Made by a program: the position numbers and the translations under genes
Notes under the pieces: model-generated
Told to the model about the DNA's origin: nothing
The model's input: the letters and a program-made list of their open reading frames with translations, nothing else
Databases searched by the model: none
Part shown: positions 1-64,000 of the stretch, piece by piece
Layout of the letters: the number at the start of each line of letters is the position of its first letter
Position numbering within the stretch: position 1 is the stretch's first letter
DNA from: an uncultured Methanomassiliicoccales archaeon
GTDB lineage: Archaea > Thermoplasmatota > Thermoplasmata > Methanomassiliicoccales > Methanomethylophilaceae
Length of the DNA stretch: 64,000 nt
Reading direction: 5' to 3'
Assembly: GCA_949292635.1 (NCBI GenBank)
Contig: CASEZY010000002.1
Coordinates: 62,001-126,000, forward strand

Positions 1-123
1 GAGGTGCAGGTGATGCACCCCAAGACCTACGCCTCCACCGATCTGAAGGTCCCGGATGACGCGGAGATCGGCGATACCGTGATGACGGTGCAGGACGACG
101 AGGTCCTGTACTACGTCCCGTGA
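1..123 (+). CDS. C-terminal fragment, probable archaeal NMD3-family protein
   Basis: The last 40 codons of a gene that begins before the window, open from base 1 to the TGA at 121-123. The peptide has a 'HPKTY' segment followed by a short beta-rich tail ending in 'YYVP'. This resembles the C-terminus of archaeal NMD3 proteins (ribosome-associated zinc-ribbon proteins), but the diagnostic N-terminal CxxC motifs are outside the window, so the name is tentative. Its stop overlaps the GTG of the possible first start of the fumarase alpha gene (GTGA), so the two may be translationally coupled. Confidence 0.45.
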   Translation, partial: EVQVMHPKTYASTDLKVPDDAEIGDTVMTVQDDEVLYYVP

Positions 124-1034
124 CCGATTCATATTCAAACGGCGGCGGGGATACGGCGGTCATGATAACACTGCCGGAGACCGCGGAGGACATCATCGTC
201 AGACTCCTCCGTCTGGCCAACACCAAGCTGCCGGGCGACATCGGCTGGGCCCTTGAGGCCGCCGCCGGATGGGAGACCGGTTCCATCGCATACTCTCAGC
301 TGGGGGCCATCATGGACAACGCCAAGAAGGCGGAGTTCCTGGGAAGGCCCATGTGCCAGGACACCGGACTTCCCGTGTTCTACGTATCCGGCACATTCGA
401 CTCGTCTATCAAGAAGGATATCGAGAACGCCGTCCGCAGGGCCACCGCCGAGGTACCCCTGAGACCGAACCTGGTGGATCCCCTCACCCGTGAGAACACC
501 GGGGACAACACCGGCCTGGGCGCTCCGTTCATCCATTATCACCCTACGGATGACCCGTTCATCCAGGTGGATGTGCTCCCCAAGGGCGCCGGCTCCGAGA
601 ACATGACCAGGTTGGCCATGCTGAACCCCGCCGACGGCATCGAGGGCATCAAGCGCTTCGTCATCGACGCCGTATTGGACGCCGGGGGCAGGCCTTGCCC
701 GCCCACCATCGTGGGCGTGGGTATCGGCGGCACCTCCGACAGGTGTGTGGAGATGGCCAAGGAGGCCCTGCTGCGCCCGCTGGACGACAGGACCAAGGAC
801 AAAGTCATCCGCGAGCTGGAGGAGGAGCTGTTCGTGAAGCTGAACTCCTCCGGATTGGGCCCCATGGGTCTGGGCGGAGCCACCACCGTTCTCGGCGTGA
901 GGATAAAGAAGGAGGGCTGTCACACAGCAAGCCTGCCGGTGGCGGTTAACATCGGCTGCTGGGCCACCCGCAGGGCGTCTGTGAGGATCTACAAGGACCG
1001 TCCCCCGGAGTTCACACAGGGGGTGTTCGCATGA
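120..1034 (+). CDS. fumA: Class I (Fe-S) fumarate hydratase, alpha subunit
   Basis: Alpha (N-terminal) half of the two-subunit oxygen-sensitive fumarase, which interconverts fumarate and malate with a [4Fe-4S] cluster. The 'MCQDTG' motif near residue 78 supplies one cluster cysteine. Further conserved segments are 'GVGIGGTSDRC' and 'NIGCW' near the C-terminus, with two more candidate ligand cysteines. Two starts are possible: GTG at 120, overlapping the upstream stop, giving 304 residues, or ATG at 162, which begins at the usual family N-terminus ('MITLPETAEDI') and gives 290 residues. I favour 162 on length and 120 on coupling. The gene overlaps the beta subunit by ATGA at 1031-1034, so the two are made together. 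The likely role is the partial reductive citric-acid pathway. Confidence 0.93.
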   Translation: MTDSYSNGGGDTAVMITLPETAEDIIVRLLRLANTKLPGDIGWALEAAAGWETGSIAYSQLGAIMDNAKKAEFLGRPMCQDTGLPVFYVSGTFDSSIKKDIENAVRRATAEVPLRPNLVDPLTRENTGDNTGLGAPFIHYHPTDDPFIQVDVLPKGAGSENMTRLAMLNPADGIEGIKRFVIDAVLDAGGRPCPPTIVGVGIGGTSDRCVEMAKEALLRPLDDRTKDKVIRELEEELFVKLNSSGLGPMGLGGATTVLGVRIKKEGCHTASLPVAVNIGCWATRRASVRIYKDRPPEFTQGVFA

Positions 1035-1582
1035 GGATGATGCAGACCCCGTTCAACGAGGGGGAGGTCCGTTCCCTCAAGCTCGGTGAGGTTGTTGGCA
1101 TCTCCGGGACCATCGTCACCGCCAGGGACGAGGCTCACATCAGGGCGTTGGAGAAGGGTCCCGAGGGCAGTCCCGCCTGTTTGAAAGGATGCGTGCTCTT
1201 CCACTGCGGTCCCATCATGCAGAAGGCGGACGGAGGATACGCGGTGGTTGCGGCAGGCCCCACCACCAGCGCCCGCATGGACAAGCTGGAGGCGGAGATG
1301 ATCCGTCGCTTCGGGATCAAGGCGGTCATAGGCAAGGGCGGCATGTCCAAAGAGGTGGCGGAAGCCATGAAGGAATGCGGCTGCGTCTACCTCGCCGCCG
1401 TCGGCGGTGCCGCCGTGACCTACGCGGAGAGTCTCATCGTCAAGGGTGTGCAGTGGGAGGACCTGGGCATGGCCGAGGCGGTCTGGGAACTCGGTGCGCA
1501 GTCCTTCGGACCTTTGGTGGTCGCTATGGACGCCGACGGCAACAGCCTCTACGAGGACGTGAAGGCCAAGATCAAGAGGTGA
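1031..1582 (+). CDS. fumB: Class I fumarate hydratase, beta subunit
   Basis: Beta subunit of the heteromeric fumarase, 183 residues, corresponding to the C-terminal swivelling domain of single-chain class I fumarases. Visible family features are 'GCVLFHCGPIM' near residue 55, the 'GKGGMSKEV' loop near residue 102 and 'AVGGAAV' near residue 127. The ATG at 1031 sits in an ATGA overlap with the alpha gene, which fixes the start. The stop at 1580-1582 abuts the stop of the next gene on the opposite strand (1583-1585), so two convergent genes meet with no spacer. A tartrate dehydratase beta subunit is the main alternative, but fumarase is more likely in an archaeon. Confidence 0.92.
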   Translation: MRMMQTPFNEGEVRSLKLGEVVGISGTIVTARDEAHIRALEKGPEGSPACLKGCVLFHCGPIMQKADGGYAVVAAGPTTSARMDKLEAEMIRRFGIKAVIGKGGMSKEVAEAMKECGCVYLAAVGGAAVTYAESLIVKGVQWEDLGMAEAVWELGAQSFGPLVVAMDADGNSLYEDVKAKIKR

Positions 1583-2587
1583 TCAATCCTCTTCCTCGGT
1601 GTCGTCGTTGATCCAATCCCCCATCCTTCCCTTCCTGACCCTGTGCTGGAAGAGGATGGAGACGACGATCAGCACTATGCAGATTATCCCGCCGACGATC
1701 ATCAGGAAGTGGGGCAGGTCGAATCCGAAGTACTGCGTATCGGACTGCTGGGTCATGATCAGGCGGTAGCTGTTGGTGGAGTTGTCCTGTATGTCCACGG
1801 GCGTGGAATCGTAGGAGTATCCCGCAACCGACGCACTGATGATGTAGTGCCCGGTGTAGACGTTGCTGAAGGTGAAGCGTCCGTTGTAATCAGTGTATGT
1901 GGTGTACAGGACGCGGTCGGGGTTGTCGGATTTGGCGAGGCGGATCTCCACGTTGGAAAGGGCGTAGTCCTCCCCGGAGATGACCAGGCCGCTGACGTTG
2001 ACCATGGCCGGCCTCAACTGGATCATCTGGTTCTCGGTGAGGTCGATTTCGTCATTCGCAGTCCCTACGGCGATTATCTGGCGGGCGGTGAAGGTCAGGG
2101 TGTAGTCGGCAGTACCGGGTTTCAGGTCGGTGGACGTGGTGGCGATGGTGTCGAATGGGGCCTCGAAGATCCTGTATCCGTCCTGAACGCAGATGAAGTA
2201 GCTGTAGCCGGCCTGCAGCACCGGCACCTGCTCGCTGAACGTCCAGTGGCCTTCGGTCTCTCCCTCGCCGGGCTCCATCCATGTGCCTGTGGCCTCTATG
2301 GGGTCGCTGTCGTAGTACCACGTCTCCGACGAGGCGGAGGTGCTGGTGCTCGTGTCCCTGTGGCCGGCGATGATGATCACGTTGATGGGATCGGTACCGG
2401 CGGAGGTATCCCAGCACTTCAGGTCCCCGGTAAGGGTGAACGTCTCCGCGGTAGTGCTCGTATCACCGGAACTGCTACCGCCGGCGTCCCCTGTCTCTCC
2501 CGGTGCGTAAGAATCGAAGGAGATTGTCGGCATGACCGCCAGTAACATCAGGGCGGCGACCAGAGCTGCGGGGACCCATGCACGCAT
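1583..2587 (-). CDS. Secreted, membrane-anchored protein with carboxypeptidase-regulatory-like domain
   Basis: 334 residues. Residues 1-24 form a signal peptide or signal anchor. Next comes a Ser/Thr/Gly-rich low-complexity stretch and then beta-rich extracellular sequence. A carboxypeptidase-D regulatory-like (transthyretin-fold) module lies at about 195-265 ('VSGLVISGEDYALSNVEIRL' and 'GRFTFSNVYTGHYIISAS'). A single hydrophobic helix at about 294-316 is followed by a basic then acidic cytoplasmic tail. It is therefore a type I surface protein with most of its mass outside the cell. No enzyme motif is seen. A TATA element at 2611-2616 on this strand lies about 25 bases before the start, implying a leaderless transcript. 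Function unknown; cell-envelope role inferred. Confidence 0.75.
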   Translation of the reverse strand: MRAWVPAALVAALMLLAVMPTISFDSYAPGETGDAGGSSSGDTSTTAETFTLTGDLKCWDTSAGTDPINVIIIAGHRDTSTSTSASSETWYYDSDPIEATGTWMEPGEGETEGHWTFSEQVPVLQAGYSYFICVQDGYRIFEAPFDTIATTSTDLKPGTADYTLTFTARQIIAVGTANDEIDLTENQMIQLRPAMVNVSGLVISGEDYALSNVEIRLAKSDNPDRVLYTTYTDYNGRFTFSNVYTGHYIISASVAGYSYDSTPVDIQDNSTNSYRLIMTQQSDTQYFGFDLPHFLMIVGGIICIVLIVVSILFQHRVRKGRMGDWINDDTEEED

Positions 2588-2610
2588 ACGCGGACAATCG
2601 CCCGCGAATC

Positions 2611-2616
2611 ATATAA
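2611..2616 (-). promoter_or_regulatory. TATA element for the surface protein at 1583-2587
   Basis: On the minus strand this reads TTATAT within GGTTATATGA, 24-29 bases before the ATG. The spacing fits an archaeal promoter with a leaderless transcript. Confidence 0.5.
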
Positions 2617-2628
2617 CCGTATGCGTCC

Positions 2629-2642
2629 GCGCATGCATGCGC
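2629..2642. repeat. 14-bp perfect palindrome GCGCATGCATGCGC
   Basis: Perfect palindrome of alternating purine/pyrimidine character, between the divergent promoters of the surface protein and the Lhr helicase. It could be an operator for a dimeric regulator; no binding protein is identified. Confidence 0.6.
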
Positions 2643-2705
2643 ACCCGACGCGCATATTAGACAAATGTCGGGTAATGGGCGGTAAATACGCCCGTCAATC
2701 GTAGG

Positions 2706-2714
2706 TTTATATAG
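2706..2714 (+). promoter_or_regulatory. TATA element for the giant Lhr helicase
   Basis: TTTATATAG lies 25-33 bases before the ATG at 2739, the standard archaeal spacing for a transcript starting at or very near the start codon. It supports the 2739 start. Confidence 0.6.
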
Positions 2715-2738
2715 AATAAGAGTGTCGCGTACCCGTAA

Positions 2739-5700
2739 ATGCCCATCAAACGCTCTGACAGGACATACACTAAGGAGGAAGTAATGTCCTCCATGCAGCC
2801 CCTGGTATCCGCATGGTTCGACGAGAGGTTCGACGGGCTGACCGAGCCCCAGGCCCGGGCGATTCCGGTGATCCACGACCGGGAGAACGTCCTCGTCTCG
2901 TCGCCCACGGGTTCCGGGAAGACCCTCACTGCGTTCATGAGCATCATCGACGAGCTCACCCGCTACGCCTCCGAGGGCACCCTGGAGGACAGGGTCTACT
3001 GCATCTACATATCCCCGTTGAAGGCCCTGGCCAACGACGTCAACCGCAACCTGAACACCCCGCTGTCGGAGATGCGGGAGGTGGCGGTCCGCAGGGGCAT
3101 GAACGTCCCCGACATCAGGGTCGGCGTCAGGTCCGGGGACACCTCACAGTACGAGAGGCAGAAGATGCTGAAGCATCCGCCTCACATCCTCATCACAACC
3201 CCAGAGTCCCTGGCACTTGTTCTCGAGGCCCCCAAGTTCAGGGAGAAGCTGGACCGCATAGAATGGCTGATCATGGATGAGATCCATGACATCTGCGACT
3301 CCAAGCGCGGAGCGTTCCTTTCGCTCACCGTCGAACGTCTGGCACAGCATTGCAAGAGACCGTTCACCCGCATCGGTCTGTCTGCCACCATGGCACCGAT
3401 AGAGGCCGTCGCCGGATATCTTGTTGGCTGCGAGAACGGCGAGGTGCGCGACGTCACCCTGGTGGAATCCGATTCCAAGAAGGTCCTGGACCTGGAGGTC
3501 ATCTGTCCGACGGACGACATGACCGCCCTGTCCTCGGACATAGTGAACTCCATGATGTACGACACCCTCAAGGAGCTCATCGACGCGCATGAGACCACCT
3601 TAGTGTTCACCAACACCCGCTCCGGTGCGGAGAGTGTGGTCTACAAGCTCAAGGAGAGGGGTCTGGAGAGCGTGGAGGTGCACCACAGCTCCCTGGGGAA
3701 GGAGATCCGTCTTGACGTGGAGGAGCGCCTCAAGCACGGCGAGATCAAGTGCGTGGTGTCATCCACATCCCTGGAGCTGGGCATAGACATCGGGTCGGTG
3801 GACCTGGTGTGCCAGATAGGCTCTCCCAAGTCCGTGGCCAAGGGTCTGCAGAGGATCGGCCGCAGCGGTCACAGCTTCGGAAAGGTGGCTAAAGGGAGAT
3901 TGTTGGTGTTCGACCCCGACGACCTGGTGGAATGCGCGGTGATGTGCCGCGCCGCCCATCGCTCCCACATAGACAGGGTGCAGATCCCGGAGGATTGCCT
4001 GGACGTGCTGGCACAGACGGTGGTGGGTATGAGCCTCTCCGCCCGCTGGCCCGCCGACGACGCCTACGAGCTGGTGCGCAGGTCCTACTGCTACCGCAAC
4101 CTTACCCGCGAGGCCTTCGACAGCGTGCTGAAGTATCTGGGAAGCAAGGACGAGTACGAGGGCGTCTACTCCAAAATCTGGTACGACGAGGACACGAAGG
4201 AGTTTGGCAGGAAGAAGGGGTCCAGGATGATTTACTTCATGAACCTGGGCACAATCCCGGAGGAGTCCAACTACCGCGTGATCACCAACCGCGGCACCGT
4301 TGCAGGAGAGCTTTCCGAGAAGTTCGTCGAGAGGCTCACCCCCGGTGACATCTTCGTTTTGGGTGGCCGTTCCTTCGAATTCGTCCGCTCCAAGGGCATG
4401 GCCGCACATGTGAAGGAGGCCTCCGGCAGGAAGCCCACCGTCCCCTCCTGGGCGGGTGAGATGCTCCCCAGGAGCTTCGACCTGTCCATGGACGTGGCCA
4501 CCTTCCGCGGGGAGATGGCCAGGGACATCGAGACCAAGAGCGACGTGGAGTTGATGGGCCATCTCTGCAGCGACTTCGACATCGACAGCGGCTCCGCCCG
4601 TTCGCTGATATCATATTTCAAAGAGCAGAAGTCATCCGCCGGGGTCATCCCCGACGATAAGACGCTGATGATCGAGGAGTACGTGGACCCATCTGGCAAT
4701 CAGCGCATAATATTCCACTTCCCCTTCGGCAGGAGGGTCAATGACGCCCTCTCCAGGGGATTCGCCTACCGTCTGACCAATCTCACCGGATCCAACGTCT
4801 CGGTGACCATGTCCGACGACGCCTTCATGATCGGCACCTCCCGCAGGGTGGACATCGCCTCCATACCGGGTATGCTGTCCTCGGAGGATCTCGCCCCGGT
4901 GTTGAGGAAGGCGATCCGCGATTCGGAGATATTCAAGCTCAGGTTCAGGCACACCGCCGCCCGCAGCTTCATGATTCTCCGCAACTACATGGGCAGGCAG
5001 GTGTCCGTCAACAGGCAGCAGACCCGTTCCGCGTATCTTCTGGAATCCCTGGCGGACATGGAGAACATGCCCGTGATCGAGGAGACTTACCGCGAGGTGT
5101 TGGAGGACGACATGGACATCAAGAACGCCCAGTTGGTCCTCGACATGATCGAGAGGGGCGAGATGAGGGTGATGACCCAGCAGTACACGGGCACCCCGTC
5201 CCCCTTCGCACACGCGATCATCCTCTCCGGCTTCTCGGACATCGTGCTGATGGAGGACCGCACCGCCCTGCTCAAGGAGCTGCACCGCAAGGTGCTGTAC
5301 CGGGCGATGGGCGACTCCGTCAAGGAGTTCGAGTTCGAGGAGGATCAGGTGATCCCGTACTTCAGGGAGAAGGCGGGCAGGGTCACCTGCAAGGAGGATC
5401 TTCCCAAGCTCCTCTCGCGTACCGGGCCGCTGCAGGCCCTCAGGGAGAGGGGCAGGAACATCTACCCCTACTGCGACGCGGACAAGCGCACAGTGGACGT
5501 CTGGGTCAGGGAGTTGATCTCGGAAGGCGTGATAGGCACGGTGTTCCTGGATGACGTGCATATAGTGAACGTCGACGAGGTCCCCTATTACGCCGCGGCC
5601 ACCCGCAGGGAGCGGGAGCTCAATGAGGCCGACGAGAAGGTGCTGGCACAGATCACCGGGAACACTCCCCTGAGCGGGATCCCGGAGGCAACCGAGCTCA

Positions 5701-8105
5701 GCGAGGACACGGTGTTCAGGTGTGTCCGTAAATTGGAATCCATGTACCTGATCACCCGCACCGGCATCACAGGCAACAACCGCTGGCTCTTCTCCCGTTT
5801 CGACGCGGAACTTCCGGATATGCGCACCGCGGCGGAGCATATCGTGGACCGTCACTTGGAATGCTTCGCCCCCGCCACATTGCAGGAGATCGCCTACGCA
5901 CTGTCGATGAAAGACGCCGACGTTCGCACCACCCTTACGGCATTGATGGCCGAGGGCGATGTCGTGGAGGGGAGATTCCTCATCTCCGAGGGCGACCAGT
6001 ACATGCGCTCCATCGACCGCCTCAGGCTCAGGTCTGGCAACAAGAACGTCTTCGACTATGAGACGGTGGAGAAATATTGGGTGTCGAAGGGATCGTCGTT
6101 CGATTCCATCGAGGACTTTTTCGCCTTCTTCGGCTCCGCCGGCAGTGAGATCGACGTCTACAACAGGGTGAAGGGATTCGACCTGAAGCGTTGGTACGAG
6201 TTGCGTCAGAGCGGGGAGCTCCGCCTCGGCAGGTTCATCCGCGGAAGGGTCAGGTATGTGCCGGACGCGGACGCATCCAAGTTCTACGCCCTCAGGGACG
6301 AGCCCGTCACCCCCCGTGACCTGGAGTTGTTGGACATCCTCTCCGGTCTCGGAAAAGCGACCATGAGGCAGCTGGTCTCCGAGACCGGTTGGGACAAGGA
6401 GGAGGTGAAGGAGAGCATCCTGCGCCTGGACCGTGCGCTCAAGGTGATACGCGCATTCGGCGACCGGGAGGACTGGGGTACCGAGAACACCTACGAGCCC
6501 TATGAACCGGAACCGGTGAGCGAGAGCCCGGTGCCTTACATGGTGGAGTTGGCGCTGAAGGCCTACGGGCCGATCCCGGCACAGGCCATGAGGCATCTGT
6601 TGGGGATACCCATGGACGAGGTGGCCCGCGTGGCGGACACCCTTGGGGCTCAGACCATCTATGTGGGCGACGGCAAGGTCCCCATGCTGATCATGCCCGA
6701 CGAGATCCCGAAGATCTCCGAGGCCCAGGTGAGCGAGGACATCATCGCCATGTCACTGTACGATCCGGTGCTCGCACCCAAGTGGGCGGAGATCTCCGCA
6801 CGCTACGGTGACAAGTGGATCTATCCGCTGGTGAAGGGCATCTCCATCGTCGGTGCGCTGGAGGTGTGGGAGATGTCCGGCTGCATAGAGGTCCGCGGCA
6901 TGGATCTGGACGACGTCTCGCTGTTGGACGACACCCTGAAGGCGGTGGACCGCCTGATGGGCTACTTCCGCATGAAGGGGGTGGACGTGGTCCGTATCAG
7001 GGAGCTGATGGGCACCGCGGCGGACTCCGTGGACGACGGTGTGAAAGAGACGTTCCTCTCCAACGGATACATCCTGGTCAACGGCTTCTTCGCCAAGGGC
7101 CGCATCATCGACCGCAGGTTCACCGAGCAGGAGATACTGAGCCTGGTATTCAGGAGGCAGCGTGTCGCCCGCAACTCCCGTTACATCTCGGTGGGAGATG
7201 CGGTATCCGTCCGCGGATACCTGCGCAACGAGTCCGAGATGCTCACCCGCGTGGAGGACCGCACACCCATCAAGAAGCAGGCGGAGCGTGCCGGTCTGAT
7301 CAAGACCAACCTGGTCCCCGGATACACCGGTTACACATCCATGGAGAACGCCCGGCTGTTCAGGGCCTACAAGCAGCAGCCCCTCACCTCCGATCAGGAA
7401 TTGGTGGCGCGCATCATCGCCAATCGTCAGCCGGTGACCAAGAGGACACTGTTGGACGTCTCCAGGCTTTCCCCGGACGACACCGCCGAGGCATTGAACG
7501 CATTGGTGAAGATGTCCTACGTGTATCAGGACTACAAGTCCAACTACTGCCTGATGCCGGGGGAGCCCGCATCCAGGGAAGGCGCTCTCAAACGCATCCT
7601 GCTGATGCACTTCAACGACTTCGGCATATTCTCCGCGGAGAACCTGTGGAACTTCGTGGGTGGGCGCATGGCCCCCATACGTCAGGCGCTATCTGAACTG
7701 GAGGACGACGGCGCCCTGGTCAAAGGTTTCCTGGAGGAAGGTTCCGCCACGCTGTACTGGATCCTGGCGTCGGAATTGGATAGGAAGGTGGAGAAGTTCA
7801 GGGACATATTCGTGCTGAACACGCAGGATAACCTGCATGTATACCTGCGTGACCGCATCAAGCGTCAGGTGGGATCCTCCGAAGCGGTCATCTTCCGCGG
7901 CACCGAGATCATCGGCTCCTTCAAAGGGAAGTTGAACATCACCGGCGCGAAGATCGAGGACTTCAAGGGCGGCGACGACGCCTGGCGGGTGATCAGGACG
8001 GTGGCCTCATCCCTGGGCGTCAGCGTTGACGAGGGCGACGAAGCGGACGAGGACGACTGGGACGCGGCGGAGTTCTACATCCGCACCAACCCCGGTGCGC
8101 TGTGA
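2739..8105 (+). CDS. lhr: Giant Lhr-family superfamily 2 ATP-dependent helicase (1788 aa)
   Basis: DNA/RNA helicase of the Lhr group. Core motifs are in order: Q-like 'LTEPQARAI' (about 34-42), Walker A 'SPTGSGKT' (55-62), 'ISPLKALA', 'TTPESLAL', the DEIH box starting at D180, 'LSATMA', 'TSLELGIDIG' and 'QRIGRSGH'. After the two RecA domains come the winged-helix and Lhr-specific domain, then roughly 900 further residues. These are rich in short winged-helix-like segments and recall the C-terminal part of bacterial full-length Lhr. Archaeal Lhr-core proteins are usually about 850-950 residues and bacterial long Lhr about 1500, so this protein is exceptionally long. Repair or RNA metabolism is inferred from the family. 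The start follows a TATA box at correct spacing; the gene appears monocistronic. Confidence 0.92.
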   Translation: MPIKRSDRTYTKEEVMSSMQPLVSAWFDERFDGLTEPQARAIPVIHDRENVLVSSPTGSGKTLTAFMSIIDELTRYASEGTLEDRVYCIYISPLKALANDVNRNLNTPLSEMREVAVRRGMNVPDIRVGVRSGDTSQYERQKMLKHPPHILITTPESLALVLEAPKFREKLDRIEWLIMDEIHDICDSKRGAFLSLTVERLAQHCKRPFTRIGLSATMAPIEAVAGYLVGCENGEVRDVTLVESDSKKVLDLEVICPTDDMTALSSDIVNSMMYDTLKELIDAHETTLVFTNTRSGAESVVYKLKERGLESVEVHHSSLGKEIRLDVEERLKHGEIKCVVSSTSLELGIDIGSVDLVCQIGSPKSVAKGLQRIGRSGHSFGKVAKGRLLVFDPDDLVECAVMCRAAHRSHIDRVQIPEDCLDVLAQTVVGMSLSARWPADDAYELVRRSYCYRNLTREAFDSVLKYLGSKDEYEGVYSKIWYDEDTKEFGRKKGSRMIYFMNLGTIPEESNYRVITNRGTVAGELSEKFVERLTPGDIFVLGGRSFEFVRSKGMAAHVKEASGRKPTVPSWAGEMLPRSFDLSMDVATFRGEMARDIETKSDVELMGHLCSDFDIDSGSARSLISYFKEQKSSAGVIPDDKTLMIEEYVDPSGNQRIIFHFPFGRRVNDALSRGFAYRLTNLTGSNVSVTMSDDAFMIGTSRRVDIASIPGMLSSEDLAPVLRKAIRDSEIFKLRFRHTAARSFMILRNYMGRQVSVNRQQTRSAYLLESLADMENMPVIEETYREVLEDDMDIKNAQLVLDMIERGEMRVMTQQYTGTPSPFAHAIILSGFSDIVLMEDRTALLKELHRKVLYRAMGDSVKEFEFEEDQVIPYFREKAGRVTCKEDLPKLLSRTGPLQALRERGRNIYPYCDADKRTVDVWVRELISEGVIGTVFLDDVHIVNVDEVPYYAAATRRERELNEADEKVLAQITGNTPLSGIPEATELSEDTVFRCVRKLESMYLITRTGITGNNRWLFSRFDAELPDMRTAAEHIVDRHLECFAPATLQEIAYALSMKDADVRTTLTALMAEGDVVEGRFLISEGDQYMRSIDRLRLRSGNKNVFDYETVEKYWVSKGSSFDSIEDFFAFFGSAGSEIDVYNRVKGFDLKRWYELRQSGELRLGRFIRGRVRYVPDADASKFYALRDEPVTPRDLELLDILSGLGKATMRQLVSETGWDKEEVKESILRLDRALKVIRAFGDREDWGTENTYEPYEPEPVSESPVPYMVELALKAYGPIPAQAMRHLLGIPMDEVARVADTLGAQTIYVGDGKVPMLIMPDEIPKISEAQVSEDIIAMSLYDPVLAPKWAEISARYGDKWIYPLVKGISIVGALEVWEMSGCIEVRGMDLDDVSLLDDTLKAVDRLMGYFRMKGVDVVRIRELMGTAADSVDDGVKETFLSNGYILVNGFFAKGRIIDRRFTEQEILSLVFRRQRVARNSRYISVGDAVSVRGYLRNESEMLTRVEDRTPIKKQAERAGLIKTNLVPGYTGYTSMENARLFRAYKQQPLTSDQELVARIIANRQPVTKRTLLDVSRLSPDDTAEALNALVKMSYVYQDYKSNYCLMPGEPASREGALKRILLMHFNDFGIFSAENLWNFVGGRMAPIRQALSELEDDGALVKGFLEEGSATLYWILASELDRKVEKFRDIFVLNTQDNLHVYLRDRIKRQVGSSEAVIFRGTEIIGSFKGKLNITGAKIEDFKGGDDAWRVIRTVASSLGVSVDEGDEADEDDWDAAEFYIRTNPGAL

Positions 8106-8110
8106 TCCCC

Positions 8111-8146
8111 ATGACGGTGTATACCGTCATCCAGCATGTGCTGGAT
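8111..8146. repeat. Two tandem 8-bp-stem inverted repeats
   Basis: ATGACGGT-GTAT-ACCGTCAT (8111-8130) is followed by ATCCAGCA-TG-TGCTGGAT (8129-8146), sharing two bases. They lie six bases after the helicase stop and about 20 bases before the next gene's TATA element. They could form RNA 3'-end hairpins for the helicase transcript or be operator sites for the downstream regulator. There is no T-tract, which argues against simple intrinsic termination. Confidence 0.6.
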
Positions 8147-8165
8147 ACCACTGTTTCGACAACTG

Positions 8166-8176
8166 ATTTAAATAAT
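8166..8176 (+). promoter_or_regulatory. TATA element for the Cys-rich HTH regulator
   Basis: ATTTAAATAAT lies 21-31 bases before the ATG at 8197, consistent with leaderless transcription. Confidence 0.55.
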
Positions 8177-8196
8177 CGTTACTCGTAGTTCTAGCG

Positions 8197-8583
8197 ATGA
8201 AGATTCCATGTGAGCTGGTGGTGTGGTACCTCCTACCGACCATCAGGAAGGAGGTGGCGAGAGAGCTGGTCTCCGCACACGGATATTCGCAGGCCGATGT
8301 GGCGAGGACCTTCGGCGTCACCGACGCTGCGGTCTCCCAGTACCTGAAGAACAAGAGGGGGGACAACAAGGTCGTCACCGAGAGTCCCGAGTATTCCGAG
8401 GTGCTGAGTGCGATAAAGAACTCCACCGCGAGGATCGCCAATGACGGTGCGGACTTCGCGGACGAGGTCTGCTGCATCTGTATGGCGATGAAGAAGGTGG
8501 GCCTGCTGAACAAGATCTATGAGATCGAGTTCGGCTGCAAGCCCCCGGCCTGCACCTGCGAGGCCAGTATGCTGTCGGAGTGA
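8197..8583 (+). CDS. XRE-like HTH transcriptional regulator with C-terminal cysteine cluster
   Basis: 128 residues. A helix-turn-helix occupies about residues 28-52 ('YSQADVARTFGVTDAAVSQYL'-like). The C-terminal third carries Cys92, Cys93, Cys95, Cys114, Cys119 and Cys121, a spacing able to bind an Fe-S cluster or metal. This layout matches a family of predicted archaeal regulators (HTH plus Cys tail, COG2522-like), whose ligand is not established. The gene is preceded by its own TATA box and by two inverted repeats that may be its operators. Its last 67 bases overlap the 3' end of the DNA glycosylase gene on the other strand, and the overlap encodes the last Cys residues of this protein. Redox or metal sensing is inference. 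Confidence 0.8.
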   Translation: MKIPCELVVWYLLPTIRKEVARELVSAHGYSQADVARTFGVTDAAVSQYLKNKRGDNKVVTESPEYSEVLSAIKNSTARIANDGADFADEVCCICMAMKKVGLLNKIYEIEFGCKPPACTCEASMLSE

Positions 8584-9356
8584 TACAGGAACTCCTGGGA
8601 GTATCCACAGTATCTTCCGAACCTGTTCCTGGAGAACTCCGCCAACACTTTGTAGGAGCCTTCGGCTCCGTATTTTTCCTTCAGCACGTGGCCGATGCGG
8701 GCATCTATGGGGAATGCGTCAAGATGGCCGTAGGAGAACAGCGCTATGCAATCGGCCACCTTCGGTCCCACGCCCTCGATCTTGAGGAGTTCCTCCACGC
8801 ATCTCCCGTAGGGCAGACCTTCCAGCGAATCGGGGTCGAAGGCACCGTTCGCAACGGACTCTGCGAAGCGGACGAAGCGGCCTTCCCGATAGCCGAGTTT
8901 ACAAATCGGTATCCTTTCCTTCTTGGAAACGATCTCCTCCGGCGTCGGGAAGGAGTGTCTTCCTCCCAGGTCCCTGCCGAACTCCCGGCAGACCGACTCC
9001 ACCATGGTGCCGATGCGCTTCACGTTGGCGTTCACCGCCAGGATGTACGTGGCGATGCATTCCCAATGGTCCTGCCTGAGGATGCGCAGTCCTCTGCAGC
9101 CGTCGATCAGCTCGGCCACGTAGGGGTCGGCGGCAGCGCATTCCTCGTATATCCCGTTCAGATCGTCGTCCGCCCGCATGTACGAGAGGATCCTCTCCTC
9201 TGAGCATCCGACGCATTCGAAACCGTCCTCCGTCTGCGTCAGCGTGACCACCGAATCCCCCAGCACGCCTTCCCACGAATCCCCGGCCTTCCGCCAGCGG
9301 TGGGCCTGTCCGCAGCCCAGGGTGGAGTCAAGGTCCACGTCAAGGACGATCCTCAT
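8517..9356 (-). CDS. ogg: OGG1-type 8-oxoguanine DNA glycosylase / AP lyase
   Basis: Base-excision repair enzyme of the HhH-GPD superfamily. The N-terminal OGG-like domain has 'GQAHRWRK' (compare GQxFRW in OGG1). The helix-hairpin-helix 'IEGVGPKVADCIALFS' carries the catalytic Lys corresponding to human Lys249, and the catalytic Asp is in 'AFPIDARI'. The reading frame extends up to 9428, but I choose the ATG at 9354-9356. It places the OGG fold at the N-terminus (279 residues) and leaves room for the divergent endonuclease promoter. It is divergent from an endonuclease IV-like gene, so glycosylase and AP endonuclease form one repair locus. The 3' end overlaps the HTH regulator gene by 67 bases. 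Confidence 0.88.
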   Translation of the reverse strand: MRIVLDVDLDSTLGCGQAHRWRKAGDSWEGVLGDSVVTLTQTEDGFECVGCSEERILSYMRADDDLNGIYEECAAADPYVAELIDGCRGLRILRQDHWECIATYILAVNANVKRIGTMVESVCREFGRDLGGRHSFPTPEEIVSKKERIPICKLGYREGRFVRFAESVANGAFDPDSLEGLPYGRCVEELLKIEGVGPKVADCIALFSYGHLDAFPIDARIGHVLKEKYGAEGSYKVLAEFSRNRFGRYCGYSQEFLYHSDSILASQVQAGGLQPNSIS

Positions 9357-9402
9357 GCCCGTGGCATCGTAAAGATGGGGATTAACGTTGCCGTCCGTCA
9401 GT

Positions 9403-9410
9403 TGATATAA
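9403..9410 (+). promoter_or_regulatory. TATA element for the endonuclease IV-like gene
   Basis: TGATATAA lies 21-28 bases before the ATG at 9431. The glycosylase on the other strand has no equally clear element; ATTAACG near 9381 is the best candidate. Confidence 0.5.
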
Positions 9411-9430
9411 CAGTCCGCCGTTCCCCAATC

Positions 9431-10237
9431 ATGAGGTTCGGACCCGCAGGGTACCCACCTGGGAGCAAAGGCCCCAAGGACGCCATGGACACCGTCCGCG
9501 CGTTGGGTTTGGATGCGTTGGAGATCGAGTTCGTCAGAGGCGTGAGGGTCTCCGAGGAGAGCGCCCGCAACACCGGTGCCCTCGCCAAGGAGAGGGACAT
9601 CAGGCTCAGCTGTCACGCACCCTATTTCATCAGCTTCAACTCGGACAAGCAGGAGACCAGGGACAAGAGCGTCCAGTACGTGGTGGACACCGCCAGGGCC
9701 GCTCATTGGCTGGGAGCGTACATCATCGTGATCCATGCGGCATCCTACGGCAAGAGCCCTCAGACCGCCACCGACAGCGTGGTCGACGGTCTCAATCGTG
9801 CGAGGGAGATACTCGACGACGAGGGCATTAGGGACGTGATCCTGGGGATCGAGACCATGGGCAAGCATGGACAGTGGGGCACCTTGGACGAGATCGAGAA
9901 GGTGATGGGCCAGGTGGAGCTCACCGCGCCTGTCCTGGATGTGGCCCACACTCACGCCCGCTTCGGCGGCAGCCTGAAGACCGTTGATGATTGCCGTGAG
10001 CTTCTGGACCGCTTCTTCCCGTTGGCAGGGGACATCGCGCACTTCCACATCAGTTGCATAAAGTACGGGGACAAGGGGGAGATCAGCCACCTTCCCCTGG
10101 AGGCGGCGGATCCGGACATGTCGCTGTTCGCGGAGGCGGTGAAGGACTGCGGTAGGGATTGTACCTTCATCTGCGAGTCGCCGCTGCAGGAGCGGGATGC
10201 GGTGGTCTTCAGGAAGATGTTCCCCGAGGTCATCTGA
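9431..10237 (+). CDS. nfo: Endonuclease IV-like AP endonuclease (TIM barrel)
   Basis: 268 residues, AP endonuclease family 2 / xylose-isomerase-like TIM barrel. It would cut the backbone 5' of abasic sites during base-excision repair. Candidate zinc ligands follow the family order: His in 'SCHAPYF', His in 'VIHAASYG', Glu in 'IETMG', Asp and His in 'LDVAHTHAR', His in 'HFHIS' and Glu in 'ICESP'. The position next to an OGG-type glycosylase supports the repair role over a sugar isomerase, which is the alternative for this fold. A TATA box at proper spacing supports the start. A nuclease remnant follows after only a few bases in the same direction. Confidence 0.87.
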   Translation: MRFGPAGYPPGSKGPKDAMDTVRALGLDALEIEFVRGVRVSEESARNTGALAKERDIRLSCHAPYFISFNSDKQETRDKSVQYVVDTARAAHWLGAYIIVIHAASYGKSPQTATDSVVDGLNRAREILDDEGIRDVILGIETMGKHGQWGTLDEIEKVMGQVELTAPVLDVAHTHARFGGSLKTVDDCRELLDRFFPLAGDIAHFHISCIKYGDKGEISHLPLEAADPDMSLFAEAVKDCGRDCTFICESPLQERDAVVFRKMFPEVI

Positions 10238-10240
10238 TCC

Positions 10241-11230
10241 TTGGATGCGAACATGCCGCAGACGTGTGAGGTCATCTCGCGGCCGAAGGATTTCGTGTTC
10301 CGCGCGGCGGACGGTGACGTCGGCGACTTCGAAGGAGGATTCCATCGGTTGCTCCTAGCACTATCTGGCGGCTCCTGCGGTTACGAGTTCGATGAGAACG
10401 GCCTTTCTGTATGCATCTCGCAGAACAGCGTGTTCATCGCCGCATCCCGTTCAACGGATGTGGCAGATGATTCCGAATCCCCTGACGCATCGCAGTCTGC
10501 GGATCGCGGTACCTGCGACATCAGCACGAACGGATGTGCCAGCGGTGACCATGATGCGAACGTCGTCTTACAATCGTTTGGCGACAGCATACTCGCTGCC
10601 CCGCGCATCCCTTTGAGGGTGGAGACCTTGGACGGTGATGGTCTGGCTCTTTTGAATCCCTCCCAATCCACCGACTTCATATTCAGGGTCGAGGGCGATC
10701 TGTCCTCGGAGGATACGGAAGGGATCGATACGGGCGTTCGCGGACGTACCAGGATGATCCCATCCAAACTGAGGTTCGAGAGGATCCGCAGCGAGATCTT
10801 CGAAGGGAACCTGAGGGTTGTGGACTCCTCTTTACCGGAGATCCTGGCCGTGATGATGCTGTTCTTGTATGACACTGGCACAAGTGATGTCCCAACGCTG
10901 GTGGACCATCTCGACAGGACGAATCCCTTGGGGTATCAAGGTCCACACGATTTCTATCGGACGAAGGTCAAGCGCCTTTTGTTAGAATGTTTCATGGGTT
11001 TAGTTCCGGATGAGGCGTGGAACGGCATCGCGACCGCCCATGGCGGATGCGTCATAATGGATGACGACGGTTCCGTGTCCTGCTTCACCACCGCCGATCG
11101 CAGCAGGTTGGAGGATTTCCTGTACCAACACTCTCGTCTGGTCGTCGGTAGCGTTCCCGGATCTGGGGTTATAGAGGGTGACGAAGGGGCTCAGTACTCA
11201 CTCAACCTCGGCATACGGCTGTCGCTGTGA
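10241..11230 (+). pseudogene. HpaII-family restriction endonuclease homologue, probably decayed
   Basis: The C-terminal two thirds match the HpaII restriction endonuclease family as I remember it: 'STDFIFRVEG', 'NLRVVDSSLPEILAVMMLF', 'FYRTKVKRLLLECFMGLVP', a 'GG-V-MDDDGSVSCF' strand pair and an 'LEDFLYQHSRL' ending. Against the family pattern 'FSIKSQLG' this protein has 'LRVETLDG', so the expected catalytic lysine is Glu128. About 30 N-terminal residues including the usual 'GEWSE' helix seem absent. The aspartate before the lysine strand may be kept ('HDANVV'). The frame is open over 329 codons (TTG 10241 or ATG 10253), so it is either a recently inactivated nuclease or a repurposed DNA-binding protein. 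It starts 3 bases after the endonuclease IV gene. No adjacent cognate methyltransferase is obvious. Confidence 0.7.
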
Positions 11231-11272
11231 TGTGGCACATATTGGGGAGTATTAACGGATTGATCGAATCGA

Positions 11273-12331
11273 CTATAGTGTGGTCTGTCTGGTTTCTAGG
11301 TCTGTGTCTTCCAGGATGTCAATCTTTTCTTCTTTAGGAGTTCTGGATTTTCTTCTGGAGAAGTTCATGTAGTATGTGCCATCCTGCAGATTGATGAATT
11401 CAACATCATCCCTCCCATACCTCTCCAGGTCTTCTTTCGTGACAGGGTTGCCAGATTTTACACCTAGCCTGTTTCTGAAATATAGCCCTAGTTCGCTGTT
11501 GTTTTCACAAGTCTCTATGGCTTTGCCATGAACTCCCTTTGTGTTCTGTGCGGTGACGCATTGAAAGACGAATCCGTCATCCGTCATCACTGTAAACACC
11601 TCTCCCTTCTTAGGAAAGAATCCAGAACGCCCTATGCCAGCAGGAATTGGGATGTACGCCTGATTGGGTTCACGCCCCTTTCTCTGACCCCAATTGAGTT
11701 TAGAACCCATCCCTGTGTCTCCATTTTTGTCGGTAAGTGGCAATGTCACGATGAGTTTGTTGTCAGATCTTTCTTCGAATTGTTTTACCTTTTTCTTTAG
11801 GTCTTTCTCACTTCCGATATGAACCATGTCTTCTATTTCATCATGGTTGCAGTAAGCAGTGTCCTTCTCAAGAATCTCAAACAATTCTAGTGCAGACGTC
11901 GGATCGCACTCTGTAACAGATTCGACCTGATCCCCGAAGAAGGCATTCTGAGAGTAATTTGCTGACCCAATGAATGCCCTCTTAGGCACTCCACTACTGA
12001 GCCAGATGTATACTTTTGAATGAAACGGCTTACGATTTATCATCGCGTATGAACACATCACATTGTTGTTCTCTTTGACCATTTTTTGGTATGCTCTGTG
12101 CTCCACAATAGTAATTCCATTGGATGGGACCATTCCAATCAGCAGACGGATTTTGATGTCCTTTTGTATTCCGTTGTCGGGGTTCTGAATGTAGTCCAGA
12201 TGTCTCTTCAGCATTGATGATGATGCGTAGCCTGTGATTATTCTGAGCTCATCACAACTCTCCATTGGTTCTAAGAGCACCCTCTCTAGGAGGGCGTTCC
12301 TTGACTCCGCATTGCTGAAGATGTTGTTCAT
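11273..12331 (-). CDS. NgoFVII-like type II restriction endonuclease (PLD fold)
   Basis: 352 residues. The N-terminal phospholipase-D-like nuclease domain shows 'HSKVYIW' (His104, Lys106) and 'FIGSANYSQNAF' (about 120-131), the pattern of NgoFVII-type restriction enzymes. The C-terminal half would hold the DNA-recognition domain. NgoFVII itself recognises GCSGC; whether this enzyme does is unknown. The start ATG at 12329-12331 overlaps the stop of the methyltransferase gene (12328-12330), so the pair is one restriction-modification operon with the methyltransferase first. The base composition is clearly A+T-richer than the neighbours, with frequent Asn, Lys and Ile codons ending in A/T, indicating recent acquisition. 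Confidence 0.85.
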   Translation of the reverse strand: MNNIFSNAESRNALLERVLLEPMESCDELRIITGYASSSMLKRHLDYIQNPDNGIQKDIKIRLLIGMVPSNGITIVEHRAYQKMVKENNNVMCSYAMINRKPFHSKVYIWLSSGVPKRAFIGSANYSQNAFFGDQVESVTECDPTSALELFEILEKDTAYCNHDEIEDMVHIGSEKDLKKKVKQFEERSDNKLIVTLPLTDKNGDTGMGSKLNWGQRKGREPNQAYIPIPAGIGRSGFFPKKGEVFTVMTDDGFVFQCVTAQNTKGVHGKAIETCENNSELGLYFRNRLGVKSGNPVTKEDLERYGRDDVEFINLQDGTYYMNFSRRKSRTPKEEKIDILEDTDLETRQTTL

Positions 12332-13446
12332 CTGCTCATCTCAACAGGAACGCTGGCGGACAGACGGTTCATTTCGCCACCTCCATGGACCATAGCCGGG
12401 ATGGTGGCCTGGGTACATTCGTATTTCTGGCCTAGGAGCGTTTTAAAGACAGCCTCAAAGATAATCTTGGCACCTTCAGGCGGTACAGCCATACCAATCT
12501 GTTTCCGAACACTTTCCTTGGATCCCTCAAATACATATGTATCAGGGAACGTCTGGATGCGAGCACGTTCGCGATTGGTCAAAGCACGGTTTTCAGACCA
12601 ATGATACATATGTGTGCCGCCCCCGCCGGAACCTGTCAGAGTGTATGCAGGTTTTTCCGGATCCAGTCTTCTGTAGATTTGACTGATCTTGGCCCCCTTC
12701 ACATTTAGTTGTAGATGTTCCGGGAGGTTTGCTGTAAATGCATTCTCCCCAGGTTTGATGTATTTCAGACGTTCAACAACAGCCTCACTTTGTTTAGATT
12801 GCTCGTTGTTGGGAGCGTCGGGGCTGATTGGCGGGTTTTCTATGGCATCTTTGCAGGTCTTTACCTGGTAAGACGGAGCAGGTATGTTGAACCTCAGTCC
12901 GAGATCTTTCCTGATGCCCACTATGATTATTCTGTGTCTCGACTGAGGTATTCCATAGTCCTCGAAACAGTACATGTTGGGGAAAAGATCGTATCCGGTG
13001 TTGTATAGGTCGGACAATATCCTTTGGAAGTCGGCCCCATCATTGGAATTCCGAAGACCGCTGACATTCTCTGCAATGAACCAGCATGGTTGATACTGCT
13101 TCAGAACCTTTACACCATATGTGTACAGCGGGCCAAAAACACCATTCATTCCCTTATGTTCTCCGACGACACTGTAGTCATTGCAGGGAAATCCGAACGC
13201 AAATGCATTGATGTCTCCAAGCGACTTAATGTCCAGCTTGCTTACATCTTTGCAAATGATCTTGTCGTGAGGAATGTCGATGTTCCTGCCGTAGGTCTTG
13301 CATGTGTCCTTATCGTAGTCATTTGCCCATGCGTGGCTAATCTCTATTTCATCGCTCATGGACTTGGCAGCGAGGTCTGCACCCAGGGCTATGCCACCAG
13401 GGCCTGAGAACAACTCTCCCATTCTGAAGTGCAACTTCGGAGCCAT
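12328..13446 (-). CDS. C5-cytosine DNA methyltransferase of a type II R-M system
   Basis: 372 residues. Motif I is 'ELFSGPGG' (about 11-18), motif IV 'FGFPCNDYS' with catalytic Cys88, motif VI 'ENVSGLR', motif VIII 'QSRHRIIIVG', then a target-recognition region. Motif IX is 'RRLDPEKPAYTLTGSGGGG' and motif X 'QIGMAVPP'. It would transfer a methyl group from AdoMet to cytosine in the site cut by the overlapping NgoFVII-like nuclease. A TATA element on this strand at 13469-13476 lies 23-30 bases before the ATG at 13446, so the methyltransferase is first in a leaderless operon. That order protects the host before the nuclease appears. A+T-rich composition marks transfer. Confidence 0.93.
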   Translation of the reverse strand: MAPKLHFRMGELFSGPGGIALGADLAAKSMSDEIEISHAWANDYDKDTCKTYGRNIDIPHDKIICKDVSKLDIKSLGDINAFAFGFPCNDYSVVGEHKGMNGVFGPLYTYGVKVLKQYQPCWFIAENVSGLRNSNDGADFQRILSDLYNTGYDLFPNMYCFEDYGIPQSRHRIIIVGIRKDLGLRFNIPAPSYQVKTCKDAIENPPISPDAPNNEQSKQSEAVVERLKYIKPGENAFTANLPEHLQLNVKGAKISQIYRRLDPEKPAYTLTGSGGGGTHMYHWSENRALTNRERARIQTFPDTYVFEGSKESVRKQIGMAVPPEGAKIIFEAVFKTLLGQKYECTQATIPAMVHGGGEMNRLSASVPVEMSR

Positions 13447-14205
13447 GATTTTTAGTAGGCAGGTAGCCTATAAAACCATAATGGGGGGAGGTGACCGAAT
13501 TCGCTGAATCGTTCGGTCACAATACTTGCCTTTGCACACTTTTTGTTTAATGACCCAGCGTTTAACATTCACTCCGAGTTTGACACTTTGGTCCGCCTCG
13601 TTCGTTTTCAAGTCGTTCGATCAGACTTCGTCTGTTTGAGACTGCAACCTCACCTGTTCATCGTCTTGGAACAGATGGTGACATGTCGGGAGAATGTTGT
13701 TCGGGGAAATTTACTGTTAAATGGACAGTGCCAGTAATTCATAAAAATTTGGTTTCCGAGCCATTTGACAGATGTTATTACCCAGGTTGTCCGAAGTCCT
13801 ATTCCTGCCGTAACGGAGCCCCGGACACCCTTAAATCAGTCTTTCTGCCGCCATAGTGCTTCAGAACGTCCTCGATAAGACGTCCAGCGCCCTGTTTACG
13901 GGCACTGTGGCATCACGGCATGTACATGGCACTTGGTCGGAACGGCCGTATACGGGCCTTACGGGGCCATAGAACGGAAGCTATTCTCGTCGACCGTTAC
14001 GATAAGAGGTGAAGGTCGCGTTCGCGAGCGATGCGAACACAGCTATTTGTCTAGCGACAATCCCCAATTTCGTATGTATCAGCGCACATCTTGCACCGCA
14101 TCGATTCCACGAATATACGGAGAGGACACGCAGGACGGACGAACCGTGTGAACGTGTCTCCCCTGTCGGAAACAATATAAACCGCACCCACATTCGCACA
14201 ACTGC
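13447..14205. other. Gene-free stretch between the R-M pair and tRNA-Thr
   Basis: About 760 bases with no convincing gene. It holds the methyltransferase TATA element on the minus strand (CTATAAAA, 13469-13476) and the tRNA-Thr TATA element (AATATAAAC, 14174-14182). In between are short frames only, including a 64-codon plus-strand frame (13543-13737) and a 30-codon minus-strand frame (13650-13742), neither with recognisable sequence. The first 300 bases are A+T-rich like the R-M genes; from about 13790 the composition returns towards the host. The island's boundary therefore probably lies near 13.75-13.8 kb. No direct repeats or tRNA 3'-end copies were found. Confidence 0.6.
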
Positions 14206-14277
14206 GCCACTGTGGCTCAGAGGTAGAGCGACTGATTCGTAATCAGTCGGCCGGGGGTTCGAATCCCTCCAGTGGCT
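14206..14277 (+). tRNA. tRNA-Thr (anticodon CGT)
   Basis: Acceptor GCCACTG pairs with CAGTGGC (14270-14276). The anticodon stem is ACTGA/TCAGT with loop TTCGTAA, giving anticodon CGT. The T-arm is GGGGGTTCGAATCCCTC. The discriminator is T, and CCA is encoded at 14278-14280. No intron. A TATA element at 14174-14182 lies about 24-32 bases upstream. The nikR gene converges with only two bases between. Confidence 0.93.
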
Positions 14278-14282
14278 CCACT

Positions 14283-14666
14283 TCAGCTTCTCACGAACTT
14301 CAGGTAGCGGCAGGTCCCTGCGGAATGGATCTCCCGCATCATGTCCTTCAGCAGACCGCCGTCCCCGGAGATGATCATCACCTCCAGGCAGTTGCGGTCC
14401 TGCAGATGGGAGTGCAGCTGGGTCTTCACGATCTCCCCGTACCTGTGCTGAACCTGGGTCAGCCAGGCGTCCCCGTGGCTGCCGTGGACCATGATCAGCA
14501 CACCCTCCACCGTGCCGGAGAAATCGTCCAGTTCCTTCAGCTCGGCGGTGGCCGACTTTATGGCGAAGCGCACGGACTCGCTGCGCCCCTTGAGCTCCAG
14601 GGCATCGGTGATGCCGTCCAGGGCGCCTACGCTGTCCTCGTCCAGGGAGATGCTGATGACCGGCAT
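14283..14666 (-). CDS. nikR: NikR-family nickel-responsive transcriptional regulator
   Basis: 127 residues. The N-terminal ribbon-helix-helix ('ISISLDEDSVGALDGI', 'GRSESVRFAI') is followed by an ACT-like nickel-sensing domain. The metal-site residues of E. coli NikR are all present: a His in 'QHRYG', the His-x-His of 'LHSHL' and the Cys of 'NCLEVMII' six residues later. It would bind Ni(II) and repress nickel uptake genes, which matters in a methanogen because of nickel in F430 and hydrogenases. The start abuts the thiC stop (14667), so it is probably co-transcribed with thiC. No nickel transporter is in the window. Confidence 0.9.
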   Translation of the reverse strand: MPVISISLDEDSVGALDGITDALELKGRSESVRFAIKSATAELKELDDFSGTVEGVLIMVHGSHGDAWLTQVQHRYGEIVKTQLHSHLQDRNCLEVMIISGDGGLLKDMMREIHSAGTCRYLKFVRS

Positions 14667-18009
<3,343 letters not shown>

Positions 18010-18013
18010 TAAC

Positions 18014-20512
18014 ATGGACGAGAACACCACGCATCCGAAACTTCTGACCCAGACCGTCGAGAAGGTGATGTCCAGCTCCTACATCGACTACTCCATGAGC
18101 GTCATCGTCGGGCGTGCCCTGCCCGACGTTCGCGACGGACTGAAGCCCGTGCACAGGAGGATCCTGTACGCCATGAACGATATGGGTCTGACCTATCGCT
18201 CCGCTCACAAGAAATCCGCCAGGGTTGTGGGAGAGGTCCTCGGTAAGTACCACCCCCACGGAGACTCCGCCGCATACGAGGCCATGGTGAGGATGGCACA
18301 GCCCTTCTCATTGAGATACACCCTCGTGGACGGTCAGGGCAACTTCGGTTCGGTGGACGGTGATTCTGCCGCCGCCATGAGGTACACCGAGGCCCGTCTC
18401 ACCAGGCTGTCCGGCGATCTTCTCGCAGACATAGACAAGGACACCGTGGACTTCGTCCCCAACTTCGACGAGTCCCTCAAGGAACCGGCGGTTCTTCCGT
18501 CCAAGTTCCCCCAGCTGCTCGTCAACGGATCGTCCGGCATCGCCGTGGGAATGGCCACCAACATGCCGCCCCACAACCTGTCCGAGGTGGTGGACGCCAT
18601 ACGCTACACCATCGACAACCCGGAGGCGGAGGCCATGGATCTCATGCAATTTGTCAAGGGTCCCGACTTCCCCACCGGAGGCATCATCTACGGCATGGGC
18701 GGGATCCGCTCCGCCTACGAGACCGGACGCGGGAAGCTGAGGGTGAGGGCCAGGACCCACATCGAGGCCAAGCCCAACGGGAAGGAGACGATCATCGTCG
18801 ACGAGATCCCCTATCAGGTCAACAAGACAAAGCTCATCGAACAGATCGCCGAGAAGGTCAAGGATAAGACCATCGAGGGCATCACCGACCTCCGCGACGA
18901 GTCCGACAGGGCGGGTATGCGCATTGTGATAGAACTTCACAAGGACGCCATGTCCAACGTGGTCCTGGAGAACCTGTTCAAGCACACATCCCTGGAGCAG
19001 ACCTTCGGCATCATCAATCTGGCACTGGTGGACGGAAGGCCCCAGGTGCTCAGCCTGAGGGGGCTCATCGACCAGTACATCCTGCACCGCAAGAACGTGG
19101 TCACCCGCCGCACCCAGTTCGACCTGGCGGCGGCGGAGAAGCGCCACCACATCCTGGAGGCGCTGATGGCGGCCTTCGACATGCTGGACGAGGTGATCGA
19201 GCTGATCCGCGCCTCCGCCGATGCGGAATCCGCCAATCTGGGTCTGCAGGAATTGTTGAGCATCGACGAGGAGCAGGCCAAGGCCATCCTCGATATGAGA
19301 CTTCAGAAACTGACCGGGTTGGAGATCACCGCCCTCCGTCAGGAGTACGACGAGCTCATCCGTCTCATGGAGGATCTGAGGGACATACTGGCTCATGAGG
19401 GCCGCGTCCTCAACATCATCAAGGACGAGCTGGCGGAGATGAAGGAGGCCTACGGTGACGAGCGCAGGACCTTCATCGACCCCAACGCCATCGACACCGA
19501 TGAGGAGGACCTCATCTCCATGGAGGATGTGGTCATCACCATCACCGAGGACAACTACATCAAGCGCATCCCGCTGCGCACCTACCGCCAGCAGGGACGC
19601 GGAGGCGTGGGCCTCACGGGCATGCAGACCAAGGAGGAGGACTCCGTCATCAAGATGTTCGTCACCAGCACCCACGACTATCTGATGTTCATCACCAACC
19701 GGGGACGCCTGCTCTGGCTCAAGGGCTACAAGATCCCGGAGGGCAGCCGTCAGTCCAAGGGCAAGCCCATCGTGAACATGCTCTCCGACCTGCAGGAAGG
19801 GGAGAAGGTGGTGGAGGTGTTCTCCACCCACGACTTCCCCGAGGACAGGTACGTGCTGTTCTGCACCGCCGACGGAACGGTGAAGAGGACCAGCCTCTCC
19901 GCCTACGGCAACGTGCGCCAGAGAGGGATCAAAGCGATCAAGCTGGAGGAGGGCGACGAGATCGTCAGTACCATGATCACCGACGGCAACAGCCAGGTGA
20001 TCATCGCCACCAGCGGAGGCATGGCCGCCCGCTTCGACGAGTCCCTGGTGAGACCCACCGGAAGGGACACCATGGGCGTCAAGGGAATGACCCTCGGTCC
20101 GGGTGACCGTGTGGTCTCCATGGAGGCCGTCAAGGACGACGATCTGCTGCTCTCGGTGACCGAGAACGGCTACGGCAAGATCTCCGGCGTGGACGAGTAC
20201 CGCAAGACCAACCGCGGTGCGAAGGGTGTGATCACCATCAAGACCACCGAGAGGAACGGTCGTGTGGTGGCGGTGCGCAAGGTCGACCCGGAGGACGAGC
20301 TCATCGTCACCAGTCAGACCGGCAAGATCCTCAGGATCAAGGTGTCGGACATCCGCGTCACCGGCCGCAACGCCGCCGGCGTGAGGATCATGAACCTCCA
20401 CGACGGCGATCGTCTGATTGCGATGCAGCCTGTCGCCAAGTCCGAGGAAGAGGGGACGGAGGACATGTCCGACTCCTTCAGCGTGACCCCGGAGAGCCAT
20501 GGCGAGGAGTGA
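18014..20512 (+). CDS. gyrA: DNA gyrase subunit A
   Basis: Breakage-reunion subunit of gyrase, 832 residues from ATG 18014. The winged-helix/tower core includes '[18 protein letters not shown]' and the catalytic tyrosine in '[10 protein letters not shown]'. The C-terminal six-bladed beta-pinwheel wraps DNA and begins after about residue 500; a GyrA-box-like 'QQGRGGVG' is visible, which argues for true gyrase rather than topoisomerase IV. The start follows the gyrB stop by four bases. Its last 14 bases overlap the next small membrane protein gene. The acidic C-terminal tail is typical. Confidence 0.96.
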
Positions 20513-20765
20513 TCTGGCACTTTCGTGCGCATCCCTGCTGGCGGCGGTCTCGTGCGCCGCCGCGGGGTATCTCATCACCGGGTCGGGGTGGCCGCTGTAC
20601 CTGGCGGCCGCCCTCTTCCTGGCCAACGCCCTGGTGTACGGGTTCAAGTATTGCCGGGGCAGGGCCATGGAAGGGAAGGAGACGATCGCCGTGGTGATGA
20701 TGAAGGACGGCGAATTCAAGGGGGAACCGCCCGTCAGGGGAAAGTCTCCCCCGGGTGCCAGGTAG
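20499..20765 (+). CDS. Small two-helix membrane protein
   Basis: 88 residues. Two hydrophobic helices at about 6-24 and 29-47 are followed by a short basic cytoplasmic-type tail with '[16 protein letters not shown]'. The ATG at 20499 lies inside the end of gyrA (14-base overlap), so it is probably translated from the gyrase transcript. I do not recognise a family. The composition is host-like. It may be a lineage-specific protein; reality is supported by the frame, coupling and plausible helices rather than by homology. Confidence 0.55.
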
Positions 20766-20771
20766 ATAACT

Positions 20772-20779
20772 TTATAATC
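20772..20779 (+). promoter_or_regulatory. TATA element for tRNA-Phe
   Basis: TTTATAAT lies 25-32 bases before the mature 5' end of the tRNA. Confidence 0.55.
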
Positions 20780-20803
20780 GGTGTGCTTATTCCGACACTT
20801 ACG

Positions 20804-20876
20804 CCGCGGTAACTCAGTTGGGAGAGTGCATGACTGAAGATCATGAAGTCGCTGGTTCGAGCCCGGCTCGCGGCAC
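20804..20876 (+). tRNA. tRNA-Phe (anticodon GAA)
   Basis: Acceptor GCCGCGG pairs with TCGCGGC with one G-T pair. The anticodon loop is CTGAAGA, giving GAA. The T-arm is GCTGGTTCGAGCCCGGC. Discriminator A; CCA is encoded at 20877-20879. No intron. Confidence 0.93.
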
Positions 20877-20933
20877 CATAATTACATTCTCCTGTGCGTC
20901 CATTGCAATGTGCATGCAAGGAAGCTGGTGACC

Positions 20934-21110
20934 ATGTCCGTCGATGTCCTTCTGATAAGTGTCGAATCCGAGGATTACACACTCGGTGAGATCCTTCAGC
21001 TGGTGGACAAGTACCAGCAGGAGAATCCCGACATGGAGGTCTTCCTGGACGGCGACCGCAAGGCCATCATGGGAAGACCCAGACATCTGCAGCGCCTGCC
21101 GGAGAGATGA
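20934..21110 (+). CDS. Small conserved-looking protein coupled to DUF531 gene
   Basis: 58 residues from ATG 20934, which follows a purine-rich GGAAGCTGGTG. The sequence opens with a beta strand ('VDVLLISVES'), continues with an amphipathic helix ('LGEILQLVDKYQQENP') and ends in a basic tail ('DGDRKAIMGRPRHLQRL'). It overlaps the DUF531 start by ATGA at 21107-21110, so the two are co-translated and probably work together. I do not recognise a named family; the basic end suggests nucleic-acid or ribosome contact, which is inference only. Confidence 0.65.
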   Translation: MSVDVLLISVESEDYTLGEILQLVDKYQQENPDMEVFLDGDRKAIMGRPRHLQRLPER

Positions 21111-21655
21111 CCATGGGAAGGGGAAGGATTACCATCGGACTGTACAATTCGTACGACCCGTCGAAGTTCAGGGAACCCCACCGCCGTGCCATCGCCCGCG
21201 CAGGGGGCTTGGCGATGTCCTTCGACATGAATCTGGCACTGTTCGGTTTCCCGTTCCCCGAGGACATATCCACCCCGGTGGATCTGGCGAATTGGGTGGC
21301 CGGTACCACCAGCATCGGCTCCCACGGCGATTATTTCGTTGATTTAGCGGAGATGGGCCGCTTCCACAGCTTCCCCTATCCGGCAAAGGGATTCCCGCCC
21401 CAGTTGGGCGAGGCGATATTGACGACATCGAAACCCAAGGAGAACCTGAGGGTCACCGCCAATCAGGTCGCCGATATGGTGCGCTCCGGCAGGAGCGTAC
21501 TGCTCGTCTTCGGCCTGGGCCCCCACGGTGTTCCAAAGAGCGCCGCATCCATCCCGAGATACAACCTCGACATAACCGGCGGAGGGTACTCCCTGGAGAC
21601 ATGCACCGCCGTGGGCTCCGTCACCGGCGCTCTGCACGCGCTGCTGGATCAGTAG
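21107..21655 (+). CDS. DUF531 family archaeal protein (SPOUT-like)
   Basis: 182 residues. The opening 'ITIGLYNSYDPSKF' and 'HRRAIARAGG' segment, 'LALFGFPFP' and the late 'VLLVFGLGPHGVPK' glycine-rich loop are typical of the archaeal DUF531 family. That family has features of SPOUT methyltransferases (C-terminal knotted AdoMet site). Substrate unknown; RNA methylation is the likely class. It starts in an ATGA overlap with the 58-residue protein and ends in a seven-base overlap with the convergent purM gene. Confidence 0.82.
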   Translation: MTMGRGRITIGLYNSYDPSKFREPHRRAIARAGGLAMSFDMNLALFGFPFPEDISTPVDLANWVAGTTSIGSHGDYFVDLAEMGRFHSFPYPAKGFPPQLGEAILTTSKPKENLRVTANQVADMVRSGRSVLLVFGLGPHGVPKSAASIPRYNLDITGGGYSLETCTAVGSVTGALHALLDQ

Positions 21656-22668
21656 TTCTCGTAGAGGATGTTCCCCTGTTCCAGGAGCACGCCCTTGCCC
21701 TTCTCCACACGGCCGACGACGGCTGCGCCGTCGTAGTTCCTGGCGATCTCCTCCGCCGCGTCAGCGGGGGCGATGATGTCGAATCCCATGCTCATGTTGA
21801 GAGTCTGGTAGATCTCCTTGTCGGATATCTCTCCCAGCTCCTGGATCTTGGTGAAGATGGGAGCGGGCTTCAGCGGGTTATCAATGACATAACGAAGACC
21901 CTCCTTCATGCGGAGGATGTTCCTCAGTCCGCCGCCGGTGATGTCCACCAGTCCGTGCACCTCGTATTTCGAAAGGATGTCCAGAACGTCCTTCACGTAG
22001 ATGCGGGTGGGCGTGAGGAGCTCCATTCCGACCGTCTTCTGCAGTCCGGGGCAGGAGTCCCTCATCCCGTATCCGGCGGACTCGAAGACCTTCCTGGCGA
22101 GGGTGAGGCCGTTGGAGTGTATCCCCGATGAGGCGAGGGTGACGATCAGGTCGCCTTCCCTGCAGTCCTCCCCGGTGACCACCTTGTCCTTATCAACGAA
22201 TCCCAGGCAGGTACCGGAGACGTCCACGCCGTTCACCATCTCCGGCAGCACGGCGATCTCCCCGCCCACGATCTCCATGTTGGACAGTTCCGCGCCCTTC
22301 TCGAGACCGATCCCAACGGCCTTGGTGATCCCCTCGTCGGGATGGTCTATGGCGATGTAATCAACGAAGGACATGGGCTCGGCACCGACGCAGATGGTGT
22401 CGTTGACGTTCATGGCTATGCAGTCGATGCCCACGGTGTCCCAAACCCCCAGCTCCTCGGCGACCAGGAGTTTCGTACCGACGCCGTCGGTGGCCATGGT
22501 CAGATACACGTCGCCGAAGTCGATGAGGCTGGCGAAGAGGTTCTTCTTCCTCACCATGGTTCCTCTGCCCTCCCTGCGGTACTTCAGCTCGCCCACCAGC
22601 GACGCGATCGCGCTGGATTTGTGATCTATGTCAACACCTGCCTTGGCGTACGTCCAACCCTCAGTCAT
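21649..22668 (-). CDS. purM: Phosphoribosylformylglycinamidine cyclo-ligase (AIR synthetase)
   Basis: Catalyses ATP-dependent ring closure of FGAM to aminoimidazole ribotide, the fifth purine step and also the ThiC substrate. 339 residues with the AIRS fold: 'YAKAGVDID' at the N-terminus, 'TDGVGTKLL', 'GIDCIAMNVNDTICVGAEP', 'GGEIA', 'SSGIHSNGLTLAR' and 'GLVDITGGGLRN'. A probable TATA element on this strand (GGTATAATA, 22701-22709) lies 33-41 bases before the ATG. It is divergent from rlmE. Confidence 0.95.
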   Translation of the reverse strand: MTEGWTYAKAGVDIDHKSSAIASLVGELKYRREGRGTMVRKKNLFASLIDFGDVYLTMATDGVGTKLLVAEELGVWDTVGIDCIAMNVNDTICVGAEPMSFVDYIAIDHPDEGITKAVGIGLEKGAELSNMEIVGGEIAVLPEMVNGVDVSGTCLGFVDKDKVVTGEDCREGDLIVTLASSGIHSNGLTLARKVFESAGYGMRDSCPGLQKTVGMELLTPTRIYVKDVLDILSKYEVHGLVDITGGGLRNILRMKEGLRYVIDNPLKPAPIFTKIQELGEISDKEIYQTLNMSMGFDIIAPADAAEEIARNYDGAAVVGRVEKGKGVLLEQGNILYENY

Positions 22669-22764
22669 CTAGGACACCGATTCTCGGAACCTTTGCGCCG
22701 TATTATACCTTGTCGCACCCGCACATGCGAAGCGGTTTTATCCGCGGGGGTGGTGAGGGGTCAC

Positions 22765-23445
22765 ATGCACGAGCGCTGGCTGGAGGAGAGGCACCACGAG
22801 TACTACTACAAGCTGGCCAAGAAGATGGACTACCGTTCCAGGGCATCCTTCAAGCTCATGCAGATCGACGACCGCTTCGGCCTCTTCAAGGAGGGCGACC
22901 GGGTGGTGGATCTGGGAGCCGCTCCCGGAGGGTGGCTCCAGGTGGCCAAGGAGCGCGTGGGCGCCGAGGGCACCGTGGTGGGCGTCGATCTCAGACCCAT
23001 ACGTCCTCTGGAGGGAGTCACCACCATAGTGGGCGACATCACCGAGGATGCCACCATGCGCAAGCTGCTGGAGATCTTCGAAGGCGAGGCGGACGTGATC
23101 ATCTCCGATATGGCGCCAAACATCGCCGGTCATTATTCCACCGACCACGCCCGTTCGGTCAACCTCTGCGAATACGCCGTGGGCGTGGCGGACCGCATCC
23201 TCAAGAAGGAGGGCCGCATGGTGATGAAGGTGTTCTACGGGGATATGTTCAACGACCTGAGGAGACAGCTGGAGCTTCGCTTCCGTTCGGTGAAGGTGCA
23301 TTCCCCCGACGCATCCCGTCCCACCTCCTCGGAGATGTACGTCATCTGCAAGGGATACACCGCCAAAACCAGGGTCCCGATCGGGGAGGCCGTCCCGCCG
23401 GAGGAGAAGAAGCCCCGCTTCACCGTCAAGGGGAACCTGTCATGA
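22765..23445 (+). CDS. rlmE: RlmE/FtsJ-type 23S rRNA (uridine-2'-O-)-methyltransferase
   Basis: 226 residues from ATG 22765. The AdoMet-binding motif I 'VVDLGAAPGGWLQVA' lies at about 47-61. The K-D-K-E catalytic tetrad of 2'-O-methyltransferases fits Lys in the N-terminal 'RSRASFKL', Asp in 'ISDMAPN', Lys in 'MVMKVF' and Glu in 'SSEMY'. It methylates the A-loop uridine of large-subunit rRNA. A TATA-like TTTTATC (22736-22742) gives leaderless spacing. The stop overlaps the following hydrolase start by ATGA. Confidence 0.93.
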   Translation: MHERWLEERHHEYYYKLAKKMDYRSRASFKLMQIDDRFGLFKEGDRVVDLGAAPGGWLQVAKERVGAEGTVVGVDLRPIRPLEGVTTIVGDITEDATMRKLLEIFEGEADVIISDMAPNIAGHYSTDHARSVNLCEYAVGVADRILKKEGRMVMKVFYGDMFNDLRRQLELRFRSVKVHSPDASRPTSSEMYVICKGYTAKTRVPIGEAVPPEEKKPRFTVKGNLS

Positions 23446-24059
23446 CCGTGTCCAAGATCGTCTGCATAGGGTGGAACTACCGCCCCCACATCATCGAGAC
23501 CGACGCCGAACTCCCGAAGGAGCCCACGGTGTTCCTGAAGCCCCCGTCCTGCATCATCCATGACGGGGAGGACATCGTGATACCAGACGGTGTCACCAAC
23601 GTGCAGCATGAGGTCGAGTTGGCATTGATCGTCGGCAAGAGGTGTCACGACGTCACGGAGAGCGAGGCGTTGCGGTACATCTCCCACGTGGCGGTGTTCA
23701 ACGACGTCACCGCCAGGGACATGCAGTCCGAGGCCCGCCGTACCGGCAACCCCTGGTCGCTGGCGAAGGGGATGGATACCTTCGGTCCCCTGTCGGACCC
23801 GGTGCCTGCGGAGGGGTTGGATCTCTCCTCGTTGCATCTTACCCTCAAGGTGAACGGAGAGGTCCGGCAGGACGGCAACACCAAGGACATGATCTTCTCC
23901 CCGGCCTTCGTCGTGTCGTATCTGTCGAGATTCATGACAGTGGAGCCCGGGGACGTCATCGCCACCGGCACCCCCGAGGGCGTGTCCGAGATAAGGCGCG
24001 GCGATGTTGTCACCGCAACGATAGATGGAGTGGGAACGATCACCAACAGGGTGGCCTAA
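23442..24059 (+). CDS. Fumarylacetoacetate hydrolase-family protein
   Basis: 205 residues, a compact FAH domain of the type that hydrolyses or decarboxylates acylpyruvates or 2-keto acids. The N-terminal 'CIGWNY' is followed by the metal ligands: the E-x-E of 'HEVELALIVGK' and the Asp of 'FNDVTARDMQ'. Lys and Gly residues of the active site occur in 'LAKGMDTFGP', and the C-terminal 'IATGTPEGVSEIRRGD' is diagnostic. The exact substrate cannot be read from sequence; acylpyruvase or oxaloacetate decarboxylase are candidates. It is translationally coupled to rlmE, with no obvious functional link. Its stop overlaps that of the convergent helicase by four bases. Confidence 0.87.
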   Translation: MTVSKIVCIGWNYRPHIIETDAELPKEPTVFLKPPSCIIHDGEDIVIPDGVTNVQHEVELALIVGKRCHDVTESEALRYISHVAVFNDVTARDMQSEARRTGNPWSLAKGMDTFGPLSDPVPAEGLDLSSLHLTLKVNGEVRQDGNTKDMIFSPAFVVSYLSRFMTVEPGDVIATGTPEGVSEIRRGDVVTATIDGVGTITNRVA

Positions 24060-26803
24060 TCCCAGAACCTCTTGTTCTTGGCAAAGAGCACTTCCGCGGC
24101 GAGGATGTCCCTGAGGAACTCGTCTTCGTCGGTGTGCATACTTCTGAGTATACGGGATGCGGCATCGGGTCCGACACCCCTTCCCGCCAGGGTCAAGGCG
24201 GCCTTGCGGCCGTCCTCGTTGACCAGGTTCGCTATCCTGCGAACGCGGACCATGTCCTTCCTCTGCTCATCCGTCAGCTTCTCGCGGTCCATGCCGAAGA
24301 GGGCGATCTTGTCCCTGTCATACTCCTTCAGGGCGGCGATCATGTTCCCGCCGCAGCGGGGGCAGATGAACCTCTTGGGAGCATCCCCCACCCTGAACCT
24401 CCACTGCGACCTGCAGTTCAGGCATGACGCGAACAGCACCTCGTTCTCCAGCCTCTTCTTCAACGCCATGAGGATGGAGTGGTCCGCCCTCAGGGGCTGC
24501 ATGAGCTCCCTGGATCTGGTGATTCCTTCCATGCCCATGGGAGATACGGTGCCCACGGTCACCTTGATCTCCCCGCTGCGGATCATGGACACCGCCTTCT
24601 CGGTGTTCTCGATGTCCAGGTCCTCCCAGAGGACCTTGTTCACAGCCTCCCTGTACGCCGGCGTGTCCCTGTGCAGATCGAAGAGCCTGCCGAAGTTCAT
24701 GAAGCGGTGGTCGGCCTCCTTCTCCACGATGCCGAACTTCTTCGCCACATAGGCGAACCTCCACTTCAGGAAGGTGGAGTTCAGCACGGTCATCCTCGCA
24801 AGGGCCTCCACCGTCCCGGGTTCGATCCTCTTGAAGGTGTCCATCACCGTATCCGGCTGGATGTTGCGGGGCATCTCCAGGATTATGCGGTATTGGTCCG
24901 TGGTCACACCCACGCTCTCCCCGATCCTCGCCGCCAGCAGCGCTACGAATATCTTGCTGATGGTCTCGTTGACCTTGGTGCCGAAGCAGGCGTTTATGAT
25001 CACCAGCCGGTCCCCGAACTCCATGGTGATCAAACGGTCACTAGGCACGCTCCACTTGCTGCGCTGCTCGTTTACGTACCTGTGAACCTCAGCCTTCGCG
25101 TTGTCGTTGCACTTGTATGCGGAGAGGTCGCCGGTGCGGCGCATGCGCCCCACCTCCATGGCAACCTCGAAGGGCACGGGGATGTCCGATCCGGTCCACG
25201 ACGGCACCGAGCCGATGTCCCTGGCCTCCTCCACCAGGATCTCGTCCTCCCGCATCTCCACCACCCTCCAGGTGCGGCCCTTGGCGATGAACATGGCGTT
25301 CTGGCTTTCGAAGGTGGCCACGAAGCTCTCGTCCAGGGTGCCGATTATCGCCCTGGTGGCGATGTCGCGGATGAAGTACGACCGTTCGTCGGGGATCATG
25401 GAGATGTTGCTGTAGAAGTAATCCATCCCCTTGCGGGAGCGGCGGAAGCCGTCCTCGTCCTCGAAGAGCATCTTGATGCTCTTCAACTGCTCCAGAACGC
25501 CGTCCATGTCGTCCCGCTCCAGGTCCCTGAAGGGGTGTGCCCTGCGGAATACGGCGTAGGCGGAGTCCCTGTCGATGCGTCCGGACATGGTCATGGCGAC
25601 GAGCTGGTTCGCTACGACGGTGAGGGGACAGGGTCTTGCTGAACTGTCCTCCACCTCCCTCTCCTCGCATCTGCGGGCCACCACCATCGCCTCCATGATC
25701 TCGTCCGGTGCCGTCACCAACACCTTTGCGCGGATCTTACCGCCGATGCGGTGGCCGGCCCTGCCGGCCCTCTGGACCATGCGGGTCACCCTGCGGGGGG
25801 AGTTGTACTGTATCACCAGGTCGGTGGTTCCCACATCGATCCCCAATTCCAGGGACGACGTACATATCAATGCCTTCAGGTCGCCGCTCTTGAAGCGCTC
25901 CTCCATCTCGGTGCGCACCTCCTTGGACAGCGACCCGTGATGGACGTCGATGGGGAACTCCGGGTCCCAGTGGCGGAATCTGGCCGCCAGCCACTCTGCG
26001 GTCTCGCGGGTGTTGACGAAGAACAGGGTCGAACGCCCCTCCTCCACAAGTTGTCTAGCCCTGATCATCACCGATATGATGTCCGGGTCCCCCTGCAGCT
26101 TGTCCAGAAGGACTGCATCGTCGCAGGGGTCGGGGCGCTCGATGGAGATGTCCATGTCGCGGTGGGTGTCGTGCCTGCAAAGCGTCACCTTCCTCTTCAC
26201 GCCCACCAGGAACCTGGCCACCTCGTCGCCGTTCCCCACGGTGGCGGAGAGTCCTATCCTCTGATACTCGCCCGCCAGCAGGGTCAGGCGCTCCAAGGCC
26301 ACGGACAACTGTGCTCCGCGCTCGGTGTCCGCCAGTTCGTGGATCTCGTCCACCACCACCCAGCGGATGTTCTTCATGTGCTGCGCCAGACGTTTTCCGG
26401 TGAACATCACCTGCAGGGTCTCCGGCGTGGTGATCAGCACGTCCGGGGGATGGAGGGATTGACGGTTCCTGTCCGACGACGACGTGTCCCCGTGGCGCAC
26501 GTCCACCTTGATGTCCAGGTCGCCGCCGATGTCCTCCAGGCGGCGGAACATGTCCCTGTTAAGCGCTCTTAGAGGGGTGATGTAAAGACACCTTATGCCG
26601 GGCCGGGGGCCCTCCTCCCGCATGGCGTCCAGGATCGGAAGCATGGCCGCCTCGGTCTTGCCGATGCCGGTGGGCGCCAACAACAGCACATTGTCGCCCC
26701 TGGCGATCCTGGGCCCGGTGTCCCGCTGGGGGTCGGTGGGCTCGGTCATCCCCCTGGCCGCCAGAACCGATTGCAGTTCCGCGGACAGGTAGTCGAATGT
26801 CAT
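24056..26803 (-). CDS. Lhr-core-type superfamily 2 helicase with zinc finger
   Basis: 915 residues, the usual archaeal Lhr length. Motifs: 'TDPQRDTGP' (Q-like), Walker A 'APTGIGKTEAA', 'TPLRALNRD', 'TTPETLQV', DEIH, 'LSATVG', 'LFFVNTRETAEW', 'TSSLELGIDVG' and 'QRAGRAGHR'. A C-terminal region after the winged-helix domain carries a zinc ribbon 'CLNC...CPRC'. Unwinding of RNA or DNA with ATP is expected. It is the second Lhr-type helicase in the window and clearly different from the 1788-residue one. It lies downstream of hdrD on the same strand, separated by a perfect 9-bp-stem hairpin. Confidence 0.93.
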   Translation of the reverse strand: MTFDYLSAELQSVLAARGMTEPTDPQRDTGPRIARGDNVLLLAPTGIGKTEAAMLPILDAMREEGPRPGIRCLYITPLRALNRDMFRRLEDIGGDLDIKVDVRHGDTSSSDRNRQSLHPPDVLITTPETLQVMFTGKRLAQHMKNIRWVVVDEIHELADTERGAQLSVALERLTLLAGEYQRIGLSATVGNGDEVARFLVGVKRKVTLCRHDTHRDMDISIERPDPCDDAVLLDKLQGDPDIISVMIRARQLVEEGRSTLFFVNTRETAEWLAARFRHWDPEFPIDVHHGSLSKEVRTEMEERFKSGDLKALICTSSLELGIDVGTTDLVIQYNSPRRVTRMVQRAGRAGHRIGGKIRAKVLVTAPDEIMEAMVVARRCEEREVEDSSARPCPLTVVANQLVAMTMSGRIDRDSAYAVFRRAHPFRDLERDDMDGVLEQLKSIKMLFEDEDGFRRSRKGMDYFYSNISMIPDERSYFIRDIATRAIIGTLDESFVATFESQNAMFIAKGRTWRVVEMREDEILVEEARDIGSVPSWTGSDIPVPFEVAMEVGRMRRTGDLSAYKCNDNAKAEVHRYVNEQRSKWSVPSDRLITMEFGDRLVIINACFGTKVNETISKIFVALLAARIGESVGVTTDQYRIILEMPRNIQPDTVMDTFKRIEPGTVEALARMTVLNSTFLKWRFAYVAKKFGIVEKEADHRFMNFGRLFDLHRDTPAYREAVNKVLWEDLDIENTEKAVSMIRSGEIKVTVGTVSPMGMEGITRSRELMQPLRADHSILMALKKRLENEVLFASCLNCRSQWRFRVGDAPKRFICPRCGGNMIAALKEYDRDKIALFGMDREKLTDEQRKDMVRVRRIANLVNEDGRKAALTLAGRGVGPDAASRILRSMHTDEDEFLRDILAAEVLFAKNKRFWD

Positions 26804-26816
26804 GTGTGAGAACGAT

Positions 26817-26838
26817 GCCGGGCCCTGCGGGGCCCGGC
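26817..26838. terminator. Perfect 9-bp-stem hairpin between hdrD and the helicase gene
   Basis: GCCGGGCCC-TGCG-GGGCCCGGC, a very stable stem 15 bases past the hdrD stop (minus strand) and 14 bases before the helicase ATG. There is no T-tract after it, so it may stabilise the hdrD mRNA 3' end or limit read-through rather than act as a classical archaeal terminator. Confidence 0.6.
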
Positions 26839-26852
26839 GTTGGGGTTTGGAA

Positions 26853-28547
26853 TCACTTTCTCTTCTTGGCCTTCTTCATGGCGCGCATCTGTTCCTTGAT
26901 CGTCTCGCGGATGATGATCGCCTGCTTCTCGCCGTCGGTGACGTCGGCGGGGTCGAACTTCAGAACGACCCAACCCTCGTCCTCCAGGGGCTTGCGGGCG
27001 TCGGTGTCGTCGTGCTCGACGAAGACAGCGACCTTGCCCTTCACGAAGGCCACGGGGATCTGGTACTCCCCGTAGTATCTCCTGCACCTGAGCTTCTTGT
27101 TCCAGGCGGCCCTCCTGACCACTCCCTCGGGGGTGAGCTCGTAGTTGAACTCATCCTCGTCGTATCCGGCCAGGTCGTTGGCTTCCTCGGCGATCTCCTC
27201 GGTTGCGACCTCGGCCACTGCGGCATCCGTGGCTGCGGGAGCCACTGCGGGCTGTGCTGCAGGGGCGGCCTCGGCGGCTGCCGCGGCAGGTGCTGCAGCG
27301 GGAGCGGCGGCGGGGGCTTCGGCCTTGGGTTCGGGCTTAGGCTCGACCTTGGGCGCGGTGACCTCCAGCAGGACCTCGGAGATGTCCATGATCTTGATGG
27401 GGGAGTTGAGCTTCTTGGCGCCGGCCTTCAGGTTCAGCACGCAGAAGGGGCAGGCGGTGACGATGATCTCGGCACCAACGGCCTCGGCGTCGTGGATCCT
27501 CTCGGCGGCGATGTTGACGGCGAAGTCGTTGAAGGCGGACTTGTATCCTCCTCCGGCACCGCAGCAGCGGGAGTTCTCGCGGTTCTTTTCCATCTCCACG
27601 AACTCCAGGCCCTTGATCTTCTTCAGGATGTTCCTGGGCTCCTCGTAGACCTTGGAGTGCCTTCCCAGGTGGCAGGGGTCGTGGTAGGTGACCTTGTGGT
27701 TGAACTCGTTGTTCAGGGGGAGCTTCCTCTCCTTGATCAGGCGGTCAACGTACTGGGTGAAGTGGTAGACGTTCTGGCCGGTCTTGGAGTAGTACTCCCC
27801 GAAGTTGGAGGAGACGGTCTTGTAGCATCCGGCGCAGGTCATGACCATGTCCTTGGCTCCGACGCCGTCGGCCTTGGTGACGGTGGTGATGGCCAGGTTC
27901 ATGGTGTGGGCGGTGATACCGGTCCTCAGCATGGGGGAGGAGCAGCAGACCTCGTCCTCGCCCAGGCAGTTCATGGAGACGCCGGCGCGGGCCAGCACCT
28001 TCACTCCCGCGGTGGGGATGTGCTGCATCCTGTAGGAACCGGTGCATCCGGCGAACATGATGGCGTCGGGGACCTGTGCCCTCTCGACGTCCTCGGGCCA
28101 CCAGGCGTCCCTCTTGGCCCTGGGCTCGCCGAAGGAGTTGCCGGTCTTGGCGATCTTCTCGGAGATGCCCTTGTGGACGGGCAGGGGGGCGACGCCCTCC
28201 TGGACCAGCCATGCCCTGACGGTCTCCCACAGCTTGACGAGCTCGATGTTGGCGTGGCAGACGGCCTCGCAGTTCCCGCAGCCGGTGCACTTGAACATTG
28301 CATCGACGAACTCGGGGGAGATGGTGGCCTTCCTGCCGAGGAGCTTGTCAACGGCGCCGAAGCCGGCCTTGTCCAGCTGGTTCAGGTAGTAGATCTTGCC
28401 TCTGGCGGTGACGGACTCCCAGGGGGTCTGTCTGTGCGTCTCGCAGACGTCGATGCAGTATCCGCACATCTGACATTGGGCCAGCTCGCGGGTGATCCTC
28501 GGGAGCTTGATGAGCTTGGGCTTATCGGGCAGATTGATCGTGGCCAT
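26853..28547 (-). CDS. hdrD: Heterodisulfide reductase subunit HdrD with extra C-terminal domain
   Basis: Catalytic subunit that reduces the CoM-S-S-CoB heterodisulfide in the last step of methanogenesis. Two ferredoxin clusters: Cys25/28/31/35 and Cys87/90/93/97. Two CCG domains for non-cubane [4Fe-4S] clusters: Cys168, Cys194, Cys201-202, Cys238/241, and Cys292, Cys328-329, Cys366/369. The normal protein ends near residue 395. Here an Ala/Pro/Glu linker (about 398-458) leads to a basic domain (about 470-564). That domain resembles the Vsr/DUF559 nuclease-like fold ('WNKKLRCRRYYGEYQIPVAF', 'KVAVFVEHDD', 'LEDEGWVVLKF'). No hdrE is adjacent, consistent with Methanomassiliicoccales, where HdrD is proposed to pair with an Fpo-like complex. 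Confidence 0.93.
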   Translation of the reverse strand: MATINLPDKPKLIKLPRITRELAQCQMCGYCIDVCETHRQTPWESVTARGKIYYLNQLDKAGFGAVDKLLGRKATISPEFVDAMFKCTGCGNCEAVCHANIELVKLWETVRAWLVQEGVAPLPVHKGISEKIAKTGNSFGEPRAKRDAWWPEDVERAQVPDAIMFAGCTGSYRMQHIPTAGVKVLARAGVSMNCLGEDEVCCSSPMLRTGITAHTMNLAITTVTKADGVGAKDMVMTCAGCYKTVSSNFGEYYSKTGQNVYHFTQYVDRLIKERKLPLNNEFNHKVTYHDPCHLGRHSKVYEEPRNILKKIKGLEFVEMEKNRENSRCCGAGGGYKSAFNDFAVNIAAERIHDAEAVGAEIIVTACPFCVLNLKAGAKKLNSPIKIMDISEVLLEVTAPKVEPKPEPKAEAPAAAPAAAPAAAAAEAAPAAQPAVAPAATDAAVAEVATEEIAEEANDLAGYDEDEFNYELTPEGVVRRAAWNKKLRCRRYYGEYQIPVAFVKGKVAVFVEHDDTDARKPLEDEGWVVLKFDPADVTDGEKQAIIIRETIKEQMRAMKKAKKRK

Positions 28548-28799
28548 GTGTTCATCCTCGGATTATGGTCGCTTCCGCCCTGTCTAGCGATAGGCGGAGC
28601 TCTGAATTGGTCCGAGAAACTCCCTGGGGGTATTTGTAGGTATTGGGCTCCGGCACTAGAGCCACACATCCAAAATCATCAATTTTTACGAAATTCGTAG
28701 AATATGCGGGAGCCAGCAGTCGAACGGTATCTATGCCAGTACGCACTTTCGTTCCGACAGGGCAAAAACGGTATATCCGCGCCCCGTGATTAGCGGGAT
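28548..28799. promoter_or_regulatory. hdrD / cysteine desulfurase intergenic control region
   Basis: 252 bases between divergent genes. On the minus strand a TATA-like TACAAATA (28631-28638) lies 84-91 bases before hdrD, predicting a long leader of about 60 bases. That leader can form a stem of TCCGCC (28574-28579) with GGCGGA (28593-28598). A near-perfect palindrome TACGAA-A-TTCGTA (28687-28699) lies further upstream, a candidate operator. On the plus strand GTATATCC (28771-28778) is 22-29 bases before the desulfurase ATG. Confidence 0.5.
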
Positions 28800-29933
28800 A
28801 TGCCCTCCGGAACGGCGTATTTTGACAATGCGGCCACCACGATGACCCTTCCCGAGGTGGCGGAGGCCATGCGCCCCTACTTCACCGAGATGTACGGCAA
28901 CCCCAGCAGCCTCCATTCCATGGGGGCCGATGCGGCGGAAGCCCTGCGCAAGGCGCGCAAGAGCGTGGCGGACGCCCTGGGATGCTATCCCTCAGAGATC
29001 ATCTTCACCGCCGGAGGCACGGAATCGGACAACATGGCGGTGCTGGGCACCTTCCCCGGGGCGGGAGGGCGCGTGGTCACCACCGCCATCGAGCACTCCG
29101 CGATACTGGAGACATGCGGGGAGGTCAGGCGCAGGGGCGGCGCGTCCACGCTGATCCCCGTTGATTCCGAGGGATTCCTGGACCTGTCCGCCTTGGATTC
29201 GGCCATGGGCGACGATGTGTACCTCGTCTCCGTGATGGCCGCCAACAACGTCATCGGCACCATCGAGGACATCCGTGAGTGCGCCAAGATCGCACACGAG
29301 CACGGTGCGCTGTTCCATACCGACGCCGTTCAAGGGTTTACAAAGATGGATATCAACGTCAAGAGGGACGGTATTGACATGCTTTCGTTGTCCGGGCACA
29401 AGATCCACGGCCCCAAAGGCATCGGAGCATTCTATGTCAAGTCGGGAACGGACATTCGTCCCATCGTCTTCGGCGGCGGTCAGGAGAACGGCCTCCGCTC
29501 ATCCACCGAGAATGTCCCCGGGATAGTGGGTCTCGGCAAGGCGGTGGACATCGCCATGTCCAACATGGGCGGGGACATGCGCAGGATGACGGAGATGCGG
29601 GACCGCATCATCGATTCCGTACTCGATATCCCGGGTGCGGCGTTGAACGGTCCCCGTCACGACAGGCTCTGCAACAACGCCCACTTCCGCTTCGACGGTG
29701 TGAAGGGCAACAGCCTCGTCCTCGCGCTGAGCAGGAATGGTGTGGCGGTCTCCACCGCCTCCGCCTGCTCCGCCGGCGACACCGAGCCATCCCACGTGCT
29801 CTCGGCGATAGGGCTCACCCCCCAGCAGTCCATGTCCGCGTTAAGGGTAACGCTGTCGCACCTGAACACCGACGCCGAGGTCGACCTTCTGTTGAAGGTC
29901 CTCCCCGACGCGGTGCGTGAGTGCCGGGTCTAA
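28800..29933 (+). CDS. iscS: Cysteine desulfurase (NifS/IscS type)
   Basis: Pyridoxal-phosphate enzyme that removes sulfur from cysteine for Fe-S cluster and thio-modification pathways. 377 residues with 'YFDNAATT' and 'YGNPSSLH' at the N-terminus, '[10 protein letters not shown]' for PLP, and 'HTDAVQ'. The Schiff-base lysine is in '[11 protein letters not shown]', and the mobile catalytic Cys in '[15 protein letters not shown]'. A TATA element at leaderless spacing supports the start. It is divergent from hdrD, an Fe-S-rich protein, but no scaffold gene is adjacent. It converges on copA with four overlapping bases. Confidence 0.94.
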
Positions 29934-32080
29934 TATTCGGGGTCGTAGCGCCTGAGCCTGAGGGCGTTGGTCACCACCGACAGAGAGGACAGCGACATAG
30001 CTGCCGCCGCCAGCATGGGCATGTGGCTGAACTCCGCCATCCCCAGCAGATACGGCAGTCCCGCGGCTATGGGTATGCACACCGCGTTGTAGCAGAACGC
30101 CAGGAACAGGTTCTCCTTGATGTTCTTCAGGGTGCGTCTGCCGTAGTCCACCGTGCGGGGCAGGTTGTAGAGGTCGTCGTTCAGCAGCACCACGTCCGCC
30201 GAACCCAGGGCGATGTTGGTGCCGGATCCCATGGCCACCCCCACGTCCGCCTGGGCGAGGGCGGGGGAGTCGTTGATCCCGTCTCCCACCATCATCACGT
30301 TCTTCCCCATAACCTGCAGGTCCTTCACCCGCTCGGTCTTGTCGCCGGGGAGTGCGCCCGCATGGACGTTCTCTATGCCGCAGAGGTCCGCGGTCCTCCT
30401 CACCGAGGACTCGCTGTCCCCGGAGACCACGGTCACAGAGATCCCGCGGTCCTTCAGCAGGGACACGGTCTCCGCCGCTCCGTCCCTGATGCCGTCGGAG
30501 AGTGAGATCACAGCCCTCTTCTCCCCGGCGACGGAGATCACCACATGGGTGGTGCCGTCGTCGGATTCGTGCTCGGAACCGAACAGCTCCGCGGAACCGG
30601 CGGTCATCCTCGCGCCGCCGGAGGAGAACGATATCCCTTTCCCCACCGTGTACTCGAAATCCGAGATGTCCGCAGGCTCCACGCCCTGAGATTCGCAGTA
30701 TTCCACGATGGCCTTCCCCACCGGGTGCTCCGATCTTGACTCGGCGGCCATCACCGCGGGGAGGACGTTCAAATCACCGTCGACCGACACCACCCGGGGT
30801 CTTCCCAATGTCAGCGTGCCCGTCTTGTCCAGGATGATCGCGTCCACCTTCCCGCTGCGCTCCAGGGATTCGGCGTCGCGGAACAGGATGCCGTGCTCGG
30901 CGGCCTTCCCGGAACCCACGGTGATCGCCAGCGGCGTCGCCAGACCGAGGGCGCAGGGACACGAGATCACCAGCACGGAGATCATCACGTTCAATGCGAA
31001 AGTGGGGTCCCTTCCCGACAGTAACCAGCCGAGTGCCGCCAGCACGGCGATGGTTATCACCGTGGGCACGAAGATCGCCGCCACCCGGTCCGCCATCCTG
31101 GCCACCGGTGCCTTCGTGGCCTTCGCCTCCTCCAGCATGTTGGCGATCTCCGAGACGAAGGTGTCGCCGCCGGTGCGCTCCACCGCGAAGCGGAAGGCAC
31201 CGTCTACATTCATGGTACCGGTGAACACCTTGGCATCGACCTCCTTGATCACGGGCATGGGCTCCCCGGTGAGCATGGACTCGTCCACCGAAGTCTTCCC
31301 TTCTGTGACCACGCCGTCGGCGGGGATGCGCTCCCCGGGACGGACGGCCACCACGTCCCCGACAGCCAGTTCGCTGACGGGGATGCGCACCTCCTCGCCG
31401 TTCCTGACCACGGAGGTCTCCTCGGGGATCAGCGTCAGCAGCCTGGACACCGCATCGTCCGCCCTGATCCTGGAGCGGAACTCCAGCCACTTGCCCACGG
31501 ATATCAGGGTGACTATCATGGCGGCGGAGTCGAAGCAGATCCCGGAGACGGAATCCGCGCCCAGCATCGCCGCTATCATGAGATACGAGCTGTAGAGGAA
31601 CGCCACGCCGGAACCCAGGGACACCAGGGTGTCCATGGTGGGGCTGCGGTGCAGCAGGGCGGGTATGCCCTTCACGAAGAACTTGCGCCCGAGGATCAGC
31701 ACCGGCAACGCGAGAGCGAACTGCACCAGGGCGTACGCCCAGGGGGTGTCCTCCAGGGGCACCCCGAGGCCGAACATGGGCCCCATGGCGTATATCGTCA
31801 GTATTATCGTCAGGACCGCGGAGACGCCGATGGCGCGGATGTCCCATCCGCCCCCGTCGTCCGCCTTCTCCGCCACGGGATAGCCGGTCTTGGCCAGCAG
31901 GCGCTTGATCTCCTCCTCCGATGTGACCTCGTCGTCGTAGATCACGTTCACCATGTTGCTGGAGAACACCGCGTCCACCGAGGAGATACCGTCCTCGGGA
32001 CCCAGGGCCTTCTCTATCCTGGCGGAGCATGCCGCGCAGGACATGCCGCTGACCTTGAAGGTCTTCCTCGTCTCGGCCAT
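29930..32080 (-). CDS. copA: Copper-exporting P1B-type ATPase
   Basis: 716 residues. One N-terminal metal-binding domain 'GMSCAACS' (Cys15, Cys18) is followed by eight predicted transmembrane segments. The 'TGEPMP' actuator loop, the intramembrane 'CPC' (about residue 373) typical of Cu(I) pumps, the phosphorylation site 'DKTGTLT' (about 417) and the '[16 protein letters not shown]' hinge are all present. It exports Cu(I) across the cell membrane. It lies four bases downstream of the copZ gene on the same strand, forming a copper-resistance operon. Confidence 0.96.
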
Positions 32081-32084
32081 CCTC

Positions 32085-32309
32085 TCATCCCAGCAGGCCG
32101 TGCTTCACCTTGGCCTTGAAGCCGGCATCGACGACCGCTCTGACCAGCACCTCGTCGGGGATCTGGCGGTCGGCCTCCACCACGGCGGTGCCCTTCTTGG
32201 GGTCCACACTGGCGGATGTGACGCCCTCGATCTCGGACAGGGCCTTCTCCACCTTGGCCTTGCAGTTGTCGCACTTCATGCCTTCCACGTTCAGCTTTAT
32301 CTTTGCCAT
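32085..32309 (-). CDS. copZ: CopZ-like copper chaperone
   Basis: 74-residue heavy-metal-associated domain with '[15 protein letters not shown]' (CxxC at residues 13 and 16) and the beta-alpha-beta-beta-alpha-beta pattern. It delivers Cu(I) to the adjacent CopA ATPase. It is first in the copZA operon. A TATA element on this strand (TTAAATAG, 32332-32339) lies 23-30 bases before the ATG, so the transcript is probably leaderless. No copper-responsive regulator is next to it. Confidence 0.92.
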
Positions 32310-32331
32310 ATTTGCTGTTACTTTTATTGTT

Positions 32332-32339
32332 CTATTTAA
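32332..32339 (-). promoter_or_regulatory. TATA element for copZA
   Basis: TTAAATAG on the minus strand, 23-30 bases before the copZ start. It lies within an A/T-rich intergenic stretch that also contains a seven-T run on the plus strand near 32360. Confidence 0.5.
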
Positions 32340-32382
32340 GTTTAGGCATGGCTAATTGTTTTTTTGTAGGCTGTCAAGCACC

Positions 32383-32390
32383 GTTATATG
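32383..32390 (+). promoter_or_regulatory. TATA element for the PLD-family surface protein
   Basis: GTTATATG, 22-29 bases before ATG 32412. It favours that start over the in-frame ATG at 32388, which overlaps the element. Confidence 0.5.
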
Positions 32391-32411
32391 TCCCGTCTGC
32401 CATGTACCGCC

Positions 32412-34460
32412 ATGGTCAGACGGGATGGGGCAGCCGTGGCTATGGCCATAGTGCTGCTGTTGACGATGATACCGCTCGCCGGGGACCAGGCGACGGGAGC
32501 GGAGGGGAGGACGCTGGACGGCATCCTCTTCTCCGAGGTGTCCCCCAAGGGGGACTCCGAAGGGTTCGCGCTCACGAATTACGGATCCTCCGCCGTGGAC
32601 ATCGGCGGGTACACCATCGCCAAGGCGTACGATACCACCGCATCTTCGAATCTGTTCGTGGTGAACTCGGGAACGATCATAGGTCCCGGGGACACGCTGG
32701 CATTCGTAAGGACGGATTCGGCCACCGATTGGTTCTGCCGCACCTCCGACACCCGCGATGTGGTGACCATGGCCTCGTCGGGGGGCAGGAATCTCGCCGT
32801 TACGGACAGCGCCGGTACGTTGTACCTCTACAACGCCTCCGGCACGCTCATCGACACGGTGGCGTACAGAGCCAGCCTCACCGGCGCGGACAACGCCAAC
32901 CCCCAGGCGGGTTGGAGCGGGCAGTCCGCCTACCTGGGTAACAAGCAGCAAGGCATCATCCGCGTGGAGTCTACCGACACCGACACCGCCGCCGATTGGA
33001 CGCCCCAGGGCTCGGGACTGCTGTCCCAGTCATACGATTCCGTCACTTCGGTGAACACCACGGTAACGCCGTTCACCTTCCCGGAGTCCAGCGGCAAGCC
33101 GATCTATGACGCGTTGTACGATGCGGACCAATGGGTCTGCATTTCCATCTACATGCTCACCAGTCAGAACATCATCTCCATACTCTGCGGCCTGGAGGTC
33201 AGGGGGGTGGATGTGACTTTGATCCTGGAGGAGGATCCCCTGGGATACAGCCATCCTGTGGATGATCTGAAGGCCCTCTCGGAGGCGGGAGCCGACATAT
33301 GGATGATCGGTGCAGGCACCGATGACCGGTACTCGTACGTGCACAACAAGTACATGGTGGTGGACGGGGACACAGTCGTCATCACCTCCGAGAACTGGAC
33401 CTCCGGCAACATGGAGTGCAAGGATAGGACCAACAGCGGTAACCGCGGATGGGGCGCAGTGGTCTACGGCACCGAGTTCGCAAAAAAGATGATGGAGTAC
33501 TTCGACAACGACATCAACTACAAGGTTGACCTGCTGTCGTTCAAAGACGCTTATCCGACAGCCACGGCTTCCACCGATCTGCCTGCCTACGACGATGCGG
33601 TGGCCTACGGACAGTCCATCAATTATCAGAGCCAGACATACAATGCCAATGTGAGCATCTACATGTCTCCGGACAACACCTGCAAGGCGCTGACCGAGCT
33701 GATCGACGGTGCTCAGGAGAGGGTATACTCCCAGCAGATGGACCTGGGGGCCGCCTGGTCCTCGCTTTCGGTCTCTGAGTCCCCCGTCACCGCCATGGCG
33801 GATGCGGCATATCGGGGCGTTGATGCAAGGCTACTGATCTCCGCCAGCGACGAGAAGGACTTCGTGGACGAACTGAACTCCCAGTCCAACGTGAAGGCGG
33901 CGATACAGAAGAGCAGCGGATTCTCCACCATGCACAACAAGGGAGTGGTGGTGGATGACACCGTTTGGGTCTCTTCCGTCAACTGGACGCCGAACTCGTT
34001 CTACAACAACCGCGAATGAGGGCTGGTGATCAATTCCGCAGAAGTCGCAGATTGGTACGCGGCAGAGTTCCTGGATGATTGGAACGGCAGCTACAGTCTC
34101 AAGGACACGCTGACATTGTCTCCGGGAACGGGTGTCCCCGCGGACGGGGAGGAGATGACCATCACGGCCGAAGGCGCCACCGGCGCTTGCACATGGACCA
34201 TATCCCGCGAGTCGGGAACGACAACGGAGTCTACCGACGGTAACTCGCTGACGCTGACCAACTACGAGGATCTCAACTACATCCGCGTGACAGACAGTGT
34301 CGGAGAGGAGGGCAGATTCGTGCTCACATACGCTCCGGCGCCGGAAAATGCCGATGATGGGTCCACGGACATCCTTGACTTGATCAAGGATAACCTGCTC
34401 TACATCATCGGCGCCATCATCGTGGCGATCCTGGTTGCGACGGGCGTGCTGAAGAGGTGA
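32412..34460 (+). pseudogene. Secreted phospholipase-D-family protein interrupted by in-frame TGA
   Basis: One continuous frame of 683 codons broken only by TGA at 34017-34019. The domain order is: signal peptide (about 1-27), a lamin-tail-like beta domain (about 33-165), first HKD motif 'HNKYMVVDGDTVVITSENW', second HKD motif 'HNKGVVVDDTVWVSSVNW', then a beta segment and a C-terminal transmembrane helix. After the first HKD motif the protein reads 'NRGWGAVV', after the second 'NRE-stop-GLVI', so the stop replaces an expected Trp (TGG to TGA). The downstream 144 codons keep frame, composition and membrane anchor. Either a recent nonsense mutation, a sequencing error, or read-through. Uninterrupted it would be a surface-anchored PLD-type nuclease or phosphodiesterase. 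Confidence 0.85.
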
Positions 34461-35319
34461 CGGTGCCCGGCTCGGTGACCCTGGAGAACAGGTACACCCC
34501 GAGCAGCACCACCGCCGCCCCGGCCACCACGGTGGCGGCGGGGACCTCCCCCAGCACCATGAACGCTATCGCGGAGCCGAACACCGGCTCCAGAAGGTTG
34601 ACCACGGCGATGAAGGAGGCCTTCTCGTACTTCAGCCCCCAGCTGAACACGGAATGACCCAGCAGAGTACAGAACACCGCCATCCCCAAGGCGCACCAGA
34701 GGTCGTTGGCCGTCGGGTGGAGGTCCGTACCCATCCCCAGCGACAGCACCAACGCGGTCATCGCCGCCGCTGTGTACACGATGAAGGTGTACGTCATCGC
34801 GGACATGGACGCCCGCTCCCTCCTGCCGATCACCGCGTATATGGCGAACAGCACCGCACCGGAAAGAGCCAGCAGGTCGCCGAACAGCATCCCGCCGGCG
34901 ATGTCGGACATGGAAATTATCACGCTTCCCGCGAAGGTCACCGCTATGGCCGCCCATCCGGCCTTGGACACCCTCTCGCCTAAGAACAGCATGATGATGG
35001 CGATGAAGAACACCGAGGTGTCGATGAACACCAGGCTGGACGCCACCGTTGTGTAGTTGAGGGACTCATAGAACACGTAGAAGTGAAGTGCCAGCACTAT
35101 GCCGCTGAGGGTGCAGAACATGACATCTCTGAAGGGAGCGTTCAGCAGCTCCCTGCGGTATCTCAACAGTATGAGCGGGGACATTATCACCACGGTCAGT
35201 AGCAGACGGTAGAACACGATCCCCATGGAATCCATGTCCGCCAGCCTTCCCAGCACGGCGGACACCGACACCGCCAGGCTGGCGAGCACTATCGCGATCC
35301 TTCTGGCGGCGGTCTCCAT
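34417..35319 (-). CDS. EamA/DMT-superfamily transporter
   Basis: 300 residues with about ten hydrophobic helices in two five-helix EamA repeats. 'FYRLLLTVVIMSP' lies in the first repeat, and 'LLEPVFGSAIAFMVLGE' is the typical end-of-repeat signature. Expected to move a small metabolite across the membrane; the substrate cannot be told. The 3' end overlaps the PLD gene by 44 bases. It is divergent from the HAD phosphatase with only 49 bases between start codons and seems to share that gene's TATA element. Confidence 0.87.
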   Translation of the reverse strand: METAARRIAIVLASLAVSVSAVLGRLADMDSMGIVFYRLLLTVVIMSPLILLRYRRELLNAPFRDVMFCTLSGIVLALHFYVFYESLNYTTVASSLVFIDTSVFFIAIIMLFLGERVSKAGWAAIAVTFAGSVIISMSDIAGGMLFGDLLALSGAVLFAIYAVIGRRERASMSAMTYTFIVYTAAAMTALVLSLGMGTDLHPTANDLWCALGMAVFCTLLGHSVFSWGLKYEKASFIAVVNLLEPVFGSAIAFMVLGEVPAATVVAGAAVVLLGVYLFSRVTEPGTVTSSARPSQPGSPR

Positions 35320-35341
35320 GGTCTGCGGTTCAGTTCTTGAG

Positions 35342-35349
35342 ATATATAG
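35342..35349. promoter_or_regulatory. Single symmetric TATA element serving two divergent genes
   Basis: ATATATAG in a 49-bp intergenic region. It lies 20-27 bases before ATG 35369 (plus) and 23-30 bases before ATG 35319 (minus). No other TATA candidate is present for either gene. Confidence 0.5.
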
Positions 35350-35368
35350 GGATTGCCTATGCGGGGAT

Positions 35369-36022
35369 ATGCGCTACAGGGCGGTAGCCTTCGATTTCGA
35401 TTATACGCTGGGGGACTCCACCGACGGCATCATGATGTGCGTCTCCCATGCCCTGGAATCCATGGGGCTGCCGGTGCCCGACATCGACACCGTACGCCGT
35501 TCGATAGGCCATCCTTTGGACGTGGCCTACAGGATGTACACCGGGGACGATGATCCCGGCAACGCGGAGCTCTTTTCGAAGCATTTCATAGACAAGGCGG
35601 ACCGGACCATGACCGAGACCGCGGTGCTGTATCCCGATGCGATTCCGCTACTGGAGGCTCTGAAGCGCGAGGGGATCCCGGCGGCGGTGGTCACATCCAA
35701 GTTCCGCCGCAGGGTGGACGCCATCCTGGAGCTCAGGGGCGCAACCCATCTCGTGGATGCGGTGGTGGGGTCAGACGATGTGACACATCCGAAACCGGAT
35801 CCGGAAGGCCTCGTCATGGCGGCGAGGCTGATGGGCGTCAGGCTCGAGGAGATGCTGTATGTGGGCGATACGCTGGTGGATGCGGATGCCGCCGCGTCGG
35901 CGGCGGTGGACTTCGCTGCCGTGCTTACCGGCTACGGCCCCGAGGGGAGGTTCGACGGCTGCGGTGCAGTGACGGTGGAGAAGGACCTCACAGGCATCCG
36001 CAGGTTCCTGGGCCTGCGATAA
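35369..36022 (+). CDS. HAD-superfamily phosphatase (phosphoglycolate phosphatase-like)
   Basis: 217 residues. HAD motif I is 'FDFDYTLGDS' (nucleophile Asp9, general acid Asp11), motif II Thr-Ser in 'AVVTSKFRRR', motif III Lys in 'HPKPDPEG', and motif IV 'VGDTLVDADAA'. An alpha-helical C1 cap domain lies between motifs I and II. It is probably a small-molecule phosphatase of the Gph/PgmB group; the substrate is not determined. The start at ATG 35369 is set by the motif position and a TATA element about 25 bases upstream. Confidence 0.9.
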   Translation: MRYRAVAFDFDYTLGDSTDGIMMCVSHALESMGLPVPDIDTVRRSIGHPLDVAYRMYTGDDDPGNAELFSKHFIDKADRTMTETAVLYPDAIPLLEALKREGIPAAVVTSKFRRRVDAILELRGATHLVDAVVGSDDVTHPKPDPEGLVMAARLMGVRLEEMLYVGDTLVDADAAASAAVDFAAVLTGYGPEGRFDGCGAVTVEKDLTGIRRFLGLR

Positions 36023-36052
36023 TCCATTATCATTCTTCATCCATGGGGGCGC

Positions 36053-36856
36053 ATGCTCACAGTCGATACGGCCGTCTGCACATCCTGCGGCCGCTGCGTC
36101 ATCACCTGTCCCGTTTCGTCGGTGATTCTGAAGGACGGCTATCCTGAGTCATCGGGTCCATGCATAGGCTGCGGGGAATGCGTGGCGGTGTGCCCCACCG
36201 CCGCCCTCAGCTGCTCCGAGGCGCCGCTTCCCGACTGCGATCACATATTGTTCCAAATGCCCGACGCCGGACACGTCAGGGAGTATATGCGTCGCCGCAG
36301 GTCGGTGCGCAGATATCTGCCCGACCCTCCTTCCAGGAGCGAGATTAGCGAGCTGCTGGGTCTTGCCGGTACCGCCCAGACGGCGATGAACGTCAGGAAG
36401 GTCTCCTTCGCCGTGCTGGACGATCCGAAGGAGGTCCGCAGACTGGCGGATATGTGCGCGGACTGGATCGAGAACAACGAATCCGAGGACATCCGCTCCC
36501 GCTACGCCCGCACTCTTGAGGGCTATCGGGCCGGCAGGGACACCATACTCAGAGGCGCTCCGGTCCTGGTGCTGGCACTTTCGGAAAGGAACTATCCCAA
36601 AGACAGGGAGACCTCGGTGATCTACCTGACGTGGGCGGAGCTGTACGCGCCGTCCCTGGGACTCGGCACATGCTGGGCGGGGATCATCGAGAACATGCTG
36701 CTGGCGGACCTTCCCGAGGTGAACTCCCGTCTGGGGATCCCCGACGGTGTCCGTGTCACCGGCGCATTGATGGTGGGATATCCCGACATCGAGTTCAGGC
36801 GCATCCCTCCCAGGGATCCGGTGAGCATAACGTACCTGAATAAGCGCATACTGTAG
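36053..36856 (+). CDS. Ferredoxin-nitroreductase fusion protein
   Basis: 267 residues. The N-terminal 2x[4Fe-4S] ferredoxin has Cys9/12/15/19 and Cys37/40/43/47. It is joined to an FMN-dependent nitroreductase domain that begins with 'MRRRRSVRRYLPDPPSRSEI' and includes 'WAELYAPSLGLGTCWAG'. Such fusions in anaerobes reduce unknown substrates with ferredoxin-level electrons. The stop codon (36854-36856) directly abuts the 3' end of tRNA-Met on the other strand. A weak TATA-like ATTATC lies near 36026. Confidence 0.9.
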   Translation: MLTVDTAVCTSCGRCVITCPVSSVILKDGYPESSGPCIGCGECVAVCPTAALSCSEAPLPDCDHILFQMPDAGHVREYMRRRRSVRRYLPDPPSRSEISELLGLAGTAQTAMNVRKVSFAVLDDPKEVRRLADMCADWIENNESEDIRSRYARTLEGYRAGRDTILRGAPVLVLALSERNYPKDRETSVIYLTWAELYAPSLGLGTCWAGIIENMLLADLPEVNSRLGIPDGVRVTGALMVGYPDIEFRRIPPRDPVSITYLNKRIL

Positions 36857-36930
36857 TGGGCCTGGCCGGATTTGAACCGACGGCCATCTGGTTATGAGCC
36901 AGACGCTCCACCATACTAAGCTACAGGCCC
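36857..36930 (-). tRNA. tRNA with CAT anticodon (elongator Met or Ile2)
   Basis: Acceptor GGGCCTG (36924-36930) pairs with CAGGCCC. The anticodon stem is TCTGG/CCAGA with loop CTCATAA, giving CAT. The T-arm is GTCGGTTCAAATCCGGC. Discriminator A; CCA is not encoded. The anticodon stem lacks the three G-C pairs of initiator tRNA. Elongator Met and the agmatidine-modified Ile2 isoacceptor cannot be separated by eye. It lies 28 bases downstream of tRNA-Asn with no TATA between, so the two are probably co-transcribed. Confidence 0.9.
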
Positions 36931-36958
36931 GTTTTGTTGTTGTTTGAGAACGGTATGG

Positions 36959-37031
36959 CGCCGTCACACGGGCTCGAACCGTGGACCTTGGGATTAACAG
37001 TCCCACGCTCTACCAACTGAGCTACGACGGC
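36959..37031 (-). tRNA. tRNA-Asn (anticodon GTT)
   Basis: Acceptor GCCGTCG (37025-37031) pairs with TGACGGC. The anticodon stem is GGGA/TCCC type with loop CTGTTAA, giving GTT. The T-arm is CACGGTTCGAGCCCGTG. Discriminator G, with CCA encoded at 36956-36958. A TATA-like CTTTAATA on this strand (37054-37061) overlaps the stop codon of the neighbouring gene. Confidence 0.93.
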
Positions 37032-37057
37032 TTAGAGTGGGCAAAGAAGGGGCAGTA

Positions 37058-37378
37058 TTAAAGAGTTGCGGAGACCTTCGCCTCCAGATCCTCAACGTCC
37101 TTCTTCAGCTTGGCGAGGTACTCCAGCATGGATCTCATGTATTCCTCGTAGATGTCGGTGGCCACCGCTCCGTCCGGAGTGGGGAGGATGGCACCGTCCT
37201 TCTCCAGGAGTCTCAGCGAATAGCGGATCTTGTGCTTGGGTTCCCCGAGGATCTCCGAAAGGCGGATGATCCCGGTGGCGCCGTTGACCTTCAGGGTGTG
37301 CAGGAGCTCCAGATGACGGTCCAGGAGCTCCAGGTCCTCGTCGATCTTGTCCGTGATGCTGTCCCTGACGTCTGCCAT
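37058..37378 (-). CDS. Small winged-helix DNA-binding protein
   Basis: 106 residues from ATG 37376-37378. A central winged-helix ('LELLHTLKVNGATGIIRLSEILGEPKHKIRYSLRLLEKDGAI') is flanked by N- and C-terminal helices that could form a coiled-coil dimer interface (C-terminal 'YLAKLKKDVEDLEAKV'). It looks like a small archaeal transcription regulator. Target unknown. The stop lies within the tRNA-Asn promoter region, so transcription through this gene could run into the tRNA pair. The frame extends ten codons upstream, but the chosen ATG gives the more natural N-terminus. Confidence 0.72.
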   Translation of the reverse strand: MADVRDSITDKIDEDLELLDRHLELLHTLKVNGATGIIRLSEILGEPKHKIRYSLRLLEKDGAILPTPDGAVATDIYEEYMRSMLEYLAKLKKDVEDLEAKVSATL

Positions 37379-37489
37379 GGCTCTATCAACACCGTGAGCA
37401 TATATCAAACATCACAGGCTAAAACGATCATAAAACGAAGAAAGCATCCGCTGACATATGGGCGGATGAGAATGGGTCGGGATGGACGC

Positions 37490-37651
37490 TCAGCGTCCGT
37501 ACCAGTGCTGTCTTCCCCACTTGTTGTAGTTCTTGGTCCAAGCCTGGATGAAGGACCCGCAGCAGTCCAGAGCCTCCTGCTCCGTCTTGTAGGTCTTGTA
37601 GCATTCCAGACACTGGTACCTCATTTCGGGTGCCTTGGTCTTTCCGAACAT
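37490..37651 (-). CDS. Small zinc-ribbon-like protein (53 aa)
   Basis: 53 residues from ATG 37649-37651. A possible metal site is 'YQCLECYKTYKTEQEALDCC' (CxxC followed by a CC pair), then an aromatic/basic tail ('WTKNYNKWGRQHWYGR'). A TATA element TTTATCT on this strand (about 37675-37681) lies 24-30 bases upstream and fixes the start. I do not recognise a named family. Protein or RNA binding through a zinc knuckle is a guess from composition. Confidence 0.65.
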   Translation of the reverse strand: MFGKTKAPEMRYQCLECYKTYKTEQEALDCCGSFIQAWTKNYNKWGRQHWYGR

Positions 37652-37707
37652 TGCCGTGGCAATCGCGTGTTCGATAGATAAAGGTTGGCTGTCCGTCACC
37701 GCCGGAT

Positions 37708-37733
37708 GGGTTGGATGGATGACCGTCCAACCC
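37708..37733. repeat. 8-bp perfect inverted repeat with 10-base loop
   Basis: GGGTTGGA (37708-37715) and TCCAACCC (37726-37733), in the 222-base region between the divergent zinc-ribbon gene and the winged-helix gene. Candidate operator or RNA hairpin. A short palindrome ACGATCGT follows near 37755. Nothing else is seen in this gap apart from the two promoters. Confidence 0.5.
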
Positions 37734-37838
37734 TGCCGCGGATCAACCCCTCGGACGATCGTTCGACTGGCATATCCTCCGTCTGCGGGGAAGAGCGCTC
37801 TCAAAACGCCATCCAGCATGTCCTTGTTTTAACAGTGG

Positions 37839-37848
37839 TTATAAATAG
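37839..37848 (+). promoter_or_regulatory. TATA element for the winged-helix protein / Trm56 group
   Basis: TTATAAATAG lies 26-35 bases before ATG 37874. Confidence 0.55.
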
Positions 37849-37873
37849 ATTCCTAACCATCTGGTTCTCGGCT

Positions 37874-38377
37874 ATGAACAGAATCAAGGTCATCAATGAA
37901 CCGTCAGAGCTGGTCCCCATGCTCAGGTCCGTTGATACGCCGGTCAAGCGGGATGTGCTCAAGGAGGTGACCTTGGAGTGGAGGACCGCAGACGACATCG
38001 AGGCCAAGTACGGCCCCGAGGGGAGGGAGGCCATCATGTTCTTCGACAAGATGAAGCTGGTCGAGAGCAAGTGGATCGCCGTCGAAGGAAAGAATTTCCC
38101 CGAAAAAGCCTACCACACTTTCTACACATCTTTCCACATCAACGCCCAGTGGCCCGTCTACGAGATCAGCGATGTGCTCGCCGCCGCCATGATGAGCGAG
38201 GAGGAGTACGCCGACATTGAAGCCCGCATAGTCGCGGAGGTCGGTCCCTCCGGTCGCTTCTCGGGAGATGTCGCCGAGGCGCTGGGTCTAACCTCCACCA
38301 TGCTCAAGGGCCTGGTCCGCAGATCGGTCAAGATGGACTTCCGCGGCCACAGGATCGAGCTGAAGCGCGAGGAGTAG
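37874..38377 (+). CDS. Archaeal winged-helix (ArsR-like) regulator
   Basis: 167 residues from ATG 37874. An N-terminal winged helix ('VDTPVKRDVLKEVTLEWRTADDIEAKYG' region, then 'MKLVESKWI') precedes a region with 'YHTFYTSFHINAQWPVYEISDVL' and a second C-terminal helix-turn-helix-like segment ('GRFSGDVAEALGLTSTMLKGLVRRS'). The pattern matches a methanogen family of ArsR-like predicted regulators. The target is unknown. A TATA box fixes the start. Trm56 follows after nine bases, suggesting one transcript that also carries the HD hydrolase. Confidence 0.78.
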   Translation: MNRIKVINEPSELVPMLRSVDTPVKRDVLKEVTLEWRTADDIEAKYGPEGREAIMFFDKMKLVESKWIAVEGKNFPEKAYHTFYTSFHINAQWPVYEISDVLAAAMMSEEEYADIEARIVAEVGPSGRFSGDVAEALGLTSTMLKGLVRRSVKMDFRGHRIELKREE

Positions 38378-38386
38378 ACGGACGGC

Positions 38387-38905
38387 ATGGCGGACATCTG
38401 GATAATGAGGATAGGGCACCGCCCGCAGAGGGACAAGCGCGTCACAACCCATGTGGCGCTCTCTTCCAGGGCGCTTGGAGCCAAGGGCATATTCGTGGAT
38501 ACCGAGGACCCAGTGCTGGAGGAGAACATCCGCAGCGTGGTGGGCAGGTTCGGCGGAGATTACAGTATCGAGACCGGGGTGGCGTGGAAGCAGAAGATCA
38601 AGAACTTCCCCGGCAAGGTGGTCCACCTGACCATGTACGGACAGAGGGTGGACGAGGCGATCCCGAAGATACCCCGTGACGAGGACATCCTCATCGTGGT
38701 CGGCGCCGAGAAGGTGCCACCCGATGTCTATCGCCAGGCGGATTTCAATGTGTCCGTCGGTAACCAACCCCATTCGGAGATCGCCGCGTTGGCCATATTC
38801 CTGGACCGCTTCACCGGAGGTTCGGAGCTTTACGCAGACCGCCACGGCCGCATGACCGTGGTCCCTAACGAGAGGGGGAAGACCGTTGTCGACACTTCCA
38901 GATGA
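38387..38905 (+). CDS. trm56: tRNA (cytidine(56)-2'-O)-methyltransferase
   Basis: 172 residues, the archaeal SPOUT enzyme that 2'-O-methylates C56 in the T-loop of tRNA. The N-terminal 'RIGHRPQRDKRVTTHVAL' motif is diagnostic. The C-terminal knot shows 'ILIVVGAEKVP', 'ADFNVSVGNQPHSEIAALAIFLDR'. The following HD gene begins inside its 3' end (20-base overlap). Confidence 0.94.
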   Translation: MADIWIMRIGHRPQRDKRVTTHVALSSRALGAKGIFVDTEDPVLEENIRSVVGRFGGDYSIETGVAWKQKIKNFPGKVVHLTMYGQRVDEAIPKIPRDEDILIVVGAEKVPPDVYRQADFNVSVGNQPHSEIAALAIFLDRFTGGSELYADRHGRMTVVPNERGKTVVDTSR

Positions 38906-39467
38906 GTCCGGGTGCATCCGCCTGCTCACCGAGGCCGGGTGCAAGCGCAGGGTGATCGTGCACTGCTGCACCGTTTGCACTGTGGCCGAAGCCATCGCCT
39001 CCGGGCTGAACTGCGACATGGACCTCGTACGCGCGGGGGCGCTGCTCCACGACATCGGCAGGTCGGTGGACCATTCGATAATGCATGCGGTGATCGGCGC
39101 GGGCATAGCCGAGGACCTGGGTCTCCCTTCCGAGGTAATCGAGATCATCCGCCGCCACACCGGCGCCGGATTGGACGACGAGGACGTCCGCGAATTCGTC
39201 CTCCCTTCGGGGGATTACATACCCAGGACGCTGGAGCAGAAGATCGTTGCACACGCGGACAACATGGTCAGCGACAACAAGCTGGTGCCCCACACCCGCT
39301 CGGTGGAGAAGCTGATGTCCAAGGGCTCCGACAGGGGTGCCCTGAGGATCCAGGACCTGCATTCCGAGCTCTCCGAGATATGCGGCTACGACCTGGACCG
39401 CCTGGTATCGGAACTGGGCATGTATCCGCGCATGAAGGGTCCGCTCAAGGAATTTGAAGTGGACTGA
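38886..39467 (+). CDS. HDIG-type HD-domain phosphohydrolase
   Basis: 193 residues if started at TTG 38886, which overlaps the Trm56 gene by 20 bases but is needed to keep the N-terminal helix before the first metal ligand. The HD metal site comprises His26 ('VIVHCC'), His55-Asp56 ('LLHDIGRS'), His in 'SIMHAVIG', and Asp in 'HADN'. Family members of this archaeal group (TIGR00295-like) are uncharacterised; nucleotide phosphohydrolase activity is likely. Two cysteines adjoin the first His (HCCTVC). It converges with a PRC-barrel gene, overlapping 23 bases. Confidence 0.85.
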   Translation: MSTLPDESGCIRLLTEAGCKRRVIVHCCTVCTVAEAIASGLNCDMDLVRAGALLHDIGRSVDHSIMHAVIGAGIAEDLGLPSEVIEIIRRHTGAGLDDEDVREFVLPSGDYIPRTLEQKIVAHADNMVSDNKLVPHTRSVEKLMSKGSDRGALRIQDLHSELSEICGYDLDRLVSELGMYPRMKGPLKEFEVD

Positions 39468-39717
39468 GCTCTCCGTCCAATCCCGCTCTGCCGGGCATCT
39501 TCTTCACCACGATGATGTCGCACACGGCGGTGACCCAGGAGTACGGGATCCCCAGGATCACGCCCTTCTCCGCCACCGCGGGGTTGGGGTCCTCCACGAT
39601 TATGCTGCCGATCCTGCGGGCGTCGGTATCCACCGCAAAGGCGCTGGCCTTCCCAACGAACAGACCGTCTGCGGTGTAGATGCTCATCCCCAGCAGTTCC
39701 TTCGATTCTTCCAGCAT
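39445..39717 (-). CDS. PRC-barrel domain protein
   Basis: 90 residues: 'ELLGMSIYTADGLFVGKASAFAVD' followed by 'RIGSIIVEDPN' and 'ILGIPYSWVTAVCDIIVVKK', the beta-barrel pattern of stand-alone archaeal PRC domains. These are implicated in RNA binding and, in some archaea, cell division. A TATA-like GGTTATAT on this strand near 39746-39755 is about 30 bases upstream. The 3' end overlaps the HD hydrolase gene. A second, related PRC-barrel gene lies at 43810-44049. Confidence 0.82.
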   Translation of the reverse strand: MLEESKELLGMSIYTADGLFVGKASAFAVDTDARRIGSIIVEDPNPAVAEKGVILGIPYSWVTAVCDIIVVKKMPGRAGLDGELSPLQIP

Positions 39718-39772
39718 CGCATCCCCGTCCCGTCAATCCCATGTGACGATATAACCGTGATGTAGGGCCGTA

Positions 39773-39780
39773 TGTTTATT
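39773..39780 (+). promoter_or_regulatory. TATA element for the thioredoxin operon
   Basis: TGTTTATT lies 26-33 bases before ATG 39806. Confidence 0.45.
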
Positions 39781-39805
39781 AACACCGCATGAAGTTGCGG
39801 AGTCC

Positions 39806-40129
39806 ATGACTCTCCAGATTACAGAGGAAGGCTTCGACAGCTTCGTAGACTCCCACGACAACGTCCTCATCGACTGCTGGGCGGAGTGGTGCGGACCCTG
39901 CAGGAGGTTGGGCCCGATCATCGACGAGATCTCCGCGGAGTACGCCGACAAGGTCGCCGTGGCCAAGCTGAACGTGGATGAGGCCCAGGTCATCTCCCTC
40001 AGGTTCGGCATCCAGGCCATCCCCACCATACTGCTCTTCAAGAAGGGCGTGCTGGTGAACACCCTGGTCGGTCTCAGGCCCAAGGAGGACATCGTCCTCG
40101 CCATGAAGGGCGCAGGCCTGCTGGAGTAA
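39806..40129 (+). CDS. trxA: Thioredoxin
   Basis: 107 residues with the classic active site Trp28-Cys29-Gly30-Pro31-Cys32, Asp in 'VLIDCWAEW', and the cis-proline in 'AIPT'. It is a cytosolic disulfide reductant. It is followed after seven bases by a thioredoxin reductase-like gene and then a regulator, an evident redox operon. Confidence 0.95.
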   Translation: MTLQITEEGFDSFVDSHDNVLIDCWAEWCGPCRRLGPIIDEISAEYADKVAVAKLNVDEAQVISLRFGIQAIPTILLFKKGVLVNTLVGLRPKEDIVLAMKGAGLLE

Positions 40130-40136
40130 TCCGGAC

Positions 40137-41024
40137 ATGCGTTTCGACGTGGCGGTGATCGGCTGCGGTCCCGGAGGGATCCAGGCGGCCATCCATGCAT
40201 CAAGGGCGAAGGTGTCGGTGGCGCTGATCGGCAAGACATCCAACAGCGCCGCTTCCGGCACGCACATCGAGAACTACCTAGGCATCCGTGAGATCGCCGG
40301 GGACGAGCTGCTTGATGTGGGCATGAGCCAGGCGGAGACATTCGGTGCCAGGCACTTCCCCCTGAACGTCACGTCCGCATCCAAGACGAACGACGGCTTC
40401 TCCGTCGTGTTGGAGGATGGAACAACGCTGGAGGTATCCGCCGTGGTCCTGGCCACCGGCATCTCCAGGGAGAAGCTGGGCGTCCCCGGGGAGAACGAGC
40501 TCTTCGGGAAGGGCGTCAGCTACTGCGCATCCTGCGACTGCAACTTCTACAAGGGTCGCATCGTGGCCATCGTGGGTGGGGAGACCGAGGCGGCGGTGTC
40601 CGCCGAACTGATGACCCGCTACGCATCCAAGACCTACTGGGTCTCCGAGTCCGTTGAAGCGTCGGATGTCGTGCGCCAACGCGCTCTGGACGCCGGAGCG
40701 GAATTGATCCCGGCATCCGTGGTCCGCATAGTCGGCGATGACAAGGTCAGGAGCATCGAGCTCTCCGACGGTTCCTCGGTGGACGTGGACGGGGTGTTCA
40801 TCGAACTGGGCGCGAAGTCATCCGCGGATCTTGCCATGGACCTTGATGTGATGCCGGAGATGGACGATTCCGTGAAGGTGGATTCGTCATGCGCCACATC
40901 CGTTCCCGGGGTGTTCGCCTGCGGCGACGTCACGGGAAGGCCGTGGCAGGTGGCCAAGGCCGTCGGCCAGGGGAACGTGGCAGGCACGTCCGCCGCACGC
41001 CATGTGAAGGAGGTCAGGAAATGA
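40137..41024 (+). CDS. trxB: Thioredoxin reductase-like flavoprotein lacking the NADPH signature
   Basis: 295 residues. The FAD-binding 'VIGCGPGGIQAA' lies at the N-terminus, the redox site is 'CASC' in 'YCASCDC' (about residue 136), and the late FAD motif is 'GVFACGDVTG'. The second Rossmann fold reads 'GGETEA' where NADPH-dependent enzymes have GGGxxA. The phosphate-binding HRRxxxR is replaced by an acidic 'SESVEAS' segment. NADPH use is therefore unlikely; methanogen homologues use F420H2 or ferredoxin-type donors. It is translated between thioredoxin and the regulator, overlapping the latter by ATGA. Confidence 0.9.
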   Translation: MRFDVAVIGCGPGGIQAAIHASRAKVSVALIGKTSNSAASGTHIENYLGIREIAGDELLDVGMSQAETFGARHFPLNVTSASKTNDGFSVVLEDGTTLEVSAVVLATGISREKLGVPGENELFGKGVSYCASCDCNFYKGRIVAIVGGETEAAVSAELMTRYASKTYWVSESVEASDVVRQRALDAGAELIPASVVRIVGDDKVRSIELSDGSSVDVDGVFIELGAKSSADLAMDLDVMPEMDDSVKVDSSCATSVPGVFACGDVTGRPWQVAKAVGQGNVAGTSAARHVKEVRK

Positions 41025-41533
41025 CCGTTGAGGATCTGGTCGCGGGGATGCTCCGCGAGGAAGGCGGCTTCCAGAAGGCCCTGCGCAGGGTGCTGGAGGA
41101 TGAGCTGGGGATGACCGTGAACGAGTTCTCCAAGGCCACGGGGATCTCCCAGAGCACGATGTACAAGATACTCGAGGACAAGCGCGAGCCCAATCTCCGC
41201 ACGGTGCGCATGATCGTCCGCGCCGTTCGCATACTCTCGAAGTCGGTGGGGGAGAACTTCATCGCGGTCATCGCGTCCCACATGGTCCTGCAGACCCTGG
41301 AGTCGGAGACCGAGGTGGACGGGCAGATCGTCCGTCTGAAGGAGTATCCCGTGTCCACGGTGGAGGACGCCATCGTCGCCGCCATCAGGGCGGAGAGGGA
41401 CGGCGCGTTAGGTGTCGTTTGCGCACCCATCGTCACACCGACCGTCGAGAAGATCCTCACCATCCCCGTGTCCCCGGTGATGCCCACTAACAGCATCTCG
41501 GTGGCCATAGAGCGTCTCAAGCGGGAACTCTGA
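41021..41533 (+). CDS. HTH transcriptional regulator of the thioredoxin operon
   Basis: 170 residues from ATG 41021, overlapping the reductase stop. An XRE-type helix-turn-helix lies at about 32-60 ('MTVNEFSKATGISQSTMYKILEDKREPNLRTV'). The C-terminal alpha/beta domain has 'YPVSTVEDAIVAAIRAERDGALGVVCAPIVTPTVEKIL', the pattern of an archaeal regulator family (COG1709-like). Genetic coupling suggests autoregulation of the redox operon; the ligand is unknown. Confidence 0.85.
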   Translation: MTVEDLVAGMLREEGGFQKALRRVLEDELGMTVNEFSKATGISQSTMYKILEDKREPNLRTVRMIVRAVRILSKSVGENFIAVIASHMVLQTLESETEVDGQIVRLKEYPVSTVEDAIVAAIRAERDGALGVVCAPIVTPTVEKILTIPVSPVMPTNSISVAIERLKREL

Positions 41534-41592
41534 CCCTTCGGGGGGTCAAGTTAAATAACCACCTTTACTTATTTAGGTCCCAGTTTAAGGGA

Positions 41593-42063
41593 GTGATTCA
41601 GCTGTTCGAACTTCACGTTGTCAGCAACACCCCGTTGACGGGCATCGACGACGCCGATACCGTCGCGGAGCAGTTCCTCATGCAGATCGGGTACATACCC
41701 AAGGGGTACGACCCCAAGACCTCGGCCACCAGCGTCCGGGACAGCATCCCCTACCGTCTCTTCATGGACTATCTGATGCGCTATACGGACAAGGCCTGGT
41801 CGGTGGAGGAGCTGGCCGCTCTTCTGGATACCACCAAGCCCACCATATACCGTCACATCAACAAGCTGAAGGCCCTTGATCTGCTGGAGACCACAGACGT
41901 GATCTTCGATGGCCAGAAGCGCAAGGGATACCGCATCAAGTACGGGGACCTGTCCCTGGCCTGGAATTTCACGGAATCCAACATCGACATGGCGATGAAG
42001 GGCTACCGCAAGTCGGTGGACCATCTCCAGAACCTCATGAACGGAGGGGACAGGGGTGACTGA
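41593..42063 (+). CDS. Winged-helix regulator upstream of Elp3
   Basis: 156 residues starting at GTG 41593. An N-terminal alpha/beta segment precedes a winged helix ('WSVEELAALLDTTKPTIYRHINKLKALDLLETT' region). The C-terminal helices end in 'SVDHLQNLMNG'. Two A/T-rich elements precede it (AGTTAAATAACC at 41549-41560; ACTTATTTAGG at 41567-41577). The second is best placed for a leaderless start. It overlaps the next small gene by eight bases. It may regulate the Elp3 transcript; target not known. Confidence 0.8.
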   Translation: MIQLFELHVVSNTPLTGIDDADTVAEQFLMQIGYIPKGYDPKTSATSVRDSIPYRLFMDYLMRYTDKAWSVEELAALLDTTKPTIYRHINKLKALDLLETTDVIFDGQKRKGYRIKYGDLSLAWNFTESNIDMAMKGYRKSVDHLQNLMNGGDRGD

Positions 42064-42301
42064 GAGCTACGAGATCTCCAAGGGTTCGAGATGCCTGATC
42101 CGCACCGCCGAGGAGGACGACACCGTCGGCAGCTTCGAGGGTTACGTGATGATGGGCAGCGACACCGCCATGGTCGTCCGCATGGACGGCGACAGGATCC
42201 GCTACATCCCGGTGGCCCAGATCTCGTACGTGGATCTTCTGGAAGCGGCGGAGCCGGTGCAGGCGGCGCCCAAGAGCGGCAACGGTCCCTATTATGGATG
42301 A
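42056..42301 (+). CDS. Small beta-rich protein coupled to elp3
   Basis: 81 residues from GTG 42056, overlapping both neighbours (eight bases each). The predicted strands 'SRCLIRTAEEDDTVGSFEGYVMMGSDTAMVVRMDG', 'RIRYIPVAQISYVDLLE' suggest a small Sm-like or SH3-like barrel, followed by a disordered Pro/Gly tail. No named family is recognised. The tight coupling on both sides indicates that it is a real gene and is made together with Elp3. Confidence 0.75.
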   Translation: MTESYEISKGSRCLIRTAEEDDTVGSFEGYVMMGSDTAMVVRMDGDRIRYIPVAQISYVDLLEAAEPVQAAPKSGNGPYYG

Positions 42302-43823
42302 TCTTCGTCGGCTCGCCCGGACATTGATCGACGGGGTCATGTCCGGGAGCATCCGGGACAGGGATGCGCTGCAGGCGGAGAAGATGCGTCTGTGCCGCCG
42401 CTATCGTCTGGATGAGGTCCCTAGGAATTCCGAAATCTTGGCTGAGGCCACGGAGGATGAGCGGGAGAAGGTGCTGCCGCTGCTGGTGAAGAAGCCCATG
42501 CGCACCGCCAGCGGTGTGGCGGTGGTGGCGGTGATGACATCTCCCCATCCGTGTCCCCACGGCAAGTGCAGGTACTGTCCCGGAGGGACGGACTCGCCGC
42601 AGTCATATACGGGAAAGGAGCCGGCGGCCCGCAGGGCGGCCAGGAACTCCTTCGATCCGTACCAGCAGGTCACCGACCGCATCCGCCAGTTGACGGATAT
42701 CGGCCACGGCACCGACAAGATCGATCTGATAATCATGGGCGGCACCTTCACCTCCCGCGACCCGGAGTATCAGGAGTGGTTCGTCCGCAGGTGCTACGAC
42801 GCCATGAACGGAAGGGACGCTCCGGATATCGAGACGGCGCAGGAGTGGAACCGCACCGCCGACCACAGGTGCGTCGGCCTGACCGTGGAGACCCGACCCG
42901 ATGTCTTCGATATGAGCCAGATAGACGCGGCCATGGCCCTGGGCGCCACCAGGGTGGAGCTGGGGGTGCAGATCCTGGACGACGACATCCTCGCCGGCGT
43001 GAACCGCGGCCACGGCGTGGAGGAGGTGCGCAGATGCACCAGGGAGTGCAGGGAGAGGGGACTCAAGGTCTGCTACCACATCATGCCCGGTCTTCCCGGA
43101 TCCTCCCCGGAGAGGGATCTGGAGAGCTTCCGCACCATGTTCTCGGACCCGGACTTCCGTCCGGATATGCTGAAGTTCTACACCACCCTGGTGATCGAGG
43201 GCACCGAACTGTATGACATGTGGGTGTCTGGCTCATACGTCCCGTATGACACGGACACCGCCGTCGCACTGCTGGCGGACATGAAGGCGGAGGTCCCCGG
43301 GTACGTGAGGATACAGAGGGTGCAGAGGGACATCCCCGCACCCCAGATCGCCGCCGGCATCACCAAGAGCAACCTCAGACAGCTGGTGGCGGCGGAGCTG
43401 GAACGTACCGGAAGGAGATGCGGCTGCATCCGCTGCAGGGAGGTGGGCCATACCGGCGCCCCCTTGGACGGCGAGCCTGTGTACGACGACATGATGTACG
43501 AGGCCTCCGGCGCTTCGGAACACTTCATATCATGCTCAGCCGGGGATTCTTTGATAGGCTATGTGAGGCTGAGAGCGTCATCACCGGTGGCCTACGTCCG
43601 CGAGCTGAAGGTGTTCGGCAGGATGGCGGCCATCGGCGAGGACGGGGACTGGCAGCACAGGGGCTTCGGCAGGGAGCTCATGCGTCTGGCGGAGAACGCC
43701 GCCATGGATGCGGGAGCCACCGAGATACGGGTGACCAGCGGGGTGGGCGTCCGCGATTACTACGCTTCGCTGGGCTACGAACTCAGGCGGCCGTACATGG
43801 CCAAGGACCTCACTCCAAGGTGA
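42294..43823 (+). CDS. elp3: Elp3 tRNA uridine-34 carboxymethyl-modifying enzyme
   Basis: 509 residues. The N-terminal tRNA-binding helices precede the radical SAM domain with a CxxxxCxxC cluster (Cys87, Cys92, Cys95 in 'CPHGKCRYCPGG'), 'IIMGGTF' and 'VGLTVETRPD'. The zinc-binding C-terminal extension is 'RRCGCIRCREVGH'. The GNAT acetyl-CoA domain (about 410-509) has 'ELKVFGRM' and 'GFGRELMRLAENAA'. It installs the cm5 group on wobble uridine. The start is coupled to the 81-residue protein. It converges on a PRC-barrel gene, with 14 bases of overlap. Confidence 0.95.
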   Translation: MDDLRRLARTLIDGVMSGSIRDRDALQAEKMRLCRRYRLDEVPRNSEILAEATEDEREKVLPLLVKKPMRTASGVAVVAVMTSPHPCPHGKCRYCPGGTDSPQSYTGKEPAARRAARNSFDPYQQVTDRIRQLTDIGHGTDKIDLIIMGGTFTSRDPEYQEWFVRRCYDAMNGRDAPDIETAQEWNRTADHRCVGLTVETRPDVFDMSQIDAAMALGATRVELGVQILDDDILAGVNRGHGVEEVRRCTRECRERGLKVCYHIMPGLPGSSPERDLESFRTMFSDPDFRPDMLKFYTTLVIEGTELYDMWVSGSYVPYDTDTAVALLADMKAEVPGYVRIQRVQRDIPAPQIAAGITKSNLRQLVAAELERTGRRCGCIRCREVGHTGAPLDGEPVYDDMMYEASGASEHFISCSAGDSLIGYVRLRASSPVAYVRELKVFGRMAAIGEDGDWQHRGFGRELMRLAENAAMDAGATEIRVTSGVGVRDYYASLGYELRRPYMAKDLTPR

Positions 43824-44049
43824 TCCCGGCGTCGTCGATGGATATCCTGGTGGTGGAGTACACCAGTCTTCCCTTGCCGTCGATCCTCTGACCCGGGTTC
43901 GCCTGTGCGTCCGAGGAGCGGACCAGGATGTAGCGGATCTCACCGGTGGCGGTGTCTATCACGATATCGTCCAGGATGCCGATGACCTTGCCCGTGGGGG
44001 TCATCACCCTCTTGCCTGCGAGTTCCTTGGTCAGCATCATTTGGGTCAT
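43810..44049 (-). CDS. PRC-barrel domain protein
   Basis: 79 residues: 'LAGKRVMTPTGKVIGILDDIVIDTATGEIRYILVR' and a C-terminal strand pair, a canonical stand-alone PRC barrel. It is downstream of cdc48 by four bases on the same strand, so probably co-transcribed with it. In halophilic archaea small PRC proteins act with the division machinery; whether this applies here is unknown. It shares the fold, not close identity, with 39445-39717. Confidence 0.87.
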   Translation of the reverse strand: MTQMMLTKELAGKRVMTPTGKVIGILDDIVIDTATGEIRYILVRSSDAQANPGQRIDGKGRLVYSTTRISIDDAGITLE

Positions 44050-44053
44050 ATGA

Positions 44054-46249
44054 TCACCCGTACAGCGGGGAGTCGAAGTTGGTGCCCCTGCGGGTCATCT
44101 CCTTCTCCGCTTCCTGATAGGCTTTCATATCCTCGTCGCTGACCGAGGGCTTCACGGTCTTCAACGCCCCCTCGAAGTGTCTCATGCTGATGAAGGAGGC
44201 GCGCTTGTCCTCCCGGTACGCGCACATGCCGGCCTCTCTGCATAGTTCCGCCAGATCCGCGCCCACGTACCCATCGGTGCGCTGTGCCAGATCGTCCAGG
44301 GATACGCCCAGCATGGGCATCTTGGAGGTGTGCACCTCCAGCACCCTCCTGCGCGCATCGTAATCCGGCAGGCCGATGAGGATCTTCTTGTCGAACCTTC
44401 CCGGCCTTAGCAGGGCCGGGTCGATCATGTCGGGGCGGTTGGTGGCCCCCATGACTATCACGTTGTCCAGCTTCTCCATGCCGTCCATGGATGTGAGTAG
44501 CTGATTGACGACGCGCTCCCAGACCCCGGAGCCGTCCTGTCCCCTCTTTGGGGCGACGGCATCGATCTCGTCGAAGAAGAGTATGCAGGGTGACATCTGT
44601 CTGGCTCTTTTGAATATCTGTCTGATGGCCTTCTCGGATTCCCCCAGCCACTTGCTGACGATCTCCGGGCCGTTGATGCAGATGAAGTTGGCTCCCGATT
44701 CGTTGGCCATGGCCTTGGCCAGCATGGTCTTGCCGGTGCCCGGCGGACCGTAGAGGAGGACGCCCTTGGGCATGGGGATCCCCAGCTTCTCGAACTCCTT
44801 GCCGCCCTCCCCGGGCATGAACGCCTCCTTCAGTTCACGCTTCACGTCCTCCAGGCCGCCGATGTCCGACCACCTGACGTTGGGTATGTCCACCAGGACC
44901 TCCCTCATTCCGCTGGGCTCCACCTCTGAGAACGCCTCCCGGAAGTCGGCCATGGTGACCTTCACATCCTCCAACACCGTCTCCGGCGCGGGGCCGTCCC
45001 GGTCCACCAGGTGCATGTGCTTGTTGAGGCACTTCATGGCGGCCTCTCTCGCCAGCGCCGCCAGGTCGGCGCCCACGAACCCCTGGGTCATCCCCGCTAT
45101 GGCGTCGATGTCAACGTCCTCCGCCAGGGGCATCCCCCTGAGGTGGACGCCCAGGATCTCCGCCCTGCCCTTCAGTCCGGGCACGCCGATCTCGATCTCC
45201 CTGTCGAACCTCCCGGGCCTCCTCAGGGCGGGGTCCACCGCTTCCTCGCGGTTGGTGGCGCCGATGACTATCACATCACCCCTGCCGGACATGCCGTCCA
45301 TGAGGGTGAGCAGCTGTGCCACGATCCTCCTCTCCACCTCTCCCGAGACCTGGTCCCTGTTGGGCGCGATGGAGTCGATCTCGTCTATGAACACGATGCT
45401 GGGAGCGTTCTTCGACGCCTGTTCGAAGATCTCCCTCAATGCCCCCTCGGATTCGCCGTAGTACTTGCTGACGATCTCCGGACCCTGTATCGAATAGAAC
45501 GCGGCGCCGGATTCCTTGGCCACCGCCTTGGCGATCAGCGTCTTCCCGGTGCCCGGGGGACCGTAAAGAAGGACGCCCTTGGGCGCGCTGATGCCCAGTC
45601 TGACGAACAGCTCCGGGTGCTTCAGCGGCACCTCGATCATGTCCCGGATCCTGCGGAGCTCGTCGTCCAGGCCGCCCACGTCGTCATAGGTGATGGAGCT
45701 GTCTATGGTCTTCCTCTTGGAGCGGGGCTTCCTGTCCAGCACCTTCACCTCGGTGTTGGTGCCCAGCACCACCAGCCCCCTGGGTTCCGTCTCGACGACG
45801 GTGAAGGGCGCCAGGTTGCCCATGAGGTACACATTCGGCACGAAGACGTCGTTGCCGGTCATCACCGGACGGCCGAAGAGCCCCTCCCGGACCCTGTCGT
45901 TGATGTTGCTGTCGAAGCGCACCGTCTTCCCGGACGGTATGTTCGGGGCGAATGTTACGGAATCGGCGTAGACGACGTCGTGCTTGACGATGCGGACGGT
46001 GTCGCCCACCGAGACGCCGGCGTTGGAACGGGTGGTACCGTCTATGCAGATGATGCCGGTGCCGGTGTCCTGGGGACAGTCCTTGAAGACCTTGGCGGCG
46101 ACGGAGGACTTCCCCACGATCTCGATGATGTCGCCTACGCTGAGGCCCAGCCTCTCCCTAGAGGCGGGGTCCAGACGGGCCCTTCCCAGGCCGGCGTCCG
46201 TCTTGAAAAACGCCATGGCGACCTTCAGCTCGCCCACCGCTCCTTCCAT
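44054..46249 (-). CDS. cdc48: Cdc48/VAT-type AAA+ ATPase
   Basis: 731 residues. The N-terminal double-psi barrel and four-stranded barrel (about 1-185) are followed by two AAA+ rings. D1 has Walker A 'GPPGTGKT' near 231, Walker B '[12 protein letters not shown]' and '[14 protein letters not shown]'. D2 has Walker A near 503, '[12 protein letters not shown]' and '[14 protein letters not shown]'. It unfolds proteins with ATP. The C-terminus ends Leu-Tyr-Gly, a hydrophobic-Tyr-any (HbYX) motif that docks ATPases on the 20S proteasome. A TATA element GAAATATAAAG on this strand (about 46269-46277) lies at leaderless spacing. It is probably transcribed with the PRC-barrel gene downstream. Confidence 0.96.
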
Positions 46250-46337
46250 CGTGCGGTGATTGGCGTGGCTTTATATTTCCTATTCGGACCCCGTTTCCTA
46301 TAAGGGACACACGCGCGCATACGTCCTTTATAGATAT

Positions 46338-46348
46338 GTTATAAATAG
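46338..46348 (+). promoter_or_regulatory. TATA element for tRNA-Lys (and possibly the rpo operon)
   Basis: GTTATAAATAG lies 41-51 bases before the mature tRNA-Lys 5' end, implying a short 5' leader. No clear separate TATA box was seen between the tRNA and rpoH, so read-through into the rpo genes is possible. Confidence 0.45.
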
Positions 46349-46388
46349 GAGAACGATATCCCGCAGTCTTGCAAGCTAAAGCTATCAA

Positions 46389-46462
46389 GGGCCTGTAGCT
46401 CAGCTAGGTAGAGCATCCGACTTTTAATCGGGTGGTCAGGGGTTCGAATCCCCTCAGGCCCG
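46389..46462 (+). tRNA. tRNA-Lys (anticodon TTT)
   Basis: Acceptor GGGCCTG pairs with CAGGCCC (46455-46461). The anticodon loop is CTTTTAA, giving TTT. The T-arm is AGGGGTTCGAATCCCCT. Discriminator G; CCA is not encoded. No intron. Confidence 0.93.
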
Positions 46463-46475
46463 CATGGTAGTCTTC

Positions 46476-46583
46476 ATGAGCGATCAGACACGGATCAAGT
46501 ATGAGGAATATCGAATGAGTTTCATGAGTTCTTCTCAGGAAATGGGTTTCCCGCTGACCGGCAGCGGGGCAGTTTGTAGGTGA
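46476..46583 (+). CDS. Possible 35-codon leader frame upstream of rpoH
   Basis: An ATG-started frame of 35 codons whose TGA (46581-46583) overlaps the GTG start of rpoH (GTGA), the coupling pattern used by operons in this window. The peptide is hydrophilic with several Met and Ser and matches nothing I know. It could be a leader peptide, a coupling device or chance. Confidence 0.3.
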   Translation: MSDQTRIKYEEYRMSFMSSSQEMGFPLTGSGAVCR

Positions 46584-46858
46584 AATACTTGGCAGCAGAC
46601 AATGTTTCGTTCAACGTCCTCACCCACGACCTGGTGCCCGAACACCACCTCATGACCGAGGCGGAGACTTCTGCCATGCTGGCCCAGAAGGGCATAAGCA
46701 AGGAGCAGCTCCCCAAGATCAGGAAGTCGGATGCGGCCATCAAGGTCCTGGAGAACATCGAAGGCAGGCCTATCGATGAGGGCAGCGTTGTAAAGGTCGT
46801 GAGAAAGAGCCTCACCGCGGAGGAGTTCGTGGCGTACAGGCTCGTCACGAAGGGGTGA
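46580..46858 (+). CDS. rpoH: DNA-directed RNA polymerase subunit H (Rpo5)
   Basis: 92 residues from GTG 46580. The '[15 protein letters not shown]' opening and '[41 protein letters not shown]' body are characteristic of archaeal Rpo5, equivalent to the C-terminal domain of eukaryotic Rpb5. It contributes to the lower jaw and start-site opening. It is first of six co-directional genes; rpoB starts four bases after its stop. Confidence 0.93.
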
Positions 46859-46862
46859 TAGT

Positions 46863-49800
46863 GTGAGGGACCTTGTAGATCTGTACTTCAAAGACCGTAG
46901 CATAGTCGACCACCACATCTCGTCCTTCGACGACTTCCTTTGCCACGAGGACAACCCCAACAGCCGCATGCAGAGGATCGTGGACGACATCAGGGTGCCC
47001 ACCGACGATGCCGAGCGCGGCATCATTAAGCTGGACCCCGAGCGCACCGGCGGCAGGGACATCAAGATACGCATCGGAAGGAGGCGCAACCCGGACGGCA
47101 CCGTGGATCCCAACGCCAAATCCACCATCCGCGTGGGGACCCCCCGTGTCATGGAGGCCAACGGATACTCCCACGACATCACGCCCATGGAGGCCAGGCT
47201 CAGGAACCTCAACTACCTGGCGCCCATCTCCGTGGACTTCACCATCATCGAGGACGATGTGGAGGGCGCCACCGAGACCGTCCACGTGGGCGACCTGCCC
47301 ATGATGGTCAAGTCCAGGGGCTGCAACCTGAACAAGAAGAACATCGAACTGGTCAAGGACAGGCCCCTGTCCGACACCGAGTACGAGAACGAGCTCATCT
47401 CCGACAAGGAGGACCCCAGGGACCCCGGAGGATACTTCATCATCGGCGGTACCGAGAGGGTCCTGATCACCCTGGAGGACCTGGCCCCCAACAGGATCAT
47501 GGTGGAGTACAGCGAGAAGTACGGCTCCAGGGTCGAGGTGGCCAAGGTCTTCTCCCAGAGGGAGGGTTACAGAGCGCTGACCCTGGTGGAGAAGAAGAAG
47601 GACGGCACCATCATGGTCACCGTCCCCGTCGCCTCCGGTTCGATCCCCCTGGTGGCCATGATGAAGGCCCTGGGAATGGAGTCCGATCAGGACATCTTCA
47701 ACACCATCGTCTCCCACCCCGAGATGACCAACCTGGTCTACGCCAACATCGAGGGCAGCTACGACAAGAAGAACTACCCCCCGAACGGCTACCGCACCAA
47801 GGAGGACGCCATCGCCTACCTGGAGAGGAACTTCGCCGCCGGTCAGGCGAAGGAGTACAGGACCAAGAAGGTGGAGTCCATCCTGGACCGCTCCCTGCTG
47901 CCCCACCTGGGCGACACCGAGGCCGACCGCCAGAAGAAGGCTATCTTCCTCGGAAGGATCGCACGCTCGGTCCTGGAGATGTCCCTCGGCCTCAGGCAGG
48001 AGGACGACAAGGACCACTACGCCAACAAGAGGCTCAAGCTCTCCGGCGACCTGATGGAGGACCTCTTCAGGACCAGCTTCAGCAGCCTGATGAAGGACCT
48101 GAAGTACCAGCTGGAGAGGAACTGGAACAGGAAGAAGGACGCGCTGAGGATCTCCTCCTCCATCCGTCCTGACTTGCTCACCCACAAGCTGCTCCACGCA
48201 CTGGCTACCGGCAATTGGGTCGGCGGACGCGCGGGAGTCTCCCAGTTGCTGGACAGGACCACCAACATGTCCGCCATGTCCCACCTGAGGAGGGTCACCT
48301 CGTCCCTGACCAGGAGCCAGCCCCATTTCGAGGCACGTGACCTGCACCCCACCCAGTGGGGAAGGCTGTGCCCCTCCGAGACCCCCGAGGGTCAGAACTG
48401 CGGTCTGGTGAAGAACGCCGCCCTGATCATCAACGTGTCAGAGGGCTACCCCGATTCCGAGGTGGCCTGGATGATCAACGAGTTCAACTTGGACAAGGTC
48501 AACAAGGACGATGCCAGGGTCTACATTAACGGAGACCTGATCGGTACCCACCCCAAGCCCGCCGCCCTGGTCTCGGAGATCCGTGAGCGCAGGAGGTGCG
48601 GCCTCCTGTCCGACGAGATCAACGTGCGCTACGACGAGCAGATGGAGGAGGTCATCATCAACTGCGACGAGGGACGCCTGAGGCGCCCCCTGCTGATCCT
48701 CAAGGACGGCAAGACCATGCTCACCCGCAAGCACGTGGAGGGCATCCGCGAGGACCGCATCAAGTGGGACGATCTCTTCAGGGAGGGCGTCATCGAGTGG
48801 GTGGACGCGGAAGAGGAGGAGGACACCTTCGTCGCCGTGGACGCCTACGACACCCCCCAGAGGTGCGAGCACTGCGGCAAGGCCCTCTCGCCCTTCGACG
48901 TGGACTGGATGAACCCCGGCAAGGACGAGGACGTGGAGCTGAAGTGCCTGCACTGCGGCGCCGTCATGACCGTCCCCACCAAGATCCGCAAGGACCACAC
49001 CCACATGGAGGTGGACCCCATGGTCATCATCGGTATCGCCTCCGGACTGGTCCCCTATCCCGAGCACAACTCCGCGCCCCGTGTCACCATGGGAGCGGGA
49101 ATGGCCAAGCAGGCACTGGGAGTGCCCGCCGCCAACTACCGTATGAGGCCCGATACCCGCGGCCATCTGCTCCACTACCCGCAGAGGCCCATGGTACAGA
49201 CCCAGACCATGCAGTACATCGGCTACAACCACAAGCCCGCCGGTCAGAACTTCTGCATCGCCGTCCTCTCGTACCACGGGTACAACATCGAGGATGCCAT
49301 CGTCATGAACAAGAGCTCCGTCCAGCGCGGCCTGGGCAGGTCCACCTTCATGAGGACCTACAGGGCCGAGGAGCGCCGCTACCCCGGCGGACAGGAGGAC
49401 CACTTCGAGATCCCCTCCCCCGACATCGTGGGCGCAAGGGCCGATCTGGCATATGCGTCCCTGGGCGAGGACGGACTGATCTCCCCCGAGGCCGAGGTCA
49501 ACGGCGCCGACGTGCTGATCGGAAAGACCTCCCCGCCCAGGTTCCTGGAGGAGGAGACCGACTACCTGTCCCCCCAGAAGAGGAGGGAGACGTCCGTCAC
49601 CGTCAGGCCCGGAGAGACCGGGTTCGTGGATTCCGTCATGGTCACCGAGTCCGAGAACGGCTCCAGGCTGGTCAGGGTCAAGGTCAGGGACCAGAGGATC
49701 CCCGAGCTGGGAGACAAGTTCTGTTCCAGGCACGGACAGAAGGGTGTCGTGGGACGCCTGGTGGACCAGACCGACATGCCCTTCACCGCCGACGGAGTGA

Positions 49801-50450
49801 CCCCCGACATCGTGGTCAACCCCCACGGTATCCCCAGCCGTATGACCATCGCCCACGTGCTGGAGATGATCGGCGGTAAGGTCGGAGCAATGGAGGGTCG
49901 CACCATCGACGGCACTGCCTTCTCCGGAGAGAGGGAGCAGTCCATCCGCGACGGCCTGATCCGCAACGGATTCAAGGACACCGGCAAGGAGGTCATGTAC
50001 GACGGCACCACCGGCCGCATGATCTCCATGGACGTCTACACCGGAGTGATCTTCTACGAGAAGCTGCACCACATGGTCAGCGGCAAGATGCACTTCAGGT
50101 CCAGGGGTCCCGTGCAGATCCTCACCCGCCAGCCCACCGAGGGACGCTCCAGACAGGGAGGTCTCAGGTTCGGTGAGATGGAGAGGGACTGCCTCATCGG
50201 TCACGGCGCTGCCATGGTCATCAAGGACCGTCTGCTGGACGAGTCCGACGGAACCCAGCAGTACATCTGCGGCAACCCCAACTGCGGTCACATCGCCATC
50301 CACGACCGCCGCGGCGCCCTGTACTGCCCCGTTTGCAAGAACAACACCAACATCTACCTCGTGCAGACCTCGTACGCGTTCAAGCTGCTGATGGACGAGC
50401 TCCTGTCGCTGGGTGTCGCCATGAGGCTTCAGCTGGAGGATTTGAAATGA
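46863..50450 (+). CDS. rpoB: RNA polymerase subunit B (Rpo2), undivided
   Basis: 1195 residues from GTG 46863. The gene is a single chain, not split into B'' and B' as in many methanogens. Visible landmarks are '[10 protein letters not shown]', '[14 protein letters not shown]', '[30 protein letters not shown]' (fork loop region), a zinc site '[16 protein letters not shown]', and '[22 protein letters not shown]'. '[13 protein letters not shown]' and a C-terminal zinc ribbon '[12 protein letters not shown]' follow. It forms one side of the catalytic cleft. It overlaps rpoA1 by ATGA. Confidence 0.97.
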
Positions 50451-53242
50451 TGCGCGGAATCACCAAGAGGATCGGATCGATCAAGTTCTCCTGCGTCTCG
50501 CCCGACGAGATCAGGAGGATGTCCGCAACCAAGATCATCACCGCGGACACCTACGACGATGAGGGTTTCCCCATCGACATGGGTCTGATGGACCCCCACA
50601 TGGGAGTCATCGAGCCCGGGCTCCGCTGCAGGACCTGCGGCTGCAAGGTGGACGAGTGCCCCGGACACTTCGGGCACATCGACCTTGCCATGCCAGTCAT
50701 CCACGTGGGCTTCATCAAGGACATCAAGTCCCTGCTGGAGTGCACCTGCAGCCAGTGCGGCAGGTTGATGCTCACCCCCGAGGAGGTGGAGGACCGCAGG
50801 AGGGAGATGGAGAAGATGGAGGAGCTGGGAGGCGACTCCGTCGACGCCAAGCTCTTCGCCAAGAGCACCGCCAAGGCCGGAGCGGGCCACGAGACCTGCC
50901 CCTACTGCGGTGCCGAGCAGGTGAAGATAAAGCTGGACAAGCCCACCACCTTCCGCGAGGTCAACGACAACCACAAGCTCACCGCCAAGGAGGTCCGCGA
51001 GAGGCTGGAGCGCATCCCCGACGAGGACCTGGTCACCCTGGGCATCGACCCCAAGACCTGCAGGCCCGAGTGGATGGTGCTCACCGCCCTGGCCGTTCCC
51101 CCCGTGACCGTGCGCCCCTCCATCACACTGGACTCCGGCGACAGGTCCGAGGACGACCTGACCCACAAGCTGGTGGACGTGCTGAGGATCAACCAGAGGC
51201 TGAGGGAGAACCGCGACGCCGGTGCGCCCCAGCTGATCGTGGAGGACCTGTGGGAGCTGCTCCAGTACCACGTCACCACCTACTTCGACAACCAGACGTC
51301 CGGCATCCCGCCCGCAAGGCACAGGTCCGGACGCCCGCTGAAGACACTGACCCAGAGGCTCAAGGGTAAGGAGGGTAGGTTCAGATCCAACCTGTCCGGT
51401 AAGCGTGTGAACTTCTCCGCCCGTACCGTCATCTCCCCCGACCCCCTGCTGTCCATCAACGACGTGGGTATCCCCATACCCGCGGCAAGGGAGCTCACCG
51501 TGCCCCTGCACGTCAACGAGCAAAACATCGAGAAAATCAGGGAACTGGTGGCCCGCGGGACCGAACCGCTGTCCGAGGACGGCAAGTACATCCCCGGAGT
51601 CAACTACGTGATCAGGGCCGACGGAAGGAGGATCAGGATCACCGAGAGGAACGCCGAGGAGGTGGCCGAGGGACTGGACATCGACTATGTGGTGGAGCGT
51701 CAGCTGATCAACGGCGACGTGGTCCTGTTCAACAGGCAGCCCTCGCTGCACAGGATGTCCATGATGGCCCACAGGATCAAGGTCATGGACGGCAAGACCT
51801 TCAGGTTCAACCTCTGCGACTGTCCTCCCTACAACGCCGACTTCGACGGCGACGAGATGAACCTCCACGTCCTCCAGAGCGAGGAGGCCAGGGCGGAGGC
51901 CCGCATCATCATGCAGGTCCAGGAGAACATCCTCTCCCCCAGGTACGGAGGCCCAATCATCGGAGCCATCCACGACCACATCACCGGTGCGTACTTCCTG
52001 ACCCACGAGAACCCCAGGTTCGACAGGGCCCAGGCCATGAACATCCTCAGCAAGCTGGAGGACATCGAGATCCCCGAGCCCCAGATCGACGAGGACGGCA
52101 AGGAGTACTGGACCGGCAGGCAGTTGTTCTCCGTGGTGCTCCCCAAGGACCTGAGGGTGTCCTTCAGGGCATCCATCTGCCAGGGTTGCGACAAGTGCGA
52201 GATGGAGAACTGCAAGTACGACGCCTTCGTCAAGATCGCCAACGGCCAGCTGGAGTGCGGCACCGTGGACGTCAAGGGCATCGGCAACAGCAAGGGCAAG
52301 ATCCTGGACAAGATCGCCAGGGACTACGGCTCCGACGCCGCATGCAAGTTCATCAACCAGGTGACCAGGCTGGCACTGGGTTCCATCATGAACCACGGGT
52401 TCAGCACCGGCATCGACGACGAGGACATCCCCGACGAGGCCAAGCTCCAGATCACCAACTTCAACAACGAGTGCGTGAAGTACGTGGACGACCTGGTCCA
52501 GTCCTACAGGGACGGCACCCTGGAGCAGATGCCCGGACGCTCGCTGAAGGAGACCCTGGAGACCAGGATCATGAGCAAGCTGGGAGAGGCCCGTGAGGAA
52601 GCGGGCCGCGTCGCAGGTAAGAACATGGGTATGCAGAACCCCGCGGTCATCATGGCCAAGGCGGGTGCCAGAGGATCCATGCTGAACCTGTCCCAGATGG
52701 CCGGTTGCGTCGGACAGCAGTCCGTCCGTAACGAGAGGATCGCCAGGGGATACTGGAACAGGACCCTGCCCCACTTCGAGAAGGGGGACCTGGGCGCGTT
52801 CGCCAGAGGATTCGTCACCAACTCCTACAAGACGGGACTGTCCCCCACCGAGTTCTTCTTCCACGCCATGGGAGGAAGGGAGGGACTGGTCGATACCGCC
52901 GTCCGTACCTCCAGGTCCGGATACATGCAGAGGAGGCTGGTCTCCGCTCTGGAGGACCTGAAGCTGATGGACGACGGTTCCATCCGCAACACCGCGGACA
53001 CCATCATCCAGTTCAAGTACGGCGAGGACGGCATCGACCCCGCCAGGGCCGTCGGAGGCAAGGTCATCGATATGGACGACCTGTTCACCGAGGTCTTCGA
53101 GGAGAATGCCGCCCAGTTCCTGAAGCTGGACTCCGACTCCAGAGGAGGGGACTACGGATCCATGGAGAAGGACGAGATGGGCTACGAGGTCGAGGAGGAG
53201 ATCCCCGAATTCGAGGCCGATAACGATTACGACGGTGAGTGA
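50447..53242 (+). CDS. rpoA1: RNA polymerase subunit A' (Rpo1N)
   Basis: 931 residues from ATG 50447 (a second ATG follows directly). The N-terminal zinc sites are '[17 protein letters not shown]' and '[11 protein letters not shown]'. The catalytic aspartate loop '[13 protein letters not shown]' binds the active-site magnesium. The bridge-helix and funnel region follow. The extra '[12 protein letters not shown]' segment near residue 580 is a cysteine cluster not noted in the standard core and may bind metal. The start overlaps the rpoB stop. Confidence 0.97.
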
Positions 53243-53243
53243 G

Positions 53244-54713
53244 ATGAGCGACGAGATTACTGTTCAAGTCAAGAAGTGGCCCGCCCTTGAGGCGAGAGGC
53301 GTGGACGAGAGGGACATATCCAAGCTCCAGGAGGGCGGCTACAAGTCCATCGAGGCCATCAAGAAGGACGGCGTCGAGGGTCTCATCGCCCTCGGCTACA
53401 CCCCAGGCGAGGCCAAGGACCTGCTGGCCAAGGTGAGGTCCACCCCCGCGAAGGGCAAGACCGTCAAGAAGGCGGAGGAGGTCCATATCGAGAGGATGGA
53501 GGCCGTGGACAACAAGCACCACGTCATCACCGAGGCGGAGCAGGAGCTCATCGACATCGCCGCCGCCAACGGCGCGGAGATCCCTCTGAAGGTGATCGTG
53601 GACATCGCCTCCCGCATCGAGGGGAAGGAGGTCACCGCCGAGCAGAAGGAGAAGCTGATCCAGGTGGCGGGAAGGATGTGCCAGGCACACAAGATGGACT
53701 CCCACGAGTCCGCCGGTGTGATGGCCGCCCACTCCATCGGAGAGCCCGGTACCCAGATGAACATGCGTACCTTCCACTTCTCCGGAGTGGCGAACGTCCT
53801 GACCACCCAGGGTCTGCCCAGGCTGATCGAGATCGTGGACGCCAGGCGCATACCCAGCACCCCGTCCATGGACATCCCGCTGAAGGGACTGGCCGCCGAG
53901 GACGAGAACGTGGCCAAGAGGGTGGCCTTCGAGATCGAGACCACCGCCCTCATCGACATCGCCGATGTGGAGACCGACGACGCCACCCTGAGCCTGAGGA
54001 TCACACCCTCGGTGCGCAAGATGGAGGCCAGGAACATCACCATGGACGACATCGTCGAGCGCCTGAAGAAGATCAAGGCCCTCCGCGACCTGATCACCGC
54101 CAACGACTACGAGATCCTCATCCAGAGCGACGAGGCCTCTTTCAAGAAGCTGCAGTCCCTGTATGACGCGGTCCGCAATGCCAAGGTCAAGGGCATCGAC
54201 GGCATCTCCAGGGCGGTCCTGACCAGGGAGAAGGGCGGTTGGAAGATCGTCACCGAGGGCAGCAACCTGAAGGAGGTGCTGAAGGTCGAGGGAGTCAACA
54301 TCGAGAAGACCAAGACCAACAGCATCCTGGAGATCGCCGACGTGCTGGGCATCGAGGCGGCCAGGAACGCCATCATCAACGAGGCCTTCGGCACACTGTC
54401 CGAGGCCGGTCTGAACGTGGACGTCAGGCACATCATGCTCGTCGCCGACCTGATGACCAACGACGGATACGTGAAGGCAATCGGCAGGCACGGAATCTCC
54501 GGAAAGAAATCGAGCGTGCTCGCAAGGGCGGCGTTCGAGATCACCGCGCCGCACCTGCTGCACGCCGCCATGAACGGGGAGGTGGACCACCTCCGCGGAG
54601 TGGCGGAGAACATCATCGTCGGACAGCCCGTCACCGTGGGCACCGGCGCAGTAAACCTTGTTTACACACCCAAGAAACGCGAAACACCCGAGAACAAGGG
54701 GGATGAAGAATGA
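53244..54713 (+). CDS. rpoA2: RNA polymerase subunit A'' (Rpo1C) with N-terminal HhH extension
   Basis: 489 residues from ATG 53244. The standard A'' core begins around residue 95-110 and includes 'ESAGVMAAHSIGEPGTQMNMRTFHFSGVAN' and the C-terminal 'GISGKKSSVLARAAFEIT'. Preceding it is an extension whose residues 15-65 ('ARGVDERDISKLQEGGYKSI', 'IALGYTPGEAKDLLAKV') match the helix-hairpin-helix layout of the RadA/Rad51 N-terminal domain. A Lys-rich linker (about 66-80) joins the two. Typical A'' proteins are near 380-400 residues. An alternative GTG at 53235 is possible. The gene overlaps rpl30e by ATGA. Confidence 0.95.
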   Translation: MSDEITVQVKKWPALEARGVDERDISKLQEGGYKSIEAIKKDGVEGLIALGYTPGEAKDLLAKVRSTPAKGKTVKKAEEVHIERMEAVDNKHHVITEAEQELIDIAAANGAEIPLKVIVDIASRIEGKEVTAEQKEKLIQVAGRMCQAHKMDSHESAGVMAAHSIGEPGTQMNMRTFHFSGVANVLTTQGLPRLIEIVDARRIPSTPSMDIPLKGLAAEDENVAKRVAFEIETTALIDIADVETDDATLSLRITPSVRKMEARNITMDDIVERLKKIKALRDLITANDYEILIQSDEASFKKLQSLYDAVRNAKVKGIDGISRAVLTREKGGWKIVTEGSNLKEVLKVEGVNIEKTKTNSILEIADVLGIEAARNAIINEAFGTLSEAGLNVDVRHIMLVADLMTNDGYVKAIGRHGISGKKSSVLARAAFEITAPHLLHAAMNGEVDHLRGVAENIIVGQPVTVGTGAVNLVYTPKKRETPENKGDEE

Positions 54714-54988
54714 TCGATATTGGTAGAGCATTGAAGGCCGCCATCTCCACCGGCAAGGTGGAGTTCGGCGTCGACCAGACGGAGAAAGCAGTCAAGGCGG
54801 GCAAGGCACAGCTCGTCATCGTGGCAAGGAACTGCCCCAGCAGCACCCTGACCGCAGGGGACCTGGGAGTGAAGGTCCATGTCTACGAGGGCAACAACAT
54901 GGAGCTGGGCGCTCTGTGCGGTAAGCCGTTCTCGGTTTCCGCCCTGGCGGTCATCGACAAGGGCACCTCCAACATCTTAACGCTGTGA
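54710..54988 (+). CDS. rpl30e: Ribosomal protein L30e
   Basis: 92 residues. The L7Ae/L30e fold is shown by 'GRALKAAISTGKVEFGVDQTEKAVKAGKAQLVIVARNCP' and 'VYEGNNMELGALCGKPFSVSALAVID'. A large-subunit RNA-binding protein, found next to RNA polymerase genes in many archaea. It is translationally coupled to rpoA2 (ATGA) and followed four bases later by nusA. Confidence 0.95.
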   Translation: MIDIGRALKAAISTGKVEFGVDQTEKAVKAGKAQLVIVARNCPSSTLTAGDLGVKVHVYEGNNMELGALCGKPFSVSALAVIDKGTSNILTL

Positions 54989-54992
54989 GAAT

Positions 54993-55421
54993 ATGGTTGC
55001 AGACATCGTGCTTACCGAGGAGACCCTGAACTACATCAGGATATTCCAGAGCGTTGCGAAGGCGGACGTCCGCGACTGCATGGTCACCGAGGACAAGCTG
55101 GTTTTCGTGGTCGAGAAGGGCCAGGGGAACACGGCCGTGGGCAAGAAGGGCGAACACGTCATCAAACTCAAGGACCTGACGGGGAAGAACATCCAGGTGG
55201 TGGAGTACTCCGAGGATCCCGAGCAGTTCGTGAAGAACGTGTTCCACATCTACGCTCCGGAGAAGGTGGTCATCGAGCAGCGCGGCAACATCACCCACGC
55301 CACCGTCACGGTGGACCCCAAGCTCAAGGGCAGGGCCATCGGGAAGGCGGGGAAGAACCTCCGCATAGCCAGGGACATCGTCAACCGGCACCACGAGATC
55401 CAGAGCATCAGTGTGGACTGA
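54993..55421 (+). CDS. nusA: NusA-like KH-domain transcription factor
   Basis: 142 residues: two KH RNA-binding domains, with 'VGKKGEHVIKLKDLTGKNIQVVEYSEDP' and 'IGKAGKNLRIARDIVNRHHEI' GxxG-type loops. This is the archaeal short NusA, without the N-terminal polymerase-binding domain or S1. It is the last gene of the rpo cluster here. In many archaea genes for S12, S7 and elongation factors follow; here the next gene is on the opposite strand, so the cluster ends. Confidence 0.93.
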   Translation: MVADIVLTEETLNYIRIFQSVAKADVRDCMVTEDKLVFVVEKGQGNTAVGKKGEHVIKLKDLTGKNIQVVEYSEDPEQFVKNVFHIYAPEKVVIEQRGNITHATVTVDPKLKGRAIGKAGKNLRIARDIVNRHHEIQSISVD

Positions 55422-55481
55422 TCGACGCGCCCCCTGCGATCGGCAGGAGGGGCCCCCAAACCCCATACGGCCGCCCGGCCG

Positions 55482-56531
55482 TCAGAGAGGTCTGCGTTCG
55501 ACCTCGAGACGGTCGGCGGTCGGGTATTCTTCTATCACGTAGCTTTTGAAAGGTATCCCGGAGGCGACGCCCTCCAGCATGACGGCGTCCGTCTCCATAC
55601 GTGCCAGATCCCCATTGTAGGACATCATGTCCTCCGGGATGCCGGCGGACAGCAACGCTTCCCTAACATCGGACTCCGGACCGTAGACGGCGCCCATGAC
55701 CACGGTGCCGTCGTCTGTGACGGAATCGAAGGGTCTGGCACAGCGCTTCGCCTTGCGGATCAGCCGGCGGCGGAGCTGTATGCCGTCCTTGAATGACGAG
55801 GCGCAGAAGTGTATCCTCATGCGGCGGTGCCTGCGCATCATGTCCGCCGCCAGCTCTCGGGAGCCGGCCACCGCGGCGGAGGTGTCGTCCACCACCTCGT
55901 AACCGTGCTCGGACATCATGTTCCAGTTGCTCTCCGAGAACTCCAGCTCGTTGAGGTTGGCGAAGCTCACCCCGTGGGTCTCCGCATACGAGAGCAGGGC
56001 ATCCAGTTCGCTGCGTTTGTCGGGAAGCGCCGGTACCTCGATGCCCACGTCCATCCTCGATCCGGATGCTATCTCGGACAGTGCGGTCTCGTCCATGCGG
56101 GGCCACATCCCCACCGGGGGGTGGAAGCGGATCTCGTCCAGGCCCGCCTCCTCCAGCAGCCTCACCCTCTCGGGGTCGATGGTGGCCGTGTAGAGATGGA
56201 TGTGATGGCCGAGACCGTACCTCTCCTTCAGGTTGCGGATCGCCCTCAGGGTGCGGTCCATGCATTCCAGCGGGTCCCCGCCGGTGATGCCGGTGCCGGA
56301 GGCGTCCATGGAGTCCGCTTCGTCGAATATGTCGTCCCAGGAGGCGGCCCTGCGCTCGTTGGCGAAAACCACGTCCTTACCCTTGCGATCCAGGGAGACG
56401 GGGCAGTAGTAGCAGCCCTGGCGGCATCTGCCGGAGACGAACAGCACCATCTTGGAGCCCTCGATGCATCTCACGCAGCCCTCCGCAGGCCTGCCGCTCC
56501 TGGAGGAGCCGCATTCCATCCTGACGATCAT
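55482..56531 (-). CDS. Archaeal radical SAM protein (COG2108-like)
   Basis: 349 residues. The radical SAM cluster motif is CxxxCxxC in 'GRCRQGCYYCPVS' (about 33-45). Before it, a conserved N-terminal 'ECGSSRSGRP..GCVRCIEG' has further cysteines that could hold an extra cluster. 'GTGITGGDPLECMDRTL' forms the AdoMet-binding strand. The family is widespread in archaea, related to pyruvate formate-lyase activases, and of unknown function. It is divergent from pyrF with 53 bases between starts and seems to use the same symmetric TATA element. Confidence 0.85.
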   Translation of the reverse strand: MIVRMECGSSRSGRPAEGCVRCIEGSKMVLFVSGRCRQGCYYCPVSLDRKGKDVVFANERRAASWDDIFDEADSMDASGTGITGGDPLECMDRTLRAIRNLKERYGLGHHIHLYTATIDPERVRLLEEAGLDEIRFHPPVGMWPRMDETALSEIASGSRMDVGIEVPALPDKRSELDALLSYAETHGVSFANLNELEFSESNWNMMSEHGYEVVDDTSAAVAGSRELAADMMRRHRRMRIHFCASSFKDGIQLRRRLIRKAKRCARPFDSVTDDGTVVMGAVYGPESDVREALLSAGIPEDMMSYNGDLARMETDAVMLEGVASGIPFKSYVIEEYPTADRLEVERRPL

Positions 56532-56552
56532 GACCTTCCGAACACGGCGGAT

Positions 56553-56562
56553 GCTTTAATAA
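56553..56562. promoter_or_regulatory. Shared symmetric TATA element for radical SAM gene and pyrF
   Basis: CTTTAATAAT: TTTAATAA on the plus strand, 23-32 bases before pyrF ATG 56585. Its complement TTATTAAA is about 23-31 bases before ATG 56531 on the minus strand. It is the only TATA-like sequence in the gap. Confidence 0.45.
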
Positions 56563-56584
56563 TCCACGGCGGGATGGCCATGGC

Positions 56585-57232
56585 ATGCAGAGGAGGACGG
56601 GGGTCGTTCTGGCCCTGGACGAGACCGATCCCGCTAGGGCGTTGGCCGTGGCGGAGACCGTTGCGCCGTACATAGACGCGGTGAAGATCAACTGGCCGCT
56701 GGTGCTTTCCGCGGGACCGGACATGATCGACCGTCTGGCATCCAAGACCCACGTGATCTGCGACTTCAAGGTGGCGGATATCCCCAACACCGTCCGTCTG
56801 ATCGTGGAAGGCTGCGTCTCCAGGGGTGCATCCGCCGTCATCGTGCATGCGTTCACCGGCTCCGATTCCATGAAGGCCGCCGTCGACGCCGCCGCCGGGA
56901 AGGCGGACATCATTGCCGTGACGGAGATGAGCCACCCCGGAGGATTGGAGTTCACCGCCAAGCACGCGGAGGATCTGGCTCTTGTGGGTGTGCGCAACGG
57001 CGCCAAGGGATTCATCGCCCCCGCCACCCGTCCGGACAGGATCGCCGCCGTTCGGAAGGTCATCGGCGACCTGACCATCATGTCCCCCGGGGTGGGCGCC
57101 CAGGGAGGCTCCGCCAGGGACGCCATCCTGGCAGGTGCGGACTACGTGATCGTGGGCCGTGCGATCTACGGCTCCGACGACCCCGCCGGTGTCGCATCCG
57201 CCATCGCCGACTCCATCAAGGACCTGGTCTGA
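56585..57232 (+). CDS. pyrF: Orotidine 5'-phosphate decarboxylase
   Basis: 215 residues, converting OMP to UMP, the last step of pyrimidine synthesis. The catalytic D-x-K-x-x-D motif is in 'ICDFKVADIPNT' (about 56-67). The start 'TGVVLALDETD' and end 'MSPGVGAQGG' plus 'ADYVIVGRAIY' phosphate-binding loops are typical of archaeal PyrF. It is monocistronic. Confidence 0.95.
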   Translation: MQRRTGVVLALDETDPARALAVAETVAPYIDAVKINWPLVLSAGPDMIDRLASKTHVICDFKVADIPNTVRLIVEGCVSRGASAVIVHAFTGSDSMKAAVDAAAGKADIIAVTEMSHPGGLEFTAKHAEDLALVGVRNGAKGFIAPATRPDRIAAVRKVIGDLTIMSPGVGAQGGSARDAILAGADYVIVGRAIYGSDDPAGVASAIADSIKDLV

Positions 57233-57266
57233 CGCCTCTCTATAGAACGTGCGCGTCTCCGTATAA

Positions 57267-57280
57267 CCTATAAATATAAG
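57267..57280 (+). promoter_or_regulatory. TATA element for the STT3-like fusion operon
   Basis: CCTATAAATATAAG lies about 41-54 bases before ATG 57321, implying a leader of about 20 bases. Confidence 0.5.
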
Positions 57281-57320
57281 CGGGCCAATCGTCCGCCGTT
57301 CCAATTTGCGGAGACATAGA

Positions 57321-60300
57321 ATGCGCTTTCACAGAACCGATTCCAGGGAAGCCGGGCAGGAAGCCGCCGTATCGAAGCCGGTGCGCAAGTCTGCCCCTAC
57401 GAAGAACTGGCGCCTGATCATCATTGCGGGCGTCGTGCTGTTCCTCGCCGCGTTCCTCAGGGTATTCTTCGCTTTCGACATCTCGGTCGGCAGCGATTTC
57501 GCCCTGTCCGGGGGGACGGCAGCATCGAACAACCTCTACGCTCTCGAGAAGCTCCTCTCGGAGGGCGCCGTGTCCTTCGTCAACGGCTCCATGTACTATC
57601 CCTACGGCTCTGCCAACGTGGCGCCCATGCTGTTCACGCTGGTCATGTACCCCTTCGCCCTCATCGCCAATGCCATAGTCGCCGACCCCGTCGTGGCCGC
57701 ATCCGCCACGCTGGCCCTGTCCGGCCCCGTGCTTGGCGTGCTGGCCTGCATACCGACGTACTACATCGGCAGGGAGCTCACCGGAAAGAACATGGGCGGA
57801 CTGCTGGCCATGCTGTTCATGGCCGTCTGTCCCGTCGCCGTGCAGCAGACCGTGCTGTCCAACGGCTCCGGCATATCCTTTGCGCTGTTCTTCGCCTCCA
57901 TCGCCGTGCTGTTCCTCATCAGGGCGCTGAAGGCCTGCGGTCAGACCGACAGCGCCAGGGACAACGCCGTTCCCAAATCATACCTGGTCCCCGCCGCCGT
58001 GGCAGGGATCATGTTGGCCATCGTCGGACTCACCTGGACCGGATACCGTGCGGTCATCCTCCCGGTGCTGGTGCTGATGGTGGCCCAGGTCCTCATCGAC
58101 CGCTTCAGGGGAAGGGACCCCATGCCCGCGGCCAAGCTGTACGCCGTGGTCATCGCTCTGGGCGCCCTGATCCCCGCAGTCTACTACCTCGCGGCCGGCC
58201 AGTGGGAGCTGGTCGCATCCGGCACCACCGTGCTCTCGGTGATTGCGCTGGTGATGTGCGTCGCGTATTCCGCACTCGCCCGCAAGCCCTGGACCATGAT
58301 CCTGCCGGCCTTCGTCATCATCGCCGTGGCGGTCTTCGCCCTGCTGGCGGTGTTCCTCCCCGACCTCTACTCCGCAACGGTCGGCGGCAACAGCCTGCTC
58401 AGCCCCGAGTACTCGGCCATCCTGTCCGAGTCCAGACTGAGCCTGTCCACACTGGCGGCGTACTTCGGATGGCTGACCTTCTGGTTCCTGTTCATCGTGG
58501 TCGCGTACCGCCTCTACAAGTTCCGCGAGAACGCGGCCTCACCGCTGTTCCTCGCCACCATCCTCTGGCCGTTCTTCATGTTCGTCTGCTGCTGCCACAC
58601 CGCATCCGAGGCGGCGGTGGCGTCCATCGCCTTCTCCGCCACCTTCGCCATGCTGGTGATCTGGATCCTGGACAAGGTGGACATCCCCGCCTACTTCAAC
58701 TCCATCCGTGCGGCTGACGGCACGACCAAGGTCAGGAGGCTGTTCAAGCCCATGCCCTTCATCACCGTCCTGGTGGCGGTGCTGCTGGTGGCCGCGCCCA
58801 ACATGATGTACGCGGTCAGCGCCGGCGTCTCCACCAACCAGGCCGAGGAAATGAACGAGACCACCGGCACCGAGCAGTTCGGCGGCATCGGATACTATGT
58901 GCAGGACAACGACACCTGGAAGGTGCCCGAGGCCCTGAAGGACGCCGGCCTCACCGGCACCATGGGCGGCTGGTTCGAGTACTCCGACTACATCGCCATG
59001 TCCGGACTGAACTCCATTACCGACGCACAGGGCAACGGTGCCCTGTCCGTGTCTCAGATCCTGCTGTCCAACGCCGTGGACGGGAGCTCCACCGCGGCCA
59101 TGCTCGTGGCCTTGCTCATGTATTCGGGCATGACCGATGATGTGCGTACCGCATTGGGCAACGCAGGCCTGTCTCAGGCGCAGATCGACGTGATCGCAGG
59201 CGTCCTCGACAGCGCAGACTACAGGATCGGCGACAGGACCGTCAGGGACATCGTCACCACCGACAACGAGACTTATGGCCACCTGTCCGAGGACATCAGT
59301 GACACTAACGTCAAGTACCTGTACCTGACCAACTACATGTCCGACGAGCTCAGGGGATACGGCGTGTCCGAGGCCTACGAGGCCGTATGCGACGCCACCG
59401 GCAAGTCGTTCGACCACATCCTGCTCACCGGCGACATGATGCCGCTGTACTACTCCAACGTCTTCATCCAGATGGCCCTGATGACCGGCCACGTGTTCAA
59501 CAGCAACACCTACGCCGTGGAGGGCTTCATGGAGATCAACTGGACCCAGTACTACCTGTACGGCAACCTGGTCTACGACTACACCGACGAGATGTACGAC
59601 AGCCTGCTCTACCGCGGCTATATCGGTATGACCCCGGAGGAGGCGGGATACAGTTCCCTCTCCGAGTACATCCAGGCTCTCCAGCACGCCGACGCCAGCG
59701 TCAAGATGGTGCCCTGCTACGGACTGAGCAACTACGAGGTGACCTACTGGCAGGTCATGTACAACCCCGACCCCAACGCTGAATCCGACAGCGACGGTTG
59801 GGTGCAGTTGGATGCCGCCGAGGCTCAGAGGCGGCAGACCGCCGACGGAGGTGTGATCAACTACCTGTCCGGCCTGCCCCTGATCATCTCCTACGCGGGC
59901 AACCACTCCGACAATGCGGTGGAGGTTCACGGTCACGTCACCGACGGCACCAACGGCATCGCCGGCATCCAGGTGTCCGCCGTCGACGCCGGCGGAGTTG
60001 TCAGGGCCACAACCTTCACCAAGTCCGACGGTTCCTTCACCCTGAGGGCAGAGGTGGGCGAGACCATCGTCTACTACGCCGCATCCTCAGGTACCTCCGG
60101 TGTGCTACTGGACTCCAAGGTGGTCGCCGCAGGAGCCGACTACGACCTCACCGCCCGTTCCGCCTCCAGTGTGACCGTGAACCTCCGTATCATCAGCGGC
60201 GGGACCTCCGTGCCCGTCAACGATCCGGAGGACTACGTGATCACCCTCACCGGCAGGAACACCGGCAACGTGTACACCGGCCCCCTGAGCGACTTCAACG

Positions 60301-63170
60301 GCATGGCGATGGCCATGGACATTTACACAGTGTCCGTTTCCAACGGCTCCAACACCGTCTACAGCGGACAGTTCACCGTGGGCGATGTGGACGCATGCAC
60401 CGCCACCTTCACCCTTGACACCACCGAGTACACAATCACTGTGAGGGATGTCTACGGCACCACTCCGTCGAAGATCACCGCGGTCAGGGTCTACAACGAC
60501 GATGTCAGTGTGATCGGGGAGCTGAACAACGGCTCCGTCACCGTGAACCTGCCCAGGGGAACCTACAGGGCCGAGATGCTCACCGGAAATGCAGGATCAT
60601 ACTCTGTCGCATCATACATGGTCACCAACGGATCCTTCACGGTCTCCACGTCCGCCAGTTCCAGAACCCTGTACGTGGTCCCGTCTGCGACCATAGAGGT
60701 GCCTGCCGACGCATACGGTTCCGTCGTCGTGGTGTCCAACGATGCGTACACCGCATCGTTCGTGCCCGATGTGAGCAACGACACCATCACCGTGCCCGTA
60801 TCCGAGGTGGCCGACACCTCCTACACGGTGTACTACATCAAGGGCAGCAACATGTCGTATGCCAGTGTCTCGCTCGGTCAGGGCTACACAGAGGACTTCG
60901 GTACATCTGGATTGACCACTGCGGCCTACACCAAGGTCACCGGTACGCTGAGGAACGCGTCCAACACCGCGGTCTCCGGTACGCTGACGTTCATCGTCAA
61001 CGGCAGTCAGTTCTACGCCTCCGCAGCCAGCGACGGTTCGTACACCGCATACCTGCCTATCGCTGAGGCTACTACCGTGATGGTCTACGCCACCAACAAC
61101 ACCGATGCGTACATCGGCAACGTGACCATAACGGACGGTGTCGCCGATGTCACGATGACTGAAGCTGACCGCATGCGCAGCACCGTCTCATGGGACGGCA
61201 ACGGTACCGACACGTACTACTCGTACACCACCGTGGTCTTCGAGATCACCGACGGCACCAACACTGTAGCAACCATCCGTGTGACCACCATCCTGAACAG
61301 CACCAGCTCTCTCAGCAGTTCCAGCAACCGCTACTCGCTGTATCTGCCCGAGAATATGGGCGCCACGATCACCTCGACGGTCAACACCGTCAGCGATGGT
61401 CTGTGGTACGAGGACGACAACGGTGCGCAATCGAACACCGCGACCAGGACCATACCCACCGATGATCACTCCGGCAGTCTCACGGCCTTCCAGCTGAAGA
61501 ACTCCGGAAGCATCACCGTGCGCAACGATCTCGATATCGATGTACTTCTGAAGGTCGGAACTGTGACAGGAGACGCTCCGACGGTTCCTGCTGGTCAGAC
61601 GTACGAGTACGACAGTGGAATCGATAGGCGCTCTGTCTCCGTGGACCTGGGTTCCAGATCCGACTCCGAGGCTTCCACCGCGTACTACTTCGATGGAACC
61701 TATGCCTTCGATCCCACCGAGGTGACGGGGGAGATCGCACTGTCCGCTCTGATGGGATACGCCTCGGCCGCTGACGCCCAGGCATCCGTGATCTACAAGT
61801 CCGTGTATGTCAAGTCCTCCGAGGGTGACACCGTCGCCTTCCAGAACGGCGATGCGGCCTACGAGGGATACACGGACAGCGATGGATACAGGCAGTACCT
61901 GATATCTCGCAACGGCGCCACCAGCGACACCCTGATCGTCACCAACGAGAACCAGGTGTACTATTCCAACATCGACCTCACTAGCACCGCCGAGGTCCGC
62001 ATCGATGCCACCTCCAAGGTCGAGGCACGTACCGTGAGCGGATACGTGGGGGTGATGGAGGACGGTACGATAACCGCCATTTTCAACGGCATCACCGTCA
62101 TCGGCACCGTCGAGGACGGAGAGTACTCTCTGAAGCTCATCGACGGCACCTGGGACCTTAAGGTTGTCTGCGACAATGATGGAGGCCTGGATTATCTCTC
62201 TGATGGCACCGTGACCGTCAATGGCAGCGATCGTACCTACAACATGGCAACCGACGATGGTGACAACGACATCGCCAGTACCACGGCCAGTAAGACTGAA
62301 TTCGGTGTGATGACCTATGTCGAGATGGAATTCGACATCACCACCCTGCCCGAAGGGCAGTATTCCCTCGCGCCTGGTTCCGGATGGTACAACTTCGATG
62401 TCACCTACAACGGACAGAGCATCAATGACCTGTACAAGGCCGACACGAGCACCGAATATATCATCACGGTCACCGGATGGTACAACAGCGCTCTGACCAC
62501 CCTTGGCAGCGCCGATCTCCGCGTGGCGTTGGAGTCCGATGACACGACCGCGTACCTGGTCGCGAACTTCAGTGATAACCTCGCGACCTCCGGCTCAGGC
62601 ACAGTCTATCTGGACAAGAGGACCGACACCGTCAACAGCTACAGCTACTCCTACGTCATATCCGCTGACAACACCGCCAATGGATATGTGAACGTGGAAC
62701 TCGAGTTCACCGTTCCCGCCGGCTGGGTATACGAGGTGGAGGAGACCGTTGACGGCAACACCTCCTACACGCCCGGTGACGCAACGACCGGAGGAAAGTA
62801 CGACTGGTACGTATGCCCCGGAGTGACGGAGCTCAAGGTGACCTTCATCAAGGTCGACGGTGTGGCAACCTCTTCCGAGGTGCCCGAATTCAACGCAACC
62901 GTGACCAACGTCGGTTCCGGAGACGCGATCACGCTGGCATCCTACACCAACACCGTGTCCATCGACGACGACAACGTCGCTCACATCACCGGTACTAGCG
63001 GCTCCGCGGAGGTCACCGCATCCGACATGGGGGCCGACGGCAGAGGCGTCCTCAACGCCCTCGGCGACATGCCGATGATCGTGTGGGTGCTGTTCGCGCT
63101 GATCGTGATACTCATCATCCTGACCTTCTGGATGTCCTTCAAGAGGGGGGTGTTCGCACGCAGAAGATGA
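57321..63170 (+). CDS. STT3/AglB-like membrane protein fused to a giant beta-rich ectodomain
   Basis: 1949 residues from ATG 57321. Residues about 30-495 form a multi-helix membrane domain in the STT3/AglB oligosaccharyltransferase arrangement, with an extracellular loop beginning at 'GSD' (57-59). The soluble domain (about 500-870) has Trp551-Phe-Glu-Tyr-Ser where STT3 has WWDYG, and 'GDMM' near 704 like the DMI-type motif. From about 870 to 1910 follow repeated beta-sandwich modules. The first is a carboxypeptidase-regulatory-like domain; later ones are Thr/Ser/Asn-rich with many N-x-S/T sequons. A C-terminal transmembrane helix (about 1918-1938) ends in 'KRGVFARRR'. An N-glycan transfer role is uncertain because the catalytic motifs are altered. 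Confidence 0.8.
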   Translation: MRFHRTDSREAGQEAAVSKPVRKSAPTKNWRLIIIAGVVLFLAAFLRVFFAFDISVGSDFALSGGTAASNNLYALEKLLSEGAVSFVNGSMYYPYGSANVAPMLFTLVMYPFALIANAIVADPVVAASATLALSGPVLGVLACIPTYYIGRELTGKNMGGLLAMLFMAVCPVAVQQTVLSNGSGISFALFFASIAVLFLIRALKACGQTDSARDNAVPKSYLVPAAVAGIMLAIVGLTWTGYRAVILPVLVLMVAQVLIDRFRGRDPMPAAKLYAVVIALGALIPAVYYLAAGQWELVASGTTVLSVIALVMCVAYSALARKPWTMILPAFVIIAVAVFALLAVFLPDLYSATVGGNSLLSPEYSAILSESRLSLSTLAAYFGWLTFWFLFIVVAYRLYKFRENAASPLFLATILWPFFMFVCCCHTASEAAVASIAFSATFAMLVIWILDKVDIPAYFNSIRAADGTTKVRRLFKPMPFITVLVAVLLVAAPNMMYAVSAGVSTNQAEEMNETTGTEQFGGIGYYVQDNDTWKVPEALKDAGLTGTMGGWFEYSDYIAMSGLNSITDAQGNGALSVSQILLSNAVDGSSTAAMLVALLMYSGMTDDVRTALGNAGLSQAQIDVIAGVLDSADYRIGDRTVRDIVTTDNETYGHLSEDISDTNVKYLYLTNYMSDELRGYGVSEAYEAVCDATGKSFDHILLTGDMMPLYYSNVFIQMALMTGHVFNSNTYAVEGFMEINWTQYYLYGNLVYDYTDEMYDSLLYRGYIGMTPEEAGYSSLSEYIQALQHADASVKMVPCYGLSNYEVTYWQVMYNPDPNAESDSDGWVQLDAAEAQRRQTADGGVINYLSGLPLIISYAGNHSDNAVEVHGHVTDGTNGIAGIQVSAVDAGGVVRATTFTKSDGSFTLRAEVGETIVYYAASSGTSGVLLDSKVVAAGADYDLTARSASSVTVNLRIISGGTSVPVNDPEDYVITLTGRNTGNVYTGPLSDFNGMAMAMDIYTVSVSNGSNTVYSGQFTVGDVDACTATFTLDTTEYTITVRDVYGTTPSKITAVRVYNDDVSVIGELNNGSVTVNLPRGTYRAEMLTGNAGSYSVASYMVTNGSFTVSTSASSRTLYVVPSATIEVPADAYGSVVVVSNDAYTASFVPDVSNDTITVPVSEVADTSYTVYYIKGSNMSYASVSLGQGYTEDFGTSGLTTAAYTKVTGTLRNASNTAVSGTLTFIVNGSQFYASAASDGSYTAYLPIAEATTVMVYATNNTDAYIGNVTITDGVADVTMTEADRMRSTVSWDGNGTDTYYSYTTVVFEITDGTNTVATIRVTTILNSTSSLSSSSNRYSLYLPENMGATITSTVNTVSDGLWYEDDNGAQSNTATRTIPTDDHSGSLTAFQLKNSGSITVRNDLDIDVLLKVGTVTGDAPTVPAGQTYEYDSGIDRRSVSVDLGSRSDSEASTAYYFDGTYAFDPTEVTGEIALSALMGYASAADAQASVIYKSVYVKSSEGDTVAFQNGDAAYEGYTDSDGYRQYLISRNGATSDTLIVTNENQVYYSNIDLTSTAEVRIDATSKVEARTVSGYVGVMEDGTITAIFNGITVIGTVEDGEYSLKLIDGTWDLKVVCDNDGGLDYLSDGTVTVNGSDRTYNMATDDGDNDIASTTASKTEFGVMTYVEMEFDITTLPEGQYSLAPGSGWYNFDVTYNGQSINDLYKADTSTEYIITVTGWYNSALTTLGSADLRVALESDDTTAYLVANFSDNLATSGSGTVYLDKRTDTVNSYSYSYVISADNTANGYVNVELEFTVPAGWVYEVEETVDGNTSYTPGDATTGGKYDWYVCPGVTELKVTFIKVDGVATSSEVPEFNATVTNVGSGDAITLASYTNTVSIDDDNVAHITGTSGSAEVTASDMGADGRGVLNALGDMPMIVWVLFALIVILIILTFWMSFKRGVFARRR

Positions 63171-63958
63171 ATACGTTCCTGATAGCGGCGCTCATGGCGC
63201 TGACCTGCTTCGCGGGACTGGCGGTCTTCGCGTCCGATTCCTCGGACGCGGTGTCCATCGGTCTCAGCGGAGACACCGATTGGGTAGAGACCGGCGAGAC
63301 CATCCAATTCGAGGTCACCGCGGAGGGATACTCCTCCAGCAACAGCGTCTCCTACACCGCGGCAGTCTACAACTCCTCAGGCACCAGGATGACCAGTGCG
63401 GTCTCCTCCACCGAGCGTACCATCACCAGTAGCGATTACAGCTACACCCTGACGGTCACCGCTCCGAGCACCGCCGGGGACTACCGCCTGGTGGTCACCT
63501 TCACCCAGGAGGATGCGGACGGAAACGACGTGCAGATCGCCCAGAGGGTCCAGAACATCAAGGTCGTGGAGCCGGTGACGCTTAGCGTCGTCCTGTCCAA
63601 CGACCAGGATGTGGCCAGGAACATCACCGTCTACTACGTGATCAACGGCACCAGGGTGGACGACAGCCGCCAGGAGATCACCGTCCCTGCCAACGGTTCC
63701 ATCACCGTCACCTACGACTACGTGGTCAGGGACCTGGCTCAGGAGACCACCTTCTACCTGGAGCCTGCCGGAGACACCCTGAGCGGAGATGTGACGGGTC
63801 TCGGTGCGGATTACTCGCACACGTTCTACGTGAACGACAACAACTACACCCTGTACGAGATCCTGGCCGTCATCGTTCTGATCATCGTGGCCATCGTGGC
63901 GATCTACATCTACCGCAAGCCGGTGAAGAACTACGGCAAGCCCAAGTCCAGGCGCTGA
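63167..63958 (+). CDS. Secreted, membrane-anchored beta-sandwich protein coupled to the STT3-like fusion
   Basis: 263 residues from ATG 63167, overlapping the upstream stop by ATGA. A signal peptide (about 1-22, then 'ASDSSDA') is followed by an Ig-like or invasin-like domain (about 30-125). A second beta domain (about 130-220) contains several N-x-S/T sequons. A C-terminal transmembrane helix (about 224-246) and a basic tail end the protein. It is therefore a surface protein made together with the STT3-like fusion; partner or substrate status is inferred from coupling. Family not recognised. Confidence 0.78.
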   Translation: MNTFLIAALMALTCFAGLAVFASDSSDAVSIGLSGDTDWVETGETIQFEVTAEGYSSSNSVSYTAAVYNSSGTRMTSAVSSTERTITSSDYSYTLTVTAPSTAGDYRLVVTFTQEDADGNDVQIAQRVQNIKVVEPVTLSVVLSNDQDVARNITVYYVINGTRVDDSRQEITVPANGSITVTYDYVVRDLAQETTFYLEPAGDTLSGDVTGLGADYSHTFYVNDNNYTLYEILAVIVLIIVAIVAIYIYRKPVKNYGKPKSRR

Positions 63959-64000
63959 GCCGGACTTCGCTCAAACCCCTTTCCTCACAACTTTTCTTGT
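63959..64000 (+). terminator. Pyrimidine-rich 3' region after the surface-protein operon
   Basis: The last 42 bases hold short T tracts (CCCCTTTCC, CTTTTCTTG) after the stop codon. This is the sort of T-rich tail used for archaeal termination; no hairpin is seen and the window ends here. Confidence 0.35.

Follow-up and report, generated by a model that had tools for sequence, protein, structure and literature searches.

A Vsr-like domain, predicted to be catalytically dead, at the C-terminus of HdrD and on membrane proteins of gut methanogens

The hdrE gene is absent throughout the order Methanomassiliicoccales (PMC4153887, PMC7374477), and the HdrD of these archaea is believed to act at the membrane beside an Fpo-like complex, a direct contact between HdrD and Fpo being assumed (PMC7374477). 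The HdrD of these gut methanogens, which add to ruminant methane, must reach the Fpo-like complex without HdrE. The other system to be compared is the endonuclease Vsr, whose fold also occurs in a non-nuclease form: the RAP domain of FASTKD4 has a Vsr-like fold, is devoid of nuclease activity and binds RNA (PMC11879112). In the literature searched, no paper pairs heterodisulfide reductase with Vsr or describes the domain on HdrD.

The stretch of DNA analysed, hereafter the window, comprises 64,000 nucleotides from an uncultured Methanomassiliicoccales archaeon, and a minus-strand ORF at positions 26853-28547 encodes its HdrD (564 codons, 564 aa). The catalytic core (residues 1-395; 27363..28547, minus strand) consists of an N-terminal [4Fe-4S] dicluster part and two CCG domains; in Pfam it matched PF02754 (the two CCG domains, E 1.3e-34) along with Fe-S dicluster domains, and the best curated NCBI matches of the core were TfrB and related CCG proteins, all below their own cut-offs. 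The assignment to HdrD relies on the presence of two CCG cysteine motifs (C168-C201C202-C238xxC241 and C292-C328C329-C366xxC369) and of two [4Fe-4S] motifs (C25/28/31/35 and C87/90/93/97), whose cysteines are invariant in 28 HdrD orthologues. As an earlier note on this DNA had proposed, the second CCG domain is followed by a linker and a basic domain of about 95 residues: an Ala/Pro/Glu-rich flexible linker with a net charge of -12, a high dN and many indels (residues 396-468; 27144..27362, minus strand) leads to a putatively dead Vsr-like C-terminal domain, recognized by profile homology and predicted fold (residues 469-564; 26856..27143, minus strand). The protein closes with the basic tail QMRAMKKAKKRK (26856..26891, minus strand), ending KKAKKRK, in which 7 of the 12 residues are K or R and which is found in most carriers of the domain. 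The redox chemistry of HdrD is predicted to be untouched by the C-terminal domain.

Downstream of hdrD, and separated from it by 49 bases, a large Lhr-type ATP-dependent helicase is encoded in the same orientation (24056-26803, minus strand), and this adjacency is preserved in most compared relatives, with the domain present or not. On the other side, a cysteine desulfurase-like gene (28800-29933, plus strand) is divergent from hdrD, a pairing that recurs in several relatives. The same genome encodes a second HdrD-like protein (L072, G000:C15:50411-51472; 408-codon frame, 37% identity) without a Vsr-like domain. Here and below, families are labelled f1-f6, genera g1-g14 (g1 being the window's own genus), genomes G and loci L.

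Two AlphaFold models, one of the domain alone (43-row alignment, mean pLDDT 79) and one of full-length HdrD (28 rows), were in agreement; the N-terminal Fe-S part of the latter (1-103) had low pLDDT and was not usable. In the full-length model, pLDDT was below 50 over residues 408-469, as in a disordered linker, and the block means were 84-94 over residues 471-560, with 76 for the last four residues, so that linker and domain are predicted to be separately folding units, a disordered tether and then a confidently folded domain. The topology of the latter (residues 470-564) is alpha-beta-beta-beta-alpha-beta-alpha, the elements in the full-length model being H473-483, E489-492, E497-501, E506-509, H515-523, E527-530 and H540-563. 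A Foldseek search with the domain model, the check that the earlier note had proposed, placed it among restriction-endonuclease-like folds, the best PDB match being the catalytic domain of the Vsr-like endonuclease I-Bth0305I (3r3p; E 8.3e-4, TM 0.69). Further PDB matches were NGO0050 (TM 0.65) and, among the top ones, LSU chains of Toxoplasma mitoribosome proteins, and a viral structure library returned DUF559, Vsr and homing endonucleases.

Single-sequence searches with the window's domain alone against Pfam, NCBIfam and the PDB gave nothing useful: the domain had no match to DUF559 (PF04480) in Pfam, no TIGR00632 match was listed in NCBIfam for the protein or the domain, and a profile search of PDB sequences with the domain yielded chance matches alone. 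The Vsr/DUF559 matches emerged only on scanning all 43 family members against Pfam, with DUF559 matched by 22 of the 43 (best E 4.6e-5), Vsr by 15 (best 1.2e-4) and MTES_1575 (PF18741) by 4. When the HdrD domain was aligned by hhalign with 13 Vsr proteins, the probability was 99.3% (E 7e-21) over 78 columns, against 0.07% for an unrelated alignment used as negative control. This reference set is made of short profile-found proteins, 12 of which belong to this archaeal family, the thirteenth coming from another part of the phylum; the one tested against TIGR00632 was above the cut-off (E 1.1e-40, 138.6 bits) and the others resemble genuine Vsr. The better of two domain members tried reached 28 bits, as compared with the 138.6 bits of that genuine Vsr and a TIGR00632 cut-off of 97.85 bits. 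The C-terminal domain of HdrD is homologous to the Vsr mismatch endonuclease in both sequence and fold, and the Vsr/DUF559-like fold that the earlier note had recognized is thereby borne out by profiles and fold search alike. No genuine Vsr was found in the window's own genome; two congeners have one.

In the hhalign alignment, the pattern E..LR..LW..G.RYR and the KVAVF strand are kept with respect to Vsr, and about 27 residues are deleted, namely the FWHG histidine segment (H64/H69) and the following helix, the gap falling exactly over FWHG..RD. Glu474 (27126..27128, minus strand) is aligned with the E25 position of Vsr and is retained here, its conservation in the family not being strict. 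The aspartate expected in the first strand, which had not been obvious at first reading, is indeed missing: Pro498 (QIPVAF; 27054..27056, minus strand) stands at the position of the Vsr catalytic Asp51 (PDIAF). By an approximate text-pattern count over 79 copies, the D51-equivalent is most often Pro (about 58), less often Thr (about 10) or Asp (about 4), with Asp retained in some copies of genus g8. From its residues, then, the domain is predicted to be catalytically dead, in line with the non-catalytic module that had been suspected. The idea of an active nuclease fused to HdrD, which could appeal to the fold, the ancestry and the Asp of a few g8 copies, is highly improbable and was rejected, as the copy in the window and nearly all others have lost the D51-equivalent and the two active-site histidines are deleted with their segment.

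Of the 147 genomes of the order, 132 have one HdrD orthologue (a single match each at E <= 1e-100). Some Methanomassiliicoccales HdrDs lack the extension, a point that the earlier note had left to be checked: the domain occurs in family f1 alone, with true copies in about 84 of its 102 genomes (not counting four that show weak Vsr-like matches only), and several genera are without it. It is borne by HdrD in genera g1, g2, g3, g5, g6, g8, g9, g12 and g14, and short HdrDs of about 391-450 aa, without the domain, occur in g4, g11, g13 and all other families. No domain was found in the other families of the order or in viral contigs, and among 390 genomes sampled across the phylum the matches outside f1 were weak ones alone, corresponding to genuine Vsr genes or Vsr-like sequences. 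In an HdrD tree rooted with outgroup families, the domain was acquired once, following the divergence from g4/g11/g13 (99/96), and lost about four times (g10, g7, G033 and G028); three of these losses (g10, g7 and G033) lie in lineages having a membrane version of the domain, described below, and one in a lineage without it.

The variable linker and the missing domain in several genera might point to a non-functional extension or to an assembly or frameshift artefact, as the earlier note had considered. This is extremely unlikely, since the domain follows HdrD in over 30 separate assemblies, single-contig genomes included, its fold is predicted with high confidence, its conservation is lineage-specific and its dN/dS, comparing the window with relatives, is about 0.14-0.33, the linker being much more diverged; no eroded remnant was present in the short HdrDs where tested, and the artefact was rejected. 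The domain on HdrD is real and under purifying selection. In genus g8 it is found on HdrD in 4-7 tandem copies. Among termite-associated relatives, the HdrD ORFs L034, L069, L025 and L095 have four to five tandem domains and G050 has up to seven; the last tandem copy keeps Asp at the D51 position in several of these relatives.

A second protein ending in the same domain was found in genera g3, g6, g7, g9, g10 and g14. It is composed of about 190 residues with roughly six hydrophobic helices, joined through a long, charged linker to the domain, after which a basic tail usually follows. The six-helix part is DUF998-derived (hhalign 98.7%, E 2.3e-16), and its invariant residues are mostly Gly and hydrophobic, as in an anchor. 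Membrane-anchored carriers include L087:1349-2836, L092:1554-3026, L141:603-1526 and L142:2707-3864; two of the carriers, in G062 (308 aa) and G027 (386 aa), are short and have one or two hydrophobic helices at the N-terminus; no carriers other than HdrD and membrane proteins were found. The six-helix carrier gene lies between a divergently transcribed beta-CASP RNase J-like gene and the genes for a WWIP membrane protein, TFS, PCNA and transketolase; in the window's own genus and in other lineages the RNase J-WWIP/TFS/PCNA locus is intact and the carrier gene is absent. The WWIP membrane protein next to TFS and PCNA (L130:4630-5673, L087:2914-3705) is conserved as WWIP..G..AGY.GGR..G and has no Pfam or NCBIfam family. 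A further ORF resembling the membrane carriers (L143:3-1304) has three domain copies, the first two strongly diverged.

In a domain tree, based on a short alignment of 95 columns and with many forks open, the HdrD and membrane copies are interleaved, with at least five changes, and a single clade of the HdrD single copies was rejected at a modest p value (AU p 0.032). Both an HdrD and a membrane carrier occur in one genome in g3, g6, g9 and g14. Domain copies might accordingly associate with one another, so as to cluster HdrD or attach it to the membrane protein, as could the tandem copies (up to 7), and the related I-Bth0305I works as a dimer on DNA (PMC3943268). We hold such self-association to be rather unlikely: many genomes (g1, g12 and most of g10) encode just one copy, on one protein, so that pairing across proteins cannot be a requirement.

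Concerning HdrE (PF02665, a b-type cytochrome), no match over the cut-off was obtained in 8 of 8 genomes, the Methanosarcina control being positive, and among these HdrE-negative genomes several HdrDs (g10, g11, f5, f6) are also without the domain. As HdrE is without a match whether or not HdrD has the domain, the latter is not a general substitute for HdrE, and the docking domain replacing HdrE that the earlier note had put forward is unsupported as a general rule, the more so as the domain is also carried by membrane proteins other than HdrD. Docking to Fpo or to a membrane protein is possible within the domain-bearing lineages. In its fuller form this explanation has the domain attach HdrD, in place of HdrE, to the headless Fpo-like complex or to a membrane protein, with the DUF998-like version recruiting HdrD in trans. 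It would agree with the lack of HdrE matches, with the direct HdrD-Fpo contact assumed in the literature (PMC7374477), with the fact that every non-HdrD carrier is a membrane protein and with the loss of the HdrD copy mainly where a membrane copy is present. We consider it doubtful, however, because the domain is missing from HdrD in all sampled f2-f6 genomes and in g4, g11 and g13, where HdrE is missing or unreported too, so that HdrE-free operation does not require it; moreover, the membrane version sits in an information-processing locus away from the fpo/hdr genes, and the lineages with the domain on HdrD only have no domain-bearing membrane partner.

The domain is best read as a portable module that has passed between HdrD and membrane anchors, not as a nuclease. 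It is probably a domesticated, dead relative of Vsr which, tethered by its long disordered linker, would serve as a non-catalytic module for binding or tethering and reach a partner distant from the HdrD active site. It would thus link one and the same cytosolic partner to HdrD or to the integral membrane anchor, the task common to both carriers being to hold this partner at the membrane or to be held there. We propose a shared task because membrane anchors bear this tethered domain too and because, of the four HdrD losses, three belong to lineages possessing the membrane version, a coincidence that suggests a shared function. As a module carried by HdrD in certain lineages and by membrane proteins elsewhere, it offers a concrete handle on HdrD placement at the membrane.

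More speculatively, the partner may be a nucleic acid or a ribonucleoprotein. This is plausible because of the DNA-binding-enzyme ancestry, the arginines kept and the usually basic tail, together with the RAP/FASTKD4 precedent and the position of the membrane version between RNase J and TFS/PCNA. A Vsr-like mode of DNA recognition would be unlikely, since the deleted FWH region is the DNA-recognition insert of Vsr, and the hdrD neighbourhood offers no specific argument for nucleic acid, the downstream helicase being the same with or without the domain. Acidic patches count against nucleic-acid binding, as does the net charge, which varies among carriers (-2 to +17 on HdrD, -11 to +11 on membrane carriers). 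Only tentatively do we entertain that the dead Vsr module couples the terminal enzyme of methanogenesis, or a membrane anchor, to the nucleic-acid/ribosome machinery. HdrD would have acquired it, membrane proteins would have received copies, and HdrD would have discarded its own wherever the membrane version is sufficient; if true, energy metabolism or the membrane would be tethered to the nucleoid or to transcripts.

Compared with the known systems, the HdrD of the window shares two CCG domains and two [4Fe-4S] clusters with the HdrD of the Methanosarcina HdrDE and of other Methanomassiliicoccales, nearly every genome of the order having an orthologue, whereas those proteins stop at about residue 395-440 and have neither linker nor C-terminal domain. 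With Vsr (TIGR00632 / PF03852), intact genes of which are present within the same archaeal family, the domain has in common the 78 homologous columns, the order of the core and the two kept motifs; unlike Vsr, it is without the FWHG/His segment, mostly has Pro at the Asp51 position, scores below the family cut-off and is fused via a linker to HdrD or to membrane anchors. DUF559 and MTES_1575 resemble it through weak, repeated Pfam matches (22 and 4 of 43) and fold matches, but the domain lacks their active-site pattern, has another architecture and finds its best profile partner in Vsr. The RAP domains of FASTKD4/FASTK and the Toxoplasma mitoribosome proteins are likewise non-nuclease Vsr-like folds, the mitoribosome LSU chains being top fold matches; unlike the HdrD domain, RAP proteins are eukaryotic and mitochondrial with FAST domains in front, and the likeness is at the level of the fold only, RAP not being among the Pfam matches of the 43 members. 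As a dead Vsr-like RNA binder, RAP/FASTKD4 is the closest functional precedent, and the HdrD domain would be a further case of a nuclease fold domesticated to a non-catalytic module, here fused to an archaeal core redox enzyme.
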